This document shows positions 1 to 64,000 of a DNA stretch of 64,000 nucleotides, in pieces (the first letter of the stretch is position 1; each line of letters opens with the position of its first letter). Source of the DNA: Thermocrinis ruber (GTDB lineage: Bacteria > Aquificota > Aquificia > Aquificales > Aquificaceae); NCBI RefSeq assembly GCF_000512735.1, contig NZ_CP007028.1, positions 496,001 to 560,000 of the forward strand, read 5' to 3'. Made by a program: the position numbers and the translations under genes. The notes beneath the pieces are model-generated. The model was not told where the DNA came from, did no database searches, and saw nothing but the letters and a program-made list of their open reading frames with translations.

Positions 1-261
1 AAGGGCTTGTGCTGCAAGTTCAATGTCCTTTTCCAAAGCCCTTGCCAAGGAACATATCACAGGTCCTTTGACCTCTTCCGCAATAAGCTTAACCGCCTCA
101 AAGTCCCCCTTAGAGGCCGCCGCAAAGCCCGCCTCTATTACATCAACCCCAAGCCTTGCCAACTGAAGTGCCATCTGGAGCTTTTCCTCCGTAGTCATAG
201 AAAAACCCGGTGCCTGCTCTCCATCCCTAAGGGTGGTGTCAAAAATATAAACTCTCTCCAT
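1..261 (-). CDS. leuA: 2-isopropylmalate synthase, N-terminal part (runs off window)
   Basis: First committed enzyme of leucine synthesis: condenses acetyl-CoA with 2-oxoisovalerate. Only the first 87 codons are in the window. The start [20 protein letters not shown] carries the DTTLRDGEQ metal/substrate signature of the DRE-TIM (HMGL-like) superfamily, followed by the conserved V-x-x-IEAGF strand. ATG at 261-259 is preceded by a good AGGAGG ribosome site (about 267-272) and by a separate promoter. Homocitrate and citramalate synthases start similarly, so the exact substrate is inferred from this N-terminal resemblance to LeuA. Confidence 0.85.
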
Positions 262-282
262 TCCGTTTCCTCCTAACTATTG

Positions 283-311
283 ATAATAATTCTCATTTAG
301 CAAAAAGTCAA
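283..311 (-). promoter_or_regulatory. leuA promoter
   Basis: On the minus strand TTGACT (311-306), a 17-base spacer and TATTAT (288-283) form a near-consensus sigma-70 type promoter about 22 bases upstream of the leuA start codon. The -10 lies inside a Fur-box-like stretch (282-300). The -35 nearly touches the end of the upstream nuclease-like gene. Confidence 0.65.
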
Positions 312-314
312 GGG

Positions 315-2272
315 TTAGGGAAGATTGGGATTTTTTCGTCGGTTATTATCAAGTAAGTCATCTGTTATTATCAAGTAAGCTATGCTGTCATCGTCTAAAC
401 CTTCTACCGAGTTTATCAAATTAGGTATGTCAGATATATCATAGACTTCTAAAATGTCTCCTACACGAGCACAAATTTTTGATTTCAAATTTTTTACCGC
501 CTTTTTATTACCACTTTTTGCTTCTATTAAGCATATAAAGAGTTGTTTTCCTGTGGTTAAACCAAGAATTAAACCATCAACTTCCATAAGTTGATCTCCA
601 GAGTGTACAGAATATGCAATTAGATTTGATATTGTCATACAAAGAATATCTTTTCCTTTTATTGACTCATCATTTTTAAGTTTTTCAACAACCTTAGACT
701 TTGCCTCTAATTCTTTCTTTACGCTTTTGCTTGTTCCATTATGCTTTTTGTTAAATTCTGAAATGATATTGTTCTCGTAAAACTTAATGACATCGTCCGC
801 GAAACCTATAACCGCATCAGGGAAATTGAAGTAGCTCCTAAGAAATGAAGTATGATCCCATTCCCATCTTACATCTTTACTATTAAAGAAGAGTTTCAGT
901 GCCTGTTCTATGTATTTCTTAGCTATTTTTTCTATCACATCCCTTTTATGCTCTATATAACCCGCCCCATTATATTTATCCTTTATACACTTTAGGAACT
1001 TTTTAACCATATTAAACGATTTTTCAAATGCTGTTATTGAACTTCGCTTATCAGACCTGGAGTTGTATTGAATCACATAGAAGTTCAGAGGTGTTTTCCA
1101 AACTACTCTATAGTAGTTTGAATTTGAATTTATTTTTACTAATCGGGCTTTGCCCAGCCTCTTTTTAAATTGTTCACTAAGGTCCTCGTCTTCAAACTCA
1201 AACCTCATAATAGGTACGCATTTACTTTTGCTCTTCACATCGTTCTTGACTTCTTTTATAATATCTTTTATCAACTCATCGTAAATTTTATTAACAAAAT
1301 CACAATTACAGATATCTATACCATTTTTCAAATCTTCTATTTTCGTTTTTAATTTTTCCTTCAAATATTCGTAGTATAGGCTCTGTATTGCCAAGACTTT
1401 CTCGTTTAAGTACACGCTTTTATACAACTGTCTGTAAAGAAATTTTAATGTATTAGAAATTTCAGTTTCACCGAAAACTATGCTACGTATAAGTTCTGGA
1501 TTATCAAATAGCAATACAGGGGAAAGGTTAAGCCCGGATGGAGTATAGAATGAGTCCAAAACAAGAAAAGCAATGTTTCTTACAGTACGATATAAGCTTT
1601 TTAGGTAGGGTAAATTATTTTTTTCCACTTTATCAGAAAAGTCATCAACAATATATCTTTCAAACATCTGCTTATATACTTCTTCAAACCAGATTTTGTC
1701 TTCTTTATTTATTTTGTCCTTATTCTTTTTATACAAACAATCAAACCTCAAATAAGCTAAGATTTGATAAAAATGGCTATAATCACAGAATTTAAATATT
1801 TCTTTGGCTCTCTTCTTTATTTTTTCTCTATCAATGTTTTCTATCAATCTTGTATAAAGTTTTTCTTCAAAAAAAACTCTAACAGGATCCTTTCCGTGAA
1901 AAATGTCCACTCCAAGTGCCCGATATTAAATAATAACGCCCAGCATTTGATTAGATCTTTCCCTTTTACCTCCTTTTCTCCAGCCTTAAGTTTAAACTTT
2001 ACATTTGATGCATGAATTTCATCTACTTTTTGATCCCATTGGTCTATCAAAGCAAAAATTAAGGCAATGTAGTCAAACCTTGAATGTCTTGCTCCGTCAA
2101 TAACCTCCCTCACAATACCCAGATGGTCTAAGTTCTTTAATCTGTCAATTTCTCCAACTTCATCTAAAAAATCGTATAGGGTTTTCACAGGTTTTGCCTT
2201 TTCTATGTTCAGATTGTAAATACCAATGCCGGGTATAAAGTAGTGCGTGGAGTTATCCTCCAAGTATCCCAT
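315..2272 (-). pseudogene. Frameshifted putative defence gene: HD-like N-terminus plus PD-(D/E)XK nuclease-like C-terminus
   Basis: Two overlapping minus-strand frames (2272-1844, 142 aa; 1910-315, 531 aa) read as one protein if a run of eight T (sense strand, 1876-1869) had nine or six: E132 would continue directly into EEKLYT, giving about 650 aa. The N-terminal part has RHS (62-64) and NIGH (116-119), spaced like the H and HD boxes of HD phosphohydrolases but with HD replaced by FN. The C-terminal part has EVDG then LIEAKSG (D445, E463, K465 of the 531-aa frame), the pattern of PD-(D/E)XK nucleases. The region is clearly more AT-rich than its neighbours, suggesting acquisition. The family is not recognised and a defence role is inferred. 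It could be a decayed gene, a sequencing error, or a gene expressed by slippage. A TAAAAT box (2285-2280) ends 7 bases before the start codon. Confidence 0.6.
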
Positions 2273-2387
2273 TACTCAAATTTTAACTCAATCTCATAGG
2301 GTGTAGTTTTTTAAACACTGCTATATTATTTTGCTTTATCCACCCCCGTGGGTTAAATTAATAAGCAAAACTTTTGCGAGGTGGTCC

Positions 2388-3500
2388 ATGAGTTTAAAGC
2401 CTTTGAAACTCAGAAATAAAGTGTTAGAAGTTCCCATAATACAAGGTGGTATGGGTGTTGGTCTTTCTTGGGAGAAGCTGGCGGGTGCTGTGGCAAGGGA
2501 AGGTGCTATGGGTGTTATTTCTGCGGTGGGCACAGGTTATAGGTTTCCGGAGCTTGTCAAGAGGGATAAGTTTGGGCGTCCTATAGGTTCTGTATACACC
2601 CACAGCAAAGAGGCTTTAACTTTGATGATCCAAAAAGCCAAAGAGATTTCTCAAGGTAGGGGTGCTATAGGGGTAAATATTTTGTATGCTATAACGGATT
2701 ATGGGCGTGTGCTTAGGGATGCAATAGAAGCGGGGGCGGATGCCATAATAACCGGCGCGGGATTGCCTTTGAAAATGCCAGAATACGCAGAGGGTGCGGA
2801 TGTTGCCCTTATTCCCATAGTTTCCTCTGCAAGGGCTCTTAATCTGATATGCCGGACATGGGAGAAGAGATACAAAAGGCTACCGGATGCGGTGATTTTG
2901 GAGGGTCCCAAGTCTGGAGGGCATCAGGGTTTTAAGTACGAAGAGTGCTTTATGCCTGAGTATCAGTTGGAAAATCTGTTTCCTTCAGTTCTTGAGGAAG
3001 CCCAAAGGTGGGGTGGAATTCCCGTCATAGTTGCGGGAGGAATTTGGAGCTACCAAGACATCCTTTGGTATATGGAGAGGGGTGCGAGCGGTGTTCAAAT
3101 AGCAACTCGTTTTATAGCCACCGTAGAGTGCGACGCACCGGATATATACAAGGAAATTTTGCTGAAGGCGGAAGAGGATGACATCATACTCTTTAAGTCT
3201 CCTGTGGGTTATCCACTGAGGGTGGTAAAGACGCCCTTTGTGGAAAGGCTGTTGCTTGGGTATAACGGATGGAACGGTTGTGTTTCCCACTGCGTGGTGC
3301 CTTGCAACAAAGGAGAGGAGGCGAAAAAGGTGGGATTTTGCATTGCGGACAGGCTGGGTGCGGCGTGGCTTGGAGATTATGAGGAAGGCATATTCATAAG
3401 CGGTGCTAACGGTCATCTTTTGAAAAAGCAGTGCATAATAACCGTCAAAGAGCTCATTGAAATTCTTACAGGAAAAAGGGAGGACCCTACTTTAAAATAA
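2388..3500 (+). CDS. Nitronate monooxygenase-like FMN-dependent oxidoreductase
   Basis: TIM-barrel flavoprotein of the 2-nitropropane dioxygenase/NAD(P)H:flavin oxidoreductase family (about 370 aa). Visible hallmarks are the N-terminal VPIIQGGMGVG loop, a GxNILYAI strand, the FMN-phosphate region IPVIVAGGIW, and GPKSGGHQGF, which holds the family's active-site histidine. The frame stays open to 2331, but ATG 2388 has a GAGGTGG ribosome site just upstream and begins the conserved domain 10-15 residues later. True substrates of this subgroup are often not nitronates; some relatives are quinone reductases or enoyl reductases (FabK). It heads the plus-strand run leading to alr. Confidence 0.8.
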   Translation: MSLKPLKLRNKVLEVPIIQGGMGVGLSWEKLAGAVAREGAMGVISAVGTGYRFPELVKRDKFGRPIGSVYTHSKEALTLMIQKAKEISQGRGAIGVNILYAITDYGRVLRDAIEAGADAIITGAGLPLKMPEYAEGADVALIPIVSSARALNLICRTWEKRYKRLPDAVILEGPKSGGHQGFKYEECFMPEYQLENLFPSVLEEAQRWGGIPVIVAGGIWSYQDILWYMERGASGVQIATRFIATVECDAPDIYKEILLKAEEDDIILFKSPVGYPLRVVKTPFVERLLLGYNGWNGCVSHCVVPCNKGEEAKKVGFCIADRLGAAWLGDYEEGIFISGANGHLLKKQCIITVKELIEILTGKREDPTLK

Positions 3501-3507
3501 AAGCTTA

Positions 3508-4524
3508 ATGTCCCGGAGCGTCCTCCTGATAGACAAGGAAGCTTTATTTCATAACGTAAGGAGTCTTTATCAGTTTTCCGGCAAGCCCATCATAGCGGTT
3601 GTCAAATCTGATGCCTACGGCGTGGGAGTAAAGTATATTGCAAGCCTTTTGGAGTCTTTAAGGGAGGTGGAGTTTTTGGCGGTTGCCTGCGTGGAGGAGG
3701 GCATTGAATTGAGAAAATTAGGGGTAAAAAAGCCCATCCTAATCTTGGGTGGAGTGCTAAAGGGTGAAGGAAAAGCTTTGGTGGATTATAAGCTAACACC
3801 GGTTATATCCCACAGGGAACACTTGCGGGCGGTGGAGGGGCTAAAAGTTCCTTTACATCTCAAGTTTGACACGGGTATGGGAAGGCTCGGTTTTTTGGAT
3901 GAGTTTGTAGAGGACCCAAGGGTAGAGGGTTTGCTAACACACCTTTCCTCTCCCGCAGACGAGGAGTTTTCCAAAAGGCAGATAGAAGTTTTCAAAAAAA
4001 TCCTTGAAAGATACAAAGGAATAAAGTATGTGCACTTGGAAAGCTCGGCGGGACTGATCTACAGAGTGCCCTTTGCTACCCACATAAGGGTCGGTCTTGC
4101 CCTGTATGGAGAAAAGCCTTTGCCTAACTATCCCATTGAATTGAAGCCAGTCCTCACTTTGAGGGCAAGGCTAATATCCGTTAAAAATCTTCCCAAGGGA
4201 CATCCTATATCCTACTCAAGGAGCTATATCCTTGAAAGGGACACCTTGGTGGGTGTGGTTGCCTTTGGTTATGCGGACGGGCTCATGAAGAGCCTTTCCA
4301 ACAGGGGCGTCCTTTATTACCAAGGAAAGCCCGTAAAAATACTCGGCAACATCACTATGGATATGACCATCGTGGATTTGGGCGGAACACAGCCAAAGGT
4401 AGGAGATTGGGTAGATATAGTTTGTCAGAGGCAGAGCTTTACAGATTTAGCCAAACTGGCGGGAACCATACCCTACGAGCTTATGTGCAATCTTTCAAAG
4501 AGAATAAAAAGAAGGGTTTTATAA
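3508..4524 (+). CDS. alr: Alanine racemase
   Basis: PLP enzyme interconverting L- and D-alanine for peptidoglycan. VVKSDAYGVG near residue 32 contains the PLP-binding lysine; HLKFDTGMGRLGF and the C-terminal GYADGL stretch match the fold-type III barrel and its C-terminal domain; ISYSRSY is near the position of the usual SYGRTY. At 338 aa it is slightly shorter than the usual 360-380. It follows the previous gene after 7 bases, and a TAAAAT (3493-3498) lies 9 bases before ATG, so it may also have its own promoter. Confidence 0.92.
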   Translation: MSRSVLLIDKEALFHNVRSLYQFSGKPIIAVVKSDAYGVGVKYIASLLESLREVEFLAVACVEEGIELRKLGVKKPILILGGVLKGEGKALVDYKLTPVISHREHLRAVEGLKVPLHLKFDTGMGRLGFLDEFVEDPRVEGLLTHLSSPADEEFSKRQIEVFKKILERYKGIKYVHLESSAGLIYRVPFATHIRVGLALYGEKPLPNYPIELKPVLTLRARLISVKNLPKGHPISYSRSYILERDTLVGVVAFGYADGLMKSLSNRGVLYYQGKPVKILGNITMDMTIVDLGGTQPKVGDWVDIVCQRQSFTDLAKLAGTIPYELMCNLSKRIKRRVL

Positions 4525-4539
4525 TTTTTGAACCCAACC

Positions 4540-5646
4540 ATGCGAAAAGAACTGAGCCCTTTCATAGTAATGGACATTCTAAAGTTAGCCCAAGAAATTC
4601 CCGATGTTGTGCATTTGGAAATTGGAGAGCCAGACTTGGAGCCACCACCGGGTGTAATAGAACGTTTAAATTGGGCTGTCTCAAAGGGACTCTTTAACTA
4701 CACTCCAAGCCTTGGGCTGTGGGAACTCAGAGAAAGGATTGCCAAACATTACAGGGACTATTACGGAGTTGATATAGACCCAAACCGGGTGGTTATTACC
4801 ACCGGCACATCCTCTGCCTTCTTGGTAGCCTACTCCATACTCTTTGACATTGGAGAGAGGGTAGCCCTAGCAGACCCATCTTATCCTTGCTACAAGAACT
4901 TTGCCCATCTTTTGGGTGTGGAGCCCGTCTTTATCAATGTTGATGAAAGCACAAACTATCAGATCACACCAGAGCACTTGGAAGGTTTGGACATTAAGGG
5001 TGTTCATATCTCTTCTCCATCAAACCCAACGGGCACCCTCTACGATGAGGAAAACCTCAAAGCCCTGTGTGAATACTGCAAGGAAAGGAACATATACTTA
5101 ATATCCGATGAGATATACCATGGGCTTGTTTATGAAGGAAAGGAGAGAACTGCTCTTGAGTTTTGGGACAGGGCTATTGTTATAAATGGCTTTTCTAAGT
5201 TTTTCTGTATGCCCGGTTTTAGGGTGGGATGGATGATCCTACCAGAGGACCTCATAAGAAGGGCGGAGGTAGTCATGCAAAACATCTATATCTGCGCTCC
5301 AACCCTCAGCCAGTATTCCGCCTTGGGTGCCTTTGATTACGATTACCTTTCAAAGGTCAAAGAGACCTTCAAAAGACGCAGGGACCTGCTATACGAGGGC
5401 ATAAAGGATATACTGCCTATAAAGGGAAAACCCAGTGGTGCCTTTTACCTTTGGGCGGACATCAGCGAATACTCCCAAGATGCTTACGAGTTCTGCCTTG
5501 AGGTTCTAAAAGGGGCAAAGGTAGCCCTCACACCGGGCATAGACTTTGGAAAAAACCAAACCAATCACTTTGTAAGGCTGGCTTACACTCGTAGAGAGGA
5601 AGAGCTAAAGGAAGCAATAAACAGATTAAGGGAGTTTCTCTCATGA
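4540..5646 (+). CDS. Class I/II PLP-dependent aminotransferase (AspC-like)
   Basis: Fold-type I aminotransferase of about 368 aa. HLEIGEPD near the N-terminus, SPSNPTGT, SDEIYHGLVY and GFSKFFCMPGFRVGW (the PLP lysine is in SKF) are the expected landmarks. The substrate cannot be fixed from sequence; aspartate, alanine and diaminopimelate-pathway aminotransferases share this layout. An in-frame TTG at 4528 is possible, but ATG 4540 gives a family-like N-terminus. TATAAT at 4520-4525 suggests a promoter here. It overlaps argD by 4 bp (ATGA), so the two are translationally coupled. Confidence 0.85.
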   Translation: MRKELSPFIVMDILKLAQEIPDVVHLEIGEPDLEPPPGVIERLNWAVSKGLFNYTPSLGLWELRERIAKHYRDYYGVDIDPNRVVITTGTSSAFLVAYSILFDIGERVALADPSYPCYKNFAHLLGVEPVFINVDESTNYQITPEHLEGLDIKGVHISSPSNPTGTLYDEENLKALCEYCKERNIYLISDEIYHGLVYEGKERTALEFWDRAIVINGFSKFFCMPGFRVGWMILPEDLIRRAEVVMQNIYICAPTLSQYSALGAFDYDYLSKVKETFKRRRDLLYEGIKDILPIKGKPSGAFYLWADISEYSQDAYEFCLEVLKGAKVALTPGIDFGKNQTNHFVRLAYTRREEELKEAINRLREFLS

Positions 5647-6767
5647 GCTTTCTGATGGACACTTACAAAAGGCTTCCTGTATCTTTTGTGCGCGGAGAGG
5701 GAGTTTATCTTTACGATGAAGAGGGTAAAAGGTACTTGGACTTGGTGGGTGGAGTGGCGGTGAATGTGCTGGGACACTCGGACCCAGACCTTGTAAGGGC
5801 ACTGTGTGAGCAGGCACACAAACTTTGGCATGTTTCTAACCTTTACCAGAACCCTTGGCAGGAGGAAACTGCAAAGCTGTTGGTGGAGCAGTTTGGTGAG
5901 CCTGCAAAGGTCTTTTTCTGCAACAGTGGTGCAGAGGCAAACGAGGGGGCCATAAAGCTGGCAAGAAGGTACTTCTGGGAGAAGGGAGAAAAAAGATACA
6001 GAATTATAACCTTTAAAAACTCCTTTCACGGAAGGACCTTTGGGGCAATGTCCGCCACAGCCCAGGAGAAAATCCATAAGGGGTTTGAACCACTGCTTGA
6101 TGGTTTTGATTATGCAGAACTCAACGATATAAAATCTGTGGAAAGGCTTCTGAGGAAAGAAACTGCGGGCATAATGCTTGAGGTGATCCAGGGGGAAGGG
6201 GGCATAAACGAGGCGGAGGGCGAGTTTTTGGTAAAGGTGGAGGAACTCTGCAGAAGAGAGGGGCTACTTCTTATAGTGGATGAGGTTCAAACGGGCTTAG
6301 GAAGGACGGGTAAGTTCTATGGCTATCAGCACTTTGGCATAAAGCCAGACATTATAACCTTAGCAAAGGGTCTTGGTGGTGGCTTTCCCATAGGCTGTGT
6401 GATTGCAAGGGAGGAGGTAGCCCAAGCCTTTAAGCCCGGAAGTCATGGTTCTACCTTTGGGGGCAATGCTTTAGCCTGCGCCTGTGCAAAGGTGGTAATA
6501 GAAAAGGTTTTAAAGCTCTTGGACCATGTGGAAGAGGTGGGAAACTACTTCAAAGAAAGGCTCAGACCCTTTGGAAGGGTAAAGGGAAGGGGGTTGATGC
6601 TGGGGCTTGAGAGGGAGGAAAACTGTCAAGAGGTGGTTTTAAAAGCCTTAGAAAGAGGACTGCTCATAAACTGCACCGCGGAAAGGGTCATAAGGTTTGT
6701 TCCACCTTTGATAATCCAAAAGGAACATGTGGATTTTGCCATAGAGGTGCTGAGGGAGATTTTGTGA
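5643..6767 (+). CDS. argD: Acetylornithine aminotransferase
   Basis: Class III aminotransferase converting N-acetylglutamate semialdehyde to N-acetylornithine in arginine synthesis; it may also serve the diaminopimelate pathway. The N-terminal VRGEGVYLYDEEGKRYLDL, NSGAEANEGAIKLAR, IVDEVQTGLGRTGKFY and TLAKGLGGGFPIG (PLP lysine) are all present, at 374 aa close to family length. It starts inside the upstream aminotransferase stop and its own TGA overlaps the ispF ATG. argJ (49704-50840) and argF (63184 onward) supply other steps of the same pathway. Confidence 0.93.
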   Translation: MSFLMDTYKRLPVSFVRGEGVYLYDEEGKRYLDLVGGVAVNVLGHSDPDLVRALCEQAHKLWHVSNLYQNPWQEETAKLLVEQFGEPAKVFFCNSGAEANEGAIKLARRYFWEKGEKRYRIITFKNSFHGRTFGAMSATAQEKIHKGFEPLLDGFDYAELNDIKSVERLLRKETAGIMLEVIQGEGGINEAEGEFLVKVEELCRREGLLLIVDEVQTGLGRTGKFYGYQHFGIKPDIITLAKGLGGGFPIGCVIAREEVAQAFKPGSHGSTFGGNALACACAKVVIEKVLKLLDHVEEVGNYFKERLRPFGRVKGRGLMLGLEREENCQEVVLKALERGLLINCTAERVIRFVPPLIIQKEHVDFAIEVLREIL

Positions 6768-7234
6768 TGTTCCGGGTAGGCTTTGGCTTTGACGCCCATC
6801 CCTTTGAGGAGGGCAAACCTTTAATTTTAGCGGGTGTGCGCGTAGATTTCCCAAAGGGGCTAAGGGGACACTCGGACGGAGATGTGGTCCTGCACTCTAT
6901 CACAGACGCCCTTCTGTCTGCGATCGGAGAACAGGACATAGGACAACTCTTTCCAGACACAGACCCAAGGTGGAAGAACGCAGACTCTGCCATCTTTTTA
7001 AAGACCGCATTAGAAAAATTGCACCAAAAGGGCTACCGCATAGTCAATGTGGACTGCACCTTGGTGGCAAACCAACCAAAGATCGCACCCATCAAAGAAA
7101 GGCTCATAGAGAACTTAGCCAAGCTTTTGGGTGTGGAAAGGGAGCAGGTTTCCCTAAAGGGCAAGAGAAGGGAAGGGTTTTGCCAAGAGGAGGGAATAGC
7201 CTGTTTCTGTGTGGTTTTGGTGCAAAGGTATTAA
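6767..7234 (+). CDS. ispF: 2-C-methyl-D-erythritol 2,4-cyclodiphosphate synthase
   Basis: MEP isoprenoid pathway enzyme that cyclises CDP-ME 2-phosphate. GFDAHPF (metal ligands D and H), GHSDGDVVLHSITDALL and DIGQLFPDTDP are canonical. ATG 6767 overlaps the argD stop (TGATG). Odd feature: the C-terminal loop that normally reads ATTTE...GRGEGIAC reads GKRREGFCQEEGIAC here, so the threonines that usually contact the CDP phosphates are replaced by basic residues and the loop is about 3 residues shorter. Still very likely ispF. Confidence 0.92.
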   Translation: MFRVGFGFDAHPFEEGKPLILAGVRVDFPKGLRGHSDGDVVLHSITDALLSAIGEQDIGQLFPDTDPRWKNADSAIFLKTALEKLHQKGYRIVNVDCTLVANQPKIAPIKERLIENLAKLLGVEREQVSLKGKRREGFCQEEGIACFCVVLVQRY

Positions 7235-7259
7235 GATTTTAATAAGGAGGTGAGGTAAG

Positions 7260-7682
7260 ATGGAAGCAATAGACCTTATAAAGGTTCATCCGCCGGTGGT
7301 CCATTTTGCCATAGCCCTGCCCGTTGCCCTTTTGGTGATAGACCTTTACTACAGGTTTAAAAAAATCCAGCCCGACGGACTGCACGCCCTCATCACCTAC
7401 CTGAGCGTTCTTGCGGTGGTAGGAGGCACTATTTCAGGCATCATAGCCCACGAGCCAATAGAAGATATTCTCCATCATGCACCAGCCTTTGAAATTCACG
7501 AGTATCTTGGTTTATCCCTGACGCCTCTCTTTTTGGCTTTGGGTGTTGTAAGGTTTTTGATGGACAAAAAACCCGCCTTTAGAAATGTATTTACTGTTCT
7601 TTTGGTGCTTTTGGTGATCCTGCTTTTCTATCAGGGGTTTTTGGGAGGAAAGATAGTTTATGAGCATCTAATAAAGCTTTGA
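7260..7682 (+). CDS. DUF2231-type small membrane protein
   Basis: A 140-aa protein with four hydrophobic segments (about 14-32, 43-62, 80-98, 108-127). The start IKVHPPVVHFAIALPVALL matches the DUF2231 pattern, where an HP..VHF motif opens the first membrane helix. Conserved histidines (HPPVVH, HEP, HHAPAFEIHEY) resemble haem- or metal-ligand patterns, but no function is established. A strong GGAGGTGAGG ribosome site precedes ATG 7260. It lies 25 bp after ispF in the same run. Confidence 0.75.
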   Translation: MEAIDLIKVHPPVVHFAIALPVALLVIDLYYRFKKIQPDGLHALITYLSVLAVVGGTISGIIAHEPIEDILHHAPAFEIHEYLGLSLTPLFLALGVVRFLMDKKPAFRNVFTVLLVLLVILLFYQGFLGGKIVYEHLIKL

Positions 7683-7701
7683 TCTTTGCTAAAATTTTTT
7701 C

Positions 7702-8541
7702 ATGCGTTTTGCCAAGCTTCAGGGTTCGGGCAATGACTTTGTGGTCATAGACAACAGAGATGGAAAAGTTGAAGAGTTTTTAAGGTCTTTGAACCTTGAT
7801 ATTAAAGAGTTTGTAAAAAAGGTTTGTGCCTTTCATACGGGAGTTGGGGCAGATGGGCTAATACTGATAGAGAACCCGGAGAATCCAGAGAACCACTTTA
7901 AGTGGCAATTTTTCAACTCGGACGGGTCTGTGGCAGAAATGTGCGGTAATGGTTCTCGCTGTGCGGTTAGGTTTGCCTTTGATGAGGGGATAGTGGGCAA
8001 AGAGGTGCGCTTTGAAACCTTGGCGGGGGTTATAAGGGCTTACGTTCTGGACGGTGGAAAGAGAATAAAGGTCCAGCTTACACCACCTAAAGATTACAGA
8101 GAGGTCTCCTTGAGCTTGGACACACAGAGTATAGAAGGATACTTTATAAACACGGGCGTGCCACACTTTGTGGCAGTAGTAAACGACCTTGAAAAAATTG
8201 ATGTGATAAAGCTTGGCAGGGCAATAAGGTTCCATCCTGAGTTCCAACCTAAGGGTACAAACGTGAATTTTATAGAGCGGGAAGGAGATGATGCCATAAG
8301 AATAAGAACATACGAAAGGGGCGTGGAGGGAGAGACCTTAGCCTGCGGGACAGGTGCCACCGCCTCCGCCATAGTAGCCTACAAAAAGGGTATTGTCTCA
8401 AAGAAACCCGTGCGAGTTCTAACCAAAGGTGGAGAGGTCCTTGCCATAGACTTTGACAACGATTTCAGGGAAGTTTTCCTTGAAGGTGGGGTTGTCAGAG
8501 TCTTTGATGGCTTTTTGAGGAGAGAACTCTTTGAATGTTAA
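7702..8541 (+). CDS. dapF: Diaminopimelate epimerase
   Basis: Converts LL- to meso-diaminopimelate for lysine and peptidoglycan. FAKLQGSGNDFVVID at the N-terminus, MCGNGSRCAVRFA (first catalytic cysteine) and ETLACGTGATASA (second catalytic cysteine) are diagnostic. Length is 279 aa, as usual. TAAAAT (7690-7695) ends 6 bases before ATG with no Shine-Dalgarno, predicting a leaderless transcript. The last 7 bp overlap the GGDEF gene. Confidence 0.95.
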   Translation: MRFAKLQGSGNDFVVIDNRDGKVEEFLRSLNLDIKEFVKKVCAFHTGVGADGLILIENPENPENHFKWQFFNSDGSVAEMCGNGSRCAVRFAFDEGIVGKEVRFETLAGVIRAYVLDGGKRIKVQLTPPKDYREVSLSLDTQSIEGYFINTGVPHFVAVVNDLEKIDVIKLGRAIRFHPEFQPKGTNVNFIEREGDDAIRIRTYERGVEGETLACGTGATASAIVAYKKGIVSKKPVRVLTKGGEVLAIDFDNDFREVFLEGGVVRVFDGFLRRELFEC

Positions 8542-9998
8542 AAAGAAGGGTCTTACTCAGGATAATTGTATCTTTTTTAATAACCTTTTTACCCACAGTA
8601 GCCTTTCTTTTCTTTATTTTTCAAAGAATAAGCCAACACAGCTTAATCAAGGAAAGGGACTTTCTGTATAACAACCTAAACAGTTTGCTTGAGCATAAGC
8701 TTAAGGATCTTGAACTTGTTAGCGCTTTGCCAAAGCCACCAGAGAATAAATACTACATAGCCTTTAGGATTAATGGCAACTGCACTGGCGGACCTTACTA
8801 TTGGCTCACCACCGATTCAATTTATTACGGGAAAAATACTTCAATAGGCAACGAATGCTGGTTTTTGGGAGTAAATTTTGTGGAATTGTTGGAGGTAATA
8901 AGGAAGTTTAATAGTGTAGAGTGGGTAATTTTGTACAACAGGTACTATGTAGAAGAACTTCCTAAGGAATTTTTGGACAGATTTGTAAAAGGCAAGATAT
9001 TCAAGGATAACTATGTCATCGCGGGCATGTCAAAACAGGATGTTTTAGATGTTCCCCTTGATACAAGGGGCTATGCGGTGTATGGTAAGTTATGGAACAA
9101 AAACTTGGTGGTAGAGTTCCCTCTCTCGGATAGGAAAGGATTTCCTATGGGAAAGGTGCTTTTTATAAAGGATGTCTCCCAAATATACATAAGTTTCTAT
9201 GTGCTTATGGGTATTCTTAGTGTTTATTCTTTTGCACTTTCCCTTTTGTCTTTTCTACTCCTCTATTTATTCTCTGAAAATTTGGTGAACAGAATAGTAA
9301 AGCTTCAGAAGTTATCCAGCGGGATCAAAGAGGGGAATTTTTCAGGAATTGAGCTTTTGAAGACTGACAAGCCGAAGGATGAGCTTGACCATTTAAGGAA
9401 TAACTTAGTGGATACAGCCCTTACCATAGGTAGGTTGCTTTCGGAGCTTGAGGAGAAAAACAGAGAGCTTCAGGAACTGGCTTATTACGATCCACTCACC
9501 GGTTTGCCAAACAGAAGGTTTTTCTTTGAACACGCAAGCCTTATCTTTGAAGAGGTAAAGAGATACGAAAAACCCCTTTCCCTTTTGGTTATGGACATAG
9601 ACCATTTCAAGAAGATCAACGACACCTATGGGCATGATGTTGGAGATTTGGTTTTGAAGACCTTTGCGAGTGTGCTCAGAGGTATAGTAAGAAAATCGGA
9701 CATATGCGCAAGGTTTGGCGGAGAGGAGTTTGTGGTTCTGCTTCCCAACACGGAGTTGGAGGGGGCAAAGGTTTTGGCGGAAAGGATAAGGACAGCAGTT
9801 GCCAAAAACCCGGTAGAGCATGGTTCTATTGTAATCGTATTTACGGTGAGCATAGGCATCTCTCAATACAGGAAGGGTATGCAGAGTATAGATGAGCTTA
9901 TAAAGGAGGCGGACATTGCCCTCTATTGGGCAAAGGAGGGAGGAAGAAACAGAGTGGAGGTCTTCATTCCCGATGAAACAGTGGAAGCTCAAACTTAG
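8535..9998 (+). CDS. Membrane-anchored diguanylate cyclase (GGDEF)
   Basis: 487-aa signalling protein predicted to make cyclic di-GMP. An N-terminal membrane helix (about 8-28), an extracytoplasmic region of about 190 residues with no recognised sensor fold, a second hydrophobic stretch (about 220-250), a HAMP-like linker and a C-terminal GGDEF domain (about 315-480) follow in order. YYDPLTGLPNRR, MDIDHFKKINDTYGHDVGD and RFGGEEF are the catalytic landmarks. RKSD five residues before GGEEF is an RxxD inhibitory I-site. No EAL or HD-GYP domain is visible. It overlaps dapF by 7 bp and converges on the next gene with a 35-bp overlap. Confidence 0.9.
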   Translation: MLKRRVLLRIIVSFLITFLPTVAFLFFIFQRISQHSLIKERDFLYNNLNSLLEHKLKDLELVSALPKPPENKYYIAFRINGNCTGGPYYWLTTDSIYYGKNTSIGNECWFLGVNFVELLEVIRKFNSVEWVILYNRYYVEELPKEFLDRFVKGKIFKDNYVIAGMSKQDVLDVPLDTRGYAVYGKLWNKNLVVEFPLSDRKGFPMGKVLFIKDVSQIYISFYVLMGILSVYSFALSLLSFLLLYLFSENLVNRIVKLQKLSSGIKEGNFSGIELLKTDKPKDELDHLRNNLVDTALTIGRLLSELEEKNRELQELAYYDPLTGLPNRRFFFEHASLIFEEVKRYEKPLSLLVMDIDHFKKINDTYGHDVGDLVLKTFASVLRGIVRKSDICARFGGEEFVVLLPNTELEGAKVLAERIRTAVAKNPVEHGSIVIVFTVSIGISQYRKGMQSIDELIKEADIALYWAKEGGRNRVEVFIPDETVEAQT

Positions 9999-11349
9999 GA
10001 TTTCCTAAGCTTCTTAGCATGCCCCTTTTGATAACCTCTATGACCTCCGAGGAAAAGGTCCTATCCTTCTGCTTTATGAAGTGATGGAAAAGCACGCCAC
10101 TGGCTTCTAAGCCCAAACCTCTGTTGTTTAGAAACGCCTTAGCGTCTAAGCCCTTAAGGAAGGGATTAGCTTGGTTTAGTCTTCTTTTGGTTGGTCTTCC
10201 CACAAACTGATAGCCATAGACCTCACCTTCTTTTAGAAATACCTTAATCAAGTACTCTTCGTATTCAAAAACCAAGGATTCTTCCGCATCCTCAAAGAGC
10301 CCTCCACTGCCCGCGGGCACCGAGCGTGTCTTTACCGCGTTGTAATCTACAAGACCTGAGTGCTTTACCTTTAAGCCTGCCATGTTGTAGCCCGCTACCG
10401 CACCACCCTGCTGGGCTGGAGGAAACAGGGCAATCCATCTTTGCCTACCCCAAGCATCAATGCCCGAGCATATGTCCCCGGCTGCATACACATCCGGGTC
10501 TGAGGTTCTTTGATATTCATCCACAAGGATACCACCCACCACCCTACCACGGACCTCATCTATGTGAAGCTTTATGTCTGTGTTGGCAACCAAGTGGGTT
10601 CTCGGTCTAACGCCGGTGGAGAGGATCACCAAATCTGCCCTCAAGAACTTCTTCCTGTCGCTCCCGTTTTGAACTATCTCCACCGCCTCCACCCACCCAT
10701 CCTCTCCATGAATTGCCACAACCTGATGGTTCAGATAAAACTCTATACCCTCCTCCCTCTGCAGGACTTCCATGTACCTGTGCGCCATGTATTTGTCCAA
10801 CATCCTAGGAAGAACTCGGTCAAAGAACTCCACCACTGCAACTTCTAAACCCATGCTTCTTAGCGTCTCCGCATCCTCTACCCCTATGGGACCAGCTCCC
10901 ACGATCACAACCCTTTTAACCTTTCCAGAGAGCACAAGATCTCTGATCCTTTTGGCATCGTCCAAATTCTTCGCGGTGGTTACACCTCCCAATTCCCTTC
11001 CGGGTATGGGTGGAATAAAGGCGCTGGCACCCGCCGCAAGCAGGCACTTATCGTAGGGAATTTCCTCCCCGCCCTTGACGATCACCACCTTTCTTTTGTT
11101 ATCAATACCCACCACCTCCTTGTTTGGTCTGAAATCCACCTTGTAGCGCTCGTAAAACTCAAAGCCACCCTTGTAAAAGAGGGCAGACTCTGAAATGTCC
11201 CCCCGGATCACATTCTCCATACAGTTGGGTGCGTAGGTAGGGTAAGGTTCATCAGACAGCACAATGATTTCCGAGTCCTGATCCACTTGTCTGAAGGCTT
11301 CTATGGCAGAGGCGGAGGCTGGACCGTTGCCCACTATTACAACTCGCAT
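9964..11349 (-). CDS. NAD(P)/FAD-dependent pyridine nucleotide-disulphide oxidoreductase
   Basis: 461-aa flavoprotein. An N-terminal FAD-binding Rossmann motif (VIVGNGPASASAIEA), LAAGASAFIPPIPG, an NAD-binding motif (VVIVGAGPIGVEDAETL), the TGVRP strand and VYAAGDIC show the two-dinucleotide fold. Residues around 40 read YAPNCMENV, placing a cysteine where NADH oxidases and CoA-disulphide reductases carry their redox cysteine, but a redox role is only inferred. Relatives include NirB-like and ferredoxin/rubredoxin reductases; the electron acceptor is unknown. Its start is 20 bp from the divergent tRNA-Met and its 3' end overlaps the GGDEF gene by 35 bp. Confidence 0.85.
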   Translation of the reverse strand: MRVVIVGNGPASASAIEAFRQVDQDSEIIVLSDEPYPTYAPNCMENVIRGDISESALFYKGGFEFYERYKVDFRPNKEVVGIDNKRKVVIVKGGEEIPYDKCLLAAGASAFIPPIPGRELGGVTTAKNLDDAKRIRDLVLSGKVKRVVIVGAGPIGVEDAETLRSMGLEVAVVEFFDRVLPRMLDKYMAHRYMEVLQREEGIEFYLNHQVVAIHGEDGWVEAVEIVQNGSDRKKFLRADLVILSTGVRPRTHLVANTDIKLHIDEVRGRVVGGILVDEYQRTSDPDVYAAGDICSGIDAWGRQRWIALFPPAQQGGAVAGYNMAGLKVKHSGLVDYNAVKTRSVPAGSGGLFEDAEESLVFEYEEYLIKVFLKEGEVYGYQFVGRPTKRRLNQANPFLKGLDAKAFLNNRGLGLEASGVLFHHFIKQKDRTFSSEVIEVIKRGMLRSLGNPKFELPLFHRE

Positions 11350-11369
11350 TATATAATATTAATATAGCA
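11350..11369. promoter_or_regulatory. Divergent FAD oxidoreductase / tRNA-Met promoter region
   Basis: The 20-bp gap is almost entirely A+T. TATAAT on the plus strand (11352-11357) faces the tRNA and TATATT or TAATAT on the minus strand (11366-11356 region) faces the oxidoreductase. The two -10 elements must share DNA. No clear -35 is seen. Confidence 0.5.
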
Positions 11370-11443
11370 GGCGGCGTAGCTCAGCTGGTTAGAGCGGAGA
11401 TCTCATAAGTCTCAGGTCGGAGGTTCGAGTCCTCCCGCCGCCA
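11370..11443 (+). tRNA. tRNA-Met (CAT)
   Basis: A 74-nt cloverleaf: acceptor GGCGGCG/CGCCGCC, D arm GCTC...GAGC, anticodon stem GAGAT/GTCTC with loop CTCATAA (anticodon CAT), T arm GGAGG/CCTCC around TTCGAGT, discriminator A. CCA is not encoded. The closed first acceptor pair (G-C) argues against initiator tRNA. Elongator Met or lysidine-modified Ile2 cannot be separated by eye. Its end is 1 base from the convergent ligase stop. Confidence 0.92.
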
Positions 11444-11444
11444 C

Positions 11445-13163
11445 TTACTCCTCAATCTTAACCTTCCTTTGCATCTGGAACATTCTCAGCACCTCTTCCA
11501 CCGTGGTAGCATCCTCTGGCAGTTTGTCTGCCCTGACAAAGCTAACAGCCCTTGGAAATCGGAGGGCGTATCCGGGACCATCGCCTACCTTCCCGGCAGT
11601 ATGCAAAGGTGAGCGGGTGATCTCGTCCGCAGAGACGGTTATAACATACCTTGGTTCTACCCACACGTCGGGAGTTATAAGAGAATCAACCCTCGCGTGC
11701 CTGTGTTCTAACTTTATGTGGTCTAACATTTCCTTTAGCCTGACCCATTCTTCTTCTGTGAAACCCGAGCCTACCTTAGAGATAGTTTTAAAGGTGTCTG
11801 TGGAAGGGTCATAGACCGCGGTAAGCAGAGCACCTATTCCAAGTTTGCTCCTTGCACCCCTTCCGTAAAAGTAGCCCACGATCACCAGGTCCAAGGTGTC
11901 CGCCAACTGTCCTTTATAGCTCCTCTTTAGCTTTACCCAGTTAAAGTTTCTTGAACCTGCTGTGTATGGCGCATCAAGCCTTTTGCCCATAATACCCTCA
12001 AGTCCTCTAACTATGGCATCCTCAAAGAAATCCTCTACCTCCTTTGCCGAGTCCACGATTTTGAGCTCCGAAAGCTCCAGAGTATTACCGGGAACTATTA
12101 ACTCCTCCAACTTTTTCCTTCTTTCTATGAAGGGCTTGACCGTATAGTCCTCCCCTTCCAAATACAGCAGGTCAAAGCAAAAGAGCTTTAGTGGGTACTC
12201 CTTGGCAAACTCATAAACATCATACTTTCTCTTTCTTTGAATGGTAATCTGAAAGGGATAGAACTCTCCCGTCTGCTCATTAACCGCCAACGCCTCACCC
12301 TCTAAGATAATTTTTTCTATCGGAAGTTCTCCAATGGCAGACTTTATCTCAGGAAACATATCCGTCATGGGCTCCAGATTGCGAGAATAGATATACACCT
12401 CCTTACCCTTTTTGTGGACTTGCAGTCTAAAGCCATCATACTTTGCCTCTATGGCGCACCTTCCAAGCCTTCTGATTAACTCCTCTGCATCTGCAACCCT
12501 CTCCGCCAGAGCCATCCGAACAGGGTATCCGGGCTCTATCTTAAACTCCAAAAGTCCATCCTTTCCTTTTTCCACCAGTGTGCGGGCCACAAGACCAAGG
12601 TCCGAGCACAGATTGTATGCCCTTTCCACTAAATCTTTGTAAGACCTACTTCCCAAGAGCAATGCCAATGCTTCTATGATAGTTGCTGTGCCCACTCCCA
12701 AACGAAGGTTTCCTACAATGATCCTTAGTGCAAACTTTGCCTCAATGCCAGATAATGCTTTAAGAAGGTTTATAAGAAGCATAACCTTATCTAAGGTTCC
12801 CCTTGCCCTGGCTATTGCCATCAGCTCATCATAGACCTGCGAAAGGCTAAGCCCCCTTCCTTCCCTCTTTATGACCTCCATAGCAACCATTCCCACATCA
12901 CCAAATCTTTTATAGATCTGCTGTATTTGGGCTAACCTAATACCCACCGCCTTTGAAAGGGCTTCTAGGGCTAACTTTTCCGAAACTCCAAACTCCAAAC
13001 CTACAAAGGAGGGCACCAATTCTCCCATAGTGAGATAGACAAGCTTTCCAATCTCTTCTTTATCAGCCTTTGAAAAAAGCTCATAAAGTAGCTCGGACAT
13101 TTCAAGCCGGCTGGTGGTCTCCTCAAGCTTCTGAAAGAATTGGGCAACTTCTAAGAATTTCAC
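11445..13163 (-). CDS. lig: ATP-dependent DNA ligase (archaeal/eukaryotic type)
   Basis: 572-aa ligase joining nicked DNA with ATP. An all-helical N-terminal DNA-binding domain (about 1-200) is followed by the nucleotidyltransferase domain with motif I EAKYDGFRLQVH (adenylated lysine near 241), EGEALAV, EGIMGKRLDAPY and WVKLKRSY, then an OB-fold part containing DLVIVGYFYGRG. This is the DNA-ligase-I layout typical of archaea; most bacteria rely on NAD-dependent LigA, but Aquificales are known to carry such an enzyme. The start is GTG (13163); a TAAAAT on the minus strand (13176-13171) ends 7 bases before it. Confidence 0.93.
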   Translation of the reverse strand: MKFLEVAQFFQKLEETTSRLEMSELLYELFSKADKEEIGKLVYLTMGELVPSFVGLEFGVSEKLALEALSKAVGIRLAQIQQIYKRFGDVGMVAMEVIKREGRGLSLSQVYDELMAIARARGTLDKVMLLINLLKALSGIEAKFALRIIVGNLRLGVGTATIIEALALLLGSRSYKDLVERAYNLCSDLGLVARTLVEKGKDGLLEFKIEPGYPVRMALAERVADAEELIRRLGRCAIEAKYDGFRLQVHKKGKEVYIYSRNLEPMTDMFPEIKSAIGELPIEKIILEGEALAVNEQTGEFYPFQITIQRKRKYDVYEFAKEYPLKLFCFDLLYLEGEDYTVKPFIERRKKLEELIVPGNTLELSELKIVDSAKEVEDFFEDAIVRGLEGIMGKRLDAPYTAGSRNFNWVKLKRSYKGQLADTLDLVIVGYFYGRGARSKLGIGALLTAVYDPSTDTFKTISKVGSGFTEEEWVRLKEMLDHIKLEHRHARVDSLITPDVWVEPRYVITVSADEITRSPLHTAGKVGDGPGYALRFPRAVSFVRADKLPEDATTVEEVLRMFQMQRKVKIEE

Positions 13164-13180
13164 CCTTATAATTTTATCCG
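13164..13180. promoter_or_regulatory. 17-bp divergent promoter region, ligase / fabZ
   Basis: Plus-strand TATAAT (13167-13172) ends 8 bases before fabZ ATG. Minus-strand TAAAAT (13176-13171) ends 7 bases before the ligase GTG. The two -10 hexamers overlap by 2 bp, so RNA polymerase could not occupy both at once. No Shine-Dalgarno exists on either side. Confidence 0.65.
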
Positions 13181-13627
13181 ATGGACATACTGGAAATAAT
13201 GCAAATCCTCCCCCACAGATATCCCTTACTGCTCGTGGATAGAATTTTGGAGATAGAACTGGGAAAAAGGATAGTAGGATTAAAAAACGTGTCCATAAAC
13301 GAGCCCTACTTTCAAGGGCATTTTCCGGGCTTTCCCCTCATGCCGGGTGTTTACATCCTTGAAGCTTTGGCACAGGTGGGTGGAATTTTGATGATCAAGT
13401 CTTTGAACTTGGAGATCGGCAAATACGCCGTAGTTTTTGCGGGCATAGATGACGCCCGGTTCAAAAAGCCCGTCTATCCGGGTGATCAACTTATCCTTGA
13501 GTTGGAAGCGATCGCCCTCAAAAAGAGCCTTTCAAAGATGAAAGGCACTGCCAAGGTGGATAACCAAGTGGTGGCAGAGGCGATCCTTTATGCGTCCGCA
13601 AGAGAACTTTCACAACTGAAAAAATAG
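13181..13627 (+). CDS. fabZ: 3-hydroxyacyl-ACP dehydratase
   Basis: Hot-dog fold enzyme that dehydrates 3-hydroxyacyl-ACP in fatty acid elongation. [16 protein letters not shown] at the start and [23 protein letters not shown] (catalytic His, and the Glu in LEALAQ) identify it. It is 148 aa, as usual. It opens a plus-strand run and is probably translated from a leaderless mRNA. Confidence 0.95.
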
Positions 13628-13643
13628 TGTTATATTTTTACGT

Positions 13644-14528
13644 ATGGCAGAGTTTGAAGAAAGAGAAGAAATAAGGAGGGAAGAGGTAGAGCCGGACCTT
13701 TCGGCGGTATATACGGGCTCCCAAGCTATAGCAAAAGCTCCGGAGATCTACGGAGTAGCAACCGGCATAGAGGGTTTAGATGACCTCTTTTTCATAGTAA
13801 AGCAGGTAGGCAAAAAGTTGGAAAAGGTCTCCCTAAAAGGCATACCAGCCTATTCTGTTATGAACCTTACGGGGGTTTCCGACACGGGCAAGTCTCTGAT
13901 GGCAGAGCAGTTTACCGTTTTCCGTGCCAGCAGAGGGGATAGAGTTGCCTTTGTAACCGTTGAATCTCCCGCCAATTTTGTGTCTGCATCCCTAAAGCTT
14001 AGGGCAATGGCTATGGGTTTGGACTTTGACCAATTCCAGGATAACATAATCCTCATAGACGCTGCATCCTCCACAAGAATCAGGGAAAATGTGCCAGACC
14101 TTTTGGCAACCTTAGCCTACGTTATAAAGAACTACAAGGTCAAATTTACCGTGATAGACTCTGTGACGGGTTTATTTGAGAACAAGGAGATGATGGCGAG
14201 GGCTGTTGTTAGACGGCTATACAACTTTATGAAAAAGTGGTATCAAACTGCGATCTTCGTGTCTCAAAAGAGAAGCGGTCATGAGGAGCTAACCGCGGAG
14301 GCAGCTGGAGGCTACGCGGTAGGGCATATAGTGGATGGCACAATGGTCTTGGCAAAGGAGCTTATAGACTCTCCCTACAAGGCAAAGATGTATAAAAAGA
14401 GCGTAGGAGATATAGTTAGGCTCTTTAGGATAGATGGGTGTAGAATGTCTGGGCACGATACAAGAACCCACTTCCTTGAGATCACAGAAACAGGCTTGGT
14501 TAGAATAAAAGAACCCATAGGAGGTTAA
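13644..14528 (+). CDS. Archaeal-type KaiC-like RecA-superfamily ATPase
   Basis: 294-aa single KaiC/RadA-type ATPase domain. TGIEGLDDLFF opens the domain, TGVSDTGKSLMAEQF is a Walker A variant (D replaces the first conserved small residue of GxxxxGK), FVTVESPANFV follows, VKFTVIDSVTGLF is Walker B, and IFVSQKRSGHEELTAEAAGGYAVGHIVDGTMVL covers the sensor region. It closely resembles the single-domain KaiC family common in archaea (AF_0351-like), not the double-domain clock KaiC. The family's function is unknown. The following gene is its usual partner, 4 bp downstream. TATATT (13631-13636) ends 7 bases before ATG. About 30 charged residues precede the domain. Confidence 0.85.
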   Translation: MAEFEEREEIRREEVEPDLSAVYTGSQAIAKAPEIYGVATGIEGLDDLFFIVKQVGKKLEKVSLKGIPAYSVMNLTGVSDTGKSLMAEQFTVFRASRGDRVAFVTVESPANFVSASLKLRAMAMGLDFDQFQDNIILIDAASSTRIRENVPDLLATLAYVIKNYKVKFTVIDSVTGLFENKEMMARAVVRRLYNFMKKWYQTAIFVSQKRSGHEELTAEAAGGYAVGHIVDGTMVLAKELIDSPYKAKMYKKSVGDIVRLFRIDGCRMSGHDTRTHFLEITETGLVRIKEPIGG

Positions 14529-14532
14529 AGCC

Positions 14533-15198
14533 ATGGTAATTGAAATCACAGGAGTGCCAACAAGTGAAGCAGGCGCAGACCTTGAACAGCTTGTTACGAG
14601 GGTCTTCTTTAAGGCCATCGACCTTTTGGGTGGTCTGAGCAAGCTTACCGAATTCAGGACTCTTACATGGCTACCCAGCTTGGCAAGGGCAGCCTATGTG
14701 GTGGTTTTGAGGGAGGAATATCTGCGCACCGAGGAGGAGATAGCCCAAAAGGTAGGACTCACCAAAAACACAGTTAGGAGTATTCTAAGGGCAGACCCAA
14801 CCTTGGCAATGGAAAAAATTCAAAAGCTTGAGGAGTTGGCAAAGGAAGAGCTGAAGGAGATGAAGGTGCATACCGCGGGAGGTATTGCAAAGCTTGCCTA
14901 CAAGATGGTTAAGGAGGGCAACGAGGCTGAAATCCTCAGCCACTTTTGCACCGTTGTGGCAGAAGAGGTGGCAAGAGCCCTTGACATTCCTTGGGCTTAT
15001 GCGGTGCTGAAGCACCTAAGGGGCGTGAAGTTTCCCATTCAAGATAGCCAAGTGCTAAAGGAAAGGCTAAAGGGTGTAAAGATAAAAACCTATCCCGCTG
15101 AGGAGGTGGTGGATAAACTTCCATACCCAATAAGAACACCAGCAGTTCTGTTGCACGAGATAAAGCTTGCAATTTCTGCACTTGAGGAACAGAAGTAA
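14533..15198 (+). CDS. KaiC-partner regulatory protein with HTH
   Basis: 221-aa protein resembling the probable regulatory proteins found beside archaeal KaiC-like genes (TIGR03879-type near-KaiC domain). RTEEEIAQKVGLTKNTVRSI (about 62-82) reads as a helix-turn-helix, after an N-terminal region LEQLVTRVFFKAIDLLGG. The C-terminal half is mostly helical with no motif I can name. A good GGAGGTTAAAG ribosome site sits in the 4-bp gap and upstream codons, so translation is coupled to the ATPase. A role in sensing or transcription control is inferred from context. Confidence 0.7.
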   Translation: MVIEITGVPTSEAGADLEQLVTRVFFKAIDLLGGLSKLTEFRTLTWLPSLARAAYVVVLREEYLRTEEEIAQKVGLTKNTVRSILRADPTLAMEKIQKLEELAKEELKEMKVHTAGGIAKLAYKMVKEGNEAEILSHFCTVVAEEVARALDIPWAYAVLKHLRGVKFPIQDSQVLKERLKGVKIKTYPAEEVVDKLPYPIRTPAVLLHEIKLAISALEEQK

Positions 15199-15205
15199 TT
15201 TATAA

Positions 15206-16212
<1,007 letters not shown>

Positions 16213-16213
<1 letters not shown>

Positions 16214-17733
16214 TGTTCTGCCGAATAAGGAGCGGAGGGGTTATTGGTATTGACGGTTTTTTGGTGGATGTAGAAATAGACTTCTCTCCAGGGCTTCCTC
16301 AGTTTAACATAGTGGGACTACCAGACAAAGCCATAAACGAGGCAAAGGACAGGGTTAGGTCTGCCTTAAAGAACGTGGGCTTTCAACTGCCTTCCAAAAG
16401 GATCACCGTAAATTTGGCACCCTCCCACCTGAAAAAGCAGGGAACTTTATACGACCTTCCCATTGCGGTGGGTATTTTAAAGCTATCGGGAGTTTTGGAT
16501 GTGGACGAGGAGACGGTCTTTCTGGGAGAGCTCTCTTTGGACGGAAAGGTAAATCCGGTCAGTGGCGTCCTTCCCATTGTTTTATCCTTAAAGGAGAAGG
16601 GCTTTAGAAGGTTTGTGGTGCCAAAGGCGAACGCAAAAGAGGGTGCCATCGTTCAAGGTGCAGAGGTTTACGGTGTTGAGTCCTTAAACCAGCTCATAGC
16701 CTTTTTGAGAGGAGAGAAGGAGTTAAAGCCAGAGGAGGTGGACCTTAACGAGCTCTTTTCAAAAGCCTTTGATTACAGCATAGACCTTGCGGACGTAAAA
16801 GGACAGTATGAGGCAAAAAAGGCTCTGGAGATCTCCGCAGCGGGCATGCACAACTTACTGCTGATCGGTCCTCCGGGGGCAGGAAAAAGCATGCTCGCCA
16901 AAAGGATCGTAACCATCTTGCCTCCTCTGTCTTTGGAGGAAGCCTTAGAGGTTAGCAAAATATACAGCGTGGCGGGTATGCTCAAGGAGCCTCTGATGGT
17001 TCAAAGACCCTTCCGGGCACCTCATTACACAGCCTCAGAGGTGGCGTTGATAGGTGGCGGTAGCAATCCAACGCCCGGGGAGATCTCCTTAGCCCACCGG
17101 GGAGTGCTCTTTTTGGACGAAATGGTGGAGTTTAACCGTAAAACCTTGGAAGCCCTCAGGCAACCCATAGAGGACGGCTACGTTAGCATATCAAGGGTGG
17201 GTGGCAGGGTAACCTTTCCCTCCAACTTCATCTTGGTGGGTGCCACAAACCCATGCCCCTGTGGAAACTACCGAAATCCCTACAAGGCATGCGTATGTTC
17301 TCCTGCCCAAATAAGGGCTTATCAGTCCAAGCTCTCGGGACCCATCTTAGACCGTATAGACCTAAAGGTATGGGTGGAGCCAGTGGAGGTCCAAGAACTG
17401 GTAAATCCAAGCCCGGGCGAGAGCTCCAAAGAGGTCAGGGAGAGGGTTATGAGGGCATACCAAATTCAGAGGGAGAGGTTTAAAAACTCCAGGACCAAGT
17501 TCAACGGACAGATGACAGAAAAGGAGATAGAAAAGTACTGCATCTTAACGCCAAAGGCAAAGGAACTTTTGGAGAGGGCTATGGACAAGTTTCATTTGAG
17601 CGGAAGGTCTTACGCAAGGCTTTTAAAGGTTTCAAGAACCATCGCAGACTTGGAGGGGGAAGAGCAAATAAAGGAACATCACATAGCACAGGCAATCCAG
17701 TATAGAATTGAGGACAAGCTTGAAAGCATGTAA
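16213..17733 (+). CDS. comM: YifB/ComM family Mg-chelatase-like AAA+ ATPase
   Basis: 506-aa protein with an N-terminal Lon-protease-like (ChlI) domain (DFSPGLPQFNIVGLPDKAINEAKDRVRSAL; no proteolysis implied), a central AAA+ domain with Walker A GPPGAGKSMLAKR near 222 and Walker B GVLFLDEM, a Cys cluster NPCPCGNYRNPYKACVC, and a C-terminal helical domain. In Vibrio and Haemophilus ComM acts as a branch-migration helicase in natural transformation; that role is inferred here. Its ATG overlaps the gapA stop by one base. Confidence 0.92.
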
Positions 17734-17744
17734 AATTTAATTTG

Positions 17745-19079
17745 ATGCTCAAGAAGATTCTCATAGCAAACCGAGGGGAGATCGCAGTCCGGGTTATAAG
17801 GACTTGCAAAGAGATGGGCATAAGAACGGTGGCAGTCTATTCGGAGGCGGACAGAGACTCCATGCACGTAAAGTTGGCAGATGAGAGCATATGCATAGGA
17901 CCACCGGAGCCCCTAAAAAGCTACCTTGATATTCCAAGGCTCATGGCGGCGGTGGAGGTTTCCTCTGCGGAGGGGGTGCATCCGGGTTATGGCTTTCTTT
18001 CGGAGAACCCCAAGTTTGCCCAGATCGTAGAAGCGAGCGGAAAGGTGTTCATTGGACCCTCAGCAGAGACCTTGGAACTTATAGGAGACAAGATAAAAGC
18101 AAAAGAGGTTGCCAAAAAGGTAGGCATCCCATTGGTGCCGGGGAGCGACGGACCAGTAGATTTTCAAAAAGCCTTGGAAATTGCCAGAGAAATCAAGTAT
18201 CCAGTGGTTATAAAGTCTGCAGCTGGCGGGGGTGGAAGAGGCATAAGGGTGGTGTATGATGAGAGGGAGCTGAGGGAAAAACTGCCATTGGCTATGCAGG
18301 AGGCAAAGTCTGCCTTTGGCGACGAGAGGGTCTATGTGGAAAAGTACATAGTGAACCCCAAGCACATAGAGGTTCAAGTTCTTGCAGACAGGTACGGCAA
18401 TGTTATAGCCTTGGGCGAGAGGGAGTGTTCTATACAGAGGAGATATCAAAAACTGGTGGAAGAGGCACCCAGCGCCAGCATCTCGGAAAAACAGAGGAAA
18501 TACCTGGAGGAGCTTGCCATAGCCTTCTGCAAAGAGATCAACTATGTGGGTGCGGGCACTGTGGAGTTTTTGATGGACCAGGAGGGCAACTTTTACTTTA
18601 TGGAAATGAACGGAAGAATACAGGTGGAACATCCTGTCACAGAAATTATCACGGGCATAGACATAGTGCGGGAACAAATAAGAATAGCAAGCGGTGAAAA
18701 GCTCAGCATAAAAAAGGTGGAAAGGAGAGGCTACGCGATAGAATTCAGGATCAACGCGGAGGACCCAAACACCTTTTTACCTTCTCCGGGTAGGGTAGAT
18801 AGACTCTTCCTCCCGGGCGGATTGGGCATCAGAGTAGATACCCACATTTACTGCGGATACAAGATCCCTCCCTTTTATGATTCACTCATTGCCAAGCTTA
18901 TAGTTTGGGGCAAAAGCAGGGAGGAAGCCATAGACCGAGCCAAAAGGGCTCTGGAGGAGTTTATCATAGAGGGGGAAGGTCTGAAAACCAACATAGATTT
19001 TCACAAAAGGCTCCTTAACACCAGGGAGTTTAAAATGGCAAAGCACCATGTAAAGTTTTTAGAGGAGATGATGTTGTGA
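17745..19079 (+). CDS. accC: Biotin carboxylase subunit
   Basis: ATP-grasp enzyme that carboxylates biotin. KILIANRGEIAVRVIRTCKE, GYGFLSEN, KSAAGGGGRGIR (ATP loop) and QVEHPVTE are canonical. It is 444 aa from ATG 17745; a TTG three bases earlier is also open. Aquificaceae have several paralogues (acetyl-CoA, pyruvate and 2-oxoglutarate carboxylases); no carboxyltransferase partner is adjacent, so which complex it serves is open, and accC is the default. The active-site strand reads EMNGRIQVEHP where many homologues have Thr or Ala before Arg. TAAAAT (17731-17736) ends 8 bases before ATG. It overlaps lpxI by 4 bp. Confidence 0.88.
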   Translation: MLKKILIANRGEIAVRVIRTCKEMGIRTVAVYSEADRDSMHVKLADESICIGPPEPLKSYLDIPRLMAAVEVSSAEGVHPGYGFLSENPKFAQIVEASGKVFIGPSAETLELIGDKIKAKEVAKKVGIPLVPGSDGPVDFQKALEIAREIKYPVVIKSAAGGGGRGIRVVYDERELREKLPLAMQEAKSAFGDERVYVEKYIVNPKHIEVQVLADRYGNVIALGERECSIQRRYQKLVEEAPSASISEKQRKYLEELAIAFCKEINYVGAGTVEFLMDQEGNFYFMEMNGRIQVEHPVTEIITGIDIVREQIRIASGEKLSIKKVERRGYAIEFRINAEDPNTFLPSPGRVDRLFLPGGLGIRVDTHIYCGYKIPPFYDSLIAKLIVWGKSREEAIDRAKRALEEFIIEGEGLKTNIDFHKRLLNTREFKMAKHHVKFLEEMML

Positions 19080-19867
19080 AGATCTGCTTGGTGGCAGGTT
19101 CTGGTAGTCTTCCCAATGCCTTTGTAAAAAAGGCAAAAGAGTTGGGGGATGAGGTCTTTGTGGTAGGCGTTAAAGGCATTACATCCATAGAAGCAAACGC
19201 CTATTTGCCCCTTGGAAAGGTGGGCACATTGGTAAAGCTTTTAGAAAAGCACCACATAAACAAGCTCGTCCTGCTTGGAAAGTTTGAACACAAACTGCTC
19301 TTTTCCCACCTTTTGACCTTAGATAGCTTAGCTTTAAAGATCCTCAAAAGGGCAAAGGACAGACGTGCCCAGAGTTTAATAAGGGCACTGATGGATGAAT
19401 TGGAGGAGATGGGCTTTGAATTCATAGACCCAAAGCCCTATTTGGAGGAACTTTTGGCGGGCGGGGGCACATTGAACAGCCTTGAGCCCTCAAGCCAAGC
19501 CATGGAAGACGGACTTTTTGGCTTTCCCATAGCAAAGGAGATCGCCCAGTTGGATGTGGGACAGACCATCGTAGTAAAGGAGGGAACGGTGGTAAGCGTG
19601 GAGGCGATGGAGGGCACCCAGGAAACTATCTACAGGGCTGGCAAACTGGCGGGCAAGGGCTGTAGGGTTATAAAGGTGGCAAGAAAAAACCAAGACTTTA
19701 GGATAGATGTTCCCACCGTGGGCTTAGATACCTTAGAAGCCCTAAGGCAGATAAAGGCAGACGCCCTCTTTTTGGAGGCGGGCAAAGTCTACATTGTGGA
19801 TAAGGACAAATTTTTAAAGCTTGCGGACAAGTATAAAATTTCTGTGGTGGGATTACCCATTACATAG
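19076..19867 (+). CDS. lpxI: UDP-2,3-diacylglucosamine pyrophosphatase LpxI
   Basis: Lipid A pathway hydrolase that releases UMP to give 2,3-diacylglucosamine 1-phosphate; LpxI (DUF1009) replaces LpxH in many Gram-negatives. LVAGSGSLPNAFVKKAKELG opens the N-terminal Rossmann-like domain, and the C-terminal domain has VVKEGTVVSVEAMEGTQETI and RIDVPTVGLDTL. 263 aa. It starts at GTG 19076 inside the accC stop (GTGA), so it is translationally coupled to a fatty-acid gene. Confidence 0.92.
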   Translation: MKICLVAGSGSLPNAFVKKAKELGDEVFVVGVKGITSIEANAYLPLGKVGTLVKLLEKHHINKLVLLGKFEHKLLFSHLLTLDSLALKILKRAKDRRAQSLIRALMDELEEMGFEFIDPKPYLEELLAGGGTLNSLEPSSQAMEDGLFGFPIAKEIAQLDVGQTIVVKEGTVVSVEAMEGTQETIYRAGKLAGKGCRVIKVARKNQDFRIDVPTVGLDTLEALRQIKADALFLEAGKVYIVDKDKFLKLADKYKISVVGLPIT

Positions 19868-19872
19868 AGGAA

Positions 19873-20289
19873 TTAACCTTCGTGCCTTCTTAGGCTGTTG
19901 AGCATAAACCTGAGTGCCAAATATCCCAGCAAGACCAAAATCCCGATCTCCAAAAGTCCGGGAGTGCCCACTTGAAAGCCGTGTCCCAAAAGCAAAGACA
20001 GCAAAGCACCCAGTATCAAGCCTCCCACAAGCCACCTAAAAAGAGGGTTTGTGTATGTGGGGTTTTGTGTTTGGTTCGCAGGCTTTGACTTCTCAAGCTG
20101 GGTTTTATTTATATCCTTTTGCTGTGTGTTTGTCTTGCCCTTTTCAAAATCCTTTGGTTGGTAGGGTTTTACTTTTGATGGGGTAAGGACCTTTGGCGTA
20201 GGAGATACGCTTCCTCTCCTTGCAAAGGAAATGTCTGAAAAAAGGGCAAAGACCAAAACAAACGCCACAAAAAACCAAAGCTTTTTCAT
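19873..20289 (-). CDS. Small membrane protein resembling the N-terminus of Tim44-like proteins
   Basis: 138 aa: a signal-type helix (about 3-22) ending in an RRG stretch, a polar Lys/Pro/Gln/Asn-rich linker (about 25-85), then two hydrophobic segments (LVGGLILGALLSLLLGHGF and GILVLLGYLALRFML). This signal-linker-glycine-rich helix order resembles the front part of bacterial Tim44-domain transporters, but the Tim44 domain itself is absent. Whether it is a truncated or a complete short protein is unclear. It starts 2 bp after the yebC stop, in the same operon. Function unknown. Confidence 0.6.
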   Translation of the reverse strand: MKKLWFFVAFVLVFALFSDISFARRGSVSPTPKVLTPSKVKPYQPKDFEKGKTNTQQKDINKTQLEKSKPANQTQNPTYTNPLFRWLVGGLILGALLSLLLGHGFQVGTPGLLEIGILVLLGYLALRFMLNSLRRHEG

Positions 20290-20291
20290 AG

Positions 20292-21038
20292 TTATGCCTG
20301 CTTAATCAGTTCTTCTGCCATGTCAAAGTTTGCAATCACTTCTTTCACGTCTTCCAGCTCTTCAAGGGCCTCCAACAGTTTGAGGAGTTTTTTGGCGTTC
20401 TCTGGGTCGTTTACCGGTACAGTGCTGTTGGGTTTGTAGGTGATCTCAGCTTTCTCCACTAAAACACCCATAGATTCGAGTTTCTCTTTAACTTGGTATA
20501 GCTCCTCCGGAAGGGTGTATATGAGATAAATCTCCTCTCCCACCTGCACATCCTCAGCGCCCGCCTCTATAGCCTTTTCGTATAGCTCCTCTTCTGAGAT
20601 GCTTTCCCTTGGAACTTCTATGAGACCCACCCGGTCAAAGAGGAAGGCTACGCAGCCGGAAGAGCCTAAGTTTCCTCCATGCTTGGATAGGACGTGCCTT
20701 ATTTCCGATGTGGTTCTGTTTCTGTTGTCCGTAGTGGCAAGTATCATCAAAGCTACACCACCGGGACCGTAGCCTTCGTATATAACCTCTTCGTAGTTCT
20801 CTCCGCCCAGCTCACCGGTTCCCTTCTTTATGGCCCTCTCTATGGTCTCTGCGGGCATGTTGGCCCTTTTGGCGTGTTCTATGGCAGCCCTCAGCCGAGG
20901 GTTGGTTTCCGGGTTTGGTCCTCCCTGCCGGACTGCTACGGTAATCTCCCTTATGATCTTTGAAAAGAGCTTCCCCCTCTGTGCATCAAGCTTTGCCTTC
21001 TTGTGTTTAATTTGTGCCCAATGACTGTGCCCTGCCAT
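20292..21038 (-). CDS. yebC: YebC/PmpR family protein
   Basis: 248-aa member of the widespread YebC family, long annotated as transcription regulators and more recently tied to translation of proline-rich stretches. MAGHSHWAQIKHKKAKLDAQ is the diagnostic start; NPRLRAAIEHAKRANMPAE and YEGYGPGGVALMI follow. TAAAAT on the minus strand (21051-21046) ends 7 bases before ATG. It is divergent from mtaB with a 19-bp gap. Confidence 0.95.
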   Translation of the reverse strand: MAGHSHWAQIKHKKAKLDAQRGKLFSKIIREITVAVRQGGPNPETNPRLRAAIEHAKRANMPAETIERAIKKGTGELGGENYEEVIYEGYGPGGVALMILATTDNRNRTTSEIRHVLSKHGGNLGSSGCVAFLFDRVGLIEVPRESISEEELYEKAIEAGAEDVQVGEEIYLIYTLPEELYQVKEKLESMGVLVEKAEITYKPNSTVPVNDPENAKKLLKLLEALEELEDVKEVIANFDMAEELIKQA

Positions 21039-21057
21039 GGTTTATATTTTAATCCCT
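21039..21057. promoter_or_regulatory. 19-bp divergent promoter region, yebC / mtaB
   Basis: Plus-strand TATATT (21043-21048) ends 9 bases before mtaB ATG. Minus-strand TAAAAT (21051-21046) ends 7 bases before yebC ATG. The two hexamers overlap by 3 bp. No Shine-Dalgarno or clear -35 is visible. Confidence 0.6.
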
Positions 21058-23873
<2,816 letters not shown>

Positions 23874-25628
23874 TTAACCTACAAGATACATAGTTTCCGC
23901 TTCCACCGCCTTTTTGCCATCTTCTAGGATCATATCCCTGTAAGATTTGCCCGCGGGCACCATGGGAAGAACGTTTTCTTCCTTATCCACAACAAAGTCA
24001 AGGACTACTGGTTTGTCTTGGATCTTCAGGGCTTCTTCTATTATTTCCCTTACTTCTTTAGGTTTTTCTGCCCTGAAACCCACCGCACCACAGGCTTCCG
24101 CCAATTTTACAAAGTCCGGCTGAACGCTCAGGTCCACCTCCGCATACCTTCTGTCATAAAAGAGCTCTTGCCACTGACGAACCATTCCCAAGTAGGCGTT
24201 GTTTATTATGGCGATCTTTACGGGCACCTTATACTGCACTGCGGTAATGAGCTCTTGCATCGTCATAACAAAAGAACCATCCCCGTCTATAACAAACACC
24301 TCTTTTTCTGGTCTTCCGATCTTTGCTCCAATGGCAGCGGGTAAGCCAAAGCCCATTGTTCCAAGTCCTCCGGAGTTTATAAACTGCCTTGGGAATTTGT
24401 ATTTATAAAACATGGCCGCCCACATTTGATGCTGACCCACGCCTGCGGTAATTATGGCATCTCCCTTTGTAGCTTCCCATATTTGCTCCACCACGTACTG
24501 AGGCTTTATAACGCTGTCAGAATTTCTGTACCTCAAAGGATAGTTCTTTTTCCAACTTTCTATGAGCTCTATCCACTCCTGTCTTTCTTTGGGGAAGAGG
24601 ATCTTTGCACCCTCCTTTTTCAGTTCCTCTATGAGCTTTCTGAGGACTATTTTCACATCTCCCACTATGGGCACATCCACCGTTATGTTCTTGGATATGG
24701 ATGCGGGGTCTATGTCTATGTGTATGATCTGGGCTTGGGGTGCGAACTCCTCTATCTTTCCTGTAACCCTGTCGTCAAAACGGGCACCCACCGCGATCAA
24801 AAGGTCGCAGTTATAAACCGCCATGTTTGCATAGTAGGTGCCGTGCATTCCCAACATATGCAGAGCCAGTGGATGGTCTTCGGGGAAGGCACCCTTACCC
24901 ATATTGGTGGTGGTAACGGGTATTTTCATAAGCTCCGCCAACTCCACCAACTCTTTTTGTGCCTCCGATTGAACCGCACCACCGCCCACATACAACACTG
25001 GTCTTTTTGCAGACATTATTAGCTTTGCAGCCTTTTTAATCTGTTGAGGGTTACCCTCCACGTGGGGCTTGTAGCCGGGAAGGGATTCTCTGACCTCCTC
25101 ATCCGTTGGAATGGAAACATCGGAGAGCTTTTGGGTTATGTCCTTTGGAATATCTATGAGCACAGGTCCCGGTCTTCCTGTGGATGCTATGTAAAAAGCC
25201 TGCCTTATTATGAGGGGAAGGTCTTCTATACGCTTTACTAAGAAGTTATGCTTGGTTATGGGTCTGGTAATTCCTACTATGTCCACCTCTTGGAAGGCAT
25301 CGTTGCCTATCAAATGAGTGGGAACTTGTCCGGTGATGAAGACCACGGGTACCGAATCCATGTATGCATCCGCAATAGGAGTTACCAGGTTAGTAGCACC
25401 AGGTCCAGAGGTTGCCATGGCAACGCCCACTTTCCCGGTAGCCTTTGCGTAGCCCTCTGCCATATGCCCCGCACCCTGTTCGTGTCTTGCCAAAATATGC
25501 TTTATTCCACCATGCCTGTAAAGGGCATCATAGACCTCCATTATGGCACCACCGGGTATGCCAAAGATAACCTCCACCCCTTCTTTTTTTAGGGTTTCTA
25601 TAATGATGTCTGCACCCTTTCTTAGCAT
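23874..25628 (-). CDS. ilvB: Acetolactate synthase, large subunit
   Basis: ThDP/FAD enzyme making acetolactate for valine, leucine and isoleucine. IFGIPGGAIMEVYDAL, the catalytic glutamate in RHEQGAGHMAEGYA, DRVTGKIEEFAP, and GDGSFVMTMQEL...NNAYLGMVRQWQE (ThDP-magnesium motif) are visible. 584 aa. No regulatory subunit (ilvN) lies beside it. ATG 25628 has GGAGGTGG upstream. It is 19 bp after moaE. leuA and ilvC at other sites continue the pathway. Confidence 0.94.
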   Translation of the reverse strand: MLRKGADIIIETLKKEGVEVIFGIPGGAIMEVYDALYRHGGIKHILARHEQGAGHMAEGYAKATGKVGVAMATSGPGATNLVTPIADAYMDSVPVVFITGQVPTHLIGNDAFQEVDIVGITRPITKHNFLVKRIEDLPLIIRQAFYIASTGRPGPVLIDIPKDITQKLSDVSIPTDEEVRESLPGYKPHVEGNPQQIKKAAKLIMSAKRPVLYVGGGAVQSEAQKELVELAELMKIPVTTTNMGKGAFPEDHPLALHMLGMHGTYYANMAVYNCDLLIAVGARFDDRVTGKIEEFAPQAQIIHIDIDPASISKNITVDVPIVGDVKIVLRKLIEELKKEGAKILFPKERQEWIELIESWKKNYPLRYRNSDSVIKPQYVVEQIWEATKGDAIITAGVGQHQMWAAMFYKYKFPRQFINSGGLGTMGFGLPAAIGAKIGRPEKEVFVIDGDGSFVMTMQELITAVQYKVPVKIAIINNAYLGMVRQWQELFYDRRYAEVDLSVQPDFVKLAEACGAVGFRAEKPKEVREIIEEALKIQDKPVVLDFVVDKEENVLPMVPAGKSYRDMILEDGKKAVEAETMYLVG

Positions 25629-25647
25629 AGGACCACCTCCATAGTTT

Positions 25648-26061
25648 TTAGGCTCCCAAAACCCACTCTCCCCTACCGTCTTTATAGACTTCTTTCTTCC
25701 AAATAGGTGCCCTCTTTTTTACTTCGTCTACCACATACCTACAGGCAGAAAAGGTCTCTTCTCTGTGCCCACCGTAGGCTACCACCAAGAAAGATGGCTC
25801 GCCCACCTTAACCACACCAAGCCGATGATGGATAAAAACCTCCTTTATGGGAAACTTGGCTAAGGCTTCCTGCCTTATCTCCTCCATTACCTTTATTGCC
25901 ATCTCTGGGAATGCCTCGTAATGAAGCTCTTGCACCCCATCATCCTCCCGGGCTATGCCAAGGAAAACCACACTGGCACCACAGTCCTCCGGAGGCTGAT
26001 AGGAGGACAGTACACGCTCCGCCCCCAACCATTCCACACCTAAATACACTTTTGGAACCAT
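25648..26061 (-). CDS. moaE: Molybdopterin synthase catalytic subunit
   Basis: Large subunit of molybdopterin synthase, which transfers sulfur from MoaD to precursor [12 protein letters not shown] near the start, [56 protein letters not shown] are characteristic, the last lysines being active-site residues. 137 aa. MoaD is not in the window. TATATT about 8 bases before ATG suggests an internal promoter. Confidence 0.93.
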
Positions 26062-26079
26062 AGAAGTTAAATATATAAC

Positions 26080-27033
26080 CTACCTTCTGTATGTTGCAAT
26101 ATTTTTCAAATGGTCCTTGTAATTGGAACTAAAAGCATGTCTGCCATTGCCCATGGAAACAAAGTAAAGGTAGTTGGTTTCAGCGGGATTCAAAACCGCC
26201 TCCAAGGACTGAAGGCTTGGGTTGCATATGGGGGATGGGGGAAGTCCCTTGTGGTAGTAAGTGTTATAAGGGTCATCCAATTGTAAATGTTTCCTGGTTA
26301 AGACACCCTTCCACTCTCCCCTTCTTTTTAGGGCGTATATGACGGTAGGGTCTATCTGAAGGGGCATTCCCAACTTTATCCTGTTTAGAATTACCGAGGC
26401 GATGATAGGTCTCTCCTCCGGCACCGCAGTTTCCTTTTCCACCATAGAGGCAATTATTACCCACTCCTCAAGGGTTAGCCCTCTCTCTTCTAACTTTGGC
26501 CTGAGGTGTTCTGTCCTTCTGAGGAAGTTTTTAAACATAACATCCACCACCCGGAGAGGATGAGTATTTTTTGAAAAGTAGTAAGTATCCGGGAACAGAA
26601 AACCTTCCATGGTGTAAGTTCTGAGCCCATATCTTTTGGCGGTTTCTGGAGAGTTGGCTACTTTCAAAAAGTCTTCCCTTTTGCAGATGGAGTATTCCTC
26701 CAGAAGATCTGCTATATCGTACAGGTCAAAGCCCTCCGGCACGGTGATTTTGTAGAGCTTTCTTTGCCCTCGGTGGATTTTTAGGTAAGCGTCCCAAGGG
26801 AAAACCCAACCCTTGAACTCATACTCTCCCGCTTCCAGCTTTCCCCTAATTAAAGAGTGGATAGCCATAAAAGATATAGGGCTTCTTATCACACCCTCCC
26901 TGTAGAGCAAAAGGGCGATATCTAAGCTGGTCTTCCCGTAGGGAATCTCCACCGTCCTCTCGGTCTTGACTGGGAAAAAAGAATAGACAAGAAAGACAAA
27001 GATCAAACCGAGAACAGCCAAAAGCTTTATCAT
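26080..27033 (-). CDS. mltG: Endolytic murein transglycosylase
   Basis: Membrane-anchored enzyme that cuts nascent peptidoglycan glycan strands (YceG/MltG). An N-terminal helix (about 2-20), a LysM-like region with ITVPEGFDLYDIADLL, then MEGFLFPDTYYF, IASMVEKETAVPEERP (catalytic glutamate), LQIDPTVIYAL and YNTYYHKGLPPSPICNP. 317 aa. Its ATG overlaps the ruvX stop (ATGA), the common ruvX-mltG pairing. Confidence 0.94.
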   Translation of the reverse strand: MIKLLAVLGLIFVFLVYSFFPVKTERTVEIPYGKTSLDIALLLYREGVIRSPISFMAIHSLIRGKLEAGEYEFKGWVFPWDAYLKIHRGQRKLYKITVPEGFDLYDIADLLEEYSICKREDFLKVANSPETAKRYGLRTYTMEGFLFPDTYYFSKNTHPLRVVDVMFKNFLRRTEHLRPKLEERGLTLEEWVIIASMVEKETAVPEERPIIASVILNRIKLGMPLQIDPTVIYALKRRGEWKGVLTRKHLQLDDPYNTYYHKGLPPSPICNPSLQSLEAVLNPAETNYLYFVSMGNGRHAFSSNYKDHLKNIATYRR

Positions 27034-27425
27034 AGACTGTCAAAGAACTCAATGAGCATTACATAAGCTGAAAGTGAATCCTTCAGTTCTTTTTTCTTAC
27101 GGGAGCCCTCCACTAGCCTAAGAGCTTCTTCTGTGGTGTATCTTTCGTCCCAAAAGTCAAGGGATACACCCTCTGGGAGCATGGACTCCAATTCCTTTGC
27201 AAACTTTCTAACTTCCAGAGCCCTCTGTCCTTCCTTCCCGCTGGGTGTTAGAGGAAGACCCAAAAGGACAAGGTTCACTCCATACTCTTGGATTACGGAA
27301 AGGATAGAACTGTAAACTCCCTCCCTGTTGGCGAGAGGTTTCAGTGGGACCGCCAGCTTTAGGGATGTGTCCCCTAAGGCGAGCCCTATTTTCTTTGTGC
27401 CCCAATCTATAGCCAGAACCTTCAC
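27030..27425 (-). CDS. ruvX: Putative pre-16S rRNA nuclease / Holliday junction resolvase YqgF
   Basis: RNase H-fold protein of about 131 aa. LAIDWGTKKIGLALGD (first catalytic Asp), LVLLGLPLTPSG and DFWDERYTTEEAL (later acidic residues) match RuvX/YqgF. The reading frame is open further upstream, but GTG 27425 begins the conserved domain and overlaps the stop of the DUF2892 gene by 4 bp (GTGA), which decides the start. The family matures 16S rRNA in E. coli. Confidence 0.9.
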   Translation of the reverse strand: MKVLAIDWGTKKIGLALGDTSLKLAVPLKPLANREGVYSSILSVIQEYGVNLVLLGLPLTPSGKEGQRALEVRKFAKELESMLPEGVSLDFWDERYTTEEALRLVEGSRKKKELKDSLSAYVMLIEFFDSL

Positions 27426-27607
27426 CCGGTCCTGAAGCCCACCAACTTGTAAAGAAGACAAAAGCCCGTTATTGCGGTTCCTATAAGCACCAAGCCTATT
27501 ATACCCAAGATCCACCATAGACCACCCTTGGTGAAGGCAAGGTAAATAAATATGAGCCCTATTATTACCCTTATTACCCTATCCCATACCGCAAGGTTCT
27601 TTTCCAT
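27422..27607 (-). CDS. DUF2892 (YgaP-type) inner membrane protein
   Basis: 61-aa protein with two membrane helices (about 10-26 and 28-50), NLAVWDRVIRVIIGLIFIYL, a glycine-rich turn and a cysteine near the second helix end (GFCLLYKLVG), the DUF2892 layout seen as the membrane part of YgaP rhodanese. No rhodanese domain is attached. AAGGAGG lies upstream of ATG 27607. It begins 23 bp after tRNA-Val on the same strand. Confidence 0.8.
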   Translation of the reverse strand: MEKNLAVWDRVIRVIIGLIFIYLAFTKGGLWWILGIIGLVLIGTAITGFCLLYKLVGFRTG

Positions 27608-27630
27608 GGCAAAACCTCCTTTTTTTTATA

Positions 27631-27703
27631 TAGGCACGGGCGGACTCGAACCGCCGACCTCCGCCTTGTAAGGGCGGCGCTCTTCCATCTGAGCTACGCG
27701 CCT
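27631..27703 (-). tRNA. tRNA-Val (TAC)
   Basis: 73-nt cloverleaf on the minus strand: acceptor AGGCGCG/CGTGCCT (one G-U), D arm GCTC...GAGC, anticodon stem CCGCC/GGCGG with loop CTTACAA (anticodon TAC), T arm GGCGG/CCGCC around TTCGAGT, discriminator A, no encoded CCA. It directly precedes the DUF2892-ruvX-mltG operon. Confidence 0.93.
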
Positions 27704-27736
27704 TTCCCAGTTTAATGCTTAATATAATAACACAAG
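27704..27736. promoter_or_regulatory. Divergent tRNA-Val / trmFO promoter region
   Basis: Plus-strand TATAAT (27723-27728) ends 8 bases before trmFO ATG. A minus-strand TATATT (27726-27721) overlaps it and could drive tRNA-Val with a leader of about 10 bases. Confidence 0.5.
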
Positions 27737-29050
27737 ATGAGAAAAGTTATAGTCATAGGCGCAGGTCTAGCTGGTAGTGAGTGTGCTTGGCAGTTGGCAA
27801 ATAGGGGCATAGAGGTGCATCTGTACGAAATGAGACCTCACCAGATGACGCCCGCACACAGAACGGGTAATTTTGCAGAGCTTGTCTGTAGCAACACCTT
27901 TGGTAGCATGGAGCTTACCTCCGGGGCGGGGCTTTTAAAGGAGGAGCTTTTAATCCTTGACTCTTTGATTATAAAGACTGCCAAGGAATTTTATGTACCC
28001 GCAGGCACAGCCCTCGCAGTGGATAGAGAAAAGTTCTCCCAAAGGATCACAGAAATTTTGACCCATCATCCCAACATAAAGGTCTTTTATGAAGAGGTTA
28101 AAAAGGTACCAAGGGATGAGGTGGTAGTGATTGCCAGCGGTCCTTTGACCTCTCAAGCCCTTGCGGAGGATATAAAGGAGCTGGTAGGTTATGAATACCT
28201 TTACTTTTACGATGCCATCTCTCCCATCGTAGAGGCAGACAGTGTGGATTTCTCCAAGGGCTTTTGGGGCTCAAGGTACAACAAAGGGGGTGAGGAGGAC
28301 TACTTCAACTGCACCCTAACAGAGGAGGAGTACAGGGTTTTTTATGAAGAGCTACTCAAGGCGGAAAAGGTGCCACTTAAAGATTTTGAAAAAGCGGTAT
28401 ACTTTGAGGGCTGTATGCCCATAGAGATGCTGGCGGAAAGGGGCTACAAAACCCTCCTTTTTGGACCCATGAAGCCGGTGGGTTTGATAGACCCGAGGAC
28501 GGGTAAGGAACCCTTTGCGGTGGTACAACTCAGGAGGGAAAACAGAGAGGGAACGCTTCTCTCTCTGGTAGGCTTTCAAACCCGAATGACCTACTCAGAG
28601 CAAAAGAGGGTCTTCAGGCTCATACCATGCTTGAGGAATGCGGTCTTTGTAAAGCTTGGTTCTATGCATAGAAATACTTTCATTCAGTCTAACCGTATAC
28701 TAACACCCTTTTTGAACATGAGAAAATATCCAAACATCTTTTTTGCCGGTCAGATAACGGGCGTGGAGGGTTATACTGCTTCCGTAGGCACCGGGCTGAT
28801 GGCCGGCATAAATGCGTCAAGGTTGATAAGAGGTTTGGACCTTGTGGTCCCCCCAGAGGAAACCATGCTGGGCTCATTGATAAGATACATCACCTCTAAA
28901 CAAGGGACCCTCCAGCCTATGGCACCCGTCATGGGGCTCTTGCCACCCTTGGACCAAAAGGTCAAAAGTAAAGAAGAAAAAAGGAGATTGCTTGCAGAGA
29001 GAGCAATCAGAGCAATGAAAGCCTTCAAAGAAGAAATTTTGAAGGAATGA
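27737..29050 (+). CDS. trmFO: Folate-dependent tRNA (uracil-54-C5) methyltransferase
   Basis: Flavoprotein making ribothymidine 54 in the T loop with methylenetetrahydrofolate. VIVIGAGLAGSECAWQLANRG is the FAD motif; HLYEMRPHQMTPAHRTGNFAELVCSN and the C-terminal GQITGVEGYTASVGTGLMAG are diagnostic of TrmFO (GidA relative). 437 aa. It overlaps lolD by 4 bp. Confidence 0.95.
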   Translation: MRKVIVIGAGLAGSECAWQLANRGIEVHLYEMRPHQMTPAHRTGNFAELVCSNTFGSMELTSGAGLLKEELLILDSLIIKTAKEFYVPAGTALAVDREKFSQRITEILTHHPNIKVFYEEVKKVPRDEVVVIASGPLTSQALAEDIKELVGYEYLYFYDAISPIVEADSVDFSKGFWGSRYNKGGEEDYFNCTLTEEEYRVFYEELLKAEKVPLKDFEKAVYFEGCMPIEMLAERGYKTLLFGPMKPVGLIDPRTGKEPFAVVQLRRENREGTLLSLVGFQTRMTYSEQKRVFRLIPCLRNAVFVKLGSMHRNTFIQSNRILTPFLNMRKYPNIFFAGQITGVEGYTASVGTGLMAGINASRLIRGLDLVVPPEETMLGSLIRYITSKQGTLQPMAPVMGLLPPLDQKVKSKEEKRRLLAERAIRAMKAFKEEILKE

Positions 29051-29745
29051 AACCTCTAATAAGGCTAAGTGGGATTAAAAAAACCGTAGGTTCTGAGCAG
29101 ATTTTAAAGGGCATAGACCTGGAGATTTATGAGGGAGAGTTTGTTTCCATAATAGGTGCCTCGGGCTCTGGCAAAAGTTCCCTTCTTTACATAATGGGGC
29201 TTTTGGACAAGCCAACAAAAGGAGAGGTATTCTTTGAGGGTGAGAAAATAGACTACTCCAACGACAAACGTCTTTCTTACCTGAGAAATTCTAAAATTGG
29301 CTTTGTCTTTCAGTTTCATTATCTGGTGCAAGAGCTCAGCCTTTTGGACAATGTAATCTTGCCAGCTATAAAAAAGGGAGTGCCTATAAAGGAGGCAAGG
29401 GAAATGGCTATGGTTCTCTTAGAAAGACTTGGGTTGAAAGGAAAGGAAAACAGAAAACCCTACGAAATCTCTGGAGGAGAGATGCAAAGAACAGCCATAG
29501 CAAGGGCTCTTATAAACCAACCAAAAGTCCTTTTGGCGGACGAGCCCACCGGAAACTTAGATTCCACCAACACTCAAAGAGTTATGGACATTTTCAAGGA
29601 GATTAACAAAAGTCAGACAACCATTGTAATGGTTACCCACGAGATAGACTTAGCCAGACAAACAAAGCGCATTGTGGAGCTCAGGGACGGGTCTGTAATA
29701 AGGCAAGAATATCTTCAACCGTTTTCACCGGGTCCTGGGACCTGA
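29047..29745 (+). CDS. LolD/MacB-type ABC transporter ATP-binding protein
   Basis: 232-aa ATPase: Walker [17 protein letters not shown]-loop FQFHYLVQELSLLDNV, signature ISGGEMQRTAIARAL, Walker B VLLADEPTGNLD, switch His in VMVTHEID. The Q-loop and D-loop wording match the LolD/MacB/FtsE subgroup, where LolD drives lipoprotein release to the outer membrane. No permease gene is adjacent, so the partner is unknown. The C-terminal tail of about 20 residues lies antisense to pyrF (65-bp convergent overlap). Confidence 0.88.
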   Translation: MKPLIRLSGIKKTVGSEQILKGIDLEIYEGEFVSIIGASGSGKSSLLYIMGLLDKPTKGEVFFEGEKIDYSNDKRLSYLRNSKIGFVFQFHYLVQELSLLDNVILPAIKKGVPIKEAREMAMVLLERLGLKGKENRKPYEISGGEMQRTAIARALINQPKVLLADEPTGNLDSTNTQRVMDIFKEINKSQTTIVMVTHEIDLARQTKRIVELRDGSVIRQEYLQPFSPGPGT

Positions 29746-30355
29746 GGATACTCCTTCCTAAAACTACCATGTCTGCGCCATTCCTTATAGCCTCTTCCAA
29801 ACTGACAACTCTCCTTTGGTCTTCCCTCTCTTCCTGTCCGAGCCTCACGCCGGGAACTACCGCAAAGAAGTTGAACCTTGACTTTAAAAGGGGAAGTTCC
29901 TTTCCAGAACACACAAGACCTGTAATACCACACTCAAGGGCAAGGCTTGCCAGCCTTAGCACGTACTCCTCCTTTGACAGACATACACCAAAATCCTTTA
30001 GATGTTCTTCTTCCAGACTTGTTAGAAGGCTAACGCCCAGCAGTTTTAGACCATCGCTAACTTCAACCGCTCGCCTCAGGGCATCCCTTCCGGAGGTTAT
30101 ATGAACCGTTATATAGTCCGCCCCAAGCTCCTTTGCAGACAGCACGCCGTTTTGAACTGTGCTTGGTATGTCGTGGAGTTTAAGGTCCAAAAAGAGTTCA
30201 AAGCCCTCCTCCTTTATGGGCTCCGTGATCCTTCTGTGGTGAGATATGAAGAGCTTATAGCCCACCTTGAAGGTTATATCTTTGCCCCTAAGGGCTTTGA
30301 CAAGCTTAAGGGCATTCTCGTATTCGGTGTCCAGTGCTATACAAAGTTTTGGCAT
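29681..30355 (-). CDS. pyrF: Orotidine 5'-phosphate decarboxylase
   Basis: Last step of UMP synthesis. LCIALDTEYENAL, LFLDLKLHDIPSTVQNG (catalytic D-x-K-x-x-D) and the phosphate-binding VVPGVRLG and MVVLGRSIL strands are present. About 225 aa. The frame is open upstream across tRNA-Ser, but ATG 30355 starts the domain. TATATT on the minus strand (30368-30363) ends 7 bases before it, so the transcript is probably leaderless. Confidence 0.94.
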   Translation of the reverse strand: MPKLCIALDTEYENALKLVKALRGKDITFKVGYKLFISHHRRITEPIKEEGFELFLDLKLHDIPSTVQNGVLSAKELGADYITVHITSGRDALRRAVEVSDGLKLLGVSLLTSLEEEHLKDFGVCLSKEEYVLRLASLALECGITGLVCSGKELPLLKSRFNFFAVVPGVRLGQEEREDQRRVVSLEEAIRNGADMVVLGRSILRSQDPVKTVEDILALLQTRP

Positions 30356-30375
30356 TGGTATTAATATATTATTTT
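30356..30375. promoter_or_regulatory. 20-bp divergent promoter region, pyrF / tRNA-Ser
   Basis: The palindromic AATATATT (30363-30370) supplies TATATT on both strands: plus 30365-30370, ending 5 bases before tRNA-Ser; minus 30368-30363, ending 7 bases before pyrF ATG. The two boxes share 4 bp. Confidence 0.6.
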
Positions 30376-30465
30376 GGAGGGGTGACCGAGCGGCCGAAGG
30401 TGGGTGATTTGAAATCACCTGTGGGTCTTTAGGGCCCACCGAGGGTTCGAATCCCTCCCCCTCCG
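30376..30465 (+). tRNA. tRNA-Ser (TGA)
   Basis: 90-nt class II tRNA: acceptor GGAGGGG/CCCCTCC, anticodon stem GGTGA/TCACC with loop TTTGAAA (anticodon TGA), a long variable arm GTGGGTC...GGCCCAC, T arm GAGGG/CCCTC around TTCGAAT, discriminator G, CCA not encoded. Confidence 0.95.
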
Positions 30466-30779
30466 TTTGTAATTAGGCAAAACACAAACCACTTGCTACA
30501 AAGCTCAACCCTGTATTTAAGGCGGATTTATTGACATTAAGGGCAAACATGCAAACTATGGAAGCAAAACTTGAGGCAAAAGTTGAAAAGGTTGGATTAG
30601 AACTCAGGGGAAAAAATCCTAAGGCCTGACCGTAAATTTATCATAATCTTTATCATTCTCTTTTTTACCCTGATACTTGTTAATCAAAACGTCCTTTAGT
30701 TTTTGTTAAAGGTTTTGGGAGTGATAAAGTAAGTTTTGCGGTCTTTTAAGTTTAGTTTGTTTGTGCTAAAATTCTTTTC
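30466..30779. other. Intergenic region without a convincing gene
   Basis: A 26-codon open frame (30549-30629) could encode a short charged helix but has no ribosome site. The 3' part is AT-rich and ends with TAAAAT (30767-30772), 7 bases before the next start codon. I see no RNA structure or repeat I can support. Confidence 0.5.
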
Positions 30780-31976
30780 ATGCGAATTGCTTTTTTGAAA
30801 GTGGGAGAGTATGAGGGCACGCTCAGGCACTTTAAAGCCTTTGCCGGCAGGTTCAGAGAAAGGGGTGCGGAGGTTTTGGAACTGGACATAGGGCAGGGAG
30901 ACCTCAACGATAGGGTAAAGGAGCTTATGGACTTTGGTCCTATGTTCTGCGTTGACCTGAACGCCAACGGGGTTATAACCGTCAGCCAAGAGGACAAAAG
31001 GCTTGCCCTGTCGGACGCCATGGGCTTTGTGCATGTTTCCATCTTTGCGGACGAACCTCTTTTTAACTTTGCACCTCTCTTAGATATGAGAAACGCCAAC
31101 AACTTTTTGCCAGTGGTCTGCGACCTTAAATACGCAGACAGCTTGGCATTCCTTGGCATCAAACAGCCTCCCTCTTACATAACGCCCTTTTTGGACCCAA
31201 GCCAGATGAAAGAGCCCACCCAGGATAGGGAAATATCATTAGCCTTCTTTGGACCGGTCATAGATCCAAACATAATTGCGGGGCAGGTGGTAGAAAATTA
31301 CAGGCAGGAATTTTTAGGCATCTTCTTTGAAGTGGGAGAGTTTTTGTTTAGAAACCCGGAAGTTCATGTATTGCAGGCACACGATTATATCCTTTCTATG
31401 TTTAATCCCGCCTTGCAAGAGGAGTATGCCAAGTGGAGGGAAGAGAACCCTAAGGACTTTTTAAACTTTTTGAACCTTATTTCCATTTATGCCACCGCCA
31501 AAAAGAGGTGGTTTCTTTTAAGCTTTTTGGATGGAATGGAGCTAAAGGTCTTTGGAGAAATTCAAGGCACGCCCTTTGAGGGGCATGAAGCGGTTGTTCC
31601 AAAGGACTGGACGGAGCTTTTGGAACTTTTAGGAAAAAGCCAGTTGGTTATAACCTCCTATCCTCACAGTGTGCCAACGGGTGTGGGCTTTTCCCCCTTG
31701 GAGATTGCATACATGGGCTGTGCCTTGATGGTAGACTATAGGGCTACTCTGCCGGGCTTTTTTGTACCAGAGGAGGAGGTGATCACATACCTTCCCTTAG
31801 ACAGGGCAGAGATTGAAGAAAAGGTGCTGTTTTACCTTGAAAACCCAGATAAGGCTCTGGAGATAGGTACAAGGGCTCGCCAAAAGATCTTTGAAAGATA
31901 CACCTTTGAAGACAGGGCGGACTTTTTGTATGACCTCTTTTCTAACATCCTAGCAAACGCCCAGCAGGTACAATAA
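30780..31976 (+). CDS. CgeB-like glycosyltransferase family protein
   Basis: 398-aa protein. The C-terminal half has SQLVITSYPHSVPTGVGFSPLEIAYMGCALMVDY, then FFVPEEEVITYLPLDRAEIEEKVLFYLENPDKALEIGTRARQKIFERYTFEDRADFLYD, the closing pattern of CgeB/GT-B glycosyltransferases that select a nucleotide sugar. The N-terminal half does not match a named acceptor domain. Substrate unknown. Probably leaderless (TAAAAT 30767-30772). Four genes run to 35543 with no gaps larger than about 70 bp. Confidence 0.65.
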   Translation: MRIAFLKVGEYEGTLRHFKAFAGRFRERGAEVLELDIGQGDLNDRVKELMDFGPMFCVDLNANGVITVSQEDKRLALSDAMGFVHVSIFADEPLFNFAPLLDMRNANNFLPVVCDLKYADSLAFLGIKQPPSYITPFLDPSQMKEPTQDREISLAFFGPVIDPNIIAGQVVENYRQEFLGIFFEVGEFLFRNPEVHVLQAHDYILSMFNPALQEEYAKWREENPKDFLNFLNLISIYATAKKRWFLLSFLDGMELKVFGEIQGTPFEGHEAVVPKDWTELLELLGKSQLVITSYPHSVPTGVGFSPLEIAYMGCALMVDYRATLPGFFVPEEEVITYLPLDRAEIEEKVLFYLENPDKALEIGTRARQKIFERYTFEDRADFLYDLFSNILANAQQVQ

Positions 31977-32624
31977 ATGTTTTTGGGCTTTGGCACGGTC
32001 GTAAATTTTGGGTTGGTCTTGCTTGGCTCTTCCTTTGGTTTATGGGCAAGGAGGGGCATTCCCGAGAGATTGAGGGTGGGAGTTATGCATGCAATAGGGA
32101 TATTTACCCTGCTTTTGGGAGTAAAGCTCTTGGTGGAAAACAAGCCGGAGACCATAAAGGTTTTCTTTCTTTTGGTCTTGGGAGGTGCAATTGGCTACTG
32201 GCTTTCGCTGGAGGAGAGGCTGGAGAGGTTGTCCCAGGGCTTTAGAGGTTCTGGTTTTTTGACTGCGTCTTTGCTCTTTACTGTGGGTCCCCTTACCTTC
32301 ACCGGCTGTCTTTTGGAGGCGGTAAAAGGAGACAGTGGGCTTTTGCTCTCAAAGGCTTTTATGGACGGCATTTCATCCACCCTTCTGAGTGCTACCTTTG
32401 GCAAGGGCGTTCTGTTTTCTGCCTTCTATGTGCTGTTTTTTCAGCTCTCTTTGACCTTTGCCTTTTACTTTTTTGGAAACTTTATAAGCCCTCAGGCTAT
32501 GGCTAATACTCTCTTTTTGGGTGGTGGGCTAATGCTTGCCCTTGGTTTAAAAATTTTAGGCTTGCTCGAGGAGGTTAAACTGCTAAACCTTATGCCCTCT
32601 TTGTTGCTCTCTGTGGTTGTTTAA
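31977..32624 (+). CDS. DUF554 family membrane protein
   Basis: 215-aa polytopic protein with about six hydrophobic segments. It begins with the DUF554 (YdfK/YqgA) start GFGTVVNFGLVLLGSSFGLWARRGIPERLR and includes LLFTVGPLTFTGCLLEAVKGDSGLLLSKAFMDGISS, both typical of the family. Function unknown; transport is sometimes suggested. The ATG follows the previous stop directly. Confidence 0.85.
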   Translation: MFLGFGTVVNFGLVLLGSSFGLWARRGIPERLRVGVMHAIGIFTLLLGVKLLVENKPETIKVFFLLVLGGAIGYWLSLEERLERLSQGFRGSGFLTASLLFTVGPLTFTGCLLEAVKGDSGLLLSKAFMDGISSTLLSATFGKGVLFSAFYVLFFQLSLTFAFYFFGNFISPQAMANTLFLGGGLMLALGLKILGLLEEVKLLNLMPSLLLSVVV

Positions 32625-32690
32625 GCTTTGGGATTGTGTGTGAAAAGCCACCGCTTGCATTTTAAAACACCTTCGCTTATCCTTAAATCT

Positions 32691-33800
32691 ATGGAACTGG
32701 AAGTTTTGCTGAAGGCTCAGAAGGATGTTTCTTTAAGGCGGATCGGTGAGAAGGTTTTGGAGGGCAAAAGGCTTAGCCCAGAGGACGCACTTACCCTATT
32801 CAATTCCAACGAGCTTGCATACATCGGCGCGCTGGCGGAGTATGTTAATAGGCAAAAGAACGGTATGTTTGCCTACTTTGTGGTAAATAGACAGATCAAC
32901 CCAACCAATATATGCGTCTATCAATGCAACTTTTGTGCCTTTGGTGTTCTCAAGTCTGACCCAAGGGCTTACGAAATGAGCTTGGAGGAGATTCTAAAGA
33001 AGGTGGAGGAAACCTATCAGCAAGGTGGTAGAGAGGTGCATATTGTGGGTGGTGTGCCACCCCATTGGAAAGTGGAGGATTATGTGGGCTTGGTGCGGGA
33101 AATTAAAAGCAGGTTTCCGCAGATGGTGGTAAAGGCTTGGACTGCCATAGAGATCCACCACATGGCAAAAATATCAAAGAGAAGTTATGAAGATATCCTC
33201 AAAGAACTAAAGGATGCTGGGCTTGACGCCATTCCCGGCGGTGGTGCGGAAATATTCTCCGAGAGGGCAAGGAAGATCATCGCACCCTACAAGGCCAACG
33301 CAGAGGAATATTTGGAGGTTCATAGAACTGCCCACAAGCTTGGCATTCCCTCCAACGCTACCATGCTTTACGGACACGTGGAAACCTACGAAGAGAGGGT
33401 GGAGCATATGTTAAAGCTAAGGGAACTCCAGGATGAAACGGGTGGCTTTCAGGTGTTTATTCCTTTAGCCTACTGGCCCGAGGGTACCCGTTTGGGTGGC
33501 AAACGCACCTCTTCGGTGGATGACCTAAAGACCATAGCCATATCAAGGCTCTTCTTGGACAACTTCCCACACATAAAAGCCTACTGGATCACCTTGGGAG
33601 AAAAGATTGCCCAAATTGCCCTAAACATGGGGGCGGATGACCTAGATGGCACCATAGAGGAAGAAAGGATCGTCCATTCTGCCGGCACCAAGAGCCCTTA
33701 CAGGCAGAGCAAAGAAAAACTCATAAACCTTATAAGGTCTGCGGGCAAGATTCCTGTGGAAAGGGACACCTTTTACAACACAGTAGCCATCTATCCATGA
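32691..33800 (+). CDS. mqnE: Aminofutalosine synthase
   Basis: Radical-SAM enzyme of the futalosine menaquinone route, joining the enolpyruvyl product of MqnA to SAM's adenosyl group. CVYQCNFCAF is the CX3CX2C cluster motif; TAIEIHHMAK, IPGGGAEIFSERAR, HRTAHKLGIPSNATMLYGHVET and a C-terminal HSAGTKSPYRQS distinguish MqnE from MqnC. 369 aa from ATG 32691, chosen because the domain starts there; 21 more codons are open upstream. The paralogous mqnC is 5 kb away. Hydrogenobacter and relatives use methionaquinone, made from this precursor path. Confidence 0.94.
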   Translation: MELEVLLKAQKDVSLRRIGEKVLEGKRLSPEDALTLFNSNELAYIGALAEYVNRQKNGMFAYFVVNRQINPTNICVYQCNFCAFGVLKSDPRAYEMSLEEILKKVEETYQQGGREVHIVGGVPPHWKVEDYVGLVREIKSRFPQMVVKAWTAIEIHHMAKISKRSYEDILKELKDAGLDAIPGGGAEIFSERARKIIAPYKANAEEYLEVHRTAHKLGIPSNATMLYGHVETYEERVEHMLKLRELQDETGGFQVFIPLAYWPEGTRLGGKRTSSVDDLKTIAISRLFLDNFPHIKAYWITLGEKIAQIALNMGADDLDGTIEEERIVHSAGTKSPYRQSKEKLINLIRSAGKIPVERDTFYNTVAIYP

Positions 33801-35543
33801 ATGGAAAGGGCTAAGCTTTTCCTTCTCTTTTTCCTATTCTTTGTTTTCTTTGTGGGCATAAACATACTCTTTTTGGACAATCTTAGGAAAATCTGGACAG
33901 TAGGTTTTCCGCTGATCCTCTTGGTGATAAACCTGGACCTTCTCATTCTTGTGGTCGTTTTTTCTATCTTCTTTAGAAAGTTCATAAAAACCTACCTGCA
34001 AGCCCAGAGGGGAAACCTAAGGAGGCGTCTCTCCAACCTTCTCTTTTTGTATATGTTCCTGCCCATACTTTTTCTAAACTTGGCATCCTCAATTGTTCTG
34101 TTGCAATCCACAAAGACCTTTGTTAGCTCCCAGCTCAAGGAAGTGGCACAGAAAACGGAGGAACTTTTGCAGATGGCTAACGCCTACGAGAGGGACAAGC
34201 TTGAAGAGTACAGGTCTTTTTTTTATACCCTAATCAGCAAAGGGGAGGACCCAAGGGGGTTTGTCTATGTTCTAAAGGGTGTAAAGAGTGTGGAAAAAGC
34301 ACCCTGCGTTGAGGAAGAAAGGGAAGATGCCTTCATCCTGTGCGTGGGAGATTACAGGGTGGAGGTTCTAAAAGACCAGAGGCTAAAAAGTGGCATCAGT
34401 GCCCTTTATGAGGTTTCCACCAGCCTTAGGAACTTGGTAAAGTCAAGGGATATTTTAGGTGGCATATACATATACTTTTTGGTGCTCATTTCCTTGGTTG
34501 CCCTGCTTGCGTCTTTGTGGTTTGGAAACTTGGTGGCAAGGCACATAAGCATCCCACTGGAGGAACTCTCTTCAAAGGCTCGGGAGATCGCTAAAGGAAA
34601 TTTTGATGTTTATGTGAGGGTGCCAAACACGGAGGATGAGGTTTCCCAACTTGCCAGGTCCTTCTCCACCATGAAGGAGGAGTTAAGGGAACTGTACAGC
34701 AGGCTTGAGAAGGAAAAGGAGACGTTGAGGTCTTTGATAGAGAGTTTGCCCGTGGGCATAAGGTTCGTTGGAAAAGGAGGGGAGGTTATTGAGAACAAGG
34801 CTTACAAGGAGATTAACAAAGATGACCCACAGGTTAGAAAAACAGAGGTTCAGCTTCCGCTTGGTCTTTTGGAGATCTACGAGGACCTCCGTCCCGTAAT
34901 TACAGCGGAGAGGTTCAGAACTTGGCAAGAGGCAGTCAAAAGGCTCGCCCACGAGATCAAAAACCCGCTTACTCCCATAAGCTTACATCTGGAGAGGCTA
35001 AAACTCCTTGCCCAAAAGGATAGGCTAAGCAAGGAGGAGGTAATAAACGTCTGCGGGTTGCTTTTGGAGGAAATAAACAGAATTAAGTCTGCGGTCAATT
35101 ACTTTAGGGACCTCTCTTATCAAAGGGAGATAAAGATAGAGGGCTTTGAGTTGGGAGGACTAATAAGGGAATTAGCAAGGCTATATCCCAACCTGGAGGT
35201 GGAGGTAGTTGGCAGTAGCTTTGTAAAGGCAGACAGAAGCATGATAAAAGAATGTTTTTTTAATCTTTTTAACAACAGCGTAGAGTGGGGTGCCAAAAGG
35301 GTAAGGGTGTCCCTCACCGAGGAGGGCTTTGTGTATGAAGATGACGGGAAAGGTATCCAAGAGGGGGAGGAGGAGATTATATTCATGCCCTACAAGTCTT
35401 CAAACCCGGAGGGTATGGGGTTGGGGCTTGCTATGGTAAAGCACATCTTTGAACTGCACGGCTGGAGCATAAGGGTTTTCCCAAAAAGGGGAGGATTCTA
35501 TGCGAAAGTCTCATTCAGAACTCCCTTGGAAAAGGGAGGGTAG
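33801..35543 (+). CDS. NtrY-like sensor histidine kinase
   Basis: 580-aa membrane kinase: three hydrophobic segments near the N-terminus (about 5-25, 33-58, 78-98), an extracytoplasmic segment, another helix (about 220-245), a HAMP domain, a very short PAS-like piece (LIESLPVGIRFVGKGGEVIENKAY), then RLAHEIKNPLTPISLHLERL (phosphorylated His), the N box IKECFFNLFNNSVEW and G boxes DDGKGI and GMGLGLAMVKHI. The layout matches NtrY. No response regulator is adjacent. ATG directly abuts the mqnE stop. Confidence 0.9.
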   Translation: MERAKLFLLFFLFFVFFVGINILFLDNLRKIWTVGFPLILLVINLDLLILVVVFSIFFRKFIKTYLQAQRGNLRRRLSNLLFLYMFLPILFLNLASSIVLLQSTKTFVSSQLKEVAQKTEELLQMANAYERDKLEEYRSFFYTLISKGEDPRGFVYVLKGVKSVEKAPCVEEEREDAFILCVGDYRVEVLKDQRLKSGISALYEVSTSLRNLVKSRDILGGIYIYFLVLISLVALLASLWFGNLVARHISIPLEELSSKAREIAKGNFDVYVRVPNTEDEVSQLARSFSTMKEELRELYSRLEKEKETLRSLIESLPVGIRFVGKGGEVIENKAYKEINKDDPQVRKTEVQLPLGLLEIYEDLRPVITAERFRTWQEAVKRLAHEIKNPLTPISLHLERLKLLAQKDRLSKEEVINVCGLLLEEINRIKSAVNYFRDLSYQREIKIEGFELGGLIRELARLYPNLEVEVVGSSFVKADRSMIKECFFNLFNNSVEWGAKRVRVSLTEEGFVYEDDGKGIQEGEEEIIFMPYKSSNPEGMGLGLAMVKHIFELHGWSIRVFPKRGGFYAKVSFRTPLEKGG

Positions 35544-35996
35544 GATTTGCAAAATTCTTATCAGGTGATTTTCCCATATTACATCCAAAACCTCAGAGAC
35601 TGCGTCCTCCTGCTCCTTTGGGCTCAGCCTTTTAAAACTTTCAGATTTGACACCCTTTTCGTGCAAAAGAAGAGGGACAAAGAGCTTACCCACCGCATAG
35701 AAAAGAAAACTTAGCTCAAGGTCCGAAAGCTGAGGAAAGCCACCAAAGGTTTTGTATGTTTTTATGCCCGCCCAGTTGGTCCAATAACGCACCTCTTCAT
35801 CTTCCAACCTTTTTTCATAACCGCCCACGTACATGGATGCAAGAGCCTTCAGCAGTCTTTCCGTTTTTTCCACATCAAAACCCTGCAAGGAGCTTTCTAA
35901 AAGAGAGAGGTCCTTAGAATTGATCTCTTCGTAATCCTTTAAAAATCTCTCCTTCCATTGGGCGTATCTAAAAAACTCCTGAAAGGGATTTTTCAA
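35511..35996 (-). CDS. Uncharacterised protein
   Basis: 161 aa, mostly helical and rich in charged and aromatic residues (GGYEKRLEDEEVRYWTNWAGIKTYKTFGGFPQLSDLE). No domain recognised, no signal or membrane segment. ATG overlaps the zinc-ribbon gene stop by 4 bp, so the two are translationally coupled and probably act together. Its 3' end overlaps the sensor kinase by 33 bp. Confidence 0.7.
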   Translation of the reverse strand: MKNPFQEFFRYAQWKERFLKDYEEINSKDLSLLESSLQGFDVEKTERLLKALASMYVGGYEKRLEDEEVRYWTNWAGIKTYKTFGGFPQLSDLELSFLFYAVGKLFVPLLLHEKGVKSESFKRLSPKEQEDAVSEVLDVIWENHLIRILQILPSLFQGSSE

Positions 35997-36562
35997 CCGG
36001 GCTCCTCCGAGTATTCATACTCGGGACAGTTCAGGGTGGTTAGGTCTATGTTGGGGACATATTCTTCTACAGTGTTATGATAGCCACACACAAAGCACTC
36101 TACCACTGTGGCATAGCCGGAGTGCAGATGCCCTATGTCCCACCCGCAGAGGGGACACTCTCCCTCGCCAGCCTTTAAAACCTCCAAAAGACGGTTGCCA
36201 TCCTTCACTGCGTTTTGTATACCCTTTACTTTTGCTATTGCCTTCTTCAGTTCATCGGTGTTCCACTCCGCACCGCATTCCAAACATCTGAACTCCGAAT
36301 AACTCCCTTCGTTTATCAGCCTTATAACCTTTTGAGAACCGCATCGGTCATCTACGCACTGACTGCCAACCAGTTTTCTTCCCAGCTTGTCCAATATTTC
36401 CTTGAAGTCCTCCTTGTTTAGCCTCATGGGCTTGTCATAGACCTTGTATCCACAGCATTGGCACTCCGCCTCCACCCTTGGGTAGGGCTCGTCGTATTCG
36501 CACACCTTCAAAGCAATCCTCTTACAATGTGGGCAAAGCTCCAAATGGGTTAGGCATATCAT
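35993..36562 (-). CDS. Multi-zinc-ribbon protein of unknown function
   Basis: 189 aa with 16 cysteines. Pairs C-x2-C at 10-13, then a C-x-CC cluster, C-x4-C (CVDDRC), CLEC, CPLC and CFVC suggest about three zinc ribbons. Histidines and acidic residues are scattered; no catalytic motif is visible. TATAAT (36578-36573) ends 10 bases before ATG. Its coupled partner is the 161-aa gene. A nucleic-acid or protein-binding role is only a guess. Confidence 0.7.
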   Translation of the reverse strand: MICLTHLELCPHCKRIALKVCEYDEPYPRVEAECQCCGYKVYDKPMRLNKEDFKEILDKLGRKLVGSQCVDDRCGSQKVIRLINEGSYSEFRCLECGAEWNTDELKKAIAKVKGIQNAVKDGNRLLEVLKAGEGECPLCGWDIGHLHSGYATVVECFVCGYHNTVEEYVPNIDLTTLNCPEYEYSEEPG

Positions 36563-36675
36563 AATATTTCAGATTATACCGCCTCTCTGAAGTTTCAAGC
36601 CTCTAAATTTTCATGAGAAATTCATTTTGACTTCCTAAAATTAAAACTATCAAAACCCTATAAGGAGGTTTAGCC

Positions 36676-36945
36676 ATGAGGAAGCTAACAGCACTAGCCT
36701 TAGCCCTAGCCTTTGTGGGTATTAGCCCAGCCCAGCAAGCACAATCGGGCAGTTCTCAGGGACAGTATCCTATTGGTGGTGGAAAACAGTACAAGGAGTG
36801 GTGGTGCAGCCAAAATTGGGAAAAATGCAAGCAGATGAAATTAGAGGATCTTTCTGCAAAAAAAGAGTGCTTGGAAAAGAGCGAAAGCTATCAGGCTTAC
36901 AGAGAATGTGAGTTTCTGCGTAAGCATGGGCATAGGCTTAGATAA
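36676..36945 (+). CDS. Small secreted Cys-containing protein
   Basis: 89 aa with a signal peptide (MRKLTALALALAFVGISPAQ, cleavage near 20), a Gln/Gly/Ser linker, and four cysteines in the mature part (WWC, EKC, KEC, REC), a spacing that would suit two disulphides. AAGGAGGTTTAGCC precedes ATG. No family recognised. Confidence 0.7.
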   Translation: MRKLTALALALAFVGISPAQQAQSGSSQGQYPIGGGKQYKEWWCSQNWEKCKQMKLEDLSAKKECLEKSESYQAYRECEFLRKHGHRLR

Positions 36946-37351
36946 CAAAGAAGACAGGAGAGGAGGGTACTATAAAAAAGTTTTCAGAGCTTGCTGGGTG
37001 CCCGTTGTGGAACCAATGGAGGGAACCCTGAAGACGGGAAGGACCTTAAAATCCTTGCCATTGTCCAGCAGGTTCTGAAGGTAGCCCTTCTTTTTCCTAT
37101 TCTTAGCAAGAAAAAACTCTTCCATCTTGCACAGGAGCGTAGGACAGGTTAGTGGAAGGTTTAGTTCCCTCATCCGCTGGGGGAACGATACCGATAAGGG
37201 ATTATCAGAACAGCTTCAGACAGGAGATGAGGTAGTTGAAATAGAACTGATGTGGATAAGGTTTATACAGCTTTTTTAGGGAAAGTAAGCTAAAGGGCTA
37301 ATTTTTCAGGCAGAGTTATATAATTAGCATATACCTACTGAGGTGAATGAA
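36946..37351. other. Intergenic or decayed stretch
   Basis: About 400 bp without a supportable gene. One 67-codon minus-strand frame (37173-36970) lacks a ribosome site and family features. The stretch could be remains of a lost gene. TATAAT at 37319-37324 probably serves hicB. Confidence 0.5.
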
Positions 37352-37561
37352 ATGAGGACGTTTACTGTAATAATTGAAAAGGATAAAGAAGGTTACTTTG
37401 TAGGAGAAGTTGTTGAACTACCGGGTTGTCACACCCAAGCTAAGTCCCTGGATGAACTAATGGAAAGGATTAAAGAAGCTATTGAACTCTATCTAGATGT
37501 TCAGGGGGAAGCACTGGAGAAAGAACTTGAGTTCGTTGGAATTCAAGAGATTACTATATGA
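37352..37561 (+). CDS. hicB: HicB-family antitoxin
   Basis: 69-aa HicB with the partial RNase H-like fold: FTVIIEKDKEGYFVGEVVELPGCHTQAKSLDELMERIKEAIELYLD. It has no C-terminal DNA-binding extension, so autoregulation would need another factor. GAGGTG (37340-37345) fits ATG 37352; a GTG at 37343 is also in frame. It overlaps hicA by 4 bp (ATGA). The antitoxin-first order is the reverse of the classical hicA-hicB order. Confidence 0.88.
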   Translation: MRTFTVIIEKDKEGYFVGEVVELPGCHTQAKSLDELMERIKEAIELYLDVQGEALEKELEFVGIQEITI

Positions 37562-37792
37562 AGTTGCCTGCTTTAACAGGCAAACAGATAGTAGAAATCT
37601 TAAAAAAAAGCTGGTTTCGAAGAAGTTAGACAAAAGGGTAGTCATGTATTTTTAAAACATCCAGATGGGAGAAGAACTGTCGTGCCAGTCCATGCTGGAG
37701 AAACTATAGGACCTGGCTTATTCTCAAAAATTCTCAGGGATGTAAAACTTACAAAAGAGGAATTCTATCGGTTAATGAAAGGTGAAAGTTAA
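37558..37792 (+). pseudogene. hicA: HicA toxin, frameshifted in an A8 run
   Basis: HicA is a small double-stranded-RNA-binding-fold mRNA interferase. The frame starts [17 protein letters not shown] and then hits a stop after a run of eight A (37612-37619). With seven A it would continue [20 protein letters not shown], then [21 protein letters not shown] to TAA at 37790-37792. GSHVFLKHP carries the catalytic histidine. All features outside the homopolymer are intact, so the lesion is recent, a sequencing artefact, or bypassed by slippage. Confidence 0.85.
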
Positions 37793-37847
37793 AGCCCAGT
37801 TTTTTTGTATGTGGTAAAGAAACATCATAACTTTTATACTAATTCCC

Positions 37848-38630
37848 ATGCATATCCTTCTCATAGGTCTTGGAAATATGGGCAAGAAATACCTTTCAAA
37901 GCTTGAGGAGATGGGAAAGCTCCCAGTTCTCTGCGACAGGGATCCAAACAAGGCGGTTGGTAGCTATCCCTTTTATTGCCACTTTGAGGAAGTCAAAGAG
38001 CCTGTAAAGGCAGTCATAATAGCAGTTGACCCTGCGGAGCACGTTAAGTTAGCTAAGTTCTTTTTGGAGAGTGGAGCATCGGTTTTGCTTGAAAAACCTC
38101 CAGCCCTCAGCAAAAGGGAGTTTATGGAAATATACCATTATCCAACGCTTTATATTTCAGAAATAGAGAGTTTTTCATCGTGCCTTGATTACTTTCCAAA
38201 AAATGTGGAGGAAGTGCACATTGAAAGGTTAGGGAGAGGGAGAGGCTACCTTTCTCCCCTTTGGGATTTGGCATGGCACGACCTTTACCTTCTTCAACTG
38301 TTTTTCAAGGATCTGCAGATTACATCCCTCAAGGTGGGTGATGTTTGGCATCTGGAGGGAAAAGCAGACGGCGTGCCCTTTTCTATAAAAACCGCTTGGG
38401 AACATCCCAACCCTTCAAGAAGATGGTTCATAAACCGCGGTAGCTTGATCCTTGATTTTGCCAAGGAAGAGGTGTGGAAGGAAGGAAAACTAATTCACAA
38501 AGAAAACAGGGACAAGCTCAGACTCATGGTGGAGAGCTTTCTCTCTGGAAATTTTGACCATAGGAGCAAAGACAGGGCAATGAAAAATCTGGAGCTTTTG
38601 GAGAGCTTAAAAGCCATTGACATCTCCTGA
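37848..38630 (+). CDS. Gfo/Idh/MocA-like NAD(P)-dependent oxidoreductase
   Basis: 260 aa. HILLIGLGNMGKKYLSKLEEMG is a Rossmann dinucleotide motif, VIIAVDPAEHVKLAKFFLESGASVLLEKPPAL holds the family's EKP motif, and DLAWHDLYLL is near the place of the usual active-site histidine. It is shorter than the usual 320-380 aa. Substrate unknown. TATACT (37835-37840) ends 7 bases before ATG, predicting a leaderless mRNA. mqnC follows 24 bp later, but a role in quinone synthesis is not established. Confidence 0.8.
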   Translation: MHILLIGLGNMGKKYLSKLEEMGKLPVLCDRDPNKAVGSYPFYCHFEEVKEPVKAVIIAVDPAEHVKLAKFFLESGASVLLEKPPALSKREFMEIYHYPTLYISEIESFSSCLDYFPKNVEEVHIERLGRGRGYLSPLWDLAWHDLYLLQLFFKDLQITSLKVGDVWHLEGKADGVPFSIKTAWEHPNPSRRWFINRGSLILDFAKEEVWKEGKLIHKENRDKLRLMVESFLSGNFDHRSKDRAMKNLELLESLKAIDIS

Positions 38631-38654
38631 GTAACTCCCAAATTCTAAATACTT

Positions 38655-39725
38655 ATGAAAGGTCTTTCAAGCTTTGAACATGTACTAGAGGAAAGAATAG
38701 ATCAAGCTACCGCTTTGGAGCTTTTGGAAAAGGCAGACCTGGCGGTCTTGGGCTATTTGGCGGACCAAGTGCGTAGGCGCTTTCACCCAGACAATGTTGT
38801 TACCTTTGTGATAGATAGGAATGTGAACTACACCAACGTTTGCGTGGCAGGGTGCAAGTTCTGCGCCTTTCAGAGGAAGCCAAGCTCACCGGAGGGTTAT
38901 GTTTTAGACACGGAGGAGATTTTAAAGAAAGTGCAAGAGCTGGTAGATTGGGGTGGGACTACTCTACTTATGCAGGGAGGACTAAATCCGAACCTTCCCC
39001 TTAAGTTTTACACGGACCTTTTGAGGGAAATAAAGAAGCACTTCCCTATGGTGCAAATCCACTCCTTTTCTGCACCGGAGATCGTCTATCTTGCTAAGAT
39101 TGAAGGGCTTACCATAGAGGAGGTTATAAAGGCTCTGAAGGATGCTGGACTTGACTCCATTCCCGGTGGTGGTGCGGAAATTCTCTCCCAAGAGGTTAGA
39201 AGCTTTTTAAGCCCCGGCAAATGCACGGTGGAGCAGTGGGAAGAGGTGCACAGAACTGCCCACAAACTTGGACTAACTTCCACCGCTACAATGATGTTTG
39301 GGCATATAGAAAAGCCAGAACACATTGTAGAACACTTAGAAAGGGTCAGGCGTATACAAGATGAAACGGGCGGATTTACTGCCTTTATACCTTGGACCTT
39401 CAAAAAGGGCAATACCATGCTTGACCACATAGAGGAGGCTTCATCGGTTTATTATCTGAAGGTGCTTGCCCTCTCGCGGATATACCTTGATAACTTCAAA
39501 AACATCCAGAGCAGTCATGTAACCCAGACCATGCAGGTGGGTATTGTGGGACTTCACTTTGGTGCCAACGACCTCGGCAGTGTGATGATGGAGGAGAATG
39601 TGATCTCTTCCACCAACTACAAGGTTTCCATACCAAAGGTGGAGGATATGGTGTCTGCTATAAGGTCCGCTGGCTTTGTGCCAGCCCAAAGGGACACCTA
39701 CTACAACATCATAAGAGTCTTTTGA
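38655..39725 (+). CDS. mqnC: Cyclic dehypoxanthinylfutalosine synthase
   Basis: Radical-SAM cyclase of the futalosine menaquinone pathway. CVAGCKFCAFQRKP is the CX3CX2C cluster; LLMQGGLNP, HSFSAPEIVYLAK, IPGGGAEILSQEVR and HRTAHKLGLTSTATMMFGHIE mark MqnC. 356 aa. It shares the IPGGGAEI and HRTAHKLG blocks with mqnE. Its last 17 bp overlap convergent coaX. Confidence 0.95.
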   Translation: MKGLSSFEHVLEERIDQATALELLEKADLAVLGYLADQVRRRFHPDNVVTFVIDRNVNYTNVCVAGCKFCAFQRKPSSPEGYVLDTEEILKKVQELVDWGGTTLLMQGGLNPNLPLKFYTDLLREIKKHFPMVQIHSFSAPEIVYLAKIEGLTIEEVIKALKDAGLDSIPGGGAEILSQEVRSFLSPGKCTVEQWEEVHRTAHKLGLTSTATMMFGHIEKPEHIVEHLERVRRIQDETGGFTAFIPWTFKKGNTMLDHIEEASSVYYLKVLALSRIYLDNFKNIQSSHVTQTMQVGIVGLHFGANDLGSVMMEENVISSTNYKVSIPKVEDMVSAIRSAGFVPAQRDTYYNIIRVF

Positions 39726-40377
39726 GCCTCAGCATAGCCCGGTGGATGAGCAAAGGGTCGTAAATTCCAAAATCCTTTAAAAACCAACCATCACCCCCTG
39801 TTAGGATAACTTTAAAGTCCCTTTGGTAGCTTTCCCTCAGCTCTCTAAGTAATCCCTCCAAGTAGTAAAAAACTTCCTTCTTTAGCCCACCCAGAAGGGC
39901 AGACTTTGTGTCTCTACCCAAGGGTACATCCACGCTCTCTAAGGAAAAGAGAGGAATAAGCTCTGCCCTCTCGTGCAAGCATCTTAGCCTTGCCCCTAAG
40001 CCCAAGGTAATAAAGCCTCCTTCAAAAACGCCATCCACCAAAACATCCGCCACCAGGGCAGTGCCCGCGCTTACCAGAAGGCAGGTGTCTGCGTAAAACT
40101 CCAAGGCACCGTATAGGTTCAAGAGTCTGTCTATGCCTACCTTTTCCTTTCCCTCAAAGGCAGTTTTTATGGGAACATCCTCCGGTTTAAAGAGGAAGGC
40201 CTTAGCTATCTGATCTTGAACGGAGGGCTTTACGCAGGATGCGAGGATGTTCTCATACCGTTTTGTAAGCTCCCCAAGCTCTTGATGGGAAAACTTGCCA
40301 AGATAGACAAGCTCCCTTCCATCAAAGACGCAGGCATCCACGCTTGTGTTTCCCACATCAATGGTTAGCCACTTCAT
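39709..40377 (-). CDS. coaX: Type III pantothenate kinase
   Basis: First step of coenzyme A synthesis. LTIDVGNTSVDACVFDG is the ASKHA phosphate loop, KVGIDRLLNLYGAL and LLVSAGTALVADVLVDGVFEGGFITLGLG follow, and VILTGGDGWFL is near the C-terminus. About 222 aa. ATG 40377 begins the domain and lies 20 bp inside hemW, ending the ileS operon. Confidence 0.92.
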   Translation of the reverse strand: MKWLTIDVGNTSVDACVFDGRELVYLGKFSHQELGELTKRYENILASCVKPSVQDQIAKAFLFKPEDVPIKTAFEGKEKVGIDRLLNLYGALEFYADTCLLVSAGTALVADVLVDGVFEGGFITLGLGARLRCLHERAELIPLFSLESVDVPLGRDTKSALLGGLKKEVFYYLEGLLRELRESYQRDFKVILTGGDGWFLKDFGIYDPLLIHRAMLRLKRLL

Positions 40378-41440
40378 CCCACAGCTCCAGCAAAATCTCA
40401 TTGATCAAAAGCCAACCCCTCTTGGAAAGCCTCACTCTATCACCTTCCTCCAAAAAGAACTCCCTTATATGGTCTGGAATGTTTGGTAGCACCTCTTTTG
40501 GAACGCCATCCCTTGTCCGCAGGGCTACGAAAAGATAGTCCTTTAAAAGTTCCTCCCCTTCAAGGCTTTCCTCCATTTCTATGGGTTTTTCCCCCTGCAG
40601 GACTGCCCTCCTGTATTTTTCCAAGTTCCTGTAGTTTCCAAACCTCTTTTTGTTTATAAAACTCCAAGCGGAAACGCCAAGCCCCAAAAATTCTTTGTGG
40701 CTCCAATACAGAAGGTTGTGGGCACAGCGGTAGCCCTCTTTAGCAAAGTTGCTTATTTCATAGTGTTCAAAACCCATTGAACTTAGCTCTTCTGAGAGAA
40801 ACAAAAACATCTCCTCTATTTGCTCATCGGAGGGAAGCTTTAGCTCGCCCTTTTGCCAAAGACGTCCAAAGAGGGTGTCCTCGTAAGGTGTTAGCAGGTA
40901 GGCAGAAAGGTGGGTTATGGGTAGGTCTTTTATAACCTTTAGCTCTTCCTTTAGGTCATGGATGGTCTGTCCCGGTAGCCCGTAAATTAGGTCAATGCTT
41001 AGGTTTTCAAAGCCTGCGGACTTTGCCTCAAGGATAGCCCTTATGCCTTCTTTGGGCGAATGCCATCTTCCCAAAAACCGCAGGTTTTTCTCCAAAAAAC
41101 TCTGAACTCCAAAGCTCAGTCTGTTTATTCCCAGTTCCAAAAGCCCTTCAAAGTCCTCCCTTTTATAGCTTTCTGGATTGCACTCCATGGTGATTTCTTT
41201 TACTCCTCTTGTGTCTAAGTCTTTGAAGAATTCCCTCCAAAGCTTGGTAGGATAAAGGGAAGGAGTACCTCCGCCCAGGTATACAGTCTTTAGGTCAAAG
41301 GGTAAGTCTTTGTAAAGCTCCAACTCCCTCTTTAAAAGCTCTAAGTATTCTTTAGAAGGTTCAGAAACAAAGGATACGAAGTCGCAGTAAGGACACTTAT
41401 TGGCACAGAATGGTATATGAATATAAAGCCCTTCAATCAT
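40358..41440 (-). CDS. hemW: HemW-like radical-SAM heme chaperone
   Basis: 360-aa relative of oxygen-independent coproporphyrinogen oxidase. LYIHIPFCANKCPYCDFVSF is the cluster motif; GGGTPSLYP and NRLSFGVQSF follow, plus a C-terminal HemN-type domain. HemW inserts heme rather than oxidising coproporphyrinogen; the short N-terminus favours HemW over HemN. It overlaps rodA by 8 bp. Confidence 0.9.
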   Translation of the reverse strand: MIEGLYIHIPFCANKCPYCDFVSFVSEPSKEYLELLKRELELYKDLPFDLKTVYLGGGTPSLYPTKLWREFFKDLDTRGVKEITMECNPESYKREDFEGLLELGINRLSFGVQSFLEKNLRFLGRWHSPKEGIRAILEAKSAGFENLSIDLIYGLPGQTIHDLKEELKVIKDLPITHLSAYLLTPYEDTLFGRLWQKGELKLPSDEQIEEMFLFLSEELSSMGFEHYEISNFAKEGYRCAHNLLYWSHKEFLGLGVSAWSFINKKRFGNYRNLEKYRRAVLQGEKPIEMEESLEGEELLKDYLFVALRTRDGVPKEVLPNIPDHIREFFLEEGDRVRLSKRGWLLINEILLELWDEVANH

Positions 41441-42527
41441 TGGAGAACCTTATGGGTTTTTGCCTAAGCTCCTTTACTATGGAGAGGGCTGTGCCCACCA
41501 TCAGACTAAAGGTCAGTGCGCTGGAACCACCGTAGCTAACAAAGGGCAGTGGAATTCCCACCACGGGCATAAAGCCCATAGTCATGGCAAAATTCACAAA
41601 AACCTCAAAGATAAGAAAGGTGGAGAAAACGCCCAAGAACAGCACCTCTTCCTTTATGTCCGCCCTTGGAATGTAGCTTAAAAACTTCCAAGCCATCACA
41701 AAAAAGGCAGTTATCAACAGAAAGCTCACAAAAAAGCCCATCTCCTCTGCTATTACAGAAAATATAAAGTCTGTGTGCTTTTCCGGCAGGAAAAGTAAAT
41801 GGGATTGGGTACCCTTCAGAAAGCCCTTTCCAAAAAGGCCACCCGAGCCAATGGCAATAACCGACTGAATAAGCTGATAACCACTGCCCAGATAGTCTTC
41901 ATAAGGGTCAAGGACTGCCAGTATTCTCTTTTTTTGATAGTCTTTTAAAAAGTGCCACAGCAGAGGAGACAAAAGCAAAAGAAGGACAAAAAAGCCAATA
42001 AAGTATCTTAGCTTTAGCCCAAAGAAAAAGAGGGCAGAAAAGAGAATAAAAAAGTAAGTAATTGCAGTGCCAAGGTCTGGTTGCTTTAGCACCAAAGCGG
42101 AAGGGATCAAAAAGGCAAGAAGAAGGATAAAAAATTCCCTGCTTTTTAGGGAACTTATGCGAGAAAAGGCGTAGGCACTTAAAAGCAAGAGGGAATACTT
42201 CATAAACTCGGAAGGTTGTATGTGAACGGGACCCAAATCTATCCACCTTTTGGCACCGTAGACAGTTTTTCCCACAATGGGTACAAGGACCAGAAGAAAC
42301 AGATTTAGCCCATAAACAACGGGTGCATACTCCAAAAGGGTTCTAAAGTTGAACCTTGAAAGCAAAAGGATAATAAACCAGCCAAAAACTACGTAAAAAA
42401 GCTGTTTGAAAAACAAGGTAGATGTTTGCCCCGAGTAGGTGGCACTATAAACACCCAAAAGTCCCACTACTGAAATAAAAAGCATACAGAGGAGGATTAT
42501 TGGGTCTCTAGTATAGAATCTTTCCAC
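41433..42527 (-). CDS. rodA: RodA-type SEDS peptidoglycan glycosyltransferase
   Basis: 364-aa polytopic protein (about ten helices) polymerising glycan strands for elongation. YGAKRWIDLGPVHIQPSEFMKY and the C-terminal GIPLPFVSYGGSSALTFS are SEDS signatures. RodA rather than FtsW is inferred from length and the N-terminal DPIILLCML start. It overlaps the upstream zinc-ribbon gene by 20 bp. No class B PBP lies beside it. Confidence 0.9.
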   Translation of the reverse strand: MERFYTRDPIILLCMLFISVVGLLGVYSATYSGQTSTLFFKQLFYVVFGWFIILLLSRFNFRTLLEYAPVVYGLNLFLLVLVPIVGKTVYGAKRWIDLGPVHIQPSEFMKYSLLLLSAYAFSRISSLKSREFFILLLAFLIPSALVLKQPDLGTAITYFFILFSALFFFGLKLRYFIGFFVLLLLLSPLLWHFLKDYQKKRILAVLDPYEDYLGSGYQLIQSVIAIGSGGLFGKGFLKGTQSHLLFLPEKHTDFIFSVIAEEMGFFVSFLLITAFFVMAWKFLSYIPRADIKEEVLFLGVFSTFLIFEVFVNFAMTMGFMPVVGIPLPFVSYGGSSALTFSLMVGTALSIVKELRQKPIRFSND

Positions 42528-43200
42528 AGTTTGGACACCTGACCTTTTCGCCCTTAATTAGTTTAGAGTATAGCATGGATGGAAGCTTGGTGCCACAGCT
42601 TGAGCATGTGCCCATGATGTCCGCCTTTACGATGGGAGGAAAGCCTACAGCCTGTTTAAGCTTTTCGTACTCTTGCACTATATCTTGGCTAAGGCTTGCC
42701 CGGAGAAGTTCCAACTTCTCCCTCTGATGTTTTAACTCCCTTTCCACCTCTTCTCTTTCTTTGATCAACTCCTCCTTTTCTTCTTCCATCCTCTTTAGCT
42801 TTTTCTTTTTGTCTTTGTCCTGCAGGCGGTCTTCTATGGCTTTGCGTTTTTGTCTTAGCTCCCTCAGGGTTTGCTCACCCTTTATTATGCAGTCTTCGTT
42901 CTTTGCCTTCTCCCTCAGGAGGGCTTTGTATTCCTCTACCTTTTTGACTAATTTTTCCCTCTCTTTACATCTCTTTAAATTTTCTTTACACCTTCTGACC
43001 TTCTGATCTTCCTCCCTTATGGCTTCAATTATCTGGTTCAATTCCGCTATTAGGATCGTCTGTTCTTCTAAGATTTCGTTTATGCTTTGGTCCAACTCCT
43101 TTATTCTCTTTTTTAGCCTTTCAAGGTACCTTTCCCTTTTGAAGACTTCCTCTTCCTGCTCTTGGAGTTGAAGAAAAGCACTAAAGTCTTCTTCCTTCAT
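42508..43200 (-). CDS. Coiled-coil zinc-ribbon protein (DUF164/CdsZ type)
   Basis: 230 aa: a long coiled coil (about 5-185, heptad-like, rich in E/K/L) and a C-terminal C4 zinc ribbon [11 protein letters not shown]...[11 protein letters not shown]. This is the layout of the widespread DUF164/zf-RING_7 family, one member of which scaffolds type III secretion in Chlamydia. No specific role is known for Aquificales. ATG overlaps the ileS stop by 4 bp. Confidence 0.85.
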
Positions 43201-45965
43201 GGGAGCACTTCCGCCAGCACTTGACTACAACGCCTGCAAACTTCCCCTTCAAACTCTTCTTCCCTGTAGTAAAGCCAGCATCTTGGGCACTTTTTGCCCT
43301 CTACCCGCTTGGCACCCACCCACAAATCTTGGAAGCTCTCGGAGGGCAGACGCTGATTTCCACCCTCTTCGAGGGATACCTTACTGACGGTAAAGAGATA
43401 CTTTAGGTCCTCCTCATACTTTTTGAGGACCTTTAAGACCTCTTCGTTGCCCCAGATGTAAACTTCCGCCTCGTAGGGATGGTTAACTTCCTTTTCCTTC
43501 CTGCAGAGCTCCACCGCAGACATCACATCATCCCTTACCTTCAGTATGATCTCGTAATCCTTTAGAACCTCTTTGTCCTTTAACCTTTCCTTTGGCGTTG
43601 GTATGGTGTGCAAAAAGACGCTTTCTGGCAAGGATGGGTCAATCTTTCTCAGATGCTCCCAAACCTCCTCCGCCGTAAAGCTCAAGAATGGTGCAATCAA
43701 AAGGGTGATAGCCTTTGCCATTTCAAAGAGGACTGTTTGGGCAGACCTCCTCTCCCAAGAGTTGCTCGCATACACATAAAGCCTGTCCTTTAGCACATCC
43801 AAATAGAAGGCAGACAGCTCCACCGCACAGAAATTTCTAATTAGATGCAAAACTCGGTGGAAGGCATAGTTCTCGTAAAAGTTCAAAGACTGCTCTATTA
43901 TTCCCTGCAGGTAAGAGATTGCCCATCTATCCAAGTGATGAAGTTCCTTGAAGGGTACCGCCTTTGAGGGTTCAAAGTCGTAAAGGTTCCCGAGGAAAAA
44001 CCGTAATGTGTTTCTTATTTTTTTGTAGTCCTCCGTTAGCCTTTGTAGGATGCCTTTGCTGAGCCTTACATCCTCGGAGTAATCCTCGGAGGCTACCCAG
44101 AGCCTGAGTATGTCTGCGCCGTACTGCTCTATTACCTCCTGCGGTGCAATCACATTGCCCAAGGACTTTGACATTTTTCTACCCTGTTCATCCACCGTAA
44201 AACCATGGGTCAAAACAGCCTTGTATGGTGCGGAGCCATAGGATGCAGACGATTCCAAAAGGGAAGCCTGAAACCAGCCCCTGTGTTGGTCGGAGCCCTC
44301 CAGATATAGGTCTGCCTTTTCTATACCCCTGGGTCTCAGTACAAAGGCGTGAGAAGAGCCAGAGTCAAACCAAACGTCCAATATATCTTCCTCTTTTACA
44401 AACTCCTCCGAACCACACTTGGGACACTTATAGCCCTCTGGAAGGAGCTCTTTGGCACTGAGCTCAAACCAGATGTCTGCACCATCAGGATGATTTTCTA
44501 CCAACTGGGCAACCCTTTCAAAGACATCCTCCTCAGCCACTACATGCCCACAGTTTTTGCAATAAAAGACCGTAATGGGAACACCCCAATATCTTTGCCT
44601 TGATATGCACCAGTCGGGTCTGTTTTCCACCATAGCCCTTATGCGGTTTGCCCCAGAGGCTGGAAACCATTGAACCTTGTCTATCTCCTCCAAGGCAAGC
44701 TCCCTTAGACTTTTACCATCAACAGAAGCAGACATGGATATGAACCACTGAGGAGTAGCCCTAAAGATCACTGGGTTTTTACACCTCCAGCAGTGTGGAT
44801 AAGAGTGGATGTATTTTTCTTCGTGCAGTAGCAGATTCCTTGCCTTTAGGTCTTCTATGATAAGTGGGTTTGCGGAGAATACTCTAACGCCGATTAAAAA
44901 CTCCGGTGCGGGTGGAATGAATTTCCCTTCATCATCCACTGGTGCAAAGGGCTCCAAACCATACCTTAGACCCACTATGTAGTCCTCTCTACCGTGCCCC
45001 GGTGCCATATGCACCAAACCAGTGCCAGCGGTAAGTTCCACAAACTCAGAAGGATAAACCTTCCCAATTCTTTCCCCGTAAGGTGTGTAATACTCCAAGC
45101 CCACCAACTCTTTACCCAAAACCTCCTTAACCACCTCTCCTTCAAGATTTGCCTTTTTCTTTACCTCCTCAAGGAGTGCCTTGGCAAGGATGTAAGTTTC
45201 CTCTCCCACTTTATAAAAGACATACTCAAAGTCCTCTCCCACCATCACGCCCAAATTGGCTGGCAGGGTCCAAGGGGTGGTGGTCCATATGAGAAGGTAG
45301 GTGTTGTCTTGATCCTTGAGAGGAAACTTTACGTATATGCTTGGGCTTTCCTTCTCGTAGTATTCCACTTCTGCCTCTGCCTCGGCGGTTTTATCGTATA
45401 TACACCAATAGACTGGCTTTTTGCTCTTTATCACCACACCTTTTTTAAAGAGCCTTCCCAGTTCCCTTATCTCCTGTGCCTGATATTTTGGGTCCATGGT
45501 TATGTAGGGCTTTTCCCAATCTCCCAAGACCCCCAGCCTTATAAACTCCTCCTTTTGAATTTCCACAAACCGACTTGCGTAATCCCTACAGAGCTTTCTA
45601 AAGGCGGTTTTTGACATATCCTCCTTTTTGAGCTTTTTTGCCTTTAGTTCCTTTTCCACCTGCTGTTCTATGGGCAAGCCATGGCAATCCCAACCGGGCA
45701 CATAATCAACTCTGTAGCCCCTCAGGAGCTTATACTTTACGATGATATCCTTTAGGATTTTATTGAGGGCGTGTCCTATGTGAATATGCCCGTTGGCATA
45801 GGGCGGTCCATCGTGCAACACAAAAGGCGGAGCATCCTTTCTCGCAATTTGTACCTTTTGATAGAGCCCTTCCCACTTCTTTAAAATCTGCGGTTCCCTT
45901 TTGGGAAGGTCCGCTTTCATAGGAAAGTCAGTTTTTGGAAGGTTCAGAGTGTCTTTGTAGTCCAT
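43197..45965 (-). CDS. ileS: Isoleucyl-tRNA synthetase
   Basis: 922-aa class Ia synthetase. [20 protein letters not shown] is the HIGH motif; the CP1 editing domain ([15 protein letters not shown]) follows; [10 protein letters not shown] is KMSKS; the C-terminal zinc finger is CPRCWLYY...CRRCSQ. TATAAT on the minus strand (45977-45972) ends 6 bases before ATG and lies in the T-rich tail of the upstream terminator. It leads an operon with four overlapping genes to coaX. Confidence 0.97.
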
Positions 45966-45978
45966 ACAGATATTATAA

Positions 45979-46000
45979 AGATAAAGGGGGCAAAGCCCCC
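45979..46000 (-). terminator. Rho-independent terminator of the FadL-like gene
   Basis: Minus-strand hairpin GGGGGC-TTT-GCCCCC (46000-45986) followed by TTTATCTTTAT, 13 bp after the porin stop. It is one of very few clear intrinsic terminators in the window. Confidence 0.8.
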
Positions 46001-46013
46001 GAAGGATTAGTTT

Positions 46014-47228
46014 TTAGAACTTCCAGTTCAGACCAATGGAGATTGCATTTTGGGCATTTTGGGCTTCCACAAACATTGCACCCGAGCTATCTGTAGCACG
46101 CACCTTCTTGTTAAAGGCGTGCTTGTATGCAAGGTCTATGCCAAAGTTCTTGGTGAATTCATAACCAAAACCAAGGGTTATGTGATGCTCTGTGATGGCT
46201 GGGAAGCCTATAAGATTAAACACAGCGATATCAAAGTCGCTAAACTGTGCAGCAAAATTTGGGATTGTTTTGTTTTGAGTTGTATCTTTGACTCCACCCC
46301 TTATGGGAGACCTTCCGAAGTTGTATCCTGCCCTGAGGGCGAGCCTTTGCATTGGTTTGAACTCACCACCCAAAGCTATAACCCACTGGTCCTTCCATTG
46401 GAAGTGTTTGTATCCCTTTGCGTTCTTCCAGTTTATCCACCTGATGTCCATACCCACCTTGAGGTTATCCATAGGCTTTACACCAATACCAAAGGCAAGC
46501 TCTTGGGGTTGGGTTAGCTTAAGGTCTTCAAATTGTCCATTAAGGTCGCTATCAAACACCCTCTTATAAGTCATACTCACCGGGCTTTGGTATGTTAAAC
46601 CCGCATACACAAAATCTCCCATGTTGTAGGCAACACCAAGCTGGGCACCAATGCCGAAGGTTTGAGATTGTCCGCCACCAAGATTTATAGGTCCAATTCC
46701 AATCCCCATATCCAAGGAACCATAAGCCAAATGCAGTGCACCGGATACAGAAATGGCATCGTTTACCTTGTAGGCAAGGGCTGGTATAATTCTCATAAAC
46801 TGGAAGGTGGTGTGCATGTTGAGAAAGTTGATATCTTTATTCCTGTAGTCCACACCCATACCGGACACACCGAAAGCCCCTATACCGAAGGTAAGTTTGT
46901 CGTTGATCTGATGCACTATTCCCACTTCAGGAACCACAAACATCTTTGATTGGCTGGTGGCAGATGCCTCAGTGCCTGTGGGAAAGTTACTCTTTGCCTT
47001 TACTTCTGGGAAAAACAGAATTCCACCGAAGCTCATGTTAAAGCCCTTGTAGTAGCTCATCCATGCGGGGTTTCTGAAGATGGTGTCGGTGGGTCCTACG
47101 GGCATACCCACGCCTATACCACCCATACCCCTTGAAGCAGGAGACACACCTATAAGGTTGTCTCCGTTGGTGGCAAAGGAAAGACTTACAGCACCCAGCA
47201 GTGCGGACGCTAAGATAACTTTTCTCAT
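46014..47228 (-). CDS. FadL/OmpP1/TodX-type outer membrane transport protein
   Basis: 404-aa predicted beta-barrel for hydrophobic compounds. Signal peptide (about 1-19, ending SFA), then NGDNLIGVSPASRGMGGIGVGMPVGPTDTIFRNPAWMSY, close to the FadL N-terminal hatch (the NPA motif), and alternating strand patterns ending AISIGLNWKF, an outer-membrane-type terminal phenylalanine. GGAGGTGATGTC is a strong ribosome site. A TAAAAT box (47264-47259) lies about 30 bases upstream of ATG, so the leader is conventional. Confidence 0.88.
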   Translation of the reverse strand: MRKVILASALLGAVSLSFATNGDNLIGVSPASRGMGGIGVGMPVGPTDTIFRNPAWMSYYKGFNMSFGGILFFPEVKAKSNFPTGTEASATSQSKMFVVPEVGIVHQINDKLTFGIGAFGVSGMGVDYRNKDINFLNMHTTFQFMRIIPALAYKVNDAISVSGALHLAYGSLDMGIGIGPINLGGGQSQTFGIGAQLGVAYNMGDFVYAGLTYQSPVSMTYKRVFDSDLNGQFEDLKLTQPQELAFGIGVKPMDNLKVGMDIRWINWKNAKGYKHFQWKDQWVIALGGEFKPMQRLALRAGYNFGRSPIRGGVKDTTQNKTIPNFAAQFSDFDIAVFNLIGFPAITEHHITLGFGYEFTKNFGIDLAYKHAFNKKVRATDSSGAMFVEAQNAQNAISIGLNWKF

Positions 47229-47374
47229 GACATCACCTCCCTTTTGTTGATAGTGGGAATTTTACACCCTGCATTATGAAAAATGTCTTAAAATTTGCTT
47301 ATAGGACTATAAGCCCTTACTATAGTTCTTCCTTTTCTCAGGATAGTTTAAAATGGAAAAGAAGGGAGTTTTTG

Positions 47375-48478
47375 ATGAAGCCGATGGATAGACAACAAAA
47401 TCAAGAAATAAGGCTTGTAGAAATACTCTATAAAGCAACTGTTTTAAAGGCATCGGACGTTCATATAACCGCAGGTTCAAGACCTGTGGTCCGAATAGAC
47501 GGAAAGATAACACCTTTGATGGAATATCCCATCCTGACTCCAGAAATGACGCAAAGACTGCTCTACTCAGTTATGTCCGAAAAACACAGGAAGCAGTTGG
47601 AAGAAAAGGGCCAAGTAGATTTTTCCTTTGGTGTGAAGGATGTAGGCAGGTTCCGTGCTAACGTTTTCTTCCAGAGAGGTTCTGTAGCTGGAGCCTTCAG
47701 AAGGCTCCCCAGCGAAATAATGACCATTGATGAGATAGGACTTCCCAGAAAGGTATTGGAGCTCTGTCATAGAAGTATGGGGCTTGTTCTCGTCACCGGT
47801 CCCACTGGCTCTGGTAAAACCACAACTCTGGCTACTCTCATCAATTACATAAACGAAAACTTCCCTCATCACATAATAACCATAGAGGACCCTATAGAGT
47901 ATGTGTTCCACCACAAAAAGAGTATAGTAAATCAGAGGGAGATAGGTGAAGATGTGGATAACTTTGCGGATGCCCTCAGGGCAGCACTTCGTGAAGACCC
48001 AGATGTGATCCTTGTGGGAGAAATGAGGGATTTAGAAACAATGGAAATAGCCCTCAGGGCAGCGGAGACGGGGCACTTGGTCTTTGGAACTTTGCATACT
48101 AACACCGCAGTTTCAACCATCACCCGTATAATAGATGTTTTCCCTCCAAACCAACAGGAGCAAATTAGAATACAGCTTTCCTTTGTTCTGCAAGGGGTTA
48201 TTTCTCAAAGACTCATACCCAAAATAGGCGGAGGTAGGGTTCTGGCATATGAACTGCTTATTCCTAACACTGCCATTAGGAGTTTAATAAGGGAAAACAA
48301 ACTGCAACAGATATACTCCATCATGCAAAACGGACAAGCAGAAACGGGCATGCAAACCATGAACCAATCCTTAGCCAGCCTTTACAAAAGCGGTCTTATA
48401 ACCCTGGAGGATGCATTCAGGTATTCTCCAGATATCAAAGAACTGGAAAGAATGCTTGGTGTTAGGAGTCAAGTGTAA
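47375..48478 (+). CDS. pilT: Type IV pilus retraction ATPase
   Basis: Hexameric ATPase that pulls pili back for twitching and DNA uptake. VEILYKATVLKASDVHITAGSRPVVRIDG opens the N-domain; Walker A GPTGSGKTTTLATL, the Asp box ITIEDPIEYVF, VGEMRDLETMEIALRAAETGHLVFGTLHTN and AIRSLIRE (retraction signature) are visible. About 367 aa. The frame is open from 47276, but GGGAG before ATG 47375 and the family start favour the shorter form. pilC overlaps by 1 bp. Confidence 0.92.
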   Translation: MKPMDRQQNQEIRLVEILYKATVLKASDVHITAGSRPVVRIDGKITPLMEYPILTPEMTQRLLYSVMSEKHRKQLEEKGQVDFSFGVKDVGRFRANVFFQRGSVAGAFRRLPSEIMTIDEIGLPRKVLELCHRSMGLVLVTGPTGSGKTTTLATLINYINENFPHHIITIEDPIEYVFHHKKSIVNQREIGEDVDNFADALRAALREDPDVILVGEMRDLETMEIALRAAETGHLVFGTLHTNTAVSTITRIIDVFPPNQQEQIRIQLSFVLQGVISQRLIPKIGGGRVLAYELLIPNTAIRSLIRENKLQQIYSIMQNGQAETGMQTMNQSLASLYKSGLITLEDAFRYSPDIKELERMLGVRSQV

Positions 48479-49707
48479 TGCCAAGGTTTAGATACAAAGC
48501 AATAGATGAAACAGGGAATGTGATTGAACGGGAAGTGGTGTATCCAAGTGAAGAGGTTCTTCTGGGAGAGCTTGCAAGAAGCGGTCTTTCTTTAGTGAGA
48601 ATAGAGAGAATAGACGAAGAAGAAAAGGAGAAAAAATCCATAAAGATAACACTTCCCTTTGGTGGGGGTGTAAGCGACCAAGACATATCCATTTTCTGCA
48701 GACAGCTTGGCACAATGATCAACGCAGGTCTCAGCGTGGTGGATGCTTTGGACATAATAGCAGAACAGTTGCCAAACAAAAGACTCTCAGAAGCGGCGAA
48801 GGATGTGTCTGCCAAGGTCAGAGAGGGTATGTCAGTATCCGCCGCCATGCAAAGGCATCCAAAGGTTTTTCCGGAGTTTGTGGTAAATCTGGTAAGGGTT
48901 GGTGAAGAGACGGGTAGTTTGGATACCTCACTGCTAAAAGCTGCGGAATATTACGAGAAGATTGCTATGATAAAGAGTAAGATAAAAAGCGCTTCCTTCT
49001 ATCCCACCTTTGTGGTTGTGGTGGCCACTTTAATCGTTTCTGGTATTCTTTACTTTTTGGTTCCTACTTTTGCGCAGATATACGAAGGGTTGGGAGGAGA
49101 GTTGCCTTTGCCAACTCAGATGTTGATAGCAGCGTCAAACGCCCTGAGAAATAGCCTTCCAGCAATAATAGCATTTATAGTGATTTTTTCCTGGATTTTT
49201 AGATATCTTTACAGAAATAACTACACCTTCAGAAAGGCTATACACAGGCTTTCCCTCAGGGTACCAAAGATGAACGATCTGGTGGTAAAGAGTACGATGG
49301 CAAAGTTTGCCAGAACAATGGCTACCCTCTTTTCCTCAGGTGTTGCCTTAGAGAGAGCCTTTGAAATAGCGGGGCAGACGGCGGGTAATATCGTAATAAA
49401 GGAAGCTGTTGATCAGGCAAGAAAGGCAGTTATGGAAGGAGAGCCTATGTACAAAGCCCTTGACAAAACGGGTCTCTTCCCAAAGATTGTCATAGCTATG
49501 ATAAGAGTGGGAGAGGATACTGGTAGGCTTGACGACATGCTAGAAACTATAGCAAGATTTTACGAAGATGAGTTTGACAAAACGGTTGATGGTCTCATAA
49601 AGCTTATAGAACCCATGTTGATTGTGTTCATAGGTGGCGTGGTGGGGCTCATACTCATAGCCCTTTACTTGCCCATATTCAAGCTTGGTGAGCTTATAAA
49701 GAGCTAA
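48478..49707 (+). CDS. pilC: Type IV pilus inner membrane platform protein
   Basis: 409-aa type II secretion F/PilC protein: an N-terminal domain beginning RFRYKAIDETGNVIEREV, two T2SSF repeats each with FCRQLGTMINAGL or FARTMATLFSSGV and VRVGEETG or IRVGEDTG, and three hydrophobic segments (about 170-195, 220-240, 375-400). It anchors the pilus motors. It overlaps argJ by 4 bp, convergent. Confidence 0.93.
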   Translation: MPRFRYKAIDETGNVIEREVVYPSEEVLLGELARSGLSLVRIERIDEEEKEKKSIKITLPFGGGVSDQDISIFCRQLGTMINAGLSVVDALDIIAEQLPNKRLSEAAKDVSAKVREGMSVSAAMQRHPKVFPEFVVNLVRVGEETGSLDTSLLKAAEYYEKIAMIKSKIKSASFYPTFVVVVATLIVSGILYFLVPTFAQIYEGLGGELPLPTQMLIAASNALRNSLPAIIAFIVIFSWIFRYLYRNNYTFRKAIHRLSLRVPKMNDLVVKSTMAKFARTMATLFSSGVALERAFEIAGQTAGNIVIKEAVDQARKAVMEGEPMYKALDKTGLFPKIVIAMIRVGEDTGRLDDMLETIARFYEDEFDKTVDGLIKLIEPMLIVFIGGVVGLILIALYLPIFKLGELIKS

Positions 49708-50840
49708 GTTGTGTATTCCGCATTGATCTTTATGTAATCGTAGGTTAGGTCCGAGGTGTAGTAGGTCCAGCTTTCCTTGCCTTCCCTTAGGTCTAAAGTG
49801 ATTTCAATTTCTCTGTTTTCCTCCAAGTACTTTTTGGCGGACTCTACTGCCTTCGGATGGGGCTTTCCATCATAGACGAGATGGCTTCCTATATAAACTC
49901 TCAGCTTAAACTGGTCTATAGGGAATGGAGTGGAACCGGCACTGGCGACTATCCTGCCCCAGTTAGGGTCTCTTCCAAATATGGCAGTTTTAACCAGGTT
50001 TGAGGTGGCGATCTTTTCCGCTATGGTTTTAGCTTTTAGGCTTATGGATGCGTTTTTGACAACCACTTTGATGATCCGAGTGGCACCTTCCCCATCCTCT
50101 ACGATCTTTTTAGCCAAGCTAAGGGAAACCTCCTCCAAAGACTGCCTTAGATTTTCCAAGTCCTCCTTCATAAACCCAAGGCTTATGATGCCAAAGCTAT
50201 CGTTAGTACTGGTGCACCCATCTACGCTTATGGAATTAAATGTCCTTTCGTTTATTTCTCTATGAAGTTTCCTAAGGACATCACCTTCTACCTCCGCGTT
50301 GGTAAAGATAAAACTCAGCATGGTTGCCATCTGGGGATGTATCATGCCCGCACCCTTTGCAAAGCCAAATACCTCTAAAGCACCCTTTTTGACAAAGGCA
50401 TACTTGGGAAATCGGTCTGTGGTGGAGATTACCTCGCTTGCCCTCTTTAGGTCCAACGGTTCCAATATCCTACAGGCGGAGGCTATACCCTCAAGAACGC
50501 TTTCTATGGGCAAGGGCTTTCCTATAATTCCAGTGGAAAAGACAAGGACCTCCCTATAGTCAATGTCTAAATGCTTGGCGGTTTCTCTTGCCATCATTTC
50601 CGCATGGATTATACCCTCCTCTCCTACTCCACAGTTGGCGTTCCCACTGTTTATAACCAATGCCCTTATGGTATCCCTTTCCCTTAGGACTCTTTCTGAG
50701 TATATAACGCTTGCGGACTTGAAGTGATTGGTTGTAAAGAGAAAAGATGCGGTGCAAGGATGTGGCAAAAGGATTACCAAAATGTCCGGCTTGTTGCCCG
50801 CTTTTAAACCACCCTTTCCAACTCCCATTAAAACTTCCAT
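49704..50840 (-). CDS. argJ: Glutamate N-acetyltransferase / amino-acid acetyltransferase
   Basis: Recycles the acetyl group from N-acetylornithine to glutamate in arginine synthesis. GMIHPQMATMLSFIFTNAEV contains the ATML self-cleavage site (the Thr becomes the nucleophile of the beta chain); DGCTSTNDSFG and NWGRIVASAG are also typical. 378 aa. Whether it is mono- or bifunctional is not visible. TATAAT on the minus strand (50853-50848) ends 7 bases before ATG. Confidence 0.94.
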   Translation of the reverse strand: MEVLMGVGKGGLKAGNKPDILVILLPHPCTASFLFTTNHFKSASVIYSERVLRERDTIRALVINSGNANCGVGEEGIIHAEMMARETAKHLDIDYREVLVFSTGIIGKPLPIESVLEGIASACRILEPLDLKRASEVISTTDRFPKYAFVKKGALEVFGFAKGAGMIHPQMATMLSFIFTNAEVEGDVLRKLHREINERTFNSISVDGCTSTNDSFGIISLGFMKEDLENLRQSLEEVSLSLAKKIVEDGEGATRIIKVVVKNASISLKAKTIAEKIATSNLVKTAIFGRDPNWGRIVASAGSTPFPIDQFKLRVYIGSHLVYDGKPHPKAVESAKKYLEENREIEITLDLREGKESWTYYTSDLTYDYIKINAEYTT

Positions 50841-50896
50841 AGCATAGATTATAACTGGATTTAGATGAGAGATTATCTTAGATTAAATTAAATGCT

Positions 50897-51145
50897 ATGC
50901 GTTCAGGTTATATTAAACCAAAGAGATATATAGTTTGGAGCACGGACAAAGAAATAAACCTTGATGACCCTTTCCAAAGAAAATGGTATATACAGCAGGT
51001 TTTAACATATGGAAGGACAGAAGACATTATGGAGCTTGATTGGGAAGAGGTCAGGAGACTTTTACCTGAGCTGAGGCTTCCAGAAACAATAAGGGCGTTG
51101 TGGGAGGAATATTTTGCTTCTAAAGGGCAAAGGGATCATAACTGA
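50897..51145 (+). CDS. Small DUF6922-like protein, probable partner of the AbiEii-like gene
   Basis: 82 aa: YIVWSTDKEINLDDPFQRKWYIQQVLTYGRTEDIMELDW resembles the short proteins often found directly upstream of AbiEii-type nucleotidyltransferases (DUF6922). An antitoxin role is inferred from position; the sequence is not the winged-helix AbiEi type. It overlaps the next gene by 32 bp. TAAATT (50884-50889) ends 7 bases before ATG. Confidence 0.65.
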   Translation: MRSGYIKPKRYIVWSTDKEINLDDPFQRKWYIQQVLTYGRTEDIMELDWEEVRRLLPELRLPETIRALWEEYFASKGQRDHN

Positions 51146-51809
51146 CTTACAAAGGAAGATTTTACTAGTCTTTTCTGAAATACCAGGAAGTGAGATGTTC
51201 TACCTAACAGGCGGGACAGCTTTATCAGAGTTCTATTTAGCCCACAGGAGGTCCTATGACCTTGATCTTTTTACTACCGAGAAAGGCTTTGCAATCCAAT
51301 TTTCACATACCTTTGAGGAGACAATGAAGAAACTTTTTCAGGTTAAGACCATAAGAAGATTATTAAACTTCGCTGAGTTTGAAGTGTCAGATGGAATTGC
51401 GCAAACAAAGGTTCAAATAGCCCTTGATTCAACCTTCAGGTTTGGAGAACCTGTGGATTCAGACATAGGTATTAAAGTTAATGACTACACAGATTTAATA
51501 GTTGATAAACTTCTTGCGTTTTTTGGAAGAGTGGAACCCAGGGATGCTGTTGATCTGTTTTTTATCTTGAAAAATGAAGATTTTTGGAAACTAACAGAGC
51601 TTGCCAAACAAAAAGATCTAGGGTTTGATCTATACTGGTTGGCTGTTGCTTTAAAAGAAGTTGAAAGTTTTCCAGACCAGATTGAACTTTGGGCTGTTGA
51701 TATGATAGAGCCAGTGGACCCAAGAGAAATAAAGGCGAAATTTTCAGAGCTAAGAATTGAAATATTAAGGAGAATAGAAGAAGCTAAAGGACTTGGTTTT
51801 AATCTATAA
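51114..51809 (+). CDS. AbiEii/AbiGii-family nucleotidyltransferase toxin
   Basis: 231 aa with the nucleotidyltransferase signature [26 protein letters not shown] (GG then D-x-D) and [21 protein letters not shown], where AbiEii proteins carry the K-x-RD-x-D block. The family includes toxins that add nucleotides to tRNA acceptor ends and abort phage infection. The start is TTG 51114, supported by GGGAGGA about 6 bases upstream inside the partner gene. Somewhat more AT-rich than its neighbours. Confidence 0.8.
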
Positions 51810-51816
51810 TTTTTCC

Positions 51817-52395
51817 ATGCGAAAAGCAAAAGTTCTGAGGGAAACAAGGGAGACTCAGATTGAACTGGAGATTAACCTGGATGGCTCTGGGAGGTTCAAC
51901 GTTAGCACACCGGTAGGTTTTCTCACACACATGGTTGAAACCTTTGCCCGGCACGGACGCTTTGACCTTGAACTGAAGGCAAAGGGAGATGTACATGTTT
52001 CCCATCACCACACGGTGGAGGATGTGGGCATAACCTTGGGCATGGCGGTGCTTGAAGCCTTGGGAGACAAAAGGGGCATTCAAAGGTATGGTTATAGCAT
52101 TGTTCCCATGGATGAAGCTTTGGTCTTGTGTAGCATTGATATTTCTGGCAGACCTCTTTTCTTTTATGAAGACTTAGGATTGCGTGGAAAGATCACAGAC
52201 TTTGACTTTGAGCTTATATGGGAGTTCTTCAAGGGCTTTGCCTTGGAATCCAAAAGCACATTGCATATAAGGGTTTTATCCGGAAGGATCCTCCACCACA
52301 TTGCTGAAGCTTGCTTTAAAGCCTTTGCCTTAGCCTTAAAGCAGTCTGTTTCTCTGGTGGGTGGAGAGCTTCCCTCCACAAAGGAAAAGCTCTAA
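51817..52395 (+). CDS. hisB: Imidazoleglycerol-phosphate dehydratase
   Basis: Histidine pathway dehydratase with two manganese sites. [30 protein letters not shown] and [16 protein letters not shown] carry the repeated H-x-x-H/HHxxE metal ligands. 192 aa, monofunctional. TATAAT (51805-51810) ends 6 bases before ATG, the clearest leaderless example in the window. It overlaps nuoA by 4 bp, convergent. Confidence 0.95.
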
Positions 52396-52751
52396 ATCTG
52401 CCACTTTAGGGCACCCTTCCTCCAAGCATAAACAAAGCCCAAAAAGAGTATGGCTATGAACAAAACCGCCTCAATGAGCCCGTATATGCCGATGTCTTTG
52501 AAGACAACCGCCCAAGGGAACAAGAAGGCAACCTCTATGTCAAAGAGAATGAGCAAAAGTCCCAGCAGATAATAGCCTTGCTTGAAGGTGCCCCTTGCTT
52601 CTGGGTCATACAGAGGCACACCGCATTCGTAAGGATAATCCTCCATCTTTTCCTTGATCCTTGGTCCAAGGATACTGTTTGCTACGGTGAAAACAAAACC
52701 GACCCCCAACGCTATCACAAAAAAAATCAAAATCCCCAAGTATTCGTTCAT
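52392..52751 (-). CDS. nuoA: NADH-quinone oxidoreductase subunit A
   Basis: Small membrane subunit of complex I with three helices. [41 protein letters not shown] holds the family's conserved cysteine loop and the second helix with Asp/Glu. 119 aa from ATG 52751 (GGAGGTGG upstream). No other nuo gene is adjacent; it is the last gene of the uvrA run and overlaps the reductase gene by 4 bp. Confidence 0.93.
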
Positions 52752-53403
52752 CTTACCACCTCCCATTCAGTGATCAGGTGATGTCCCCTCTTGAAGTGGG
52801 CTCTAAGTCTTAGATTGAGAACGTTCTTCAGACTCTTAAAGCCCTCCCCACCCACTAAGGTGGGTACATTCTCCCCACCCACTATAACAGGCAGGTGTAT
52901 AAGCCTTATTTCATCCACATACCCCCTCTTGACGAACTCCCAGTTTATGGAGGACCCACCCTCCACCATAAGGCTCTTTATACCCCTCTCGTAGAGCATG
53001 GGAAGGAGCTTGTCAAAATCCACAAGGTCCTCGCCCACTATCCAAACCTCTGCACCCAGCTCCCTGATCTTTTCTATCCTCTCCTTTGGAGCCCTCAGGG
53101 TGGAAACTATTATGGTGGGTGCGTCCTTTGAAAAGATGTTGGCGTCTAAGGGCACGTTGGCGGTGGAGCATGGTATTATACGCACAGGGTTTTTACCTTC
53201 CGCGTACCTAACCGTTAGGCTTGGGTTATCTGTCCTTACCGTCTCACAACCCACCATTATGCCATCCACCTTAGCCCTTATTTCGTGTAAATACCTGTAT
53301 GCCTCCATATCCATAAGACTCATCAGCTCTTTACTTGAAGCCCCCCGGTAGAGGGTGAGCTTTCCGTCCACACTAACCTCAGAGACTATGATCACATAGG
53401 GCC

Positions 53404-53407
<4 letters not shown>
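52748..53407 (-). CDS. RIB7-type diaminohydroxyphosphoribosylamino-pyrimidine reductase
   Basis: 219-aa stand-alone reductase of riboflavin synthesis (RibD C-terminal family). VIIVSEVSVDGKLTLYRG, ADGIMVG-like KVDGIMVGCETVRTDNPSLTVR and SLMVEGGSSINWEFVKRGYVDEI match the archaeal/fungal 2,5-diamino-6-ribosylaminopyrimidinone 5'-phosphate reductases. No deaminase domain is fused, unlike the common bacterial RibD. It overlaps both neighbours by 4 bp. Confidence 0.85.
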
Positions 53408-55028
<1,621 letters not shown>

Positions 55029-57836
55029 CTAAGCCCTCCTGTTTAAAGCTTCTATCCTATGATTATACTTCAAATACTCTTTAAGATATTGCCCTGTGTA
55101 GGAGTTAGGATTTTCCATCACCTGCTCTGGAGTCCCCTCTGCTACAATGTACCCGCCCCTGTCTCCACCTTCAGGACCCAAATCTATGATCCAGTCCGCA
55201 CACTTTATCACATCCAGGTTATGCTCTATAACCACAACCGTGTTTCCCCTATCCACGAGCCTTTGGAGAACCTCTATTAGTTTTTTCACGTCGTCCATGT
55301 GTAGCCCAGTGGTGGGCTCGTCCAAGAGGTAGAGGGTCCTTCCTGTTTCCTTCTTTGAAAGCTCTCGGGCGAGCTTGATCCTCTGGGCTTCTCCACCGGA
55401 AAGGGTAGTAGCCGGTTGCCCCAGCTTTATATACCCAAGCCCCACATCCCTCAAAAGTTCAAGCCTTCTGCGTATGGGAGGATGATGATAGAAGAATTCG
55501 TAGGCTTCATCCACGGTCATGTCTAATACTTCCGCTATGTTTTTACCCTTATAGAGCACTTCTAAGGTCTCCCTGTTGTATCGGGTCCCTTTGCACACTT
55601 CACAGGTCACATACACGGGTGGCAAAAAGTGCATTTCTACCTTTATCACACCCTCTCCTTGACATGCTTCGCACCTTCCACCCGGCACATTAAAGGAGAA
55701 CCTACCCGGTGTGTAACCCCTTGCCCTTGCGGTAGGCGTCTGGGCAAACAGGTTTCTTATTGAGTCAAACAGCTTTGTGTAAGTAGCGGGATTGCTTCTG
55801 GGAGTTCTACCGATGGGAGACTGATCCACGTTGATAACATAGTCAAAGTACTCAAGCCCCTCTATACTATCCACCCCTTCCACATCCACGTTGCCACCAT
55901 AGAAAAGTCCCCTCGCATACTCCCAAAGTATGTCGTATATTAGTGTGGATTTTCCACTACCGGAGACCCCCGTTACACACACAAAGAGACCCACCGGAAT
56001 CTGGACGGTTATGTTTTTCAAATTGTGCTTTCTGGCGTTGATTATTTTTAGCCACCTCTTGCCCGGAGGTCTTCTCTTTTCTGGCAGAGGTATGCCCTGC
56101 CTACCAGAAAGGTAGGCACCTGTTAAAGAGTTTGGATTGTTCATTATATCCTCAGGTGTACCTTCTGCTACTACATAACCTCCGTTTTTCCCAGCTCCTG
56201 GACCGAGGTCTATGATCCAATCAGCAGAGAGTATAGTCTCCGGATCGTGCTCCACCACTATGACTGTGTTGCCAAGGTCCCTAAGGTCCTTGAGGGTTTC
56301 TATGAGCTTATGGGTGTCTCTGGGATGCAAACCAATGGAGGGTTCATCCAAAACATATAGCACACCCGTTAGCTTGGAGCCTATCTGGGTGGCAAGCCTT
56401 ATCCTTTGCATTTCTCCCCCAGAGAGGGTGGTTGCACTGCGTGCTAAGTCCAAATAGTCCAAGCCTACCTTTATCAAAAAGCTAAGCCGGTCGGTGATCT
56501 CCTTTATGAGCCTTTCTCCCACTATGCGGTCTTTGCCTGTCAATCTTTCGTAGGTTTCCTTGAAGAATTCCATAGCCTGTCTTATAGGCATACTACATAC
56601 TTGGTATATGTTTTTACCGTTTAAGAGCACGGAGAGGGCTTCTGGTCTTAGCCTTGAACCTCCACAGGCAGGGCACGGTCTTTCCTTTATATACTCTCCG
56701 ATTTCTTCTCTCAGCCTTTCTGAATCCTCTTCCAAAAAGCGTCTTTCAAGGTGTGGAATTATGCCTTCAAATTCTGTATTTAGCACCTTACCCCCATAAA
56801 GAATGAGCTCTTTAACAGAATTGGGCAGTTCTCCAAAGGGTGTTTCTGGATGGTAGCCAAGCCTTCTCAGTATGTTGGCAACAGGGTATCTAAGGTAGTC
56901 AAAAAAGCCGTTTTTTGTAATCCTAAAGGCATCTACCGCAGGTTCTTTTTCATCCACCAGAAGCTTGAGGTTGATCTCCCACCTTACACCAAGCCCCTTA
57001 CACGTAGGACACGCACCGTAAGGAGAGTTAAAGGAAAAGAGTCTTGGTGTTAACTCTGGCACCGAAAAGCCATGTTCGGGACAGGTCCTACTCTGACTGA
57101 ATATTAGTTCCTTTCCACCGTCCACATCGTCAATTTTCACAAGACCCTTTGAATGTTCAAAGGCTTTCTCTATGGCGTTTAAAGCCCTTGCTCTTTCATC
57201 CTCTTCCAAAACGAATCGGTCTATTACAAGGTCAATATCATGCTTTTTGTTTTTTTCCAAAGGTGGAACATCCACTATGCGGAGATACTCTCCATCCACT
57301 TTAACCCTACTGTAGCCCTTTTTGTCAAGTTCCCTCAGGAGGTCCCTAAATTCCCCCTTTTTGCCTCTGACCAAAGGTGCCAAAATTGTGATCCTTTTGC
57401 CTTTTAAATCTTCGTACACCTTTTCCAAGATCTCATGGGCGGATAGTCCTTCCAAAAGCCTTCCGCACTCTGGGCAGTGGGGCTTTCCCACGTTTGCCCA
57501 AAGGACCCTCATGTAATCGTAAATTTCTGTGACTGTTCCTACCGTTGAGCGAGGGTTTTTAGAGGTGGTCTTTTGGTCTATGGCTATGGCGGGAGATAGC
57601 CCTTCTATAACGTCCACCTCCGGCTTTTCCATAACACCTAAGAATTGACGGGCGTAAGAGGAAAGGGATTCTACGTACCTCCTTTGCCCCTCCGCATATA
57701 TGGTATCAAAGGCTAAAGAAGATTTCCCACTGCCGGATGGACCAGTTATGACTATAAGTTTGTTTTTGGGAATTTTTAGGTCTATGTTCTTTAGGTTGTG
57801 CTGTCTTGCACCTTTTATGATGATGTGGTCGTACAT
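55029..57836 (-). CDS. uvrA: Excinuclease ABC subunit A
   Basis: Damage-recognition ATPase of nucleotide excision repair, 935 aa. Two ABC modules: Walker [15 protein letters not shown] near 33 and [14 protein letters not shown] near 635, each with an LSGGE signature, and zinc fingers CPECG...CPEHG/CPTC and CEACQGEG...CEVCKG. The frame is open into the 5S gene, but [20 protein letters not shown] at 57836 is the family start. TATACT on the minus strand (57851-57846) ends 9 bases before ATG. Only 22 bp separate it from 5S rRNA. Confidence 0.96.
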
Positions 57837-57858
57837 GGGTGAATAAGTATAAAATAAA

Positions 57859-57979
57859 CCCCCGGGACGACCTACTTTCCCGTGCCGTTCGCCCGGCACA
57901 GTATCATCGGCGCTGGAGGGCTTAACTGCCGGGTTCGGAATGGAAACCGGGTGTTTCCCCTCCGCTATGGTCCCGAGGG
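57859..57979 (-). rRNA. rrf: 5S ribosomal RNA
   Basis: About 121 nt. The ends CCCTCGGGAC and GTCCCGGGGG pair as helix I, and the internal CATTCCGAACCCGGCAGTTAAG block is the conserved loop B/C region. Last gene of the rrn operon. Confidence 0.93.
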
Positions 57980-57993
57980 AATCTTGGCAACTC

Positions 57994-58015
57994 AATAGGT
58001 CTTTCTTCCTGTGGG

Positions 58016-58024
<9 letters not shown>
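57994..58024 (-). repeat. 23S processing stem, 3' arm
   Basis: About 31 nt that pairs with 60943-60974 on the other side of 23S, with a single bulged base. This is the long stem cut by RNase III in pre-23S rRNA. Confidence 0.85.
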
Positions 58025-60942
<2,918 letters not shown>

Positions 60943-60952
<10 letters not shown>

Positions 60953-60974
60953 CCACAAGGAAGAAAGACCTATT
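60943..60974 (-). repeat. 23S processing stem, 5' arm
   Basis: Complement of 57994-58024. The adjacent CTATTCAGTTGCCAAGTT also occurs next to the 16S stem (62853 onward), so the two stems share a conserved outer sequence. Confidence 0.85.
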
Positions 60975-61029
60975 CAGTTGCCAAGTTAACACGGGTTCAT
61001 TGCTGAACCCGCTACCTGCCTTGTAAGCA

Positions 61030-61101
61030 TGGAGATGGAGGGATTTGAACCCTCGACCTCCTGCTTGCAAAGCAGGCGCTCTCCCGCTGAGCTACATCCC
61101 C
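61030..61101 (-). tRNA. tRNA-Ala (TGC)
   Basis: 72-nt cloverleaf in the 16S-23S spacer: acceptor GGGGATG/CATCTCC, anticodon stem CCTGC/GCAGG with loop TTTGCAA (TGC), T arm GAGGG/CCCTC, discriminator A, no encoded CCA. Confidence 0.96.
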
Positions 61102-61118
61102 TGCTGTGCCCCAGACAA

Positions 61119-61192
61119 TGGGCCTCGGTGGACTTGAACCACCGACCTTGCCCTTATCAGGGGCACGCTCTAACCGACTGAGCTAGAGGCCC
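61119..61192 (-). tRNA. tRNA-Ile (GAT)
   Basis: 74-nt cloverleaf upstream of tRNA-Ala in the spacer: acceptor GGGCCTC/GAGGCCC, anticodon loop CTGATAA (GAT), T arm CGGTGG-type stem around TTCAAGT, discriminator A, no encoded CCA. Confidence 0.96.
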
Positions 61193-61201
61193 TTGGGAGA
61201 G

Positions 61202-61227
61202 CAACTCAATAGGGAGGAAGAACCCGA
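61202..61227 (-). repeat. 16S processing stem, 3' arm
   Basis: Pairs with 62838-62863 across the 16S gene; a 20-bp perfect core (TCGGGTTCTTCCTCCCTATT on the plus strand of the other arm) followed by one mismatch and five more pairs. Confidence 0.85.
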
Positions 61228-61271
61228 TCTCATCTTATTGGCGGGACAAGCCTGAAAACTTGACTCCGTTA

Positions 61272-62830
<1,559 letters not shown>

Positions 62831-62837
62831 GAAAACC

Positions 62838-62863
62838 TCGGGTTCTTCCTCCCTATTCAGTTG
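62838..62863 (-). repeat. 16S processing stem, 5' arm
   Basis: Complement of 61202-61227; together they form the long pre-16S stem. Confidence 0.85.
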
Positions 62864-62926
62864 CCAAGTTGACAAGGGGCTTTAAACTTTCGCCCCTCAG
62901 TTCCCCTTACGGGGATTTTGATCTTA

Positions 62927-62955
62927 ATTATAACTTAACAGCTCAAACTTGTCAA
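62927..62955 (-). promoter_or_regulatory. rrn promoter P1
   Basis: TTGACA (62955-62950), 17-base spacer, TATAAT (62932-62927) on the minus strand: a perfect sigma-70 consensus, about 97 bases upstream of the 16S 5' end. Confidence 0.9.
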
Positions 62956-63010
62956 GCACTTTTCAACAAGGGGCTTTTTACGCCCCTCAGTTTTTCTTAA
63001 GTGTTTTTTA

Positions 63011-63039
63011 ATTATAGCTCAACTACCGAACTTTGTCAA
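63011..63039 (-). promoter_or_regulatory. rrn promoter P2
   Basis: TTGACA (63039-63034), 17-base spacer, TATAAT (63016-63011). Perfect consensus, 84 bp upstream of P1, with the same flanking sequence (GTGCTTGACA-type start, CTATAATTAA end). Confidence 0.9.
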
Positions 63040-63098
63040 GTGCTTTTTAACAAGGGACTTTGAACTTTCGCCCCTCAACCTTGCTCAAGATATTATTA

Positions 63099-63127
63099 AT
63101 TATACACCATTCTTCATAGGATGTCAA
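63099..63127 (-). promoter_or_regulatory. rrn promoter P3
   Basis: TTGACA (63127-63122), 17-base spacer, TATAAT (63104-63099). Perfect consensus, 88 bp upstream of P2. Its spacer differs from P1 and P2. It lies 57 bp from the divergent argF start. Confidence 0.9.
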
Positions 63128-63169
63128 GGGGTAAAAACTCTCCACAAAAAACCCTTTTTCCGCTTGGTT

Positions 63170-63175
63170 TATAAT
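63170..63175 (+). promoter_or_regulatory. argF -10 element
   Basis: TATAAT ends 8 bases before the argF ATG with no Shine-Dalgarno, predicting a leaderless transcript. No clear -35. Confidence 0.6.
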
Positions 63176-63183
63176 ACTAGCTT

Positions 63184-64000
63184 ATGATAAGGCATTTTAT
63201 TGATCTGTGGGACATTACAGTAGAGGAAGGATGGCTAGTATTAGATGATTCCCTTAGGATAAAGGAAGGGGCACCCCAAGAGAAAATTTTGGAAGGTAAA
63301 TACTTTGCCCTTATATTTACAAAACCGTCCACCCGCACAAGGGTATCCTTTGAGATTAGCATAAGAAAGTTAGGTGGTGAGGTTATGTTCCTTCAGGAAA
63401 ACAACCTCCAGTTGGTGAGGGGAGAGGACCTAAAAGACACCGCACGGACCCTTTCAAGGTATTTGGACGGTGTAGTGATACGCACTGATTCCCACGAAAA
63501 GCTCAAAGAGTTTGCCGGTTATTCATCCATTCCGGTCATAAACGCCCTGACGGATATGTCCCATCCTTGTCAGGTCCTCAGTGATGTTTTTACTCTTTAC
63601 GAACGCTTTGGGGAGGGCATAAAGGATCTCAAGATCGCTTACGTGGGAGATGGTAATAACCTTTGCAACACCTGGCTTGTGGCTGCTGGGCTATTTGGCC
63701 TAAAGCTTTTTGTTTCTACTCCTGAGGGTTATGAGCCTTCCTCTTACTACTATCAGGCGGGAGAAGACCTTTGCAAAATCACGGGCGGTAGCATCTATCT
63801 TACTCCCAACCCAGTGGAGGCGGTAAAGGACGCGGATGTGGTATATACGGATGTTTGGGTGAGTATGAACCAGGATAGGGATGAGGAGAAGTTGCAAGCC
63901 CTAAAAAACTATCAAGTAAACAGTGAGCTCTTGAAGCACGCAAAGGACACCGTACTGGTGATGCACTGCCTGCCTGCCAAAAAGGGAGAAGAGATCACGG
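63184..64000 (+). CDS. argF: Ornithine carbamoyltransferase, N-terminal part (runs off window)
   Basis: Converts ornithine and carbamoyl phosphate to citrulline. 272 codons are present: FTKPSTRTRVSFEISIRKLGG (carbamoyl-phosphate STRTR loop), INALTDMSHPCQVLSD (HPxQ), YVGDGNNLCNTW and VMHCLPAKKGEE (HCLP, ornithine side) identify OTCase rather than aspartate carbamoyltransferase. The frame is open to the window end. Divergent from the rrn promoters. Confidence 0.95.
   Translation, partial: MIRHFIDLWDITVEEGWLVLDDSLRIKEGAPQEKILEGKYFALIFTKPSTRTRVSFEISIRKLGGEVMFLQENNLQLVRGEDLKDTARTLSRYLDGVVIRTDSHEKLKEFAGYSSIPVINALTDMSHPCQVLSDVFTLYERFGEGIKDLKIAYVGDGNNLCNTWLVAAGLFGLKLFVSTPEGYEPSSYYYQAGEDLCKITGGSIYLTPNPVEAVKDADVVYTDVWVSMNQDRDEEKLQALKNYQVNSELLKHAKDTVLVMHCLPAKKGEEIT

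Follow-up and report, generated by a model that had tools for sequence, protein, structure and literature searches.

Both protein families treated here, and also their pairing, are already catalogued in NCBIfam. TIGR03878 (thermo_KaiC_2) is listed there with the type 'hypoth_equivalog', and TIGR03879 (near_KaiC_dom) as a probable regulatory domain. Cyanobacterial KaiC shares the ATPase fold and the nucleotide-binding motifs with the ATPase analyzed here, but it is a double-domain protein, whereas the latter consists of one domain with 294 aa. Pyrococcus PH0284 (2dr3), which we take to be a member of the sister family TIGR03877, is the best fold match of this ATPase, yet only ~25% identical to it. 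The KaiC-domain protein PF1931 of Pyrococcus furiosus and the predicted regulator PF1932 presumably represent the same sister family and its partner, and not TIGR03878. Both belong to the additional heat-shock (Phr) targets and are strongly induced (PMC10746257). SSO2452 / RadC1, an archaeal RadA paralogue, is a single-domain RecA/KaiC-type ATPase as well and matches the ATPase described here with an E-value of 3e-9. This match is much weaker than the one to TIGR03878, and the SSO2452 literature consulted describes no near-KaiC partner.

Sequence features and predicted structures of the two proteins

The gene pair is located in a stretch of 64,000 nucleotides of the Thermocrinis ruber genome (NZ_CP007028.1, positions 496,001 to 560,000), here called the window, to which coordinates refer unless stated otherwise. 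The genome is a complete Aquificota chromosome of 1.52 Mb with a completeness of 100. The first gene (13644..14528, + strand) encodes the single-domain KaiC-like ATPase. The protein is a full-length member of TIGR03878 (452.2 bits, cut-off 232.2; model positions 1-258 of 259) with nothing excluding membership, and it also matches the Pfam KaiC family PF06745 with 180 bits. At about twice the cut-off, the assignment made in the initial annotation holds. The second gene (14533..15198, + strand) encodes the helix-turn-helix (HTH) partner of 221 aa. An HMM search found the entire near-KaiC domain TIGR03879 (124.8 bits, cut-off 65.1) at residues 30-129, followed by an additional C-terminal region of ~90 residues. 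The proposed partnership of the adjoining genes was confirmed. The AlphaFold2 models reached a pLDDT of 90.7 for the ATPase and 90.9 for the all-helical partner.

The spacing of 4 bp between the genes could also be verified, from the end of the ATPase stop codon (14528) to the ATG of the partner (14533). The Shine-Dalgarno sequence of the partner, GGAGG (14520..14524, + strand, read directly), is located within the last codons of the ATPase gene; therefore, translation of both genes is probably coupled. No Shine-Dalgarno sequence was found in front of the ATPase ATG. A consensus scan revealed a promoter-like site just 5' of the ATPase start (TTCACA - 16 - TATATT with a TG before the -10 element; 13609..13636, + strand), which is weak and no evidence of function; the scan returned 6 sites vs 2.6 expected in shuffled sequences.

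All 43 relatives of the ATPase that were compared have intact Walker A and Walker B motifs and an intact E107. Within Walker A (GVSDTGKS, residues 77-84; 13872..13895, + strand) the residues D80, T81, G82 and K83 are invariant. E107 (13962..13964, + strand), an invariant acidic residue after the next strand, is presumably the candidate for the catalytic glutamate, judged from what is known of the KaiC/RecA family. The Walker B strand (14145..14162, + strand), placed by conservation and the AlphaFold2 model, ends with the invariant residues D172-S173. A further invariant stretch starts with Q208 and covers residues 208-223, QKRSGHEELTAEAAGG (14265..14312, + strand). It forms a loop which is invariant yet flexible, with a pLDDT of 53 for residues 211-220 vs more than 90 in the core, and in the model it appears to be placed like loop L2 of RecA/Rad51 or the channel loop of KaiC. 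The C-terminal motif IDGCRMSGHD (14430..14459, + strand) contains the invariant residues I263, D264, G265, C266, R267, G270 and H271. In the PDB, PH0284 was the top fold match (E 4e-17) and KaiC the second. An identity as RadA/RecA recombinase, which had been named as a result that would speak against the annotation, was rejected: the models for RadA and RadB gave 23.1 bits (cut-off 259) and 23.7 bits (cut-off 172), and the ATPase does not group with these proteins. A KaiABC circadian clock was considered and rejected as well, given the single domain of the ATPase and, at this locus, the absence of kaiA and kaiB beside the gene, whose neighbours are fabZ and gapA. The phosphosites S431/T432 of KaiC are presumably absent from the ATPase.

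The near-KaiC domain of the partner (14620..14919, + strand), defined by profile match and alignment, contains the conserved motif HTAGGIAKLAY, and all 50 aligned relatives of the partner match TIGR03879. It includes a helix-turn-helix with helices at residues 67-74 and 78-86 (14731..14790, + strand), recognized by its likeness to sigma-70 region 4, ParB and HTH_23; single scores are weak, and HTH_23 is matched in 34 of the 50 members. Neither a sequence search nor a full-length fold match in the PDB detected a solved relative of the partner, the resemblance to sigma region 4, ParB and others being confined to the HTH. The C-terminal helical region (residues 133-220; 14929..15192, + strand), seen in the AlphaFold2 model and the alignment, shows sub-threshold likeness to DUF2795/MTH865 in some relatives and is missing from the short partners (~125 aa) of some lineages, including Thermomicrobium. 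Such short partners were found at L049-L056, L061, L070, L073, L098, L116 and L121, and most of their host genomes are without reverse gyrase. A link of the C-terminal region to reverse gyrase was tested and does not stand (raw Fisher p = 3e-4), because it relies on few independent changes on the tree (4 changes, 2 independent pairs).

Distribution of the pair and association with reverse gyrase

TIGR03878 was identified in 116 and TIGR03879 in 118 of 136 Aquificota genomes, and 124 contain at least one of both genes. The pair is core in this phylum. Conservation of both genes throughout the phylum places their occurrence in the window far beyond chance. In a scan of named genomes, relatives were found in Thermomicrobia, Bipolaricaulota, Aminicenantes, WOR-3, Thermotogota, Acidobacteriota, Armatimonadota, Calditrichota, Kapabacteria, Thermodesulfobacteriota, Nautiliaceae and DPANN archaea; individual phylum assignments may be wrong, because many of the records are metagenome bins. 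Among 14 control genomes, four of them archaeal, TIGR03878 was detected at E <= 1e-60 in Thermus composti only, and in none of the four archaea. The presence in bacteria and the absence from the archaeal controls indicate that the family is not archaeal in type. TIGR03879 was found in T. composti, Thermotoga maritima, Methanocaldococcus jannaschii, Sulfolobus acidocaldarius and Lactococcus lactis, above the cut-off in three of the five. The pair is common to thermophilic bacteria and some archaea. A plasmid location was observed only for the megaplasmid of Thermomicrobium roseum, and scans of IMG/VR confirmed no virus-borne copy.

Across phyla, the partner is the sole widely conserved neighbour of the ATPase gene, nearly always directly downstream and sometimes overlapping. 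The initial annotation had also pointed to a ligase gene nearby and to gapA-comM downstream. Both are present in the window, the ATP-dependent DNA ligase (TIGR00574, 436 bits) upstream of the pair on the opposite strand at 11445-13163, divergent from fabZ, and gapA-comM at 15215-17733, but this proximity is not conserved: ligase, fabZ, gapA and comM were not found as conserved neighbours at the other loci compared. Adjacency of the two genes themselves differs between Aquificota families, with 32/33 in family f2, 9/48 in the window's own family f1, 0/6 in f3 and 0/19 in f5. In Aquificota genomes of at least 95% completeness, both genes occur in 72, neither in 3, the partner alone in 2 and the ATPase alone in none (p = 1e-4). 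This co-inheritance without physical linkage argues for a joint function. One genome (G044, 99% complete) carries a divergent near-KaiC gene (93 bits) and reverse gyrase, and is without a TIGR03878 ATPase.

Among the marker genes of hyperthermophiles, i.e., of organisms living at very high temperature, reverse gyrase is the best known. Where it is present, the pair tends to be present too, and the two tend to disappear jointly. Among Aquificota genomes of at least 99% completeness, 60 combine reverse gyrase with one or both genes of the pair, two have neither, and no genome is mixed (p = 5e-4; this and the following p values for reverse gyrase ignore shared ancestry). The two genomes without both, G033 and G078, belong to different families. 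Exceptions in both directions occur among less complete Aquificota, e.g., G113 with reverse gyrase and without the pair. In a WOR-3-type phylum with 147 genomes, 23 carry both and 110 are without either, while the pair occurs alone in 8 and reverse gyrase alone in 6 (p = 6e-15). Similarly, in a DPANN-type archaeal phylum with 34 genomes, reverse gyrase is present in 5/5 genomes with the pair vs 2/29 of the others (p = 8e-5). Four of the 14 controls contain reverse gyrase (T. composti, T. maritima, M. jannaschii and S. acidocaldarius). Thermomicrobium and others carry the pair without reverse gyrase, and a few genomes show the opposite; from Thermomicrobium it follows that the pair does not require reverse gyrase. 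This co-occurrence is confounded by a shared thermophilic lifestyle, as the pair and reverse gyrase could go together simply as two marks of very hot habitats.

The genes are also linked locally in some genomes, while in the window genome reverse gyrase is located ~730 kb from the pair. Genus g18 (Hydrogenothermaceae) provides 11 genomes in which ATPase, partner and reverse gyrase follow each other in this order on one strand. Between the stop codon of near-KaiC and the start of reverse gyrase there are 52-64 bp (L035, L039, L040, L063, L072, L078, L080). A conserved intrinsic terminator (GCGGGC...GCCCGC and a T run) separates the two genes in this genus, with little room left for a promoter. 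Such an arrangement would fit read-through into, or attenuation of, reverse gyrase. In G077 (genus g16, Hydrogenothermaceae), reverse gyrase and the ATPase gene are transcribed away from each other. At L026 and L120, the divergent reverse gyrase and KaiC-like genes have a very short common intergenic region. G078, from the same genus as G077, is without ATPase, partner and reverse gyrase.

Possible functions of the pair

As far as can be read from the sequences, an ATP-dependent regulatory role is compatible with both proteins, and energy sensing, as put forward in the initial annotation, may be part of it. We tentatively favour, as plausible but short of probable, an ATP-driven, DNA-bound switch for genome upkeep or heat adaptation. 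The two genes would function as a unit, in which a KaiC-like ATPase with RecA fold cooperates with an HTH protein. The partner would place the complex on DNA by its HTH, the ATPase would assemble into oligomers on this complex and use ATP, and the flexible invariant L2-like loop may touch the DNA. Acting as a switch at high temperature, the complex would serve the upkeep of DNA or the control of gene expression and share a physiological module with reverse gyrase. This proposal starts from the identity, conservation, adjacency and co-inheritance of the genes, their transfer as a cassette, the predicted folds, and the finding that reverse gyrase often accompanies the pair and in some genomes lies next to it. 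It predicts that the ATPase is active, that the two proteins form a complex and bind DNA, and that they directly control reverse gyrase or work with it. The heat-shock induction of PF1931 and PF1932 is in favour of it as well, although these presumably represent the sister family. Against it, some genomes have the pair or reverse gyrase alone, the two loci are far apart in the window genome, a terminator separates them in g18, and both could simply mark very hot habitats.

Somewhat unlikely, in our view, is a plain transcription regulator, in which the ATPase would sense ATP/ADP or another signal and switch the HTH partner at promoters, the tie to reverse gyrase reflecting heat only. The resemblance of the partner HTH to sigma-70 region 4 and the occurrence of the pair in Thermomicrobium without reverse gyrase are in favour of this explanation. 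Furthermore, a proposal of archaeal KaiC-like proteins as signalling hubs is summarized in PMC5847659, and the Haloferax proteins CirA/CirD work together with the regulator CsmR (PMC13286277). However, it leaves the adjacency to reverse gyrase in two genera and the invariant L2-like loop unexplained, and a sensor domain is missing.

The switch that we favour could also be narrower, a dedicated partner of reverse gyrase which would regulate or direct positive supercoiling in cells at very high temperature. If true, this would explain joint retention, joint loss and occasional clustering of the genes in bacteria and archaea, but we consider such a dedication doubtful. Rather improbable is an accessory role in repair or recombination, in which a RadA-paralogue-like ATPase would load on single-stranded DNA and modulate recombination with the partner as DNA-binding adaptor. 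The RecA fold, the invariant Q208 and the flexible L2-like loop would suit this role, and SSO2452, a KaiC/RadA-type single-domain protein, is reported to bind single-stranded DNA and to be anti-recombinogenic (PMC8708640). Against it, PH0284 and KaiC come closer than RadA/RadC in both family and fold, and no repair gene is found among the conserved neighbours.

Origin of the window copies and significance

In the ATPase tree (59 rows), the window copy is sister to that of G103 of family f2 (97/83), nested in the group of f2-type copies, whereas the congener G051 has retained an ATPase typical of the family. When the window-type ATPases are constrained to group within their own family, the log-likelihood drops by 140 units (AU p = 0.001). 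The partner tree agrees: the window partner groups with Hydrogenothermaceae (98/86), and a grouping with its own family is rejected (AU p = 4e-5). A second, orphan near-KaiC gene was found in the window genome outside the window, near 396,330 of contig G000:C1 (L002, 1231-1845, - strand; L203, 4561-5175, - strand), between rpsA and a gene for a protein of 1130 residues. The only near-KaiC gene of G051 is located at exactly the same rpsA site, likewise the copies in G010, G052, G056 and G057. Because of this synteny, the orphan can be regarded as the native copy. With a dN/dS of 0.135 (G000 vs G056), compared with 0.093 for the window partner, it looks diverged but still under purifying selection.

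Both trees and the orphaned native partner indicate that the two genes were transferred together, as one cassette, from bacterium to bacterium. The simplest account would be that it arrived as a unit, that the native ATPase was lost and that the native partner was orphaned; the donor was probably a Hydrogenothermaceae-like bacterium and the recipient the window genome or its recent ancestor. Genes for a GGDEF protein and a FAD oxidoreductase, located upstream of the window ATPase (8535-11349), precede the native ATPase in other Aquificaceae as well (L202, L104, L105, L117, L079), and these shared surroundings make an in-place replacement of the native ATPase possible. Copies assigned to Kapabacteria, Nautiliaceae and Thermodesulfobacteriota (L106, L125, L115, L129) are placed within the Hydrogenothermaceae-type group or close to it in at least one of the two trees; either the pair crossed phylum borders in further cases, or these records were wrongly binned. 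That the pair moves as a cassette speaks for a joint action of its two proteins. The evidence from the congener and the orphan itself speaks to history, not function.

An acquisition from archaea, suggested in the initial annotation together with a phylogeny of both proteins as the way to check it, is not supported by these trees, which nest both window copies among bacterial Hydrogenothermaceae. Although KaiC-like proteins are diverse in archaea and DPANN archaea carry the pair, transfer of an archaeal signalling pair into this bacterium, a claim about origin, is most improbable: the pair belongs to the core of Aquificota and is spread widely among bacteria, TIGR03878 is absent from all four archaeal controls, and the archaeal copies sampled, all from DPANN with Archaeoglobi, Thermoproteota and Thermococci left out for TIGR03878, form their own clade away from Aquificota. 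An ancient exchange of the family between archaea and bacteria may have taken place.

In the literature searched, no earlier statement ties the pair to reverse gyrase; KaiC and reverse gyrase are named together there, unlinked. Novelty may lie in the replacement by a cassette within Aquificales and in the association of the pair with reverse gyrase. The reading as an archaeal import is corrected to that of a pair travelling as a cassette between bacteria. Cellular control of reverse gyrase is poorly understood, and the pair offers a concrete candidate that could be tested in an amenable thermophile: a small, widespread two-gene unit, co-inherited with reverse gyrase, adjoining it in some bacteria, and with an archaeal counterpart that is induced by heat shock.
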